From the IMG/VR virus record IMGVR_UViG_3300010149_000059, positions 1-36,629 of that record: a stretch of 36,629 nucleotides of DNA. One strand, 5' to 3'. Source of the DNA: a virus. The notes beneath the pieces were generated by a model that worked only from the letters and a program-made list of their open reading frames with translations, was not told the DNA's origin and did not search any database. Shown piece after piece: positions 1 to 36,629 of the stretch (position 1 is its first letter; every line of letters starts with the position of its first letter). The position numbers and the translations under genes are program-made.

Positions 1-16
1 TACGTAGAGTCTGACT

Positions 17-859
17 TCACATTTCATAGTTGGTAAGGACGAGTTCCTTGCGAGACGCTTGATCTGTATTATAACTCCCCACGCTCCTCATGGTGTAAGT
101 GTGTGCAAATTCAGCAGCTGTCCACCCCTGCTTGAAGCGGTCTCGAATCAGTTGCGACGAATTGTAACTAACAAGTTGATGAGAGATAAAGCGATCACAA
201 TCAGAAGCAAACTTGTCGTGGTCGAATCCTTTGTGCATGTTTCCTCGCTTACCATAAAGATTAGATCCGATCTCATAGGGGGGATCGAGATAGACGAAGG
301 TTGACTTGCTATCGCAAAAGAGTTCTTCATATGAAAGTTTAGTAATTTTCCACTTAGAAATCATTCCTGAATATTCAGGGAGTTTACAAATGCCTCGCAT
401 CGAGAAATTGCTATCTGACGCTTGCTTGCTGAAGGAACTGGATTCAGTGAGACCAGAGAAAGAGCACTTATTGACAATATAAAAACACACAGCACGTAGT
501 AGATCGGACGTAGAGGCATCATTTAATTGGTCCTTAGAATCTAGAAATAAAGTTTTTGCTGATGTTTGATCTGGATGATCGTTCTTAAGATCCTTCAGCA
601 AGGAAGAAAGTTCGTCACCTTGATCTTGAAGAACACGCCAGAAATTATAAAGTGGATCATAAAGATCATTGACCCAGATGTCTAGGTGTGGGTATCGCTT
701 ACCAATTTCCAATGCGACAGAACCACCACCTAAGAATGGTTCGCGATAGTGAGTATATTCTGTGAGGTTAGGGATGTACTGAAAGAGTTTACTCAAGGCA
801 CGACTCTTACCACCAGGGTATCTAAGTGGCGTCTTCAGTGACTTCAAAGTTTTTGTCAT
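17..859 (-). CDS. dam: DNA adenine-N6 methyltransferase, Dam family
   Basis: Predicted S-adenosylmethionine-dependent N6-adenine methylase of the Dam/MboIIA (D12 class) type, 280 aa. Visible signs are the N-terminal PLRYPGGKSR segment typical of the family, the AdoMet-binding motif PFLGGGSVALE near residues 40-50, and the catalytic DPPY motif in VYLDPPY about two thirds of the way along. I start at ATG 859; an in-frame GTG at 877 would add six residues and has no better ribosome-binding site. The gene overlaps the end of the small upstream gene by 38 bases, so it belongs to the gp45-gp44 transcript. GATC looks frequent in and around this gene, but target specificity cannot be read from the protein. 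A phage Dam may protect against host restriction or affect packaging and replication; that role is inference. Family assignment is confident. Confidence 0.93.
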   Translation of the reverse strand: MTKTLKSLKTPLRYPGGKSRALSKLFQYIPNLTEYTHYREPFLGGGSVALEIGKRYPHLDIWVNDLYDPLYNFWRVLQDQGDELSSLLKDLKNDHPDQTSAKTLFLDSKDQLNDASTSDLLRAVCFYIVNKCSFSGLTESSSFSKQASDSNFSMRGICKLPEYSGMISKWKITKLSYEELFCDSKSTFVYLDPPYEIGSNLYGKRGNMHKGFDHDKFASDCDRFISHQLVSYNSSQLIRDRFKQGWTAAEFAHTYTMRSVGSYNTDQASRKELVLTNYEM

Positions 860-998
860 GATATTTAAGGTATTCACGAAAGATCATTTTCATTTCACGC
901 TGAGTCATACCACAATGGTCTGCAGCATGTGGAAGGTTCATTGTAGCATGAAACAATGCTTCATTTGCTTCCTTCACATTTTCAGGTGTCGTCTTCAC
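822..998 (-). CDS. Small conserved phage protein, possible helix-turn-helix
   Basis: A 58-residue protein of unknown function, basic/acidic mixed, ending in a helical segment (LPHAADHCGMTQREMKMIF) that has the rhythm of a small helix-turn-helix. I chose the GTG at 998, because sequence upstream of it in the same frame looks like a shadow of the preceding gene. Alternative ATG starts at 1085 and 1067 exist (the latter preceded by AAAGGAG) and would create an 86-104 nt overlap with the 66-residue gene before it. It overlaps the following Dam gene by 38 nt. Reality of the gene is likely, because the reading frame is the only one open here; start and function are uncertain. Confidence 0.6.
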   Translation of the reverse strand: MKTTPENVKEANEALFHATMNLPHAADHCGMTQREMKMIFREYLKYHDKNFEVTEDAT

Positions 999-1182
999 TT
1001 TCGACTTGTTCAAAGTCTTCGATTTGTGATGCAAGGACGATGTGTTGCCCATTGATTTTGTACTCATGCTCTCCTTTGTCTTCATTGAATCCTAAGTATT
1101 TAAGATCATCATCTTGAAAAACATTCTCGCGAATTGCTGCTTGGATTTTGTGATGAATGAGATCGTTTTTACTGATTTCCAT
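982..1182 (-). CDS. Small acidic hypothetical protein downstream of gp44
   Basis: A 66-residue acidic protein that I do not recognise. It begins 9 nt after the gp44 stop and ends in a run of acidic residues. There is no recognisable catalytic motif, signal peptide or membrane segment. In T4 the gene directly after 44 is 62, the small clamp-loader subunit; this product is far too short (T4 gp62 is 187 aa) and shows no resemblance I can defend. The close spacing indicates co-transcription with gp45-gp44. No strong Shine-Dalgarno sequence precedes ATG 1182, so translational coupling to gp44 is plausible. Confidence 0.65.
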   Translation of the reverse strand: MEISKNDLIHHKIQAAIRENVFQDDDLKYLGFNEDKGEHEYKINGQHIVLASQIEDFEQVESEDDT

Positions 1183-1191
1183 AATTATAAA

Positions 1192-2136
1192 TTATTTGAA
1201 TTCACATCCCATCATTACTTCAGTCAAGCAAGCAAGAAGATTGACTTCCTGATCAGCAACAAAAGCAATCTGGTATTGATACCTAGCAAGAATCAAAACT
1301 GCTTCAGGAATGTACTTGGGTTTAATTTGTTCGTATAGAAGATTATAGATTTTACGCATGACGATGTTTGGATCATTGTCAATATTCTCAATGACCCACT
1401 TACGTACTGTAGTAAACTCTTTATTCTTTAATGCTGCCAATAGAGAATCAAGATTGATGTCTGCAATATCAACTAAGATATCAGTGTTAATCTTTCCTGA
1501 TGCTGAATGACGTTGAGTCTCATTGATCAAACGACGCCAGTCAGGAAAGTAACGACCAATGAGTTTAACAAGAATCTTATCTTGATACTCAATCTCATTC
1601 TCGTCAAGGATTTCTTTCAAGCGACCAAAGAATTGCGCTTGCAACTTTTGTTGCTGACTCTTATTGATACGAAAGTCTACAACTGTGCATCGTGAGTGCA
1701 GTGGTTCAATGATTTTGTTTTGGAAGTTACAAGTAAAGATGAAACGGCAGTTGCTGTGAAACGCCTCCACAAAGGCACGTAAGGAGAGTTGCACGTCATG
1801 GGTGGTGTTGTCTGCCTCATCGATGATGACCACCTTGTGAGGCGCTCCTGAGGTTAGGGAGACTGTGGAAGCAAACTGCTTGACTCGGTTACGAACGGTG
1901 TCCAAGAAACGCCCCTCGTCTGACCCGTTAATGACGATGTAAGAGGCACCAATCTCCTCACACAACGCTTTAGCAACAGTGGTCTTACCAACGCCTGCAG
2001 ACCCCAGGAGGAGCAGATTAGGGATCTCTCCCTGCTCTACAAATCCTTGAAATGGTTTCTTAAGATTGTCAGGCAGAATGCAGTCATCAATTTTTTGGGG
2101 ACGATACTGCTCAACCCATAGAAACTTTTTAGTCAT
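1192..2136 (-). CDS. gp44: Sliding clamp loader large subunit gp44
   Basis: AAA+ ATPase of the phage clamp loader, which with gp62 opens the gp45 ring and places it on primer-template DNA for gp43 polymerase. The 314-aa product begins WVEQYRPQ, the standard RFC/gp44 opening. Walker A is GSAGVGKT (about residues 45-52), Walker B is VVIIDEAD (about 103-109), and the SRC motif appears in LHSRCTVVDF. T4 gp44 is 319 aa, so it is full length. I use ATG 2136, which overlaps the gp45 stop by 8 nt; the longer frame to 2163 adds nine residues lying inside gp45. No gp62 follows immediately, which differs from T4. Confidence 0.96.
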   Translation of the reverse strand: MTKKFLWVEQYRPQKIDDCILPDNLKKPFQGFVEQGEIPNLLLLGSAGVGKTTVAKALCEEIGASYIVINGSDEGRFLDTVRNRVKQFASTVSLTSGAPHKVVIIDEADNTTHDVQLSLRAFVEAFHSNCRFIFTCNFQNKIIEPLHSRCTVVDFRINKSQQQKLQAQFFGRLKEILDENEIEYQDKILVKLIGRYFPDWRRLINETQRHSASGKINTDILVDIADINLDSLLAALKNKEFTTVRKWVIENIDNDPNIVMRKIYNLLYEQIKPKYIPEAVLILARYQYQIAFVADQEVNLLACLTEVMMGCEFK

Positions 2137-2800
2137 CAAATTCCAATGCAATATAATAGACAAGATCCAAGCGAGTGTGACGCCACTCGGATACTAGATG
2201 CTCAGACACTTTAACATGATAGTCTCCTGGTTGGAGACGGAGGTGTTCCACTTTGAGAACCAGTTCGTAATCACCAGTTGTATCACCAGCAATGGTTTGA
2301 CAATAATCGTTACTAGTTTCGTTTTCAGAATCACGAAGATACAAACTAATTTGATTGTCTACGGATTTAAAAACAAGATCAGTTAGATTGTAAACTGCTG
2401 CTGCTTTTTGTAGTGACGTGATGTCTTCCCATGTGATATTAAAAGCGATGTCTCCACCAGGAAATTTAATATTTTTTTCGGGAGCAGACTTCAAAGTAAT
2501 CTCAGGATCTGAGAAGAAATACTTTGCAGAGCGACCACGACTACGAATAGTCACATAGTTCTCGTTATCGAATTCCAAGATCGGATCCTGGAATAAAGTC
2601 AACCCAGCAAGAAACTGGTTGAGATCATAGATACCGAACGTTTGAGGAAAACTCTCTTCACATGAATATTGTGCAAGAGCATTCTCCCCAACGCTGATTG
2701 TCTTCAGTTGATTACCCTTGCGAATAAGGATAGAACCATTGATTGTGGAATAGTTTTTAAGAACCTGAAGAGTCTGTTCAGAAAGAATAACTTTATTCAT
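2129..2800 (-). CDS. gp45: DNA polymerase sliding clamp gp45
   Basis: Trimeric processivity clamp of the T4-type replisome; in T4 it is also the activator that connects replication to late transcription through gp55 and gp33. The 223-aa length matches T4 gp45 (228 aa), and the protein shows the expected two-domain beta-rich pattern with a C-terminal LVYYIALEFDD. It sits directly upstream of gp44, as in T4. Its ATG overlaps the TGA of the preceding DUF3310-like gene (ATGA), indicating translational coupling. The assignment rests on length, overall resemblance and synteny; no single short motif is diagnostic. Confidence 0.93.
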   Translation of the reverse strand: MNKVILSEQTLQVLKNYSTINGSILIRKGNQLKTISVGENALAQYSCEESFPQTFGIYDLNQFLAGLTLFQDPILEFDNENYVTIRSRGRSAKYFFSDPEITLKSAPEKNIKFPGGDIAFNITWEDITSLQKAAAVYNLTDLVFKSVDNQISLYLRDSENETSNDYCQTIAGDTTGDYELVLKVEHLRLQPGDYHVKVSEHLVSEWRHTRLDLVYYIALEFDD

Positions 2801-3081
2801 TGAGGGTAAGGTTCAGTGTTAGCAGACTTGTCACTAAAGTGGAGTAGTAGAAGTGCATAGTGTAGAATTTTGATAATGTCGCGACGGGCAGTACCTTTAC
2901 GATCATATCGAGAAGCATACTTTAGGATGTTGCTACGGCAGAATGCCTCAGCATCTCCACATGCTTCAATCAAATCTAGCGTTTGAATGCTGTCGTTACC
3001 AGCAGAATAGTGTTGTCCATAGGTTCCAGAGATGTAGTCACGTAGCTCTTTGATTAGAGCGTCTTCATTATATTTGTTCAT
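2797..3081 (-). CDS. DUF3310-like protein upstream of the sliding clamp
   Basis: A 94-residue soluble protein resembling DUF3310 phage proteins: a histidine-tyrosine near the start (QHYSAGNDSIQTLDLIEA), a central FCRSNILKYASRYDRKG segment corresponding to the family's 'GNAIKYLxRxGxK' pattern, and a C-terminal helix (DIIKILHYALLLL). The family is common in phages and biochemically uncharacterised; a link to nucleotide metabolism has been suggested, but nothing here shows it. The start is ATG 3081, overlapping the previous stop as ATGA, and its own stop overlaps the gp45 start in the same way. It therefore belongs to the replication operon. Confidence 0.7.
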   Translation of the reverse strand: MNKYNEDALIKELRDYISGTYGQHYSAGNDSIQTLDLIEACGDAEAFCRSNILKYASRYDRKGTARRDIIKILHYALLLLHFSDKSANTEPYPQ

Positions 3082-3251
3082 ATACCCCAAATGTACTCGA
3101 TGTTGTCATGATAGCACTCAAATATCGTGCCGTCAATAGATTTCATGGTAAGTTTAAATCCCTCACCTTTGATTATTTTTCCAGAGCGATGGTCACAATC
3201 CTTAAGGATTGCTACTCGCCCAATGTATCCATGAAAGTTTTCACTGGTCAT
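3078..3251 (-). CDS. Small hypothetical protein, possible SH3-like beta barrel
   Basis: A 57-residue protein of unknown function. Alternating hydrophobic residues and a conserved-looking GYIGRVAILKD and YIWGI suggest a small SH3-like beta barrel, which is inference only. ATG 3251 overlaps the last 11 nt of the CobS-like gene; the stop TGA overlaps the next ATG. Coding potential is supported by the tight overlaps on both sides. Confidence 0.55.
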   Translation of the reverse strand: MTSENFHGYIGRVAILKDCDHRSGKIIKGEGFKLTMKSIDGTIFECYHDNIEYIWGI

Positions 3252-4335
3252 AGTATGGTCTCTCATCGCTTTCCTCCATTTCTACTTTCTCATCAAGTTT
3301 GGTATAGACATCAAGGAAGGGAGTTTTTGTTTCTTCATCAAATCTATTGACACAAACTTTGATTGCCTTGTATCGGTCACCCCAAATGGAGTAGGCACGA
3401 ATGATATGAGACAAGCGGCGAGTAGAAATAATTTCATCCACGCCACCATCAGCAAACGTCTTGCGAATAACGTCAGCCCAGTCAGCAAGTTTAGCACAGA
3501 ATTCAAGATCTGTCACCCCAATATTCGCACCAATTTTTTCAAGAATTTTAGTCTCAATTTTGGGAGTGGGATACTCTTGCTCAAAGGTGAGAGCAAAACG
3601 TTCTAGGAATGCTTCATTCAATACGTTAGTACCAATAAAGCGACCATCATCAGAACCCTTACCCTTAGTGTTGGCGGTAGCGATGACATTGAATCCAGCA
3701 GCAGGTCTCACATAGCGACCTGTCTTCTTCAGGAACACACCTTTACCTTCAAGGATGGACTGAAGGCATAGAATTTTGTTGGAAGCAAGGTCAACTTCAT
3801 CGAGTAGCAGGATTGCTCCACGTTCGAGTGCTTCAATGACAGGTCCGTTATGCCAAACAGTTGACCCATCGACAAGACGGAAACCACCAATAAGATCATC
3901 TTCATCAGTTTCGATTGTAATGTTTACACGAATCAACTCACGTCCTAGAGCAGCACACGCTTGCTCTACAGAGAAAGTTTTACCATTACCAGACATACCA
4001 GTAATGAATGTAGGATAGAACAGACGAGAAGAAATAATTTTCTTCAGATCAGTAAAGTTACCGAACGGGACAAAACTATTATCTTTAAGTGGGATGATGT
4101 TCATTTCTTCCTGATCAGGAAACTGAGTTTCCAACTGGTCACGTGTTTCTTCAATGGTCAGGTTCCATTTGCCGCGGCCGACATGGCAATCACGAAGACG
4201 CTTAACAGCAGTAGGATATGATATAGAGAAATATGTTGCTGCAGCACGAACGTGATCCGTATTAATGTCAGAACCAAAGGTCTCGGCAAGATAAGAAGTA
4301 ATTTGAGACGTGGTTAAATCAGACTTGGCAGGCAT
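3241..4335 (-). CDS. cobS: CobS-like AAA+ ATPase (MoxR/CobS group)
   Basis: A 364-aa AAA+ ATPase. After a roughly 75-residue N-terminal part that looks helical comes the ATPase core: Walker A GMSGNGKT (about 113-120), the CobS/MoxR signature DDLIGGF followed by WHNGPVIEAL, and Walker B LLLLDEVD (about 176-182). Proteins of this type in cyanophages are annotated CobS, a subunit of aerobic cobaltochelatase (CobNST) that inserts Co2+ into the corrin ring. No CobN is in this window, so cobalt chelation with the host CobN is only one possibility; a MoxR-type remodelling role with the adjacent VWA protein is the other. It has its own upstream promoter-like sequence and leads the operon ending in gp45-gp44. 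Confidence 0.88.
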   Translation of the reverse strand: MPAKSDLTTSQITSYLAETFGSDINTDHVRAAATYFSISYPTAVKRLRDCHVGRGKWNLTIEETRDQLETQFPDQEEMNIIPLKDNSFVPFGNFTDLKKIISSRLFYPTFITGMSGNGKTFSVEQACAALGRELIRVNITIETDEDDLIGGFRLVDGSTVWHNGPVIEALERGAILLLDEVDLASNKILCLQSILEGKGVFLKKTGRYVRPAAGFNVIATANTKGKGSDDGRFIGTNVLNEAFLERFALTFEQEYPTPKIETKILEKIGANIGVTDLEFCAKLADWADVIRKTFADGGVDEIISTRRLSHIIRAYSIWGDRYKAIKVCVNRFDEETKTPFLDVYTKLDEKVEMEESDERPYYDQ

Positions 4336-4356
4336 CGGTTTGTTTCGTATGGAGTA

Positions 4357-4384
4357 AGTATAGGGCAGAGTGGGGCAGAGTCAG
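4357..4384 (-). promoter_or_regulatory. Putative sigma70-type promoter for the cobS-gp45-gp44 operon
   Basis: On the minus strand, CTGACT (4379-4384) is separated by exactly 16 nt from TATACT (4357-4362), which lies 22 nt upstream of the CobS-like ATG. The architecture matches the second TATACT promoter at 6564-6591. The spacer contains two of three GGGCAGAGT repeat units. Predicted by inspection only. Confidence 0.45.
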
Positions 4385-4393
4385 GGGCAGAGT
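4363..4393. repeat. Three short direct repeats GGGCAGAGT in an intergenic gap
   Basis: GGGCAGAGT occurs at 4363-4371, 4373-4381 and 4385-4393 (ACTCTGCCC on the transcribed strand), spanning the -35 region and spacer of the putative promoter. The start-to-start distances are 10 and 12 nt, about one helical turn each, as expected for a protein-binding array. It could equally be slippage-derived. Confidence 0.8.
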
Positions 4394-4398
4394 GGACA

Positions 4399-6540
4399 CT
4401 ATGCAATCTGACTGATGAAGTGGTTCAAGATAGCTTTGTTGTTTTGCTTTTGCTTCAGTAGTTTTTTGAAAGCAGCACGTACTTGAGTTTTAGAAGAACC
4501 AGCATCAATATCTAGTGTTGACTCTTCATCTAATTCAGTAAACGATCGCGCACTAGATTTACCAGCAATAACATACAAAGCATCATAAGAAATAGGATTT
4601 GGAAGAACAACTGATTTAGTTTTTTTCCAATCTCTATACAATTTATCAAGTCCATCAACAGAATCATTGCAATAGCGGCGATAGAAACTGGCAAGACCAC
4701 TACCACCTTCAAGAAGACGGATACCAATTATGTTAACAGATGGATGCGTCTCTTTTAAGTTTTCAATGAAGACATTTGTTTGCTCGTCCCAAGACTCTAG
4801 TTTGTTGTATGTACAACCCAAGTTACGATCGCGAAGAGTAACACTAGTAGAATCTAAACGTCGTGCAAAAATCATTTGTTTATCATCATCATATGTAGAC
4901 TCGTGACCATACATAGAACCACAAGATTCTCCATCAGTCAAAATACAAACATTAACATTACTGACTCCAGTAGTCTTCTTAAACCCAGGAATGATTGACT
5001 TCATAACAAGGATAGATTCATTGAGTGGAGTTCCAGAAAGACTCATACCAATTGTTGATGGATAACCAACATAATATTGTAGTGAATATACTTCACGCCA
5101 TATGTTAAGGCATTGACGTTCCCAATTTTTGCTGTTAGTGCGAGATGAAAAAATATTCATCATGCGAAAGTACTGCTTGCTTACATAGACTTCATTTTTG
5201 ATAAGTCTTTCGGTAATTAGTTTTGGAAAAAATTTTCCGACTTGATTTTCCATTGCACGTTCAGCACCAATCCACTCATTAGTAAATGCATAAACTTCAA
5301 AAGGGATCTGTACTTTTTTACAGAACATACAGAGAGTCATCAGTTGCTTTAAAGTAGAAAGCAACGTGGTGTTCATGGAACCAGACCAATCAAGAATAAA
5401 AAGAAGACCATGATTTTTACCTTCAGGAATAATTGTTACTTTCTTGAACAAGTCGTCATTGTGTTTGTACGTATGTAAGATACTGGTATTGAGAACTCCA
5501 GTACGTGAGGTTTGCTGACGGGCATATGCTGCAGCTGCTTTCTTACATTCAAATTCTTTTACAAGATAGTTTACTTCTTTCTGAACAGACTTTTTAAATT
5601 TTCTATACTCTAAATCAACCCACGAAAAACCATCTGGGTCAAGACCCTCTTTCTGATTGTCAATCCAATTATGAATTACATTCCAATCAACAACATAATC
5701 AGAAGCATCCAAGGTAGGAATGTCAACATAAACATTTCTTGAATAAGAAATTCTACTAAGACTCTGTGATTGCTGGTCAAAATTATTTTGAGTATCAGAA
5801 GAAGAAATATCACCACCTGCTGGTGCAGCACCATTCTCGTTTTCTCTACGCTGTGCTTCTTCCAACATCTCTTCGTGTGTCATGACTTCTTCACCACCTT
5901 CCTCGCCAGATTCTTCGTCATTGACACTTTGACTTTCGGATGATCCAGAACTACCATCACCACCAGACTGAGGAATATCTGCAAGGTTCTCAAGCTCTTG
6001 CTGCTGTTCTTTAGAATATTCCCAGATCTCTTCAGCAACTTTTACTGCTTCATCAAAAGTCTCTGTGTTTGCAGTTTTGTCTACCAGAATTTTTTCTTCT
6101 GCATTGAAAGGAATAACAACTTCAGCAACACCAATTTTGAAATATAGATTGATACGATCAATCAATTTTAAACTATCAATATTTTCTTCAGCAATACCAA
6201 AAAAATCATCGTCATTGAGTTCGCGGTATCCATTGAAGAAACACTTGCGAAGACCAGGATAACGACGCTTCATAAGTTTTTCAATACGCGCATCTTCAGT
6301 CACGTTCACATAATCTTTAGGGCAATCAAATCCATCCCACATAGGAGTATATAAAGCATGCCCAACTTCATGACCCACCAAAAGATCATAGACTGTACTA
6401 GATGCTTTATCCCATTTTGGTAAAGTCAATATACGATTATCTACATCGAAAGATGCTGTATTCACAGAACGATGCTCAACCAAAAGGTTTTCAGTGGCAA
6501 GTAACTTAGCAAGTTTGCCTTTGATCTCTTGTGTTTGCAT
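4399..6540 (-). CDS. Large VWA-domain protein with HExxH motif (CobT-like)
   Basis: A 713-aa protein. Its N-terminal part carries VGHEVGHALYTP (HExxH, about residues 57-61) followed by NVTEDARIEKLM (about 79-90), arranged like a gluzincin zinc protease with a downstream acidic ligand; the second motif also resembles the EDARxE element of CobT-family proteins. A low-complexity acidic Ser/Gly/Glu linker (about 190-260) leads to a C-terminal von Willebrand A domain with MIDAS motif DWSGS (about 384-388) and a later TDGES. I start at ATG 6540, preceded by AGAGAGAAAG; an upstream TTG at 6561 is unlikely. It lies just upstream of the CobS-like ATPase, and AAA+/VWA pairs usually act together. Metal chelatase subunit or AAA+-driven peptidase/chaperone are both possible. 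Confidence 0.85.
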   Translation of the reverse strand: MQTQEIKGKLAKLLATENLLVEHRSVNTASFDVDNRILTLPKWDKASSTVYDLLVGHEVGHALYTPMWDGFDCPKDYVNVTEDARIEKLMKRRYPGLRKCFFNGYRELNDDDFFGIAEENIDSLKLIDRINLYFKIGVAEVVIPFNAEEKILVDKTANTETFDEAVKVAEEIWEYSKEQQQELENLADIPQSGGDGSSGSSESQSVNDEESGEEGGEEVMTHEEMLEEAQRRENENGAAPAGGDISSSDTQNNFDQQSQSLSRISYSRNVYVDIPTLDASDYVVDWNVIHNWIDNQKEGLDPDGFSWVDLEYRKFKKSVQKEVNYLVKEFECKKAAAAYARQQTSRTGVLNTSILHTYKHNDDLFKKVTIIPEGKNHGLLFILDWSGSMNTTLLSTLKQLMTLCMFCKKVQIPFEVYAFTNEWIGAERAMENQVGKFFPKLITERLIKNEVYVSKQYFRMMNIFSSRTNSKNWERQCLNIWREVYSLQYYVGYPSTIGMSLSGTPLNESILVMKSIIPGFKKTTGVSNVNVCILTDGESCGSMYGHESTYDDDKQMIFARRLDSTSVTLRDRNLGCTYNKLESWDEQTNVFIENLKETHPSVNIIGIRLLEGGSGLASFYRRYCNDSVDGLDKLYRDWKKTKSVVLPNPISYDALYVIAGKSSARSFTELDEESTLDIDAGSSKTQVRAAFKKLLKQKQNNKAILNHFISQIA

Positions 6541-6563
6541 GGTTTCTTTCTCTCTATGCAACT

Positions 6564-6591
6564 AGTATACACAAAAAAAGGGGGTCGTCAG
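6564..6591 (-). promoter_or_regulatory. Putative promoter for the VWA-protein gene, overlapping a terminator
   Basis: On the minus strand CTGACG (6586-6591), a 16-nt spacer and TATACT (6564-6569) precede ATG 6540 by 23 nt. The -35-like hexamer lies in the loop and edge of the terminator hairpin at 6580-6597, and the spacer contains its T-tract. The hexamers and spacing nearly repeat those of the promoter at 4357-4384. Confidence 0.45.
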
Positions 6592-6597
6592 ACCCCC
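6573..6597 (-). terminator. Rho-independent terminator after the gp55-gp46-2OG operon
   Basis: Minus-strand stem of 7 bp (GGGGGTC with GACCCCC; arms 6580-6586 and 6591-6597), 4-nt loop, followed by seven T residues. It lies 12 nt after the stop codon of the 2OG oxygenase gene. A strong, textbook structure. Confidence 0.9.
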
Positions 6598-6608
6598 CTA
6601 TGCCACTT

Positions 6609-7241
6609 CTAGTATTGGAACACGCTGTCCTGAATACCGACATCACCCTTAGGCATAACGTTAAATGCCAAAGCATTACGTGTCCACTGGGATTTGTTTC
6701 TTAATACTTTATGTCGTAGCTCACTAGGAAACATAACAATTAATGCATGTTCAGGTTGAATGTTCCAAGCAAATGAATTAAAGAAATTAAATTCAGATAC
6801 TTTTACACAAACGCTATGTGGATTAGAATCTGTAAATTGAATTGGCGCAGTATCTTTTTCGTACTCACCATAGTATATAATACCACTGAACCAAGAATTG
6901 CTATGCATATGTTCTTCACAGAATCCATCTTCGTATGTTCTAGCAAACCATGAAGTTGTAAACTGAACATCACAAATGTATCCCATAGTTCTCTGTACAT
7001 AGTCATGAACAATACTATGGAGTTTTTGCTTGAGAACCGAGTTTAGATCAAGAACATTTTTTTCTGTACTAACTGCTCCTTTACAACCATCAGTTCCATC
7101 GTCTTCATTCCAATTGCATTTCACTTCAAGATCTTGAAGTTCCTTACATATAGTTTCATCTACATGGTGAATAGAAACTGCTTTAGCAAACAAAGGAAAT
7201 AGTTCCCACCCGTCATCTGTTTTTAGAGTTGGGTAAGTCAT
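6609..7241 (-). CDS. Fe(II)/2-oxoglutarate oxygenase-like protein
   Basis: A 210-aa protein resembling the 2OG-FeII_Oxy_5 type common in marine phages. The segment FCEEHMHSNSWFSGIIYYGEY supplies a putative metal-binding His (H111 and H113) in the typical 'HxHxNSxxSGxxY' context. A second metal His is in SELRHKVLRN (about H177), and an Arg about 11 residues on (R188, TRNALAFNV) would hold 2-oxoglutarate. These enzymes hydroxylate proteins or small molecules using O2, Fe(II) and 2OG; the substrate is unknown. The ATG overlaps nothing upstream except the gp46 stop (ATGA), so it is the last gene of the gp55-gp47-gp46 operon and is followed by a terminator. It is separate from the late oxygenase cluster at 30-34 kb. 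Confidence 0.82.
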   Translation of the reverse strand: MTYPTLKTDDGWELFPLFAKAVSIHHVDETICKELQDLEVKCNWNEDDGTDGCKGAVSTEKNVLDLNSVLKQKLHSIVHDYVQRTMGYICDVQFTTSWFARTYEDGFCEEHMHSNSWFSGIIYYGEYEKDTAPIQFTDSNPHSVCVKVSEFNFFNSFAWNIQPEHALIVMFPSELRHKVLRNKSQWTRNALAFNVMPKGDVGIQDSVFQY

Positions 7242-8965
7242 TCTTCGTTAATGGTTTCTCTCACCACAGAATAGTTCTTGATTTTTTCTACGTTCAATGT
7301 TCTATCATACTTGTCAGTCATTTGTTCTTTGTGAGAGATAACGTAGATAGAAACACTATCATCAAAGTTTCTGAGGATCCAACCAAGATCGCTACCACCT
7401 TGATGATCCAATGAACCATCAAAGATCTCATCTAAGATAAGGAGATTAGTATCCACACTATTCTTAAGTTTAGCAATGCTACGCCAAGTAAGCAGAAGAG
7501 CAATATCAATACGAGCTTTCTCTCCTTCACTGAAAGATGCGTAGGAAAACTGATCTCTGTAACGCGACTTAATAGTTTCCTCAAAATTTTCATCAAGACT
7601 AAAGTTAACGTAGAATTCCATCCCCTGAAGATACTGATTAATCAGTTTATTCATTGTGGGGAGATACTTCTTTATAATTCTAGTCTTAATTCCGTTATCT
7701 TTCAACAACTGAGAAGCAACACTTAACACATCTTTATCTTGTTTAGACTCAGACATGCGAAGTGCTAGTTGTTTTTTCTCTTCAACTAAACTTTCTAGTC
7801 TAGTGAATGCTTCTTTTTTATCCCCGCCACCAGACTCTAGGTTTTTAATGTCGCTCTCTACATTCACAATAGACTTACGAATCTGAGTGATCGCAAAGTT
7901 TGATTGTGAAATTGCATTATTTTTATCAGTGATTTCTGTAGAAATTTCATTCCATTTATAGAAACGTTTTTCTTCCTCACCAATTGCTTGCAGGATTTCA
8001 TTATAACCTAGAGACATTTCATCTAGTTTTGTTTTACCAGATTCAATTTTGTTAGATCTAAACTCTTCAGTCAATTCTTGTGTACAGGTAGGACACACAT
8101 GATTTTGTTCAAAGAATTCATGTTCTTTTTTACAGGCAGTCAATTTAGAACTAACTTTAATAAGAAACGTATTAAGTTTCTTAAGTTTTTTGGAAGATTC
8201 AGAATAGTCCCCAATTTGAGTGTTGAGTTGTTCTATAACATCATTAGTTTCTTTGATAACCAAGTGATGTTTGTTTTCCTCATCCAGTAACTCAGCAATT
8301 TTATTTTCTTTATTAGAAATATCTGCCTTGTTTTTCTTGTCAAGTTCTAACAAGTATGATTTTTGAAGACTAACTTTTTCTTTAAGGAGATCAATTTGAT
8401 AATCAAACTCCTTAAGTTCATCATTATTCTCACGAATCTTATCTCGCAATAAGACATTCATCGTAGAGAAGATTTGAATATCCAAGATGTCTTCGATGAT
8501 CTCACGACGTTGAGCAACAGGCAAACGCATGAATGGAACAAACGTAGAAGAACCAAGCACCACGATTTGCGTGAATGACTTATAGTTCATCTTAAGTATG
8601 TTTTGCTCAAGATTTTTCTGTTGATCTACTGTAGTGCTTTCTTGATTCCACAACTGGTCATTGCAGTAGATCTCAAAAATATTTGGTTTAATACCACGAA
8701 CAACTTTATAATCATTGTTCCCAATACTAAACTCAATTTCAGTAATGCAATCTTTCTCGTTGATACTATTGATCAACATTGGTTTGTTGATCTTACGAAA
8801 TGGTTTCCCAAACAAAGAAAAGGTAAGAGCATCTAGAATAGTACTCTTACCTGCTCCGTTGTCACCAACGATTAGATTAGTTTTGTTTTTACAAATATCA
8901 ACTTCGGTGAAGACGTTCCCTGTGGAAAGGAAATTCTTCCATCGAATCTTTTTAAAGGTTATCAT
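7238..8965 (-). CDS. gp46: Recombination endonuclease subunit gp46 (Rad50/SbcC-like)
   Basis: A 575-aa SMC-type ATPase that with gp47 processes DNA ends for recombination-dependent replication and host DNA degradation. Visible: Walker A GDNGAGKST (about 34-42), two long coiled-coil arms around a zinc hook CPTC (291-294), the ABC signature FSEGEKARIDIALLL and the D-loop region LLILDEIFDGSLD near the C-terminus. T4 gp46 is 560 aa, so it is complete. Its start overlaps the stop of the DUF3110-like gene and its stop overlaps the next ATG. Assignment is secure. Confidence 0.97.
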   Translation of the reverse strand: MITFKKIRWKNFLSTGNVFTEVDICKNKTNLIVGDNGAGKSTILDALTFSLFGKPFRKINKPMLINSINEKDCITEIEFSIGNNDYKVVRGIKPNIFEIYCNDQLWNQESTTVDQQKNLEQNILKMNYKSFTQIVVLGSSTFVPFMRLPVAQRREIIEDILDIQIFSTMNVLLRDKIRENNDELKEFDYQIDLLKEKVSLQKSYLLELDKKNKADISNKENKIAELLDEENKHHLVIKETNDVIEQLNTQIGDYSESSKKLKKLNTFLIKVSSKLTACKKEHEFFEQNHVCPTCTQELTEEFRSNKIESGKTKLDEMSLGYNEILQAIGEEEKRFYKWNEISTEITDKNNAISQSNFAITQIRKSIVNVESDIKNLESGGGDKKEAFTRLESLVEEKKQLALRMSESKQDKDVLSVASQLLKDNGIKTRIIKKYLPTMNKLINQYLQGMEFYVNFSLDENFEETIKSRYRDQFSYASFSEGEKARIDIALLLTWRSIAKLKNSVDTNLLILDEIFDGSLDHQGGSDLGWILRNFDDSVSIYVISHKEQMTDKYDRTLNVEKIKNYSVVRETINEE

Positions 8966-9231
8966 GCAAGAACGTCTTCAGGAGGAATCAATAGGTCATC
9001 AGGGGTTATTATAGCATACTTTTGATCTCTTTCAACACATGCGTTCACAATAATTTCCTTGTCAACCTCGGTAATGCTCAGTGGTATTTTCTTTTCAGTC
9101 AGGTCATGCATCATAATGTTGTACCTGTTTGCATCATCAAACTCTATAAACAAAGGAATCACCTGTTCACCTACATCATTCAGAAGAGAAAATACTCCAG
9201 TCTCTTTGCCCTCCAGAGTTAAGATAAACAT
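8962..9231 (-). CDS. DUF3110-like small protein between gp47 and gp46
   Basis: An 89-residue protein beginning MFILTLEGKETGVFSL. Its pattern (a hydrophobic beta strand, a short 'gVFSL' element, IEFDDANRYNIMM in the middle and IPPEDVLA at the end) closely resembles the cyanobacterial/plastid DUF3110 family, where an 'FEDEDDAxRYA' core and a terminal 'PPE' are typical. That family's function is unknown. ATG 9231 shares one base with the gp47 TAA (TAATG), and the stop overlaps the gp46 start, so it is made together with both nuclease subunits. It may be a host-derived gene; a partner role with gp46/47 is speculative. Confidence 0.7.
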   Translation of the reverse strand: MFILTLEGKETGVFSLLNDVGEQVIPLFIEFDDANRYNIMMHDLTEKKIPLSITEVDKEIIVNACVERDQKYAIITPDDLLIPPEDVLA

Positions 9232-10274
9232 TAGGCGATTTCGCAACTTTCAATATATAGAGATTTCATAAGATTTTTTAAATCATTTTTGTTTACGGAC
9301 ATTTCTACTTCATCAATATACTCACTCAGCAATGTCATGGTATCTTTCACCTCAACGTCTGCATCAGAATCATTTAGATCATCTTCTAAAAGTGTCTCAG
9401 CAATCTTTACATCATGAACTCCTACGTTGTAAAGACGATCAACCAATGTCTCGAACATGTGGTAATCTGTTTTTTGTTCAACAATGATTTTGATGTACTT
9501 GTCTTTATAACATGACACATCTTGTTTGTTGTAGTCCACACTGGTGTCGTCATAGAAGATTTTGTCAAAGATCTCATAGGGATTCGCGACAAACTTAAGT
9601 TTATCACTTTCAGTATCGTAGATATGGAAACCGCGAGAGTCTTTATAATCATTCCAGAACATCTGATAAGGGTTGCCAAGGTACTGAACGTTACCTTTTT
9701 TTGATTGGTGGTGATAGTGTCCAGACCAAACACGTTTAAAACGATGAAACAATTTGTGGTCCATACCATGATCCATCACCATACCTGCATTCATCTCAAA
9801 TCCAGAGAGTTCTAGGTGACCACAACATACGTCTGCCTCACTAGTTTTTAGAAGTTTAAAGACTTTATCTTGATTTTCTTTATTAATCCAAGGAAGCATC
9901 AAGAATTTCTTACTGCCAAGTTTCAGATGCTTGGGTTCAGAATAGATGGTAATGTTATCGTATTGCTTGAGCAGCAACTCAGGTGAGTTAATTTTGTTTG
10001 TATTTTTATAGTAAACACAATGATTGCCAAGCAACATGTGTACTTTATAGTTCTTTAGTCTATCGAAATAATTAGTCGTAACTCGATTACATACATTATA
10101 ATCCATAGACTTTCTGTTATCAAATGTGTCGCCAAGATCAATGATCGTGGTGATACCCTCTTTCTCAAGCGTTGGAAAAAATACATCGTCATAGAACTTC
10201 TGAAAGTAAGTCCAGAATGCCAAAGAACCCTTGCGTCCGTCTAGATGCTGGTCAGTAATTAATGCAATTTTCAA
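9231..10274 (-). CDS. gp47: Recombination endonuclease subunit gp47 (Mre11/SbcD-like)
   Basis: A 347-aa calcineurin-like phosphoesterase, the nuclease partner of gp46. Metal-binding motifs appear in order: ITDQHLDG (D8, H10), LGDTFDNR (about 48-54), LGNHCVYY (GNH about 83-85), a CGHLELSG segment and SGHYHH. Length matches T4 gp47 (339 aa). ATGA overlap with the preceding small gene; the stop is fused to the next start as TAATG. In T4, gp46/47 resect DNA ends so that UvsX and UvsY can start strand invasion, which fits UvsY and UvsW being nearby. Confidence 0.96.
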   Translation of the reverse strand: MKIALITDQHLDGRKGSLAFWTYFQKFYDDVFFPTLEKEGITTIIDLGDTFDNRKSMDYNVCNRVTTNYFDRLKNYKVHMLLGNHCVYYKNTNKINSPELLLKQYDNITIYSEPKHLKLGSKKFLMLPWINKENQDKVFKLLKTSEADVCCGHLELSGFEMNAGMVMDHGMDHKLFHRFKRVWSGHYHHQSKKGNVQYLGNPYQMFWNDYKDSRGFHIYDTESDKLKFVANPYEIFDKIFYDDTSVDYNKQDVSCYKDKYIKIIVEQKTDYHMFETLVDRLYNVGVHDVKIAETLLEDDLNDSDADVEVKDTMTLLSEYIDEVEMSVNKNDLKNLMKSLYIESCEIA

Positions 10275-10549
10275 AGTTTGACACCCATAGCAACAGAAGT
10301 AACATACGTATAATCATCAAGTGTGCCATCTTGCAGACACTTAAGATGCCATCTAGTCATCTTAATAACTCCTTCCTCAGTAGCACCAGTAATAAAATTA
10401 GCACCAAGAGGATTTTTCAATACACTAGTGTAAAGACCAAACATAGTTTTCTTGACATAGAAAACGTCATCAATCCAGACTTGATCATCAGGAATATTTT
10501 TTTCAATTGTAGGATTAGGACCTAGACTAGTTGCTAATGTAGATTTCAT
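10271..10549 (-). CDS. Conserved-looking hypothetical protein between gp55 and gp47
   Basis: A 92-residue soluble protein of unknown function, with no membrane segment or metal-binding cluster. Several aromatic and hydrophobic stretches (VWIDDVFYVKKTMFGLYTSV, MTRWHLKCLQDG) suggest a compact alpha/beta fold. It is tied by ATGA overlaps to gp55 upstream and gp47 downstream, so it is clearly translated as part of that operon. I do not recognise a family. Confidence 0.7.
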   Translation of the reverse strand: MKSTLATSLGPNPTIEKNIPDDQVWIDDVFYVKKTMFGLYTSVLKNPLGANFITGATEEGVIKMTRWHLKCLQDGTLDDYTYVTSVAMGVKL

Positions 10550-11040
10550 CGATTCATTCTTGTTTCAATATTTTCTTTGATGCTACCCATGTCAGAATAC
10601 GATGCGTTCATACCTGCCATATCACCCTCATAGCGTTCGGTATACATGACTTCCTGATAACCTGACTTCTCAAGAACACGCTGCTTAATCTCCAGTTGCT
10701 TCTTCTCCTTCTGTATGCGTCTCAGGAAGGCGTAGTAGATAATCTGGGTGAAGTATGCAAAAGGATTAGAACTCTTCTCTGGGTCGAAGTTATCGATGTA
10801 CTGTAGGCAGTTCTCGATACCATCGCAGATCATGTCCTCACGAAACATGTAGTTAACAAAATTTGGTTTGTACGAGAGGTGTGTAGCGATCTTAAGAAAG
10901 CACTCTCCAATGTAGTTGGTAACACGCGGTCGGTCTTTACCATCCTCTAGTGCTTTATGTACCAGTCTACGGTACTCAGTGATAGCAGCCAGAAACTCTT
11001 TGTTGTTGACGTAGTATTCTTTGTTCTTAGTTCTGGTCAT
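10546..11040 (-). CDS. gp55: Late-transcription sigma factor gp55
   Basis: A 164-aa sigma-family protein that redirects host RNA polymerase to late promoters, whose only core element is a TATAAATA-like -10 box. The central region has sigma region 2 character: FREDMICDGIENCLQYIDNFDPEKSSNPFAYFTQIIYYAFLRRIQKE, matching the 'NPFAYFTxIxxxAFxxRI' pattern of T4 gp55 (185 aa). I use ATG 11040: the longer frame to 11106 would run through the promoter. The gene is first in its operon, behind a perfect consensus promoter, which fits an early or middle switch protein. (Motif longer than needed is quoted in pieces: FREDMICDGIENC, then NPFAYFTQIIYYAFLRRI.). Confidence 0.95.
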   Translation of the reverse strand: MTRTKNKEYYVNNKEFLAAITEYRRLVHKALEDGKDRPRVTNYIGECFLKIATHLSYKPNFVNYMFREDMICDGIENCLQYIDNFDPEKSSNPFAYFTQIIYYAFLRRIQKEKKQLEIKQRVLEKSGYQEVMYTERYEGDMAGMNASYSDMGSIKENIETRMNR

Positions 11041-11064
11041 GCTTTTACTTGTTTCCTTGCATCT

Positions 11065-11093
11065 ATTATAGGTGATTGCAAACAATCTGTCAA
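11065..11093 (-). promoter_or_regulatory. Perfect consensus sigma70 promoter upstream of gp55
   Basis: On the minus strand TTGACA (11088-11093), a 17-nt spacer and TATAAT (11065-11070) lie 24 nt upstream of ATG 11040. Both hexamers and the spacer length match the bacterial housekeeping consensus exactly, so host RNA polymerase should use it strongly without phage factors. Confidence 0.88.
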
Positions 11094-11105
11094 GGGGGCT
11101 TGACA
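11088..11105. promoter_or_regulatory. Perfect 7-bp inverted repeat covering the gp55 -35 box
   Basis: TGTCAAG (11088-11094), GGGG spacer, CTTGACA (11099-11105). The repeat contains the whole -35 hexamer of the gp55 promoter and produces a second TTGACA on the opposite strand. It is a candidate operator, or simply the overlap of two divergent -35 boxes. Confidence 0.55.
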
Positions 11106-11128
11106 AATCCTCAGAACCTCAGTAGGAT
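11100..11128 (+). promoter_or_regulatory. Possible divergent promoter antisense to the LSm-like gene
   Basis: Plus-strand TTGACA (11100-11105), 17-nt spacer, TAGGAT (11123-11128; four of six consensus bases). It would transcribe rightward, antisense to the 11164-11553 gene and uvsW. No plus-strand ORF follows, so any product would be an antisense RNA. Weak -10 box; low confidence. Confidence 0.25.
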
Positions 11129-11145
11129 GACTCTGTTAAGGGTTC

Positions 11146-11162
11146 AAAAGATAACTGTATCT
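11146..11162 (-). terminator. Weak hairpin with short T-run after the LSm-like gene
   Basis: On the minus strand a 5-bp stem (AGATA/TATCT, arms 11158-11162 and 11149-11153) with a 4-nt loop is followed by TTTT. It lies directly at the stop codon of the preceding gene, between it and the gp55 promoter. The stem is short and AT-rich, so termination would be partial at best. Confidence 0.25.
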
Positions 11163-11163
11163 A

Positions 11164-11553
11164 TTAGCTTCTCTTGAATAGAGATTCAAGATTCTTCTTG
11201 ACTTCCTCTACTGAACCTACGTAACCATTGTTTTTAAGTTTATTAGGTTCTACACTAACTTCACCTTTATCATCTTCTAGATTACCTAGATAGAATTTTT
11301 TGATTCTTTCATCCAATTCACTCATAGTAACTATTTGATTCATCTTTAATACAAACATGTCATCATAAGATGAATGTAACCATTCCTTTAAGACAAATCC
11401 TTCTACACGTTTACCATTCTTTTTTGAAGTATGAGTTTCAACTATCATTGGATTTTCTACTAGTAAAGAATCTTCTTCAGGTAAATAACATACCTTTGCA
11501 ATAAGTTCTTCACCAGTAGATAATTTTATAGTTGAATAGAATTCTTCTTCCAT
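11164..11553 (-). CDS. Hypothetical protein with LSm-like N-terminal segment
   Basis: A 129-aa protein of unknown function. The first half (IKLSTGEELIAKVCYLPEE, then SLLVENPMIVE) has the strand-turn-strand pattern of an Sm/LSm-like beta barrel; the second half is a charged, probably helical tail ending in EEVKKNLESLFKRS. It starts 1 nt after the UvsW stop (TAATATG), so it is co-expressed with UvsY and UvsW. Sm folds often bind RNA, but no RNA-binding motif can be identified here and the fold itself is inferred. It is the last gene before the gp55 promoter. Confidence 0.7.
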   Translation of the reverse strand: MEEEFYSTIKLSTGEELIAKVCYLPEEDSLLVENPMIVETHTSKKNGKRVEGFVLKEWLHSSYDDMFVLKMNQIVTMSELDERIKKFYLGNLEDDKGEVSVEPNKLKNNGYVGSVEEVKKNLESLFKRS

Positions 11554-11554
11554 A

Positions 11555-13021
11555 TTATTTTCTTAGATCTATTTTTACTTTTTCATATTTGAAATTCTCT
11601 TCTTGATAGATCTTCACTCTTTCGTATAGATGTCTTAAAGTGTAATTAGATCTTGTTTCGTTAGAGATGTCATCAGCAATATCATAAAGTGTTGCTATGG
11701 TTTTTCCTTCTCCCTTCCTCAAGACTCTACCAATTGATTGTAGATTACGAACTCTAGATTTAGAAGGTGATGCGAAGATAATATTGTGTAAACGTTTAAT
11801 GTTAATGCCTGTGGAGAAAGTTCCGTAAGAAGCAATAATCACTGCGTTGTTTTCTGTTTCAGCAATCTGACGCACTTCTTCTCTTGAGTCAACGTCAACT
11901 GAACCATGGACGAAGAATACTTTTCTATCGTCCGCTACCACATTATTTATCATCTCATACAATGGTTCACCATGTTTCTCGACATAGTTGAATAGAACCA
12001 ATGTATTGCCATCTATATCTTTAACTAGATTCTTGATGAGGTTGTTTCTTTTTTTACATGTAACAAGATACTCCATCTCTGCATGGTAGTCCTCAAAGTA
12101 TTGATACTCATGCTTACACATAAGAATTTTGATACGTAAGTTAGATAGATATCCTTTCTTGATTAGATCATCAGTCTTAGTAACTTTCTCACAAGAACCA
12201 AAGAGACCCTCTAATACCCACTTATGAGTCTTGCTACCATCTAGTGTACCTGTGAACCCAAAGCGGTACTTAGCGTTGTGTAGCTTGGTCATGATGCCTG
12301 TCAGACTCTTTGACTTAAATAGATGTGCTTCATCACCGATAACACAGTCAATGTCATCGAAGTATCTTTTGGGAAATTTATAGATTGATTGCCAGGTAGA
12401 TATGACAACTGGTTTATCAGTATTCTTATCTTTGCCTGAATAAATGGTGTGGCAATATTCCTCTGCATTCCATCCATAGTCTTTAAAGTCTTTTACCATC
12501 TGTTCTACTAGAGATGTAGTAGGAACAATCAATAGTATTTTTTTCTTTGTAGCAACATAGTATCTAACGATACTATAGATCATCAATGACTTGCCAGATC
12601 CTGTGGGGGATACAAATAATCCTCTATTGTTTTTAAGTGCTTGATAAACTGTGCCATATTGATAGTCTCTAGGTTCATACTTAGAGATCTTATCCATAAA
12701 AACTTTTACGCCACCAGGGGATACAAAGTCATTAGACTCCTCTGCGTCTCCATACCATTCATTTTCTTCATACTCAATTGTGTAACGTCTTTCGTTTGCC
12801 CAAAGCTTGAGGTGATTTAACAACCCAGTATACAACTCGCCTGTACCTGGAGAGTACAGACGAATCATTCCATCCCAGTATTTGAACCTAGGTTGTCTCT
12901 TCAGAAACTTTGCTTCAGGTAGTTCAAAAGAAAAATAATCTGATAGTTCATGATGAATGTGAGGTTCTGATTGAAGAGTCAGATAAACCTCATTCTTCTT
13001 TTTAATAACAATGTCGGACAT
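11555..13021 (-). CDS. uvsW: Recombination and branch-migration helicase UvsW
   Basis: A 488-aa superfamily 2 helicase. T4 UvsW unwinds branched DNA and R-loops and shifts replication from origin-dependent to recombination-dependent mode. Motifs in order: Q-motif-like YEPRDYQ (about 115-121), Walker A SPTGSGKS (about 138-145), motif Ia VPTTSLVEQ, Walker B/DEAH GDEAH (about 229-233), motif III FGFTGTLDG, and motif VI SIGRVLRKGEGK near the C-terminus. Length is close to T4 UvsW. Its ATG shares a base with the UvsY stop (TAATG). Confidence 0.97.
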   Translation of the reverse strand: MSDIVIKKKNEVYLTLQSEPHIHHELSDYFSFELPEAKFLKRQPRFKYWDGMIRLYSPGTGELYTGLLNHLKLWANERRYTIEYEENEWYGDAEESNDFVSPGGVKVFMDKISKYEPRDYQYGTVYQALKNNRGLFVSPTGSGKSLMIYSIVRYYVATKKKILLIVPTTSLVEQMVKDFKDYGWNAEEYCHTIYSGKDKNTDKPVVISTWQSIYKFPKRYFDDIDCVIGDEAHLFKSKSLTGIMTKLHNAKYRFGFTGTLDGSKTHKWVLEGLFGSCEKVTKTDDLIKKGYLSNLRIKILMCKHEYQYFEDYHAEMEYLVTCKKRNNLIKNLVKDIDGNTLVLFNYVEKHGEPLYEMINNVVADDRKVFFVHGSVDVDSREEVRQIAETENNAVIIASYGTFSTGINIKRLHNIIFASPSKSRVRNLQSIGRVLRKGEGKTIATLYDIADDISNETRSNYTLRHLYERVKIYQEENFKYEKVKIDLRK

Positions 13022-13494
13022 TAGGTTCCATTAATAAATCTTTCCCATTCAATCGCGTTTTTCACATGGTAGTTGCGAGCAGAAATTTGCTTTAGCACAT
13101 GATCAAGATAATTTAACATCATCTCAATGTACTTAACCTTTGCTTCAATGTTGATGACTTCCTCATCAGCATCAAGATAGACTCTCATCTTTTCACTTGT
13201 TTTAATACTAGACCCAAAAGGTTTTTCGGCATACGTTTTAGCATCTGCTTCACCGCCGTAATACTCTCGTTTTTCTTTTATGATTTTTCTTAATTCAAAT
13301 TCTAGACTAGTCTTTACCTGTGAAAGATCTGTGTAATGGTTTAAGTATTTATTATGTAAGAAAGGGATCTCTAATGAGATTTTTCCTAGGTCTGCTGAGT
13401 ATGATTTGTTGCGGAACTCATGTTCTACGTAACTATCAGTCTTCCAGTCAGATTTAATTTTTTCAAAGAGATGATGTAGTTTGTCAAAATTCAT
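13021..13494 (-). CDS. uvsY: Recombination mediator UvsY
   Basis: A 157-aa helical protein matching T4 UvsY (137 aa), which helps UvsX displace gp32 and load on single-stranded DNA. Supporting segments are KREYYGGEADAKTYAEKPFG (T4 has a comparable 'YYSGRGD' region), MRVYLDADEEVINIEAKVKY (compare T4 'KTVLSADKDVLKVD') and the C-terminal ISARNYHVKNAIEWERF (compare 'IKSRGFAIKHIQDMRAF'). The SD-like TAAGGA precedes ATG 13494. It lies 12 nt after the probable gp3 gene and is joined to uvsW. Confidence 0.93.
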   Translation of the reverse strand: MNFDKLHHLFEKIKSDWKTDSYVEHEFRNKSYSADLGKISLEIPFLHNKYLNHYTDLSQVKTSLEFELRKIIKEKREYYGGEADAKTYAEKPFGSSIKTSEKMRVYLDADEEVINIEAKVKYIEMMLNYLDHVLKQISARNYHVKNAIEWERFINGT

Positions 13495-13505
13495 ACATTA
13501 GATCC

Positions 13506-13997
13506 TTAACGGATTATAAAATCAGTATACTTGAAAGCGACTTGTGCTGTGAAGTATTGTGTGTCAGTTTGTGTAGCGTCCATCGTGAGACCCGTCAAAC
13601 TGATTGGGAACAAACGATTAAAATCAACAATGTGATTTATATTAAAATGTGAAGTGGTGATGTGCAATTGACCCTGAGAAAATTCTATCTCATCACTGCT
13701 GTGCTCCTCAGATCCTCCATTCTTTTTAATCCATTCATGTATACTCTTGTAGTTTACAAGATCTTCATCAACTATAAATTGAACAAGTAGATCACCATAG
13801 GTAACTCCACCACCAGGAGTGACAGGGAAGTTTCTAAAGCGGGTAGGAACCTCTGTGAAAGGCATGTTAATCTCAGGGATGCCTGCGCTTTGGCAGAAAA
13901 AATCTACCCCCTCAAAAAGTTCCAACTTAAGTTGGAAACCTAAAGGAGATAGATAGTTTCTATTTTTCGGTTGTTCTTTATACCAATTAGCAGGCAT
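13506..13997 (-). CDS. gp3: Tail tube-related protein, probably gp3 tail completion protein
   Basis: A 163-aa virion protein. The pattern GFQLKLELFEGVDFFCQSAGIPEI and PVTPGGGVTYGDLLVQFIVDED is that of myovirus tube-fold proteins (gp19, gp48, gp54 and tail terminators): strands reading 'F.v.i..l..v.f..qsa.iP.i' then 'G....yg.l.v.f.vde'. The position after gp23 and before uvsY, plus a length close to T4 gp3 (176 aa), favour gp3, the tail completion and sheath stabiliser that caps the tube. It could instead be a baseplate tube-initiator paralogue. It has its own late promoter at 14023-14029. Confidence 0.72.
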   Translation of the reverse strand: MPANWYKEQPKNRNYLSPLGFQLKLELFEGVDFFCQSAGIPEINMPFTEVPTRFRNFPVTPGGGVTYGDLLVQFIVDEDLVNYKSIHEWIKKNGGSEEHSSDEIEFSQGQLHITTSHFNINHIVDFNRLFPISLTGLTMDATQTDTQYFTAQVAFKYTDFIIR

Positions 13998-14022
13998 TGT
14001 ATGTCAGCATCCCAAGCACTAC

Positions 14023-14029
14023 TATTTAG
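14023..14029 (-). promoter_or_regulatory. T4-type late promoter for gp3
   Basis: Minus-strand ACTAAATAG about 26 nt upstream of ATG 13997. The TAA inside the box is the stop codon of the preceding 46-residue gene. Confidence 0.7.
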
Positions 14030-14166
14030 TCGTAGGTCCAATCCTCAATTTCGTAAAATGGACAGGGTTCTTCCATTAACACTTCATTTTTTGCCTTCGC
14101 TATACGTGCTCTCAGACCCTCTATATCGTCTTCTAGAACATCATCAATAAAGTCTAGGTCTTTCAC
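14026..14166 (-). CDS. Very small acidic hypothetical protein (46 aa)
   Basis: Predicted 46-residue acidic protein beginning (M)KDLDFIDDVLEDDIEG and ending EIEDWTYD. It starts with GTG, which overlaps the TGA of the preceding 56-residue gene (GTGA), the same coupling style as elsewhere in the genome. It was found by reading the minus strand between gp3 and gp23. Its stop codon is embedded in the gp3 late promoter. Function unknown. Confidence 0.6.
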   Translation of the reverse strand: MKDLDFIDDVLEDDIEGLRARIAKAKNEVLMEEPCPFYEIEDWTYD

Positions 14167-14333
14167 TCTCGGAACTCCTGTAGGATGTCTAGGACTTGGT
14201 TGAGAGCATTATGTGCTCCTTCTTTCTTTTCTTCTGAGGAACAATCAAATGTATTTGTCTCATCGTATAGTGCAGTCTTCAATTTATAAACTCTTGCTAG
14301 CATTTCATGTTTATGCATACGTCCTCTAGGCAC
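14163..14333 (-). CDS. Small hypothetical protein (56 aa), GTG start
   Basis: Predicted 56-residue protein starting (M)PRGRMHKHEMLARVYKLK and ending in a helix (AHNALNQVLDILQEFRE). The GTG start at 14333 is preceded by GGAG at good spacing. A basic N-terminus and an amphipathic helical body suggest a small helical protein; no family can be named with confidence. It is coupled to the following 46-residue gene by a GTGA overlap and lies after the terminator at 14363-14387. Confidence 0.65.
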   Translation of the reverse strand: MPRGRMHKHEMLARVYKLKTALYDETNTFDCSSEEKKEGAHNALNQVLDILQEFRE

Positions 14334-14362
14334 TTTAATACTCCATCATACACATATTTAAT

Positions 14363-14387
14363 AAAAAAGGAACCCCTTAGGATTCCT
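14363..14387 (-). terminator. Rho-independent terminator after the 57-residue small gene
   Basis: Minus-strand 8-bp stem (arms 14380-14387 and 14368-14375, one G-T pair), 4-nt loop TAAG, then a run of T (complement of A 14363-14368). It lies 26 nt beyond the stop at 14413. Confidence 0.8.
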
Positions 14388-14412
14388 AGTAACACTTTAT
14401 GTGTGGATGCTA

Positions 14413-14586
14413 TCACATAAACATTCTCCTACAAATTTTTTTACATTCTGATTGCTTTAATGAATCGCATTCTATCAAACATTCATAATAATCATTAAGT
14501 TTTTCTTGCTCCGAGGTTGCTTGGTTAATAGTATCTTCAAAATGTCGCCACTCATCTAACTGAGCTCTTGACAAAAGATTGTGCAT
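14413..14586 (-). CDS. Small cysteine-containing hypothetical protein (57 aa)
   Basis: Predicted 57-residue helical protein beginning MHNLLSRAQLDEWRHFED. Its second half carries four cysteines (CLIEC, then SECKKIC), which could form disulfides or bind metal, though the spacing matches no zinc motif I know. ATG 14586 is preceded by AGGTG, a good ribosome-binding site. It is transcribed alone between the gp23 terminator and the terminator at 14363, so it probably has its own promoter in the 14587-14707 gap. Confidence 0.7.
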   Translation of the reverse strand: MHNLLSRAQLDEWRHFEDTINQATSEQEKLNDYYECLIECDSLKQSECKKICRRMFM

Positions 14587-14604
14587 AAGGCACCTCGCAT
14601 AATT

Positions 14605-14646
14605 CTTTAACTAATTATGTCAGGAAACTAAAACATTTAGTTAAAG
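14605..14646. repeat. 10-bp perfect inverted repeat in the gp23 downstream gap
   Basis: CTTTAACTAA (14605-14614) and TTAGTTAAAG (14637-14646) with a 22-nt spacer. Part of the right arm also forms an alternative short hairpin AACTAAA-ACA-TTTAGTT. It lies 19 nt upstream of the small gene start at 14586, in the expected promoter region. Confidence 0.75.
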
Positions 14647-14660
14647 TGTATCAACAGATA

Positions 14661-14701
14661 ACAATTATTATTTTCTGTATATATTACTACACAATAATTG
14701 T
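14661..14701. repeat. 9-bp perfect inverted repeat near the gp23 terminator
   Basis: ACAATTATT (14661-14669) and AATAATTGT (14693-14701) with a 23-nt spacer. Together with the neighbouring repeat it fills most of the 170-base non-coding gap 14587-14756, the longest in the window. No ORF is seen in that gap. Confidence 0.7.
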
Positions 14702-14707
14702 AAAGAT

Positions 14708-14735
14708 AAAAAAAGACCCCCCTTTCGGGAGGTCT
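14708..14735 (-). terminator. gp23 terminator: Strong rho-independent terminator after gp23
   Basis: Minus-strand 9-bp stem (arms 14727-14735 and 14714-14722, one T-G pair) with GAAA tetraloop, followed by a seven-T run. Begins 21 nt after the gp23 stop codon. It insulates the most abundant late transcript. Confidence 0.93.
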
Positions 14736-14756
14736 GAAGAAACCTGAAGTGATGGA

Positions 14757-16163
14757 TCACATAAGGTTGGTAACTTGTACACGTCTGTAGTACATGTTAG
14801 CGTTCGCAGAAAGCGTTTCGCCATCAGGGGTGCCGTTGTAAGCGCCGTTGGTGGTGACGAATGGGTTGGAAACCATGCCGTAACGAGTCTTGAAACCAAT
14901 TTTTGGTTGGAAGTTGTTAGGGTCGATGGAACGAACCATTTGGAGGGGAACGTAGGGGCAGTAGAATAGTCCTGCGTCATAAGGGGAAGTGCCCTTATAA
15001 CCAACTACGTAGTAGTGCTTATCGCTAAGGTTAGCAGCATAAGGATCAACGTAAACCTTGATGCGACCATTGATCGTACCAACGCTAAGGTTGCCAGTGT
15101 CATCTACGGTACCGATTGCAGGACCGCCAGCGCCAGTTAGACCGCTGCTGTAGTCAAGAACGCCTGCCATTGCCAAAGCACTTGCAACGTCTGCAGAACA
15201 GATGAGGAAGTTGCCTTTGCCACGACGAGTGTCTTGTGCAATCGCATTGCAATCGCGCTCGATTTGGAACAGAAGTCCTTTGAACTTCTCAACGGACCAA
15301 CGACCATTGCTGTCAACGTCGAGGTCAAAGATACCAGCGTTAGCAACGTTGTTTGCAGCACCAGGCTTAGCAACGCTGTATACGCGACGGACGACTTCGC
15401 GGTTGATTTCTGCAAGGACTTCGCTAGACAAGATGTTAGCAAGTTCCTGCTCAGCATCAAGACCATGAATTGCCTTAAGGTCTTGTGCCAGTTCCAAGGT
15501 GTATTCTGCTTTGAGTGCTCTGGACTTTGCAGTCACAGAAGTCTTCTCAATGCTGAATGACATCTCGCGGAAGAGTTTGCCAGCATCGCCAGCTTGCTCT
15601 AGGTTCTCGCGAGAGAATCCTTGGGGAACCTCATAGGTGCCAGGTGAGGAATCGTTAAGCAGTGCAGGGTTGTTACCTTCTGCATCGCCACCAACGCCAG
15701 CGCCAGTTCTAGGGGTGTAAGCACCAGTAGTTGCATCGAGACCTGCAGTGAATCCTGCATCAGGCTCGTTGAACAATGCTTCTTCGCCGCCTTGGTTCTC
15801 GTAGCGTGAACGCATTGCGAAGATAAGTCCAGTAGGACCGCTCATGGGTTGAACGCCACAAACGTCATATGCCATCAAATTAGGCATTGCGCGGCGAACA
15901 AGACTGATCAGTACAGGATCGAAACCTGCAAGACCACCCGTGTTAGCAGATCCGAGAGCGGATCCAGCAGGAGAAACAGTACTAGCACCAAGGCTGTTGA
16001 CTGCTACTTCGTTAAGCATTCCACGCTCTTCGCGTAGGAAGCGTTCTTGATTTTCCAGAAGGACCGAGGTCACTGCTTTCTTGTAACGATCAGCAATAGG
16101 ACTTGCTGCTTCGTTGTTGAGAACAGGTGACCACTTCTCCTGGAGATGTTCTGCGTTAAACAT
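14757..16163 (-). CDS. gp23: Major capsid protein gp23
   Basis: A 468-aa precursor of the head shell (HK97 fold). The N-terminal region through about residue 52 is the expected delta peptide; MLNE|VAVN (E52) fits the gp21 protease rule of (I/L)-x-E before the cut. The mature part contains segments typical of cyanophage gp23: FDPVLISLVRRAMPNLMAYDVCGVQ (in pieces: FDPVLISLVRRAMPN, LMAYDVCGVQ), GPTGLIFAMRSRY and a C-terminal GFKTRYGMVSNPF. T4 gp23 is 521 aa. It has a late promoter at 16203 and a strong terminator after it, consistent with high monocistronic expression. Confidence 0.98.
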   Translation of the reverse strand: MFNAEHLQEKWSPVLNNEAASPIADRYKKAVTSVLLENQERFLREERGMLNEVAVNSLGASTVSPAGSALGSANTGGLAGFDPVLISLVRRAMPNLMAYDVCGVQPMSGPTGLIFAMRSRYENQGGEEALFNEPDAGFTAGLDATTGAYTPRTGAGVGGDAEGNNPALLNDSSPGTYEVPQGFSRENLEQAGDAGKLFREMSFSIEKTSVTAKSRALKAEYTLELAQDLKAIHGLDAEQELANILSSEVLAEINREVVRRVYSVAKPGAANNVANAGIFDLDVDSNGRWSVEKFKGLLFQIERDCNAIAQDTRRGKGNFLICSADVASALAMAGVLDYSSGLTGAGGPAIGTVDDTGNLSVGTINGRIKVYVDPYAANLSDKHYYVVGYKGTSPYDAGLFYCPYVPLQMVRSIDPNNFQPKIGFKTRYGMVSNPFVTTNGAYNGTPDGETLSANANMYYRRVQVTNLM

Positions 16164-16202
16164 TGTGTCTCCGAAATTTTTATTGAGAATTGTGGATAGA
16201 AT

Positions 16203-16209
16203 TATTTAG
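16203..16209 (-). promoter_or_regulatory. T4-type late promoter for gp23
   Basis: Minus-strand ACTAAATAAT, 40 nt upstream of the gp23 ATG and within the 50-nt gap after gp22. Confidence 0.75.
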
Positions 16210-16213
16210 TGAA

Positions 16214-17398
16214 TCACTGATTCCAGCGGTTCATAGCGTTAATGTATTGCGCCATTGCAGGCGAAACATCATCTGCGCTACCTTCTACTGGGGTTTCATC
16301 AGCAACTTCTGCCTTAATGACAGAATCCTTAGTGAAATAGGACTCCTTGATAGTGGTGAGTTTCTTGGAGAATTCCTCCTCGGTTGTAAACTCTACACCA
16401 TCAGCAAGAGATGCCAATTTTTCTTTCTGAGTGTCGGCAAGACCTTCAGCAATTGCGCTAACAATTACGGTCTTAGCAGACTCATTAAGACGATTTTGAA
16501 GTTCAATATTGCGCTTAACCTGTTCGTCAAGACGCGCTTCCATTTTACAAAGATCTTCAGACAGACCTTCGAGAACATCTACTTTCTCGTCAGGTACTGC
16601 GATATAATGCTCTTCAAAGAGATTCTTCAGACCAACGATGAAGTCTTCAGTAATCTCATTTCTGATGCCACGATCAACAGAGACTTGATTTTCTTCAAGC
16701 CACTTGGTGACCGCATAGTTCATAGTGCCGTTAACTTCTTCAGCGAGTTCCTTTTTAGAAACTTCAATTGCTTCGTTAACTTGTGCTGCAAAACCTTCTT
16801 CTAGTTTCGCCCACTCTTCGTTAAGACGAGAAGTTACAGCAGCTTCAAAGATTGTTTTTGCTTTAGCAGCAAAATCTTCGGTGAGTTCGGTGCCCTCAGT
16901 TAGAGCAGCAACGTCTGCACTCATGTCTACAGATTCAAACTTAGGTTTGATTGGATAGGTTACACTGCCACCCATCTTGGTTCCGTAAGCAATTTCTGCA
17001 CCGAATGAAGGAGCAGTTCCATTAGGAAGATCGGTGTTGCTAGCGCCACGATTGGGTTCGCCAGAAATACCACCACCGATAGGAGCTGCTGCCTTAGCAC
17101 CAGGATTCTCATCGCCATCCTCATCATGCTCATGAGGAGTTGTGGTTACACTATTAACTTCTTGTGGTGCTGCTTGTCCAATGGCAACGCCAGGTTGGAT
17201 TGGTGCAGCATGTCCAGTTGCACTTTCGCCTGATGCTGCTTTAGCATTTACAGCAGTTTGGGATTGTCCAGTAGCAGCAGAATCACCAGGGAGCACAGCG
17301 GCAGTCACTGTAGGCATTGGGTCTTGACCCGCCTCAGCGAGGACAGCGGCGTGCTCACTGGCAAACTCCTCAAATTTTTCTTTAAGCATATCTGACAT
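16214..17398 (-). CDS. gp22: Prohead core scaffolding protein gp22
   Basis: Internal scaffold of the prohead, degraded by gp21 during maturation. The 394-aa product is highly charged and helical in its C-terminal two thirds (long Glu/Lys/Ala stretches such as RLNEEWAKLEEGFAAQVNEA), ending MAQYINAMNRWNQ. Residues of about 30-135 are a low-complexity Ala/Pro/Gly region with a His/Asp/Glu patch (HEHDEDGDEN). T4 gp22 is 269 aa, so this version is longer, mainly because of that region. Position between gp21 and gp23 confirms the assignment. It has a late promoter at 17439. Confidence 0.93.
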   Translation of the reverse strand: MSDMLKEKFEEFASEHAAVLAEAGQDPMPTVTAAVLPGDSAATGQSQTAVNAKAASGESATGHAAPIQPGVAIGQAAPQEVNSVTTTPHEHDEDGDENPGAKAAAPIGGGISGEPNRGASNTDLPNGTAPSFGAEIAYGTKMGGSVTYPIKPKFESVDMSADVAALTEGTELTEDFAAKAKTIFEAAVTSRLNEEWAKLEEGFAAQVNEAIEVSKKELAEEVNGTMNYAVTKWLEENQVSVDRGIRNEITEDFIVGLKNLFEEHYIAVPDEKVDVLEGLSEDLCKMEARLDEQVKRNIELQNRLNESAKTVIVSAIAEGLADTQKEKLASLADGVEFTTEEEFSKKLTTIKESYFTKDSVIKAEVADETPVEGSADDVSPAMAQYINAMNRWNQ

Positions 17399-17438
17399 TT
17401 GAGTTTCCCCGTGTTCGTTGTTGATTTAATCTATAGTT

Positions 17439-17445
17439 TATTTAG
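17439..17445 (-). promoter_or_regulatory. T4-type late promoter for gp22
   Basis: Minus-strand CCTAAATAAAC, about 40 nt upstream of ATG 17398, in the gap after gp21. Confidence 0.72.
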
Positions 17446-17457
17446 GAATTTCTGAAA

Positions 17458-18102
17458 TTAGAGCGCGGAAATTAAACGCTTAAATGCTTGGAGGGTTTTT
17501 TCTTCCAACTCGAAACGAGAAGAGTTATCAATTTCTGCTTTCATTTCAGCAATATGTTTCTCTTTAAGAAGTCCATTATCCCATACCCACTCCTTACCTT
17601 CCATGATGCCATTGACAAATGCATCAGGCGCGGAAGGATCAGCAACGATATCTGCCGCTGTAGCAAGCATAAAATCATCCATAACATAAGAAGCACTTTC
17701 CTGTCGGTCAATACTTCCCATGCCTCTAGATGACACACCCAACTTGACTCCTTCACCAAGCAAGGATTTGGCGATGTTACCCATGGGTGTCTCAAGGATT
17801 CTTGCCTTGCCCATGAAGTTTTTACCCTCTGCTTTCAATGATGTGATTCTATGAGAAACACGATCAAGGTTTACAGTAGGACCATCAGGGTGACCAAGTT
17901 CGCCAAGCGCACGTCCCTTTGTTACGTACTCTTCATTGTAACGACCTACTTCTTTCTCTAGTACAGAGAAAGGATAAATGCGTCCGTTGCGATTCTTGAT
18001 TTCAGACTGCAAGAAAACACCTTCGATATATAGGTGTTGCTTACCATCCTGCTCCTCAGTGAGAATCTGGATATCTTCGATGTTTTCTGTTATTAGTCTC
18101 AT
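17458..18102 (-). CDS. gp21: Prohead core protease gp21
   Basis: Serine protease that cleaves prohead proteins during head maturation. The 214-aa length matches T4 gp21 (212 aa). Likely catalytic residues are H71 in GELGHPDG and a serine in LGVSSRGMGS (S124 or S125), the arrangement of T4 gp21/herpes-assemblin-type proteases. The N-terminus (YIEGVFLQSEIKNRNGRIYP) has the substrate-binding strand pattern typical of prohead proteases. ATGA overlap with the preceding 61-residue gene. Assignment is secure by motif and by position before gp22. Confidence 0.96.
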   Translation of the reverse strand: MRLITENIEDIQILTEEQDGKQHLYIEGVFLQSEIKNRNGRIYPFSVLEKEVGRYNEEYVTKGRALGELGHPDGPTVNLDRVSHRITSLKAEGKNFMGKARILETPMGNIAKSLLGEGVKLGVSSRGMGSIDRQESASYVMDDFMLATAADIVADPSAPDAFVNGIMEGKEWVWDNGLLKEKHIAEMKAEIDNSSRFELEEKTLQAFKRLISAL

Positions 18103-18284
18103 TCTTCTTCTGGTGATGGTTCGTCAAAGAAAGTGTTTGCGACAACTTTTTTATAGTCGTCCATGTTTTGTGACGCTTTCGCGTACAAAATATCGGAGAT
18201 TTTGTCTAGAGCATTTGCTCTTTTCTTATCTCCAATTAAATTTACGATGTCCAATACTTCAGACTCTAGTGGTTGATCACTCAT
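18099..18284 (-). CDS. Small protein at the gp67/gp68 position (possible prohead core)
   Basis: A 61-residue acidic, mostly helical protein located between portal gp20 and protease gp21. In T4 that interval holds genes 67 and 68, which encode small prohead core proteins; the position and composition (ending FFDEPSPEEE) suggest a functional counterpart, but sequence similarity cannot be claimed by eye. It is coupled to gp21 by an ATGA overlap and has a late promoter at 18306. Confidence 0.65.
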   Translation of the reverse strand: MSDQPLESEVLDIVNLIGDKKRANALDKISDILYAKASQNMDDYKKVVANTFFDEPSPEEE

Positions 18285-18304
18285 ATTAATGTGTTGAAGT
18301 CTAA

Positions 18305-19984
18305 TTATTTATCACTTTTAGATGCGGAAGGTTTTGGAGCAGCTGCTAACTTCTTCATTTCTCTTTCTGTTGCAGCATCAGCTTCCGCAGATTGCAACTC
18401 TGGTTCAAACGCTTTGTTCTGTTGCTCCAAGTCTGAAAGCATGTTGACTTGAACAGGATCGATAGCGAGTCCTGTGTCAATATCAACCTTCATTTGCTTA
18501 TCAATTTCCTTATATTCATTCTCAGTTTGCATAAGAATTTTACGACGGATGTATTCTGTGGAGAAATATTTTCCAACAAAAGGATCCATCTGAGTGGCAA
18601 GAGTGATGCGTTGCATCATCATCTCTTGTTCTTTCAGTTCATTGAAATGGTTATCAAACAGGAAGTCATATTGAATATGCTCTTCCATATCATCCCAATC
18701 CTCAGGGGTAATAATACCCTTAAGGATTAGTTGAGTCTTAAGAATATCATGAAACAACTGAGCAAAACGCTTGCGGAGACGACCAATAAACTTAGTAAAT
18801 TTTAGTTCATCACGCAAAATCTCAGTAGACTTACCAAGATTAAAAGCTTTATTGTCGTCAGTAAGACGAGAAGGAGGGAGATTGAGAGAGTTGTAGAGTT
18901 TCTTTTTAAAATACTCAACATCTTTGAGTTCGCCAAGGTTTTGTCCGCCAGGAAGAGTAGTGATCTCAGTTCCACGTCCACCCTCTCTACGAGGCAACCA
19001 AAAATCTTCTAGCATACTCATATGCTTTTTATCATCACGGATCTCACCAGTCTGTCCATCGTACACAAGTTTGTTACGATAACGTGCCATGACATCACGT
19101 AGATACTGCTCTGCTTTTACCTTGGGAAGATTGCCAACGTCAATGTAAAAGATTCTACGTTCTGGTGCGCGTGATAGTCTGTAGATAACAAGAGAGTCTT
19201 CAATCATTCGTAGTTGATTGAGAGACTTGATCGCTTTGTGTAGGAAACTCAATGACATTTTTTTATTGAGATCCATTAACCCAGAGGTAGATTGCGCGAT
19301 AGCATCAGCAGCAATTTTAATACCTTCTTGGTTGGTCCAATCCATTGCTCCAGTAACAGAAGGAGCTGAACCAGCAAACCCTTTGGGGTTGTACAAATAA
19401 AATTCAATGTAGTCGCCGTAGTCATACTGCAAAGCAGAACCTTTCTCTTGTTCTGTTCTGTTCTGATCGGTTCCTTTTAATTTCTGTCTGACCTTTCTTA
19501 CTTTCAAGGAGTCCATGTAGCGTAACTCCAAGATCCCCTTTCTAGGTTTGTCTAGGTCAATAACTTTGTGGTAATGACACTTACCATCAACATACCAATT
19601 ACGAATAATTTCGTGTGCGTTTGTGTTGAAGTCCATCATACGCAAAATATGATTAAACTCGTCACGAATTTTTTTCTTTACTCCAGCACCAACTTGTAAA
19701 TTTTGTAGATCAACCTCTACGGGTTTATCATCACTATCATTAACGACAAACTCATTCACAATTTCATCGACGGCAGTATCCACTTCTGGGTGAAGGGACA
19801 TGTCGCGATATCTGCGAATGAGTTCAAATTCGTTTCTTGAATTTTGACCACCAGACTGATCAACATACGTACCAAAATATCCACCAGCAACAGTGCTGAC
19901 GTTTGCTTCATTGTTAGGAGGGACAGGGGACTGACCTTGCTGACCCTCCTTCTTATTAATAATAAAACCAAATAGTTGACTCAT
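18305..19984 (-). CDS. gp20: Portal vertex protein gp20
   Basis: A 559-aa portal (T4 gp20 is 524 aa), the dodecameric ring through which DNA is packaged and to which the neck attaches. Recognisable segments include ELIRRYRDMSLHPEVDTAVDEIVNEF (as RRYRDMSLHPEVD and DEIVNEFVV), FYIDVGNLPKVKAEQYL, and LPGGQNLGELKDVEYF, all characteristic of T4-like portals. The C-terminal tail is Ala/Lys-rich. Its TAA stop is embedded in the next gene's late promoter (AGTGATAAATAAT). Confidence 0.97.
   Translation of the reverse strand: MSQLFGFIINKKEGQQGQSPVPPNNEANVSTVAGGYFGTYVDQSGGQNSRNEFELIRRYRDMSLHPEVDTAVDEIVNEFVVNDSDDKPVEVDLQNLQVGAGVKKKIRDEFNHILRMMDFNTNAHEIIRNWYVDGKCHYHKVIDLDKPRKGILELRYMDSLKVRKVRQKLKGTDQNRTEQEKGSALQYDYGDYIEFYLYNPKGFAGSAPSVTGAMDWTNQEGIKIAADAIAQSTSGLMDLNKKMSLSFLHKAIKSLNQLRMIEDSLVIYRLSRAPERRIFYIDVGNLPKVKAEQYLRDVMARYRNKLVYDGQTGEIRDDKKHMSMLEDFWLPRREGGRGTEITTLPGGQNLGELKDVEYFKKKLYNSLNLPPSRLTDDNKAFNLGKSTEILRDELKFTKFIGRLRKRFAQLFHDILKTQLILKGIITPEDWDDMEEHIQYDFLFDNHFNELKEQEMMMQRITLATQMDPFVGKYFSTEYIRRKILMQTENEYKEIDKQMKVDIDTGLAIDPVQVNMLSDLEQQNKAFEPELQSAEADAATEREMKKLAAAPKPSASKSDK
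18306..18312 (-). promoter_or_regulatory. T4-type late promoter for the 61-residue gene and gp21
   Basis: Minus-strand TGATAAATAAT about 22 nt upstream of ATG 18284; overlaps the last two codons and stop of gp20. Confidence 0.68.
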
Positions 19985-20012
19985 CAGATGAAAACAGATC
20001 TATTGCTATATC

Positions 20013-20019
20013 TATTTAT
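20013..20019 (-). promoter_or_regulatory. T4-type late promoter for gp20
   Basis: Minus-strand TGATAAATAG about 29 nt upstream of ATG 19984. The TGA is the stop codon of gp19. Confidence 0.75.
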
Positions 20020-20636
20020 CAACCTTGAACTAGGCGCTGATCGCCAACTCCATCCTTGTTACCAGATGCTCCGTTCTGAGTTTCGCCAGCAACTGCTTTC
20101 CAGTAAGAATACTGGAACTCAACTGTGAACTCTTCGATCTGATCATTGCTGTCATAAGCAAGATCAATCTGGGAAACATTGGTTGGGAATGCATAGTGGA
20201 GATCATACTGACGAAGGATTTCGCCAGACTCGGATGCATTCTTTTCAAGTTGCTTAACTTTAAGCATTCTGGAATAACCACCATCGGTCATACCAGGTGT
20301 GAAGAGTGGAGCGTTGTTAGATTCGTGTGAGTTGATTGTTGCCAACCATTGCTCGAAGTATGAACGAATCTTCATTTCTTTGTCATTGACAAAGGTTGCG
20401 GTCCATGTGTCGAAGGTGCGGTCACCTGCGATCTTAACTGTTCTGCCACGGAAAGGAACTTCGATTACACCCAAGTTGGATGCAGGAAGTGCTGCTGATT
20501 TGCAGAGCAAGTTAATCATGTCAGCATCGCCATCTGCCCCAGAGACTTCTCCAGGGAATGCGATATCAACAATGAACATATTAGGCTTAACGCCTTGTCC
20601 AATGTCAGTGATAAAATTGCTTAACTTAGTTGCCAT
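20019..20636 (-). CDS. gp19: Tail tube protein gp19
   Basis: A 205-aa monomer of the hexameric rings that form the tail tube (T4 gp19 is 163 aa). It begins MATKLSNFITDIGQGVKPNM and shows the tube-fold pattern: MFIVDIAFPGEV near the start, GVIEVPFRGRTVKIAGDRTFDTW in the middle (as VIEVPFRGRTVK and AGDRTFDTW), and the strand LAYDSNDQIEEFTVEFQYSYW near the end. It sits between gp18 and gp20, as in T4. The extra C-terminal 15-20 residues are Gly/Asn-rich. Confidence 0.95.
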   Translation of the reverse strand: MATKLSNFITDIGQGVKPNMFIVDIAFPGEVSGADGDADMINLLCKSAALPASNLGVIEVPFRGRTVKIAGDRTFDTWTATFVNDKEMKIRSYFEQWLATINSHESNNAPLFTPGMTDGGYSRMLKVKQLEKNASESGEILRQYDLHYAFPTNVSQIDLAYDSNDQIEEFTVEFQYSYWKAVAGETQNGASGNKDGVGDQRLVQG

Positions 20637-20676
20637 TTGTTTCTTTTAACCTCTATTGATTGTTATGTATATGGAA

Positions 20677-20683
20677 CTTTATA
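20677..20683 (-). promoter_or_regulatory. Weak late-promoter-like box for gp19
   Basis: Minus-strand GATATAAAG directly after the gp18 stop, about 41 nt upstream of ATG 20636. It deviates from the TAAATA core seen at the other late promoters, so it is less certain. Confidence 0.4.
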
Positions 20684-22618
20684 TCAGCGACCTACAACTT
20701 CACTGAAGGAAACTCCAGTCTTCGTTGCAGTAAATGTGACTGTGATGAAGTTGATAGAACGAGTTGGTTTTACATAAATTTCAGCAACAAATTCGTTACG
20801 ATCGATAACGTCAGCAGTATTGTTTGACTCATCACAAACAACTAGGAAATCGGTAACACCTCTACGTGCCTGAACTTCTGCTAGGTAGGAGTTTAATGCA
20901 CTAGCGAAACCTGCTCTTGTGGTGGCATCGTTCTGCTCGAACAATACTCCTTCAGCAAGTCTGCGAGCTCTCTTCTCAAGATTGAGGAAGAGACGGCGAA
21001 CGTTGATACGATCGAATGCAGAAGGTGCTGAGAGTGCAGTCTTGTCACCGAACAAAGTAATACCTTGTCCTTTGAGTGATGTGATTGGGTTGATGCGATT
21101 CTGATACAACTCGTCTCTGTCTGCCTTGTTAGGGTTGTAAGCAAGTTTAACAGCGTTAAGAATGCCACCACGATTCAAACCAGCAGGTGAGTACCAGTCT
21201 TCTTGTACGTTAGAAGTAGCTACACATAGACCTGCAGTGTCTCCATTGCAAGGGATGTAACGATACTTGTCGCTGAAACGATCATAGACATACTTGTAAC
21301 CGCTATCAAATACAGCATAAGAAGTAGAAGTCAAACCACTGAAGAAGTCCAGAGTATTTTCTTTCTGCTGAATTGATGTTAGTGAATTACCACCAGTGCT
21401 TGCAATTTGGTCTCCTTTGAAAGGAGAAACAAATGCGATGCAATCTTTTCTTCCTGCAGCAATTGCAATTACTTTTGTTGCTTTTGCTTGAGTATCGCTC
21501 TTAGTTGACATGGATCCACCCATGAGAACGAAGTCGATATCAGTTTCTTCTGTGTCAACGAAGAGATCCATTGCAGCTGCAAACTGACCAGAGGTATAAC
21601 CACTGCCATCAGCACCATTTTGTAGTTGACCAGATTCAGCACCTACTCTTGCCATTGCTCCAGATACTGAAGCAGTTGCTTGATCCCACGCTTCGCCAGT
21701 CATGTTAGCATTTGTGGAAACCGATGTTCCATGGAACAACTGAGTTGAGATGCTGTTGATAACTGACTTATAATAGATGTTAGCGTTCTCTTCGCTAGTA
21801 GCATCAGTCAGTTTACTGAGGAAGGTGAACTTCTCTACGATAGTATTTGCAGTACCAGTAACTGCACCAGTGGTATCAATAACTGCAAAGTGTAGAGCAT
21901 CACCAGAAATGCCATTATCCAAAGCATGTTGTGTGGATACAGGACGAGGACCGATGTCACTAAGTCTGACTCCAGTAGAACCAACTTCGGTGTTTAGATA
22001 CCAGTCTTTTACAGATGTCAGAGCAACTGTTGCTCCACCATCAGTTAGTGTTGCTGCGGATGTCAATGCTGCGCTTGCCTTGACAACTAGTGCATTTTGT
22101 GTTCCTGCTACAACTGTAGCATTTGTTCCGTTACTGAATGCTAGGGAATCACCAACAGCGATTGTTACATTAGCAGGTGCAGTTGCGAGATCCAAAATGT
22201 AATCGGGACCTGCGTCAACCAAAACTCCCATCAAAGAGTTTCCGTGTACTCCTGCTGTACGTGCAGCAAAAGTTTCTGAGGTGCCAGCACCAGCTTGCCA
22301 TTGCAAGTCATTGGCGATCAGTACACCACTGCCAGTAGTTGCGTTTAGAAGTCCAGTGCTAGCAGCACGAACAACAGCGAGTCTACCGCCATAGTTCAGA
22401 AACTCGTTAGCAACCAACCAATCTTCTGAATTGTCTTCGTTTGGCGTTCCGAATACAGAAATTAGTTCTTTTTGTGAATTGATATTTACGATATCACCGA
22501 TCGGTCCCTTAGTAAAAGATGAGGCGTGAGCAGCACGAATCTGCAGAACACCCGTCACAACAGCATTGGTAAGGTCACGCTCTTTGATCATTACTCCAGG
22601 CGAGACTTGACTTGCCAT
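20684..22618 (-). CDS. gp18: Contractile tail sheath protein gp18
   Basis: A 644-aa sheath subunit (T4 gp18 is 659 aa). The N-terminus MASQVSPGVMIKERDLTNAV is the typical sheath opening, with conserved GPIGDIVNINSQKEL and FGTPN following. The C-terminal domain contains NRGGILNAVKLAYNPNKADRD and INVRRLFLNLEKRARRLAEG (domain conserved in contractile systems and type VI sheaths). A beta-rich, Thr/Ala-rich stretch at about 140-210 probably forms a surface domain. A strong ribosome-binding site (AAGGAG) precedes ATG 22618. Confidence 0.97.
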   Translation of the reverse strand: MASQVSPGVMIKERDLTNAVVTGVLQIRAAHASSFTKGPIGDIVNINSQKELISVFGTPNEDNSEDWLVANEFLNYGGRLAVVRAASTGLLNATTGSGVLIANDLQWQAGAGTSETFAARTAGVHGNSLMGVLVDAGPDYILDLATAPANVTIAVGDSLAFSNGTNATVVAGTQNALVVKASAALTSAATLTDGGATVALTSVKDWYLNTEVGSTGVRLSDIGPRPVSTQHALDNGISGDALHFAVIDTTGAVTGTANTIVEKFTFLSKLTDATSEENANIYYKSVINSISTQLFHGTSVSTNANMTGEAWDQATASVSGAMARVGAESGQLQNGADGSGYTSGQFAAAMDLFVDTEETDIDFVLMGGSMSTKSDTQAKATKVIAIAAGRKDCIAFVSPFKGDQIASTGGNSLTSIQQKENTLDFFSGLTSTSYAVFDSGYKYVYDRFSDKYRYIPCNGDTAGLCVATSNVQEDWYSPAGLNRGGILNAVKLAYNPNKADRDELYQNRINPITSLKGQGITLFGDKTALSAPSAFDRINVRRLFLNLEKRARRLAEGVLFEQNDATTRAGFASALNSYLAEVQARRGVTDFLVVCDESNNTADVIDRNEFVAEIYVKPTRSINFITVTFTATKTGVSFSEVVGR

Positions 22619-22655
22619 ATTTTTCTCCTTGGTATGTCCAAATTTAATCTAAAAC

Positions 22656-22662
22656 TATTTAG
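22656..22662 (-). promoter_or_regulatory. T4-type late promoter for gp18
   Basis: Minus-strand TCTAAATAGT about 38 nt upstream of ATG 22618, in the 85-nt gap after the zinc-finger-like gene. Confidence 0.75.
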
Positions 22663-22703
22663 ATTTTTGAATGTCTTGAGTGGGGAAACAATGCATGAAC
22701 ACA

Positions 22704-22931
22704 CTACCAGTCTGGATATAGATCTGTTACAGGTCTACCTTTTTGTCTTGTCTTCAGTACACGATCTATCGTGCAATTTTTACATTCATATGAGTATGAT
22801 GAAGGAAGATCTCCCCTTACTCTCCTTATCAAATAGTAATCATCTAACAAACTTTTAGTTTTATTGCATGTCCTACATTTCCTTTCTTTCAGGAGTAGAT
22901 GTTCAAGTTTAAATTGATCATCTAAATTCAT
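22704..22931 (-). CDS. Small CxxC...CxxC protein between gp17 and gp18
   Basis: A 75-residue protein with two cysteine pairs: C19 and C22 (KCRTCNKTKSLLDDYY) and C50 and C53 (YECKNC), which would bind one zinc. The 'CxxCxxTKSLxxFY...CKxC' pattern is widespread in small phage proteins, including relatives of HNH/endonuclease VII zinc modules, but the nuclease residues are not visible here. The start is ATG 22931, which shares a base with the gp17 stop (TAATG); earlier ATG 22946 lies inside gp17. Basic C-terminus. Function unknown. Confidence 0.72.
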   Translation of the reverse strand: MNLDDQFKLEHLLLKERKCRTCNKTKSLLDDYYLIRRVRGDLPSSYSYECKNCTIDRVLKTRQKGRPVTDLYPDW

Positions 22932-24580
22932 TATCTGTAATCCCACATGTAACCAACATCTTCTTGTGTATCACCATACCACACGGCACCATCAGTAACG
23001 AATCCTTCATCTCCTTCTAATCCTGTTGTAATAAATCCGAATGGTGCCATGTCCTGTTCAATTTGATTTTTCTGTTCTTGATAAATGCGTTGACGAACAT
23101 CATTGTCTGTTAGTTCTTTAAAATAATCTTGCTGTACTAACCACGCAAAGATAACCATACACATTACCAAGTCATCATGGAATCCTTCATCAGCTTCAAA
23201 GGATTGTTTCTTCTGAATGAACGTGGTAAGTTCATTAATAATTTCATAGTCATTGAAAGTGAGTTTGTCATCTTCAATAATCTGTTTGAGGTTAGCACAT
23301 CCAACTTTCTTTACAGTAACACTCATCTTAACACCTAGTTGTGTCTTGTTACCAGAGAATCCCTGTCCAACAATCTGACCAGCACGTCCTCTCATAGCAC
23401 ACATAAGGACGTTTGGATATTCTAGATCATAGTTAAGAACAGATGCTACCGAATCTCCAACGTCATTCACTTCACATAGAACCCATGCATTATTATATGC
23501 TCTGGCAACGTCATTAATAACGTTAGGGAACAACATGGGTTTGATTTCATTATTTCTATACTTTCCTACTACCCTGTAGGGAACTGTTGTAATGTCAAAA
23601 ACAATAAAAGCACTATAATCTCCACCAATACCCCTACTAACATCAACAGTAAGAAGGTATTCAGACTTGTCCTTTGGTTTCTCATATATGTCAAGTCCTT
23701 TACTTTGTGAAATAGGATCGTCAAATGCTAATGCTTTCAACTTAGAAGCAGAAATTAACGTATCAACAGATCCCAGAAACTCGCACTCGAATTCTTGTGT
23801 GAACTGACGTTGAGATGTGTTCTTAATAGTTTCTTCTTTCCACTTGGCGTCCCTTCCAGGAACCTGCGACCAGTGGACTTCATGATATGTGTAATCGTTT
23901 CTACCATTAACAGCATCCTGCCACATCTTATAGAAGTGGTTCATACCCTGTGGGGTAGAGATGATAATTACTTTCGTTGATTTACCAGAAGTGATAGTAG
24001 GATAAACAGAGGCAAAGAACGAGTCAGCAATGTGATTCGGGACGAAAGCGAACTCGTCGAGAAAGATGATGTTAAACGACATGCCTCGGACAGCAGATGC
24101 AGATGTAGAAGCTGCCAATATTTTACTGCCATTTTCTAACTCGATGTTACCTTTGTTCCATACTACCACACCCTGTTGAATCCACTTAGGTAGGTTCTCA
24201 TATGCTGTAGCTAATCTTGCTAAAAGATCTCTCGCAGTAGATGCTTTGTTTGCTAGAATGCCTACGTTAACACTATCATTAAAAATTAGGTAGTGCAAAA
24301 GATAAGACACAACAGTAGTAGACTTACCTGTTTGTCTTGGTAGTTTTGCAATGTTGAATCTGCTTTTATGAAACTTCCTAATCAACTCTTCTTGGAAGTC
24401 CCACATTTTAAATGGCACCAGACCTTCATCAAGTGAAACGATCTGGACATAAGTCTTGGTGAAATATATCGGATCGTTCTTACACTTAATAAATTCTTTA
24501 ACCTGTTCAGGTGTGAAGTCAATCTTGACGTTTGCTTTTTTTAGTAGCGGATTGCCAAGATAAATCTGATCGGATGCCAT
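22931..24580 (-). CDS. gp17: Terminase large subunit gp17
   Basis: A 549-aa DNA packaging motor (T4 gp17 is 610 aa): N-terminal ATPase plus C-terminal RNase H-like headful nuclease. Walker A is RQTGKST (about 82-88) within AKLPRQTGKSTTVVSYLLHY, Walker B is IIFLDEFAFV (about 171-180), with coupling motif IISTPQG. Nuclease acidic residues appear in LTVDVSRGIGGDYSAFIVFD and later in FHDDLVMCMVIFAW. It has its own late promoter, whose box contains the stop of the preceding gene. Confidence 0.98.
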   Translation of the reverse strand: MASDQIYLGNPLLKKANVKIDFTPEQVKEFIKCKNDPIYFTKTYVQIVSLDEGLVPFKMWDFQEELIRKFHKSRFNIAKLPRQTGKSTTVVSYLLHYLIFNDSVNVGILANKASTARDLLARLATAYENLPKWIQQGVVVWNKGNIELENGSKILAASTSASAVRGMSFNIIFLDEFAFVPNHIADSFFASVYPTITSGKSTKVIIISTPQGMNHFYKMWQDAVNGRNDYTYHEVHWSQVPGRDAKWKEETIKNTSQRQFTQEFECEFLGSVDTLISASKLKALAFDDPISQSKGLDIYEKPKDKSEYLLTVDVSRGIGGDYSAFIVFDITTVPYRVVGKYRNNEIKPMLFPNVINDVARAYNNAWVLCEVNDVGDSVASVLNYDLEYPNVLMCAMRGRAGQIVGQGFSGNKTQLGVKMSVTVKKVGCANLKQIIEDDKLTFNDYEIINELTTFIQKKQSFEADEGFHDDLVMCMVIFAWLVQQDYFKELTDNDVRQRIYQEQKNQIEQDMAPFGFITTGLEGDEGFVTDGAVWYGDTQEDVGYMWDYR

Positions 24581-24600
24581 AAGAAACTAGTTCACCACTA

Positions 24601-24858
24601 CTATTTATCTTCCTTCTCTTTATCCATTTTGTCTAGGAAAGAAAGTCTATCTTCCCAAGTATCACCACCTTCCATTCCTTTTACAGGATTGATACAAGTA
24701 TTATCTCCTAGTTTGTTACAAACAAGACCTGCTAGATCTGCTTCATTACCTACAGCACCTGTAGCCCAACGGTGTTGACCGTTCATCCATGTAGCACCAC
24801 ATTTAGGACATTCTTTTCTCTCGATTTTGAGATCCGACAGTTCCTTATCGTTGGTCAT
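24601..24858 (-). CDS. Small zinc-ribbon-like hypothetical protein
   Basis: An 85-residue protein with CPKCGATWMNGQHRWATG (C17, C20) and a second pair C47 and C55 (LVCNKLGDNTC), suggesting one zinc ribbon with unusual spacing. The C-terminal third is charged and helical (TWEDRLSFLDKMDKEKEDK). It lies between a small membrane protein gene, which it overlaps by 14 nt, and gp17. Function unknown. Confidence 0.72.
   Translation of the reverse strand: MTNDKELSDLKIERKECPKCGATWMNGQHRWATGAVGNEADLAGLVCNKLGDNTCINPVKGMEGGDTWEDRLSFLDKMDKEKEDK
24602..24608 (-). promoter_or_regulatory. T4-type late promoter for gp17
   Basis: Minus-strand GATAAATAG, 22 nt upstream of ATG 24580. The final TAG is the stop codon of the preceding gene (GAT AAA TAG). 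Confidence 0.72.
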
Positions 24859-25069
24859 CTTTCTTTAATTCCTTTATGAGTTTGTTGTAATCAGGTAGAT
24901 CCTTTATAAGTTGTTGTTCTAATTTACGTCTCATCAAAAACATTCTGAATTTAATCCACTGATATCTGATCACAAGATCAACATAAGCGAATAAGCGCAT
25001 AGTTTCTTCCATGCCAGCATACGCTACCATGAGGACAATGAGAGTGATAATTACATATATGCCAAGCAT
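24845..25069 (-). CDS. Small single-span membrane protein
   Basis: A 74-residue protein with one N-terminal hydrophobic segment (MLGIYVIITLIVLMVAYAG), followed by an amphipathic, basic helix (WIKFRMFLMRRKLEQQL) and a charged tail. It should anchor in the inner membrane with the basic part in the cytoplasm. It overlaps the zinc-ribbon gene by 14 nt. Upstream is an inverted repeat around a TATAAT. A role at the membrane during late infection (assembly or lysis) is possible but unproven. Confidence 0.72.
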   Translation of the reverse strand: MLGIYVIITLIVLMVAYAGMEETMRLFAYVDLVIRYQWIKFRMFLMRRKLEQQLIKDLPDYNKLIKELKKDDQR

Positions 25070-25079
25070 GATAATATTC

Positions 25080-25107
25080 CACTACAAACATTATAGTGTA
25101 TGTAGTG
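25080..25107. repeat. 7-bp inverted repeat enclosing a TATAAT
   Basis: CACTACA (25080-25086) and TGTAGTG (25101-25107), spacer 14 nt. On the minus strand the spacer contains a perfect TATAAT (25090-25095), 20 nt upstream of ATG 25069. No good -35 hexamer is found at 16-18 nt. It could be a factor-dependent promoter or an operator. Confidence 0.5.
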
Positions 25108-25123
25108 AAAAATATTGTATCAG

Positions 25124-25237
25124 TTAGTTACGATTTGTGTCCTTATCTTGAAATGCTTTCTTTCCAGCAACTACTTTAGACCACGGAGCATACAATGGTC
25201 CATCGTAATCTTTTTTGATAGGTTTCTTCTCAGTCAT
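25124..25237 (-). CDS. Very small basic hypothetical protein (37 aa)
   Basis: Predicted 37-residue lysine-rich protein starting MTEKKPIKKDYDGPLYAPW and ending in TNRN. It begins 2 nt after the stop of the DUF6321-like gene and fills an otherwise empty gap of about 170 nt. Proline and aromatic residues in the middle look protein-like rather than random. Too short for family assignment. Confidence 0.55.
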   Translation of the reverse strand: MTEKKPIKKDYDGPLYAPWSKVVAGKKAFQDKDTNRN

Positions 25238-25239
25238 GA

Positions 25240-25518
25240 TTAACAATTCCAAGCTCTCAATGATTTTGACAGGCGATCATCACCTGTGTTATTAGATTTT
25301 TTCTGCCTCTTCCTCATGCCTTTCATTCGAGCACAGAATGATGCCCTACGGGGGTTTCCAACTTTTTTGCTTGGTGCTTTGAGGTCAGATCCTGGATTTT
25401 CTTTTTCATAAGACTTTCGTCCTTTTTCGTTGAGTCCTCCAGACTTTTTCTTTCCTGACTTTTTGGTCCAGGCTGCTGCTTCGGTGATGTCAATACGTAG
25501 TTGTTTAAAAGACTTCAT
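25240..25518 (-). CDS. Basic phage protein of the DUF6321 type
   Basis: A 92-residue very basic protein (many Lys/Arg). The pattern AAAWTKKSGKKKSGGLNEKGR, then SYEKENPGSDLKAPS, then ASFCARMKGMRKR and the C-terminal LSKSLRAWNC matches what I recall of a widespread phage family (DUF6321): 'GGLNxKGRxSY...GSxLK...RRxSFCARMxGM...LRxWxC'. Function is unknown; the charge suggests nucleic-acid contact or packaging with DNA. It starts 2 nt from the gp16 stop, so it is in the packaging operon. Confidence 0.72.
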   Translation of the reverse strand: MKSFKQLRIDITEAAAWTKKSGKKKSGGLNEKGRKSYEKENPGSDLKAPSKKVGNPRRASFCARMKGMRKRQKKSNNTGDDRLSKSLRAWNC

Positions 25519-25520
25519 AT

Positions 25521-25940
25521 TTATTCCGACTCGTCTTGTTTATTTATTTGCTTAAGCATTTTTTGAAGGTCTGCTGTACTACCAACAAATAAATTGTTTG
25601 TGGTCTTACTATTTACAGAATTTTTTGTAGGTGCTTCGAGATCCTTCATCTTCTTCTGTAGATCTAGGAGTTTATCAGTAGCGTCTGCTACCTGCTTCAT
25701 GGCGTTCACAGCGACTTCATACGCTCTAGGGTGCCCTGACTCCTGAGCAACCTCTAACGCCCCGTCTAGCGCCTCTCTACCCTTGTCTATGAGTGAGTAT
25801 AAAGACCCTCTGGTATATTCATAATCTTTTGTCTGGTCGTCTTTATCTGATGTCGGTGGTACTGGTTTAGATGGTTCGATAGCAGTAGATTCAATTTCAA
25901 TGTCAAATAGATCTTCCATATTATCCTCAAGTTTGCTCAT
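25521..25940 (-). CDS. gp16: Terminase small subunit gp16
   Basis: A 139-aa protein that recognises DNA and stimulates gp17 (T4 gp16 is 164 aa). After an acidic, Pro-rich N-terminus comes YEYTRGSLYSLIDKGREALD, then VAQESGHPRAYEVAVNAMKQ and TDKLLDLQKKMKDLEAP; this parallels T4 gp16's 'DDYxxVRxNMHxxxxxxxDA...SPRHMEVFATLM...REILKLHKDMKDI' helical oligomerisation core. ATGA overlap with gp15. Order 15-16-17 is as in T4, with four small genes inserted between 16 and 17. Confidence 0.9.
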   Translation of the reverse strand: MSKLEDNMEDLFDIEIESTAIEPSKPVPPTSDKDDQTKDYEYTRGSLYSLIDKGREALDGALEVAQESGHPRAYEVAVNAMKQVADATDKLLDLQKKMKDLEAPTKNSVNSKTTNNLFVGSTADLQKMLKQINKQDESE

Positions 25941-26740
25941 AGTAGTTCAATGCCTTCATTAAATCCAAAGTCATCTGAAGATGTTAGTAGTGCATCATCC
26001 AGAGCATCAATGTTTCCATCGCTGTTCTTATCTTCTAGTGCTCTAGGTGTGTAAGTAACTTTGGTAGTTCTATTTGGTACAGAAGTTCCAAGTCCTTCAT
26101 ATACAATTGCTTTCTTAATAACACTTGCTTGATCGAATGGTCCGTAGATATAAGACTTAGCAGTAAACGATAAAGACCATGTGATATATCTACGCTCAAG
26201 AAAATTGTCATCCCATTCATCATCATAACTGACATTGTTTAATGTAATAGCAACATCTCTTTTCTCATCCATGTCTGGAATCATGTTGAGAGTGATATTA
26301 AACGATGGTTGGAAGTAGGGAAGAATTTGCTCAAGAATTTGTAGTCCATCATCCTGAGACTTAGCAATGATACCAAGTTCAAAATCAATGTTATAAGGAA
26401 CAGGAACATATTGTTCTTTTACTTCTGTGCCATCACTTTGAATGATGGTTCTATATTTTTGAATAGGAGATGTTTTACGAGGAGAATCATAATCAATACC
26501 AGTCATTTCAAAATAAAGACGTGGTAGCGTGATAGCAATTTTTCTATCAACATCTGGATTTTGTTCTAGACGTGTCAAAAATTTCTGCTTAGGTCCATAA
26601 GCAAGTGGAACTTTTTCTTCCTCAAGCACAGTAGTACCATCGGAAGGATCAACTTTTTTTAATGTGATGTTGTTGAATAGTGTTCCAAACCCAACAATAT
26701 TTCTACGAATAATTTCGTTGTAAAAATGTGACCCAAACAT
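25937..26740 (-). CDS. gp15: Tail sheath terminator/stabiliser gp15
   Basis: A 267-aa protein (T4 gp15 is 272 aa) that caps the proximal end of the tail and joins it to the head neck. The N-terminus MFGSHFYNEIIRRNIVGFGT is typical, with LPRLYFEMTGIDYDSPRK and PVPYNIDFELGIIAKSQDDG following, all hallmarks of gp15. Unusually, residues 237-248 (DKNSDGNIDALD) form a complete EF-hand-like calcium loop near the C-terminus. The start shares a base with the gp14 stop (TAATG). Confidence 0.94.
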   Translation of the reverse strand: MFGSHFYNEIIRRNIVGFGTLFNNITLKKVDPSDGTTVLEEEKVPLAYGPKQKFLTRLEQNPDVDRKIAITLPRLYFEMTGIDYDSPRKTSPIQKYRTIIQSDGTEVKEQYVPVPYNIDFELGIIAKSQDDGLQILEQILPYFQPSFNITLNMIPDMDEKRDVAITLNNVSYDDEWDDNFLERRYITWSLSFTAKSYIYGPFDQASVIKKAIVYEGLGTSVPNRTTKVTYTPRALEDKNSDGNIDALDDALLTSSDDFGFNEGIELL

Positions 26741-27624
26741 TAGATACTACCTGTAAAGTTACCTGATTCACCGAAAGGGTTACCCTCAGTCCAATCAATT
26801 ATGTCATCAGCAGCGGTCTCAATGACTCTATTCTGATCATATTCGCTGTTGGTATTATTTAGAGTATCAAACGTTCCTACTACATGAACAGCACCACTAT
26901 CATTTCCAACCATAGCTTCGCCTGTAGCAAATGTCCCCGTTCTGTTGATGACTTGTAAAATCCTTGTGGCGTCATCCCACGATTTCACTTCTCGTTCTGT
27001 ACTTGTAGTTGATCCTGTGATTGTTTCACCGATAGTGAAATCACCAGAACCGCCTACTGCCATAGTAAGGGCAATTGCATTACTTAGTAGTGTTTCAATT
27101 ACGTCAATCTCAGCAACTCCAGTGGAGATGTCATCACTACCATACTCATAAATTTCAGCAGTCATTGTATAGTAGTAAACCTTACCTAACTGGTAAAAAG
27201 GATCTTCTCTTTCTACAAATTTAATTTCGTAGAGATCTTTAGTCAATGGGAAGTAAAGGAGATCTCCTTCATTAGGTCTTCCATCAACAGTTAGTGTTGG
27301 ATTATGTTCAGTTACTTCTTCATCCCATCTTCTTTGTGACACAGAAAATCTAACTTCGTCTGTAATACGAAGTCCAAATTTACTAATAAATTCTGATGGA
27401 GATCCAAAACCTTCTACGTTTTGCAGCATCATTTCAATTTGAAACTGCTCTGTATATTTGTTGTAGATAATATCATCTAGAGTGTTATCTCTAAGAATAG
27501 TTCTAGGCATGTAATAGATATCCGTGCCGAACAATTTAATTTGTTCGTCCACAAGATCCTGGACGAGACCTTGCTCGCCACTAGTACCGCCGTAGTAACT
27601 TGGAAAATAGGAACTGGTAGGCAT
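26740..27624 (-). CDS. gp14: Neck protein gp14 with an inserted beta-repeat module
   Basis: A 294-aa neck protein (T4 gp14 is 256 aa) that with gp13 forms the head-tail connector. The segment DIYYMPRTILRDNTLDDI and the later DLLYFPLTKDLYEIKFVERE are characteristic. Residues of about 195-254 form an extra Gly/Thr-rich module with two similar halves (FTIGETITGSTTS and FATGEAMVGNDSG), a pattern common in fibre and decoration proteins. The C-terminus (IIDWTEGNPFGE) resumes the family. One nucleotide separates it from the gp13 stop. Confidence 0.93.
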   Translation of the reverse strand: MPTSSYFPSYYGGTSGEQGLVQDLVDEQIKLFGTDIYYMPRTILRDNTLDDIIYNKYTEQFQIEMMLQNVEGFGSPSEFISKFGLRITDEVRFSVSQRRWDEEVTEHNPTLTVDGRPNEGDLLYFPLTKDLYEIKFVEREDPFYQLGKVYYYTMTAEIYEYGSDDISTGVAEIDVIETLLSNAIALTMAVGGSGDFTIGETITGSTTSTEREVKSWDDATRILQVINRTGTFATGEAMVGNDSGAVHVVGTFDTLNNTNSEYDQNRVIETAADDIIDWTEGNPFGESGNFTGSI

Positions 27625-27625
27625 T

Positions 27626-28456
27626 TTATCCGATCATATCCATTGGTGGTAGTGAATAATCTGTCATCATTCTAGATTCCAACTCACGAACTTCTCTGTT
27701 TCCGTCTTCCCATAGTTGGCGACCATTAAGATTAATGCCACCAGGAAGTGAAACGTTGTTATATTTAATCAAGTTTTGACCCCACTGCCTCTTCATGAGA
27801 GCAGTAGCATATCTCTTTACAAAACTATCATTATAAACTTGAGTATGTACATCTGGATCCAGGTATCTATAGCAATCAATAAGTAAATATTGATCTTCTA
27901 TAATTCTAGATTTATCAATATCTACGTACAACCTATCTTGTCTTTTATTAAATCTATATTCAACAAACGCACCTGTATTGATAACCATATCAATGGTCTC
28001 AAAGTGTTGCTTGATCATATAGTAATTTGTCAGATCAAAATTACCAAAACTAAATGCCGAACCTGAAGAGAATGAGAACAGGTCCATCAAATAGTATTGA
28101 TTGCTCATACCAAAAAGGTTATTCCTCAAGAAATTTGAAGAGACTCCAAAAACTTTTTGAATACCTATAACAAGTTCAGGAACCTCAATGTAGTTACTCC
28201 TGTTCTCCCATCCAGTTCCATCAGGTGATGAGGACGCAGCATCAGTCTCAGTGAAACGAGTTACCTCCGCAGCAGTAAACTGATGCTTTAGATACATCCT
28301 TTCGACACCATCAAAATGGTATTCGTGATAATATTGCAACGCCTGATCTATGATGTCATCCTTTTGGGTGGCATCCATATTGATTTGCAGGACAGGCGCA
28401 CCTAATTGGCGTTCACAATATGCAATTAGTTCTGCTTTAGTTGTTGGTGTAGCCAT
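27626..28456 (-). CDS. gp13: Neck protein gp13
   Basis: A 276-aa neck protein (T4 gp13 is 309 aa), partner of gp14 in closing the filled head. Recognisable: KAELIAYCERQLGAPVLQIN at the start, DDIIDQALQYYHEYHFDGVE, and LPGGINLNGRQLWEDGNREV near the end, all typical of T4-like gp13. It opens the virion assembly block and is preceded by the late promoter embedded in a terminator loop at 28485-28491. Confidence 0.95.
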   Translation of the reverse strand: MATPTTKAELIAYCERQLGAPVLQINMDATQKDDIIDQALQYYHEYHFDGVERMYLKHQFTAAEVTRFTETDAASSSPDGTGWENRSNYIEVPELVIGIQKVFGVSSNFLRNNLFGMSNQYYLMDLFSFSSGSAFSFGNFDLTNYYMIKQHFETIDMVINTGAFVEYRFNKRQDRLYVDIDKSRIIEDQYLLIDCYRYLDPDVHTQVYNDSFVKRYATALMKRQWGQNLIKYNNVSLPGGINLNGRQLWEDGNREVRELESRMMTDYSLPPMDMIG

Positions 28457-28468
28457 GCACCTAGATAC

Positions 28469-28504
28469 AAAAAATCCCTACTTCTATTTAGGAAGCAGGG
28501 ATTT
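28469..28504 (-). terminator. Terminator hairpin whose loop is the gp13 late promoter
   Basis: Minus-strand 13-bp stem (AAATCCCT/AGGGATTT, one G-T pair, CTTC/GAAG; arms 28492-28504 and 28472-28484) with the 7-nt loop CTAAATA, followed by T residues. It starts 4 nt beyond the stop of the 61-residue gene. Confidence 0.85.
28485..28491 (-). promoter_or_regulatory. T4-type late promoter for gp13, in a terminator loop
   Basis: CCTAAATAG on the minus strand, 29 nt upstream of ATG 28456; the seven bases CTAAATA are exactly the loop of the terminator hairpin 28472-28504. Confidence 0.72.
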
Positions 28505-28507
28505 GTG

Positions 28508-28693
28508 TTACTCAGATTCTTCTTCGGAAGGAGTTTCCTCTTTGGGGTTGAGCAAATCTAGAGTTTCAATACCACCAATTAGTTTCAATTTGTATTCTTT
28601 TGCTTTGGCAAGGTTTGCTTCTAGTTCAGAAATTTGCTTATCTGTACTAGCAATTTGCTCATCAAAATTCTTTCTCAGTTGTTCAGTGTCCAT
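28508..28693 (-). CDS. Small coiled-coil protein upstream of gp13
   Basis: A 61-residue protein, nearly all a charged coiled coil (QLRKNFDEQIASTDKQISEL, then LAKAKEYKLKLIGGIETLD) with an acidic tail rich in Glu/Ser/Pro. It is expressed from its own late promoter (28722) and ends at a strong terminator, so it is a short independent late unit. No function is known; it resembles small coiled-coil proteins found beside neck genes in cyanophages. Confidence 0.72.
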   Translation of the reverse strand: MDTEQLRKNFDEQIASTDKQISELEANLAKAKEYKLKLIGGIETLDLLNPKEETPSEEESE

Positions 28694-28721
28694 TGTAGTA
28701 ATATAAAATGATGTACTTTAT

Positions 28722-28728
28722 TATTTAG
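28722..28728 (-). promoter_or_regulatory. T4-type late promoter for the coiled-coil gene
   Basis: Minus-strand ACTAAATAAT, 29 nt upstream of ATG 28693; its TAA is the stop codon of the preceding gene. Confidence 0.7.
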
Positions 28729-29048
28729 TTTTCTTTTTCAGAACAGAAAATTTTATCCAATTCCAAAGAATTACCTGTAATACTAATAACAGGCAATCCC
28801 TGACTATCAGCAAGTCTATTGATAGAGTAAGTTAAATCGCTTGCAGCAATTTTTTTTAAAGTTTCGCATTTGTCAATATCTTCTTGACGTGGTGCAGATA
28901 GTCTGAGATTTTCTCTCATCTCGTCAACCCAATCAGAAGTTACACCAGGACCAAAAGGTTCCTCACTTTCAATATCATTGATGAGTGTTACAAAAACTTC
29001 TCTTTGTGCTTCAGATAATGAAGCCATGTACGTTAAATCTAATGCCAT
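28725..29048 (-). CDS. Hypothetical late protein after the glycine-rich adhesin
   Basis: A 107-residue protein of unknown function, start ATG 29048 one nt after the adhesin stop. The upstream in-frame codons to 29099 lie inside the adhesin gene and are not counted. It appears helical and acidic in the first half (LSEAQREVFVTLINDIESEE) with a beta-like C-terminal part (GLPVISITGNSLELDKIF). Its position immediately after a fibre gene is that of a fibre assembly or attachment factor, but no similarity supports this. Confidence 0.68.
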   Translation of the reverse strand: MALDLTYMASLSEAQREVFVTLINDIESEEPFGPGVTSDWVDEMRENLRLSAPRQEDIDKCETLKKIAASDLTYSINRLADSQGLPVISITGNSLELDKIFCSEKEN

Positions 29049-29049
29049 T

Positions 29050-30264
29050 TTATGATTTCCTATATCGAATAATACAAACTCCAGATCCACCTGGAGCACC
29101 TACAGCACCGCTACGTGGGGCGTTATAACCGCCACCACCGCCACCGCCACCGCGATTAGTTGCGCCAGCTTCAGCACTATTAGGTGTGGGACTACCGAAA
29201 TTGACTGGAGCACCTGTTGCTCGTCCACCATCTCCCCCACCATAGTCACCTGCTTTTGTGCCACGACGGCGACCTGTGCCTCGGACACCGCCACCACCAC
29301 CGCCAGCATAACCAACCATTGATCCAGTGATATCAAAGTATCCTCCGTGACCACCTTCACCCCCAGTATCTCTGGGAGCTCCACCAGTGCCGCCATTAGT
29401 ACCAAATCCACCACCACCTGCTCCTGTGTCTCCATCACCACGATTGCCGCCAGCGTTTCCTTGAACTCCTTGGCATTCATTAGTTGATGTTTCAATTGCC
29501 TCCCAACTTTGAGCACCTCTAGCAAGTGCGTCACCATCAGCCATGGCCTCGTTATTACTAAGGTATACATCCCTAATATTATGTGCTTTATCTGTTGCTT
29601 GAGGTCCAAAGTTTTTACCAATTGCGTTTCCACCTCTTCTAGAGACGCTAGCAGATCCACCTCCAGAACCACCTTGACCAGCAATTCTATTTGGAGAACT
29701 TCCGCCATGAGCACAACCTCCACCACCACCTACTGCTTCATAACTAAATCCAGCATTATCAGTAAATGTAGATGGAGTTCCTGCGCGACCTTCTTGCTGT
29801 GAACTATTCCACCCAGTTCCTCCTGCTCCACCACCACCGATAGAAATATTATAAGTACCTGGTGCTAGATAAAGTTCTCTTCTGTAAATTACACCACCAG
29901 CACCACCACCACCACCGATGACGCCACCACCACCGCCTCCTCCAGCGATTAGTAGGAATTCTACACCACCATCTTGATTACTTTGGTTGACTGTTAGAGT
30001 TCCATCTCCAGTGAATCTATAAACTCTGTAACCACTATAGTCACCAGTTAAATCAGAAGTAACTACGCTACCAGTTGCACTAATATCATAATTCTGTTGA
30101 CCAAAACTCTTCCATTGAGATCCAGTCCATACCTGTAATTTATTTTCGGTACTATTAAATATCATGAATCCTGTGGCAGGATTCACGGGTCTGTTAGAAC
30201 TATTATAAAGGGGTAAGTTAAATTCCGTAGATACGTTTAAATCACCAACATTAATTTCGGACAT
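29050..30264 (-). CDS. Glycine-rich tail-fibre adhesin-like protein (paralogue 1)
   Basis: A 404-aa predicted virion protein. The first roughly 65 residues (NVGDLNVSTEFNLPLYNSS, GFMIFNSTENKLQVWTGSQW) form a short attachment module seen in phage fibre proteins. The rest is dominated by poly-glycine runs (AGGGGGGGVIGGGGGAGGV and similar) separated by loops with aromatic and polar residues, ending GGSGVCIIRYRKS. This layout resembles T-even gp38-type adhesins, where glycine runs pack as polyglycine II helices and loops bind the receptor. It is paralogous to 34178-35236. It has a perfect TATAAATA late promoter. Receptor unknown. Confidence 0.8.
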   Translation of the reverse strand: MSEINVGDLNVSTEFNLPLYNSSNRPVNPATGFMIFNSTENKLQVWTGSQWKSFGQQNYDISATGSVVTSDLTGDYSGYRVYRFTGDGTLTVNQSNQDGGVEFLLIAGGGGGGGVIGGGGGAGGVIYRRELYLAPGTYNISIGGGGAGGTGWNSSQQEGRAGTPSTFTDNAGFSYEAVGGGGGCAHGGSSPNRIAGQGGSGGGSASVSRRGGNAIGKNFGPQATDKAHNIRDVYLSNNEAMADGDALARGAQSWEAIETSTNECQGVQGNAGGNRGDGDTGAGGGGFGTNGGTGGAPRDTGGEGGHGGYFDITGSMVGYAGGGGGGVRGTGRRRGTKAGDYGGGDGGRATGAPVNFGSPTPNSAEAGATNRGGGGGGGGYNAPRSGAVGAPGGSGVCIIRYRKS

Positions 30265-30283
30265 GTTCTGTCAAGACTTTTTG

Positions 30284-30862
30284 CTATACTCTATTTATAG
30301 TATTACATCTATCATGTGCATGTTCTAGATGAGGACCATCTCTACGCACGTAGTGCATGAACATTTGATGATAGTATGATTTTGAATTTCCTTCCATTGG
30401 TTCTCTCCAATGAGGTCGTTCGCATCCTTTGTAAATTACCCCATCACCAGGATTTGTAATCAATGGGATATCATCTCCATCTGGAGTTGTAAACCATATT
30501 GGCCAATCATAATCTAAATTATGCGAGCAATTAATAGAGATGCTCACCTCGCATGCAGGTCTATCTACATGTTTTTCTAGTAATTGTTTTTTAAAATAAA
30601 ATCTGTCGTAAAAATATGTTGGATACAGAGGATCATTAATTACATTTTCTATTTTAGATTTTACATCAAAATGCAATTGTCTAAATTTTGGGTGATTATA
30701 TCTAGACAAACTACCACTAACTTGCCCTTCGTCAGGGATATGGATAACATTTCCTCTGGACTCGTAAGTATATTGTCCTCGTTCCCAAGGAATAGGTTCA
30801 AATAAAAATACAGGATTTATAATATTTTTTACTACAATAACAGACCAATCATTCCAATTCAT
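30284..30862 (-). CDS. Fe(II)/2OG oxygenase-like protein, enzyme 4 of the fibre operon
   Basis: A 192-aa protein resembling cyanophage 2OG-Fe(II) oxygenases. A putative HxD pair is in EKHVDRPACEVSISINC (H98, D100), and the distal His is in PGDGVIYKGCERPHWREP (H151). I start at ATG 30862 with GGAG at optimal spacing; ATG 30868 overlaps the previous stop as ATGA but has no proper spacing. It is the last gene of the halogenase/oxygenase block. The gly-rich paralogue's late promoter overlaps its 3' end. Substrate unknown. Confidence 0.72.
   Translation of the reverse strand: MNWNDWSVIVVKNIINPVFLFEPIPWERGQYTYESRGNVIHIPDEGQVSGSLSRYNHPKFRQLHFDVKSKIENVINDPLYPTYFYDRFYFKKQLLEKHVDRPACEVSISINCSHNLDYDWPIWFTTPDGDDIPLITNPGDGVIYKGCERPHWREPMEGNSKSYYHQMFMHYVRRDGPHLEHAHDRCNTINRV
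30292..30299 (-). promoter_or_regulatory. Perfect T4 late promoter for glycine-rich adhesin 1
   Basis: Minus-strand CTATAAATAG, exact match to the T4 TATAAATA consensus, 27 nt upstream of ATG 30264 and inside the end of the preceding gene. Confidence 0.85.
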
Positions 30863-30864
30863 AC

Positions 30865-31461
30865 TCATCTCCACTGAGGTCCAGTTACCCAAGCAACTAA
30901 AGATCGTCTTTCGCCAGACAATACTTTTTTAGCTCTATGGGGAAGTCTACTATCAAAAATAATAATAGTTCCTTTTGTTTTTGGTGCAAAAAAAGTTCTG
31001 TTTTGATCTTCCATCATTTGAAATTCTCCACCAGTATAATCTTCATGTGAAGATAACTGGACAACCACAGACAATTTTCTAATCTGTTTAGTATTTCTAT
31101 CAATAAAAGAATCAACTGGATGCTTAGGATCAGGAGAAACTATACTTCCTACTCCATCGTCTTTATGCCATCCATAATATTGACCAGTTTTGTATCTAGT
31201 ATATTGTATTGAATTATGATCAAATTCTTTAATGTCGTAACCAAAATTGCTATCGTTTGCTAGAGTAACATAATGCCACAACAATCCACCAATCCAATGG
31301 GTATCAGGAATCCATTGATTTGAACTATCTCTAACTGCTAATGCTAATCCACCTTTAGTTTCTGAGTCAATAAAATTATCAGATCTTTCTAAAGTTAATA
31401 CTAGTGGATCAATTAACTCATCTGGTAAATGTGATTGATACCACATCGCTTCATATGCCAT
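30865..31461 (-). CDS. Fe(II)/2OG oxygenase (prolyl-hydroxylase-like), enzyme 3
   Basis: A 198-aa oxygenase with a complete facial triad in the double-stranded beta-helix order: YGWHKDDGV (H99, D101), LSVVVQLSSHEDYTGGEFQ, and the distal IIIFDSRLPHRAKKV (H175), followed by GERRSLVAWV (R185/R186) for 2-oxoglutarate. The pattern is of the P4H/PKHD (PiuC-like) group, which hydroxylates proteins or small molecules. It begins 2 nt after the halogenase stop (31464). Substrate unknown; protein or host-surface modification are possible. Confidence 0.88.
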   Translation of the reverse strand: MAYEAMWYQSHLPDELIDPLVLTLERSDNFIDSETKGGLALAVRDSSNQWIPDTHWIGGLLWHYVTLANDSNFGYDIKEFDHNSIQYTRYKTGQYYGWHKDDGVGSIVSPDPKHPVDSFIDRNTKQIRKLSVVVQLSSHEDYTGGEFQMMEDQNRTFFAPKTKGTIIIFDSRLPHRAKKVLSGERRSLVAWVTGPQWR

Positions 31462-31463
31462 AA

Positions 31464-33020
31464 TTAATTAACCTCATATCCATATTTATCTGCTAGGTGT
31501 TCATACAATGTCGGAGCAATATCTGTAATATGTTGCCACCATTGTTTTCTTCTGGAGAATCGTAACGCAGCTTCTTGTGCTACTTTTTTATAGTCCACAT
31601 CATTTTGATATGTCCATGCACAAATTGTTGATTCATCTGCAATTGGGTAATGCATACCTGTAGCAATATAAGGTTGCCCTCCATTACAAAATTTATCATC
31701 AATCATTTTTGCTACTGCTAGATGTCTAAAATCTGTTTGCATCTGAGGAATTCTTAAAATTTCTTCACGTAGATTAGATCTCTCTGTAATATCTCTCCAA
31801 TAAGGACTATCGTTTCTAGAACTAAGTTTATAGTGAAGACCCACAAAAGTAGCAAATGTATCAAATATATCACGCACAGACATGTTAAAAATGTCTCTGT
31901 CTAATTGGTTTACAAAAGGTTTAGAAATAGATTTTGTTAGTTTGAGTAGAAACTCATGTACAGTAAATAATCCATTGCTTTCTAAAGGTTCAATAAAACC
32001 TCCTGCTAAACCAATACCAACTACATTTTTACTCCATACATTTTTATGGATTCCAATACGCATTTTGATATCTCTAAACTCAAGATCATCTCTTCCTATG
32101 TGTTCTTGAAATTCTTTTAACGCATCTTCTGGTGTGATGTGATCATCACTATACACATAACCTGTACCAATTCTACTCCACAAAGGAATATTCCACACCC
32201 AACCAGATGATAAAGCAGTTCCATTAGTAAATGGTTCTAATTGTTTTTCTTTATCTGTATAAGGTAATCTAGTTGCCCATGCTCTGTTGTTGGGAACAAC
32301 ATCTCTATAAGAAACAAACTCCTCATTTAAAGCACCTGCTAAGAGCATACTTTTAAATCCTGTGCAATCAAGATACATGTCAGCAGAATGCTCTGTACCA
32401 TCTTCAAGAATTAATGATTCTACTCCATCTGCACCTACGATAGCATTCTTTACAGAAGATGAAATAAGTTCTACACCTCTAGGAAGGCAATAGTTATTTT
32501 TCAACCATTGCCCAAATTTAACAGCATCAAAATGATAAGCAGCATCTTTTGCAAAATTAAAATTATCTAAGTGACCACTCTCATTTTTATCAATTTTATT
32601 TTGCTCTGCTAAAAGGGTTATAGGATTATAACATCTAGCAAAATCTTGTACAGGAATACCAGGAGAAAAATGTTTTAATACTTGCCAATCATTAAACCCA
32701 AGGTCAGTTCCATCTAGCATTGGCGGTCCAAATGGGTAATGATAACCACCATCTCCCTTCGCATAAAAATCTGTAAATTTAATACTTAGTTTATAAGAAG
32801 CATCACACTCCTTCATAAAATCATCTTCACGAATTCCTAGCAGAGCTAACCACTGATTGATATGTCCTAGTGTACTTTCACCAACTCCTACGATTGGGTA
32901 GTCTGGACTTTCTATGATAGTAATTTTTCTGTTAGGGAAAAACCTAATCATTGTAGCGGCAGACATCCATCCAGCACTACCGCCACCAACTATAGTAATT
33001 GAATTAATTTCATTAGACAT
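31464..33020 (-). CDS. Flavin-dependent halogenase (VirX1/PrnA-like)
   Basis: A 518-aa FAD-dependent halogenase. Evidence: FAD-binding VGGGSAGW (12-18), GVGEST (45-50), the halogenase-specific WVWNIP (274-279, the WxWxIP motif that blocks monooxygenase activity), EPLESNGL (344-351, E347 equivalent to the PrnA catalytic-site Glu) and lysine K77 in ASYKLSIKF, aligning with PrnA Lys79 that forms the reactive halamine. From memory, cyanophage Syn10 VirX1 belongs to this family and iodinates diverse substrates. It oxidises a halide with FADH2 and O2. No flavin reductase lies in the window, so host FADH2 would be used. It is flanked by 2OG oxygenase genes, overlapping one by 8 nt. Natural substrate unknown. 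Confidence 0.93.
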   Translation of the reverse strand: MSNEINSITIVGGGSAGWMSAATMIRFFPNRKITIIESPDYPIVGVGESTLGHINQWLALLGIREDDFMKECDASYKLSIKFTDFYAKGDGGYHYPFGPPMLDGTDLGFNDWQVLKHFSPGIPVQDFARCYNPITLLAEQNKIDKNESGHLDNFNFAKDAAYHFDAVKFGQWLKNNYCLPRGVELISSSVKNAIVGADGVESLILEDGTEHSADMYLDCTGFKSMLLAGALNEEFVSYRDVVPNNRAWATRLPYTDKEKQLEPFTNGTALSSGWVWNIPLWSRIGTGYVYSDDHITPEDALKEFQEHIGRDDLEFRDIKMRIGIHKNVWSKNVVGIGLAGGFIEPLESNGLFTVHEFLLKLTKSISKPFVNQLDRDIFNMSVRDIFDTFATFVGLHYKLSSRNDSPYWRDITERSNLREEILRIPQMQTDFRHLAVAKMIDDKFCNGGQPYIATGMHYPIADESTICAWTYQNDVDYKKVAQEAALRFSRRKQWWQHITDIAPTLYEHLADKYGYEVN

Positions 33021-33684
33021 TTTTGTACACCTTAATATTGCATGAAATAGTTACTCGTTCTTTGTTTGATTTTCCTACGGTAGGAACTTCGTGTTTGACG
33101 TGTCCTGGAAAAATCATATAATCATCTTCTTCGGTATCAATTGACCATGTATCTTGCATGTAACTAAAAAATGGATTCTTATTATCAAACGAATTATATA
33201 GATCTTTCTGTAACCACCTAGTTTGATCTGATGAACTAAATGGATTGTTAAAGCACGTAGAAGGGTGATTAAATTTATCAAATTGTACAAATAACACAGA
33301 ACTAAAAGAGTCGCAACCATGACCATGACTGGTGAGGAAGTAACCTTCTGTAGATACTGTGTAATTAGTTATTTGAAAAAAATAATTGATGCTGGAATTT
33401 AATCCAAGGTGAGAAAGAAATTCTCTAACCTTCGAGTCTATAACAGAAGTCAATCCAGAGTCTTCGTAACTGATAGATTTAAATTTTTTGTCTGCCTCAT
33501 CATTATTGGAGTGATGCCAGTTACTCTTCATAGTAGTTGGCATCACCTTATCCCAAGTATTTCTTTTGGGATCTACATTAAAATTGTACAACATCTCATT
33601 AAGAATGAGATCTTTATCATAATCATTTTTAGTTATTTTTGTTTTCCATACTGGTATAGAAAACACATTATATAATTCACTCAT
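33013..33684 (-). CDS. Fe(II)/2OG oxygenase-like protein, enzyme 2
   Basis: A 223-aa protein of the 2OG-FeII_Oxy_5-like type. It opens YNVFSIPVWKTKI, typical of that group, and carries FLTSHGHGCDSFSSVLFVQF (H120, H122 candidate metal ligands) with a second His in MIFPGHVKHEVPT and an Arg in KERVTISCNIKV. It overlaps the halogenase start by 8 nt and the oxygenase upstream by 8 nt, so all are translated from one message. Substrate unknown. The arrangement is distant from the gene at 6609 but of the same family. Confidence 0.8.
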   Translation of the reverse strand: MSELYNVFSIPVWKTKITKNDYDKDLILNEMLYNFNVDPKRNTWDKVMPTTMKSNWHHSNNDEADKKFKSISYEDSGLTSVIDSKVREFLSHLGLNSSINYFFQITNYTVSTEGYFLTSHGHGCDSFSSVLFVQFDKFNHPSTCFNNPFSSSDQTRWLQKDLYNSFDNKNPFFSYMQDTWSIDTEEDDYMIFPGHVKHEVPTVGKSNKERVTISCNIKVYKNV

Positions 33685-34174
33685 AGTTAAAAATAATGTT
33701 GCTTCTGAATTCAGAATCAGTGCATGTCGTACTACAATGAGGTTTTGCTGGATTGAAAAATAATGCTCTGTTTGATATAGAACGAATGCCTACAGCATTC
33801 TCATCATCTTCTTTTAATAACGTTGACCCATCATTAGTATTTAGGTAGACTATACAACCTCTATGATCCCAGAGCATATCTGTATGCCAGTCGTGGCGCA
33901 CGATCTCAGTAGTTTTGGGAAATAAATTTAATTGAACTCTTAACAATTTTTCAGTTTTAATTTTTTCTATAATAGGAGAAAGATGCTCGTAGTAATCACT
34001 GCACACCTCACCAGCAAAGAAAAAATTGTGAGTAAAATAAATCCCGTCGTCTGAAGACGCCGACGCTACTCGGTGCTTCAAATACAACGGGAAATAAGGA
34101 TTGTTTATTGTTTGTTTAGTTAGTTGTTCAAACTCTTCACTATTGAGGAAATTTTCCTCTACATTGTAAAACAT
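33677..34174 (-). CDS. Fe(II)/2OG oxygenase-like protein, enzyme 1
   Basis: A 165-aa compact oxygenase with VRHDWHTDM (H97, D99), HRGCIVYLNTNDGSTLLKED in the centre, and FFNPAKPHCSTTC (H146) followed by DSEFRSNIIF (R157) as the distal triad and 2OG-binding Arg. It starts 3 nt after the stop of glycine-rich adhesin 2 (TAA TAT ATG). It is thus the first enzyme translated after a fibre gene on the same message. Confidence 0.82.
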   Translation of the reverse strand: MFYNVEENFLNSEEFEQLTKQTINNPYFPLYLKHRVASASSDDGIYFTHNFFFAGEVCSDYYEHLSPIIEKIKTEKLLRVQLNLFPKTTEIVRHDWHTDMLWDHRGCIVYLNTNDGSTLLKEDDENAVGIRSISNRALFFNPAKPHCSTTCTDSEFRSNIIFNYE

Positions 34175-34177
34175 ATA

Positions 34178-35236
34178 TTAGATTGTATGACGAACACGAA
34201 CGATGCCAGGACCACCAGCAGCTCCTTGACCATTACCACCACCATTATACCAGCCGCCTCCGCCGCCACCACCAGTGTTAACTTGTCCTGGTTCACCCCA
34301 ACCTTGTCCACCGCCACCTGCATATTGCGATGATCTAGATCCACCACGACCACCGCCACCAGGAGCAGCAGGAGTTGTGATTGGAGCATTACCATAGTTT
34401 TCGTGACTTCCTCCGCCACCTCCACCACCAACAGTTAGTCCCATATAAGTGATTCCATCACCTCCAACTCTTCCATTAACTGTGTTGTTGGGGTTAGCAC
34501 CACCGCCGCCACCGCCAGTATGAGTACCAGAGTGTGTTCCAGAAACATTATTGCCGTTTCTATAACCAGGATTTCCGTGAGTAACACCACCACCAGGAGC
34601 AGTACCTTGAGTTGCTTCTCCTCTTTGTGGTTGTCTAGGACCAGGACCAGATGCGCCGCCACCAGAACCACCTGGTTCTCCAGTTTCTCTAGCATTAGGA
34701 CCCCATGATCCAGCAGAACCACCACCAAATGCAGTATGCGTTCCAAACTTAGAAGGAGATCCACTAGTTCCTTTGTTGGCAGGATGTCCAGCTAGAGGTG
34801 TCTGTCCACCTGCTCCCACTTTTACATCATAAGAACCAACTGTGATTGGATAAGATCCGTGGTAGCAAACGCCACCGCCGCCGCCTCCTCCACCAATAGT
34901 TCCGCCACAACCACCACCTGCTGCCACAAGAACTTCGGCAGTAGCACCACCAGCAGCTCCCGTTACATTAAAATTATACTCTCCAACATTGTACCATGTG
35001 TGAACTTTATATCCACCAGAGAATGTAATCTCACCACCAGTAGCAGTAATCAAACCACTACCTGCAGAACCCGCACTAATCCATTGTGATCCATCGGATA
35101 TTTGAATAGTATCCGAAGTCGAATCATAGATAGTCCTGCCAGCACTATGTGATGGTCGGTTATCTGGACTTGATGTATATGAAGGAAGTGTCAGTCCGTT
35201 AGACAGAGTTACAGTTCCTACGTTTAGACTAGACAT
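34178..35236 (-). CDS. Glycine-rich tail-fibre adhesin-like protein (paralogue 2)
   Basis: A 352-aa predicted virion protein with the same plan as 29050-30264. The N-terminal module (NVGTVTLSNGLTLPSYTSS, then TIYDSTSDTIQISDGSQW) matches the other paralogue, and a long poly-glycine core (VAAGGGCGGTIGGGGGGGGV and similar) ends GGPGIVRVRHTI, again ending in a short basic motif. It is likely a receptor-binding or fibre-tip protein. It is the first gene of the transcript that carries the oxygenases and halogenase. Confidence 0.8.
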   Translation of the reverse strand: MSSLNVGTVTLSNGLTLPSYTSSPDNRPSHSAGRTIYDSTSDTIQISDGSQWISAGSAGSGLITATGGEITFSGGYKVHTWYNVGEYNFNVTGAAGGATAEVLVAAGGGCGGTIGGGGGGGGVCYHGSYPITVGSYDVKVGAGGQTPLAGHPANKGTSGSPSKFGTHTAFGGGSAGSWGPNARETGEPGGSGGGASGPGPRQPQRGEATQGTAPGGGVTHGNPGYRNGNNVSGTHSGTHTGGGGGGANPNNTVNGRVGGDGITYMGLTVGGGGGGGSHENYGNAPITTPAAPGGGGRGGSRSSQYAGGGGQGWGEPGQVNTGGGGGGGWYNGGGNGQGAAGGPGIVRVRHTI

Positions 35237-35269
35237 ATTTCAATCTGCTTATAAGTTCTTTGCTTTATC

Positions 35270-35276
35270 TATTTAT
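35270..35276 (-). promoter_or_regulatory. T4-type late promoter for adhesin 2 and the oxygenase/halogenase operon
   Basis: Minus-strand TGATAAATAG, 33 nt upstream of ATG 35236; its TGA is the stop codon of the tail-fibre gene. No other promoter is seen until 30299. Confidence 0.75.
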
Positions 35277-36629
35277 CACATAATTACCCAGTTACCTACG
35301 ACATCAACTACAACGCCTGGTTGAATTGTAATCGGACCAATGGACATTGCGTTAGCATTTGCAGGAATAGTTACATCTTCTGCCAATGTGTTAGCAGAGT
35401 TTTTGATGATGCCTGTGGTGTCAATCCATTGGGGGGTGTCTCTAATATACATGACACCATTTAGTCCAAGGTGTCCATCATTACCACCACCACCAATTTG
35501 TAGATCATAATCTGGGTCACCAGTAAATCCATTAACAGAGGAATCTGGGTTAATCCATACCTTAGACTCTCTGTAGATATCCAGTTCATTTGCAGATTCT
35601 GTCCATCTGGAAGTAACGAACTCAGCGTTGTTCTGGAAGACCAGACCATTGATGTTGATATCGCCTTGGATGTTCAGTTGATATTCTCTCTGGACCTGTG
35701 GATCTACTGTAGTATCAGTACCACCAAATAGGAGAGTGTTGATTGCAACTCTGTTCTCAGAACCTTGGATTGCAAGTGCTGGTGTACTCTTCCAAGTTAA
35801 ACCTCCTGCAACGGCACCATCACTAGGTGTGATTTCAAAAGTATCTGATTGTAGTAGTTGATTACCAACACGGAAGTTACTTAGATAGTTACCAGGAGTT
35901 CCAGAAGATGCACCAGTTGCACCTGCGTAAATTACAGGAGCACCAGCATTACTATCTGCACGACCAACTTGAACTGCTGTCTTAACTCTTGCTGATCCAT
36001 TTACATCCAACTCATAGGCATCGTTGGCAGTCATCTGTACACCCAGATTGCCGTTACCAGTAATCGTTAGAGCGTCAGTAAATGCACCAGTGCTGAAATG
36101 CATTGCAACTTGTGTTGTCAGCGAATTGTATAGTTGTTTAAAGTATACATCACCAACAGAGTTGTCATACTTCAGTTCAAGACCTTCATCAGTAGTGCCA
36201 TCCTGACCCAGCAATTGAATTATTGAATCGCGTTGATTTGGACCACCACCAACGTTGTAGGATGAGTACATTCTCAGGACAACATCTTGATCTCCATCTT
36301 CTACAATCAGAAGTTTTACTGCAGAATCAGAAGTAGTTGTACCAATGCTTACTGTATCATCTGTAGCATCAACGTGCAATGTGTTAGTGTTGACTGTTAG
36401 GTCAGCAGCAACTGTAATATTGCTTAAGAAATCTCCTCTGCCAGATACGCTCAATGCTTGACTTCCTGCCGCTACTCCACCGATGGTGAGCAGACCTGAC
36501 ATTGTATCGCCTGCCTTAAGAACGTTAAGCGAAGCAGCACCAGTTAGAGAAGCAGTGATTGTTCCAGCACTAAAGTTTCCACTGGTGTCTCTTGATACTG
36601 CAGACTTCAGTGATGTTGTTGATAATACA
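35276..36629 (-). CDS. Tail-fibre-like structural protein, 5' end outside the window
   Basis: Partial gene: the frame stays open to the right edge, and the internal Met at 36502 is not a likely start. The codons upstream of it encode VSRDTSGNFSAGTITASLTG and then NVLKAGDTMSGLLTI, the recurring 'SRDxxGNFSAGTITAxLxG ... GDTMxGxLT' unit of long phage tail-fibre proteins. The visible 451 or so residues are beta-rich and Thr/Ser/Gly/Asn-rich, ending VVVDVVGNWVIM. It is probably a large tail-fibre protein whose N-terminus lies beyond the window. Exact gp number (34-37-like) cannot be assigned. Confidence 0.75.
   Translation of the reverse strand, partial: VLSTTSLKSAVSRDTSGNFSAGTITASLTGAASLNVLKAGDTMSGLLTIGGVAAGSQALSVSGRGDFLSNITVAADLTVNTNTLHVDATDDTVSIGTTTSDSAVKLLIVEDGDQDVVLRMYSSYNVGGGPNQRDSIIQLLGQDGTTDEGLELKYDNSVGDVYFKQLYNSLTTQVAMHFSTGAFTDALTITGNGNLGVQMTANDAYELDVNGSARVKTAVQVGRADSNAGAPVIYAGATGASSGTPGNYLSNFRVGNQLLQSDTFEITPSDGAVAGGLTWKSTPALAIQGSENRVAINTLLFGGTDTTVDPQVQREYQLNIQGDININGLVFQNNAEFVTSRWTESANELDIYRESKVWINPDSSVNGFTGDPDYDLQIGGGGNDGHLGLNGVMYIRDTPQWIDTTGIIKNSANTLAEDVTIPANANAMSIGPITIQPGVVVDVVGNWVIM

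Follow-up and report, generated by a model that had tools for sequence, protein, structure and literature searches.

Genes for halogenases and 2OG oxygenases occur widely in marine phages and lack an explanation; they were already known and are classed as auxiliary metabolic genes, and the locus described here raises the question of why such enzymes are encoded between the fibre genes of a virus. The window, which is the whole stretch of 36,629 nucleotides that was analysed, is a fragment of a T4-like cyanophage and carries a cluster formed by a Gly-rich adhesin gene, two 2OG-oxygenase-like genes, a flavin halogenase gene, two more 2OG-oxygenase-like genes and a second Gly-rich gene. The most likely role of the enzymes, with a probability of about 0.6, is to add hydroxyl groups and halogens to adhesin side chains while the fibre is assembled; gene position and co-variation with the adhesin are observed, and the substrate and the chemistry are proposed from them.

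All genes of the cluster lie on the minus strand. Upstream is a large tail fibre protein (35276-36628; phrog_5342 tail fiber, E 1.8e-93), which continues beyond the window so that only its C-terminal part is covered, and 39 nt separate the fibre end from the gene of adhesin 1 (34178-35236). This is followed by a 2OG-oxygenase-like enzyme (33677-34174), a 2OG-Fe(II) oxygenase family protein (33013-33684), a VirX1-type flavin-dependent halogenase (31464-33020), a 2OG-Fe(II) oxygenase (30865-31461), an enzyme with a 2OG-oxygenase fold (30284-30868) and adhesin 2 (29050-30264). The successive gaps from adhesin 1 through the enzymes are +3, -8, -8, +2 and about -4 nt, the last being computed with the ATG at 30868 as start of the final enzyme gene; the listed TTG at 30892 is an unlikely start. 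An earlier sequence-only reading of the window had described these genes, their order, their strand and their near-zero spacing, and a check in the window agrees with it, the gaps ranging from -8 to +3 nt.

Late-promoter-like boxes, also on the minus strand, precede both adhesin genes, as that reading had held. The box at 35276-35270 (ATAAATA) lies 34 nt ahead of the adhesin 1 gene and is kept in 8/8 relatives, and its sequence, TGATAAATAGA, also precedes the portal gene at 20019; the box at 30298-30292 (CTATAAATAG) lies 28 nt ahead of the adhesin 2 gene and is kept in 9/9 relatives. The element at 35270 had been taken for the only promoter-like one, which is not so, since a third ATAAATA is found at 31489-31483, 22 nt ahead of the 30865-31461 gene. 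This third box is kept in 9/9 relatives, a conservation that may be coding because the box falls inside the halogenase coding sequence. The number of ATAAATA occurrences in the window is at chance level (10 versus 8.8 expected), and all 10 are on the coding strand. A sigma-70 promoter scan was uninformative, with 21 sites versus 26 expected.

Adhesin 1 (352 aa, 30% Gly) and adhesin 2 (404 aa, 27% Gly) both match the Gly-rich profile PF21722 above cut-off and belong to phrog_2295, adhesin 2 with E values of 5.7e-15 and 9e-54, respectively. The top PDB match of the AlphaFold model of adhesin 1 is the fibre of cyanophage Pam3 (7ypx, E 3e-5), followed by the Bxb1 tail tip and then the Gly-rich domain of ALK; the model has low confidence (pLDDT 56), so these matches are given moderate weight. 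With this weight, adhesin 1 probably has a Gly-rich domain of the type of Pam3 gp24 and of the phage S16 adhesin gp38, and like them it sits at the fibre end. The Pam3 fibre is described in PMC9608196 as a cyanophage receptor-binding fibre. The accessible parts of the Pam3 and S16 literature mention no enzyme cassette, whereas the window adhesin, known from a low-confidence model, stands beside one. The paper on the virion of S-SZBM1, which carries the cassette as do Syn9, Syn10 and Sf-CH11, does not report a long tail fibre protein. Its mass-spectrometric search considered as modifications only Met oxidation, deamidation, N-terminal acetylation and pyro-Glu, a setting under which halogenated peptides, or peptides hydroxylated at other residues, would have escaped notice.

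The halogenase has 518 aa and scores 340.9 bits with PF04820, for which the cut-off is 21 (E 1.5e-101). It has the GxGxxG FAD motif, the WxWxIP motif and both the catalytic Lys and the Glu, and K77 and E344 are 100% conserved across 92 halogenase representatives; by these sequence features the protein is a flavin-dependent halogenase, with predicted activity. Its top PDB match is VirX1 of cyanophage Syn10 (6qgm, E 1.8e-108), a member of the same family with which it shares all catalytic motifs, and its identity to the two Syn10 halogenases is about 39-43%. In Syn10, as in the window, the halogenase genes follow Gly-rich fibre genes, and a run of 2OG genes comes after them. VirX1, a flavin-dependent relative, is an active halogenase with an unusually open active site, and its native substrate is not known (PMC8407142). 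VirX1 is characterised on unnatural substrates only, whereas the window halogenase is known from its sequence. Those VirX1 papers that were consulted are silent on its fibre-gene neighbourhood.

Two of the four remaining enzymes belong to the Fe(II)/2OG superfamily by Pfam cut-off, those at 33013-33684 (PF13759, E 4.8e-7) and 30865-31461 (PF13640, E 9e-14), and a third, at 30284-30868, belongs by fold, which together with the halogenase bears out the enzyme families named from the letters. The 30865-31461 protein, whose closest PDB sequence is the PKHD-type hydroxylase 3dkq, has the iron triad and the 2OG-binding Arg at H99, D101, H175 and R185, while that of 33013-33684 has HxH in place of the usual HxD, with H120, H122, H198 and R210 conserved. 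The 30284-30868 protein (194 aa; phrog_2954, E 6e-63) has no meaningful match in a Pfam search. Its H100, D102 and H153 are near-invariant, it has the HxD...H iron triad and the 2OG-binding Arg, as has 30865-31461, and its AlphaFold2 model (pLDDT 84) shows the 2OG double-stranded beta-helix fold, which Foldseek matches to AlkB and prolyl-4-hydroxylase (E ~1e-7). For 33677-34174 the proposed 2OG identity agrees with phrog_274 (E 3e-37) and with H97, H146 and R157, conserved within the family; its PF13640 match is weak (E 0.057), and the protein is assigned by family profile and motif only. The labels of phrog_274 (DNA endonuclease V) and phrog_2954 (ferrochelatase) are misnomers. The four proteins fall in the PHROG families of known cyanophage 2OG-Fe(II) oxygenases (T4-GC 104, 240, 412 and 611; phrog_61, 81, 274 and 2954), which were reported as host-metabolism or DNA-repair genes, whereas the four of the window are a fibre-linked set.

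A comparison of related genomes, which had been suggested as a check, mostly finds the enzymes together with the Gly-rich gene. A VirX1-type halogenase lies 1.5-2.5 kb from a Gly-rich (PF21722) fibre gene in 10/11 phage genomes that have this halogenase type, Syn10 included, and precedes a run of oxygenase genes in them; random placement gives p values of 0.02-0.08 per genome for this proximity, which overstate independence because close relatives inherit cassettes by descent. The largest genome-wide run of 2OG genes is in the fibre module in five of the six whole genomes (4, 4, 4, 8 and 7 genes), these five being every analysed whole genome with a VirX1-type halogenase in that module. Of the halogenase loci, 78 in number, 71 lie no more than 3.5 kb from a 2OG gene and 45 no more than 4 kb from a Gly-rich gene, a proximity to Gly-rich genes shown by only ~5-15% of background genes. 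When every 2OG gene of a genome is compared with the Gly-rich genes in a circular-shift test, the association is weak (p 0.01-0.47), since 2OG genes form other clusters too. Adhesin type predicts enzyme repertoire: in a search started from the adhesin, a halogenase lies no more than 3 kb away at 64/64 Syn10-type adhesin loci and at 0/36 S-SM1-type loci, the latter having 2OG genes in 36/36 cases; none of 71 adhesin clusters is mixed for halogenase presence. The pairing is also present in other gene orders and strands and in two apparently non-T4 contigs, L046 and L315. A search from the L046 adhesin recovers only itself, and one from the L057 adhesin gives only two new loci, both with a halogenase.

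Enzymes placed far from the fibre gene, which had been named as evidence against a fibre link, are mostly not seen in relatives; the exceptions are S-B64, whose halogenase is 65 kb from its Gly-rich gene, and the distantly related halogenases of T4-GC 212. Those of S-PM2, P-SSM2, Syn1 and S-MbCM6 are mostly in the photosynthesis and carbon metabolic-gene region, unlike the VirX1 type, and their positions rule out fibre linkage as a rule for all phage halogenases.

In comparison with S-RIM44 and Sf-FP1, head and neck proteins of the window are 78-97% identical, the fibre end 38-40% and the halogenase 43-45%, and the adhesins and two oxygenases are beyond recognition. Judged by these identities, fibre end, adhesins and enzymes are exchanged together as a block among phages with near-identical neck genes. 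Loci L045 and L186 have gp13 proteins 90% identical, different adhesins, and a halogenase in one that is absent in the other. The fibre-neck interval could be a variable insertion site, in which unrelated accessory enzyme genes travel with adhesins and do not act on them. The interval is indeed highly variable among close relatives, oxygenase genes also form several clusters elsewhere in these genomes, and the S-B64 halogenase is located elsewhere. This explanation is nevertheless unlikely: apart from a few recurrent unknowns, the interval contains almost exclusively adhesins, 2OG enzymes and halogenases, common accessory genes such as psbA, hli and talC are not in it, and halogenase presence follows adhesin type and recurs beside adhesins beyond this gene order and phage type.

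A halogenated, hydroxylated metabolite or a surface sugar, perhaps attached to the fibre or the host envelope, could also be what the enzymes build or modify; this is somewhat less probable still. Carbamoyltransferases, which are more familiar from pathways for small molecules and glycans, are also carried by some cassettes in relatives (NodU/CmcH, with a partner of ~315 aa). VirX1 accepts many small aromatics (PMC8407142), protection from antibiotics was proposed by the Syn9 authors, as cited in PMC2984593, and the S-SSM6a cluster was proposed either to yield a halogenated secondary metabolite or to decorate the capsule (PMC7824862). This carbamoyltransferase-halogenase cluster of S-SSM6a and S-SSM7 lies near gp13 and brings fibre genes and 2OG enzymes to within ~10 kb of a halogenase; its halogenase is of the T4-GC 212 type, 29% identical to that of the window, and it carries sugar genes, whereas the cassette of the window lacks genes for sugar nucleotides, scaffold building or transport. 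Probable late-box expression alongside fibre genes and a repertoire specific to adhesin type also speak against such a pathway. Finally, that the 2OG enzymes burn 2-oxoglutarate or mend DNA, with an incidental halogenase, was proposed in PMC3037559 and repeated in PMC9146016, but is very improbable given the late-box, fibre-linked position, the lack of any need for four divergent paralogues in one operon to burn 2-oxoglutarate, and the 30284-30868 fold matches, which include a protein prolyl hydroxylase besides AlkB and are not decisive alone. The late box and the fibre linkage of the VirX1-type halogenase argue against an auxiliary metabolic gene role.

For modification of the adhesin itself, we infer a protein substrate, target residues, timing and benefit as follows. 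The Gly-rich receptor-binding tip, of Pam3 gp24 or S16 gp38 type, would be made late in infection from one message shared with the enzymes, which would modify it in the cytoplasm, either ahead of fibre assembly or in the course of it. Hydroxylation of its side chains would fall to the 2OG oxygenases, and the halogenase would halogenate aromatic ones (Tyr, His or Trp), using halides that abound in sea water. The variable tip loops would gain a surface chemistry beyond the reach of the 20 amino acids, and this may change receptor binding or stability. In adhesins with a halogenase neighbour, both the His content (p 8e-4) and the Tyr content (p 0.03) are higher, in a comparison of nine residues among adhesin clusters that are not independent. 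Adhesins that have this neighbour are no richer in Trp than those that lack it (p 0.43), which speaks against Trp as the obvious target. In the open literature that was searched, neither a fibre-halogenase link nor halogenated virion proteins were found. Mimivirus L230, a collagen-modifying hydroxylase, is a viral 2OG enzyme that probably modifies a fibrous protein of the virus itself; it differs from the window in belonging to a eukaryotic virus, in targeting collagen lysine and in having no halogenase.

That the enzyme set changes along with the tip suggests a virus adjusting, by chemical means, how it grips the host. The wider proposition, that marine phages put halogens and hydroxyls on their own fibre tips by adhesin-matched enzymes, so that host range is partly post-translational and VirX1-type enzymes have a natural role, is tentative, at somewhat below even odds. 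If the VirX1-type halogenase serves the fibre, the count of auxiliary metabolic genes is partly wrong, a direct test of what the iodinase VirX1 acts on in nature comes within reach, and host recognition by phages has a chemical side that is missed by sequence-based host prediction; adhesin-enzyme pairs would then also be natural protein-halogenation tools. A bacterial origin was rejected: a genome scan gave three loci, of which two, L315 and L316, appear to be contigs of phages that were binned into MAGs, and the third, L314, is a lone bacterial gene.

The cassette lies on a viral record of 36.6 kb which, judging from its head, tail and neck gene set, belongs to a T4-like cyanophage. It encodes a major head protein, scaffold, portal, tail sheath, terminase, sheath stabiliser and neck proteins, and is transcribed on the minus strand. 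Synechococcus phage Sf-CH11 shows 82% DNA identity over 94% of the right-hand 23.6 kb, and the head and neck part is matched by S-RIM44 and Syn1.

The tight order claimed in the sequence-only reading is borne out. The Gly-rich adhesin 1 (34178-35236) is followed by two 2OG-oxygenase-like genes (33677-34174 and 33013-33684), a flavin halogenase (31464-33020) and two further 2OG-like genes (30865-31461 and 30284-30868), all on the minus strand and separated by +3, -8, -8, +2 and about -4 nt. Adhesin 2 (29050-30264, minus strand) starts 19 nt past the sixth gene. The promoters previously placed before both adhesins correspond to ATAAATA boxes, 34 nt upstream of adhesin 1 (kept in 8/8 relatives) and 28 nt upstream of adhesin 2 (9/9), but that reading overlooked a third, 22 nt upstream of the 30865-31461 gene, which is kept in 9/9 relatives and may owe its conservation to the coding sequence it sits in. 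The window has ten ATAAATA motifs, a number at chance level, yet every one is on the coding strand. Since the three boxes recur in relatives, the genes are likely carried by one message or more, perhaps by an overlapping pair.

The halogenase matches PF04820 (E 1.5e-101), has its catalytic Lys, Glu and motifs intact and is closest, among solved structures, to VirX1, the halogenase of cyanophage Syn10. Two of the oxygenases pass Pfam cut-offs. The product of the 30284 gene gives no meaningful match in a Pfam search; its AlphaFold2 model (pLDDT 84) has a 2OG fold, with top matches that include AlkB and a Pseudomonas prolyl-4-hydroxylase bound to EF-Tu, and its H100, D102 and H153 are near-invariant. 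For the 33677 gene the assignment comes solely from its phage family and from the conserved residues H97, H146 and R157, and the 33013 gene has HxH in place of the expected HxD. The PHROG and record names “DNA endonuclease V” (phrog_274), carried by the 33677-34174 protein, and “ferrochelatase” (phrog_2954, 3531), carried by the 30284-30868 protein, look like misannotations.

The adhesin 1 model, which is weak (pLDDT 56), best matches in the PDB the fibre of cyanophage Pam3 (E 3e-5), with a Bxb1 tail tip and then the Gly-rich domain of ALK as the next hits. The Pam3 paper describes that fibre as resembling S16 gp38 and ALK, and locates receptor binding at the tips, which vary, of its Gly-rich loops (PMC9608196).

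Co-occurrence of the enzymes with a Gly-rich gene, the check proposed for related genomes, is found in ten named phages, with S-B64 as the exception. Sf-CH11, S-RIM44, Sf-FP1, Sf-FR1, Syn10, S-CREM1, P-TIM40, S-WAM1, S-SZBM1 and P-RSM6 have Gly-rich or “tail fiber” genes, one or more halogenases and a 2OG run together, with the halogenase 1.5-2.5 kb from the nearest PF21722 (Gly-rich domain) gene, centre to centre; in S-B64 this distance is 65 kb. Seven phages of the collection encode the Syn10-type adhesin, and each of them also has a VirX1-type halogenase, next door at every locus inspected. The distant T4-GC 212 halogenases of S-PM2, P-SSM2, Syn1 and S-MbCM6 are located elsewhere, mostly in the metabolic-gene region; in S-SSM7 and HTVC008M a Gly-rich gene is present within 8-9 kb of this distant halogenase. 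Outside the fibre-neck interval, Sf-CH11, S-RIM44 and Sf-FP1 have at about 40-51 kb a second Gly-rich gene and, after it, three 2OG genes in a run of their own.

Relatives of the halogenase are encoded at 587 or more places on viral contigs. Among 78 loci with enough flank, a 2OG gene is within 3.5 kb in 71, a Gly-rich gene (by composition, >18% Gly and >100 aa) within 4 kb in 45, and two to four halogenases are present in 28. A tree built from 92 representatives puts the window and VirX1 together in a large clade, where 36 of the judgeable rows are fibre-linked and 8 are not. Gene order and strand vary, the Gly-rich gene being before or after, on the same or the opposite strand. The cassette is also on two apparently non-T4 contigs, L046 and L315; L315 and L316, assigned to MAGs with the labels Maricaulis and Euryarchaeota, both bear the cassette and have the look of phage contigs. 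A single fibre module holds two to four different halogenase genes in close proximity at L032-L038, L050, L051, L058 and L301; where these were placed in the halogenase tree, they fall on separate branches.

The reciprocal search starts from adhesins, which removes the halogenase-first bias, and counts loci with enough flank. The Syn10-type adhesin has a halogenase within 0.5-2.9 kb in 64/64 loci. The S-SM1-type (at least 66% identity) has one in 0/36, and all 36 have two or more 2OG genes within 5 kb (average 6.6). No adhesin cluster (0/71) is mixed for halogenase presence. Compared with S-RIM44 and Sf-FP1, the window has 78-97% identity in its head and neck proteins, whereas identity is 38-40% at the fibre end (35276-36628, minus strand), 43-45% in the halogenase and 32-37% in two oxygenases, and the adhesins and other two oxygenases have no recognisable likeness. 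The loci L045 and L186 have gp13 proteins 90% identical, yet a halogenase with other fibre proteins is present in one of them, and the second carries nine 2OG genes with an S-SM1-type adhesin and lacks a halogenase. Adhesin and enzymes thus change jointly around a constant core.

Reviews have classed cyanophage halogenases as auxiliary metabolic genes (PMC10452541) or ascribed them to antibiotic protection (PMC2984593); 2OG oxygenases have been ascribed to 2-oxoglutarate metabolism or DNA repair (PMC3037559; PMC9146016), and one cluster has been assigned to secondary metabolism or to decoration of the capsule (PMC7824862). A literature search of partial coverage found no paper tying either enzyme to the fibre. 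VirX1 was characterised in vitro and has an open active site, and the cited review names no native substrate (PMC8407142). From the genomic comparisons we infer that the cassette enzymes act on the fibre tip. To the eye they have no obvious signal peptide and seem cytosolic; their genes are positioned under the late boxes of the fibre and move along with the adhesin gene. The genomic case shows linkage and matching and does not extend to chemistry. The 2OG enzymes would hydroxylate fibre-tip side chains and the halogenase would modify Tyr, His or Trp. Where an adhesin has a halogenase neighbour, its content of His is higher (p 8e-4), as is that of Tyr (p 0.03), but not that of Trp (p 0.43), a lead only, as nine residues were tested and the clusters are related. 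The loci share descent, so that p values overstate the evidence.

Some relatives carry further genes. A protein of 140-190 aa, absent from the window, follows the Gly-rich gene in most relatives (L085:9487-9981, L046:2075-2596 and similar); it could be a fibre chaperone and has no match in a PDB sequence search. The phrog_7084 family (about 250 aa, e.g. L085:13087-13875), also absent from the window and with neither function nor Pfam match, is a probable halogenase partner, found in 86/174 halogenase loci, in each case no further than two genes from the halogenase, as against just 2/82 halogenase-free loci. A NodU/CmcH-type carbamoyltransferase, with an uncharacterised partner of about 315 aa, stands beside halogenase and 2OG genes at L057:10892-13679, L063, L312 and L313; it could cap new hydroxyls and equally suggests glycan or metabolite chemistry.
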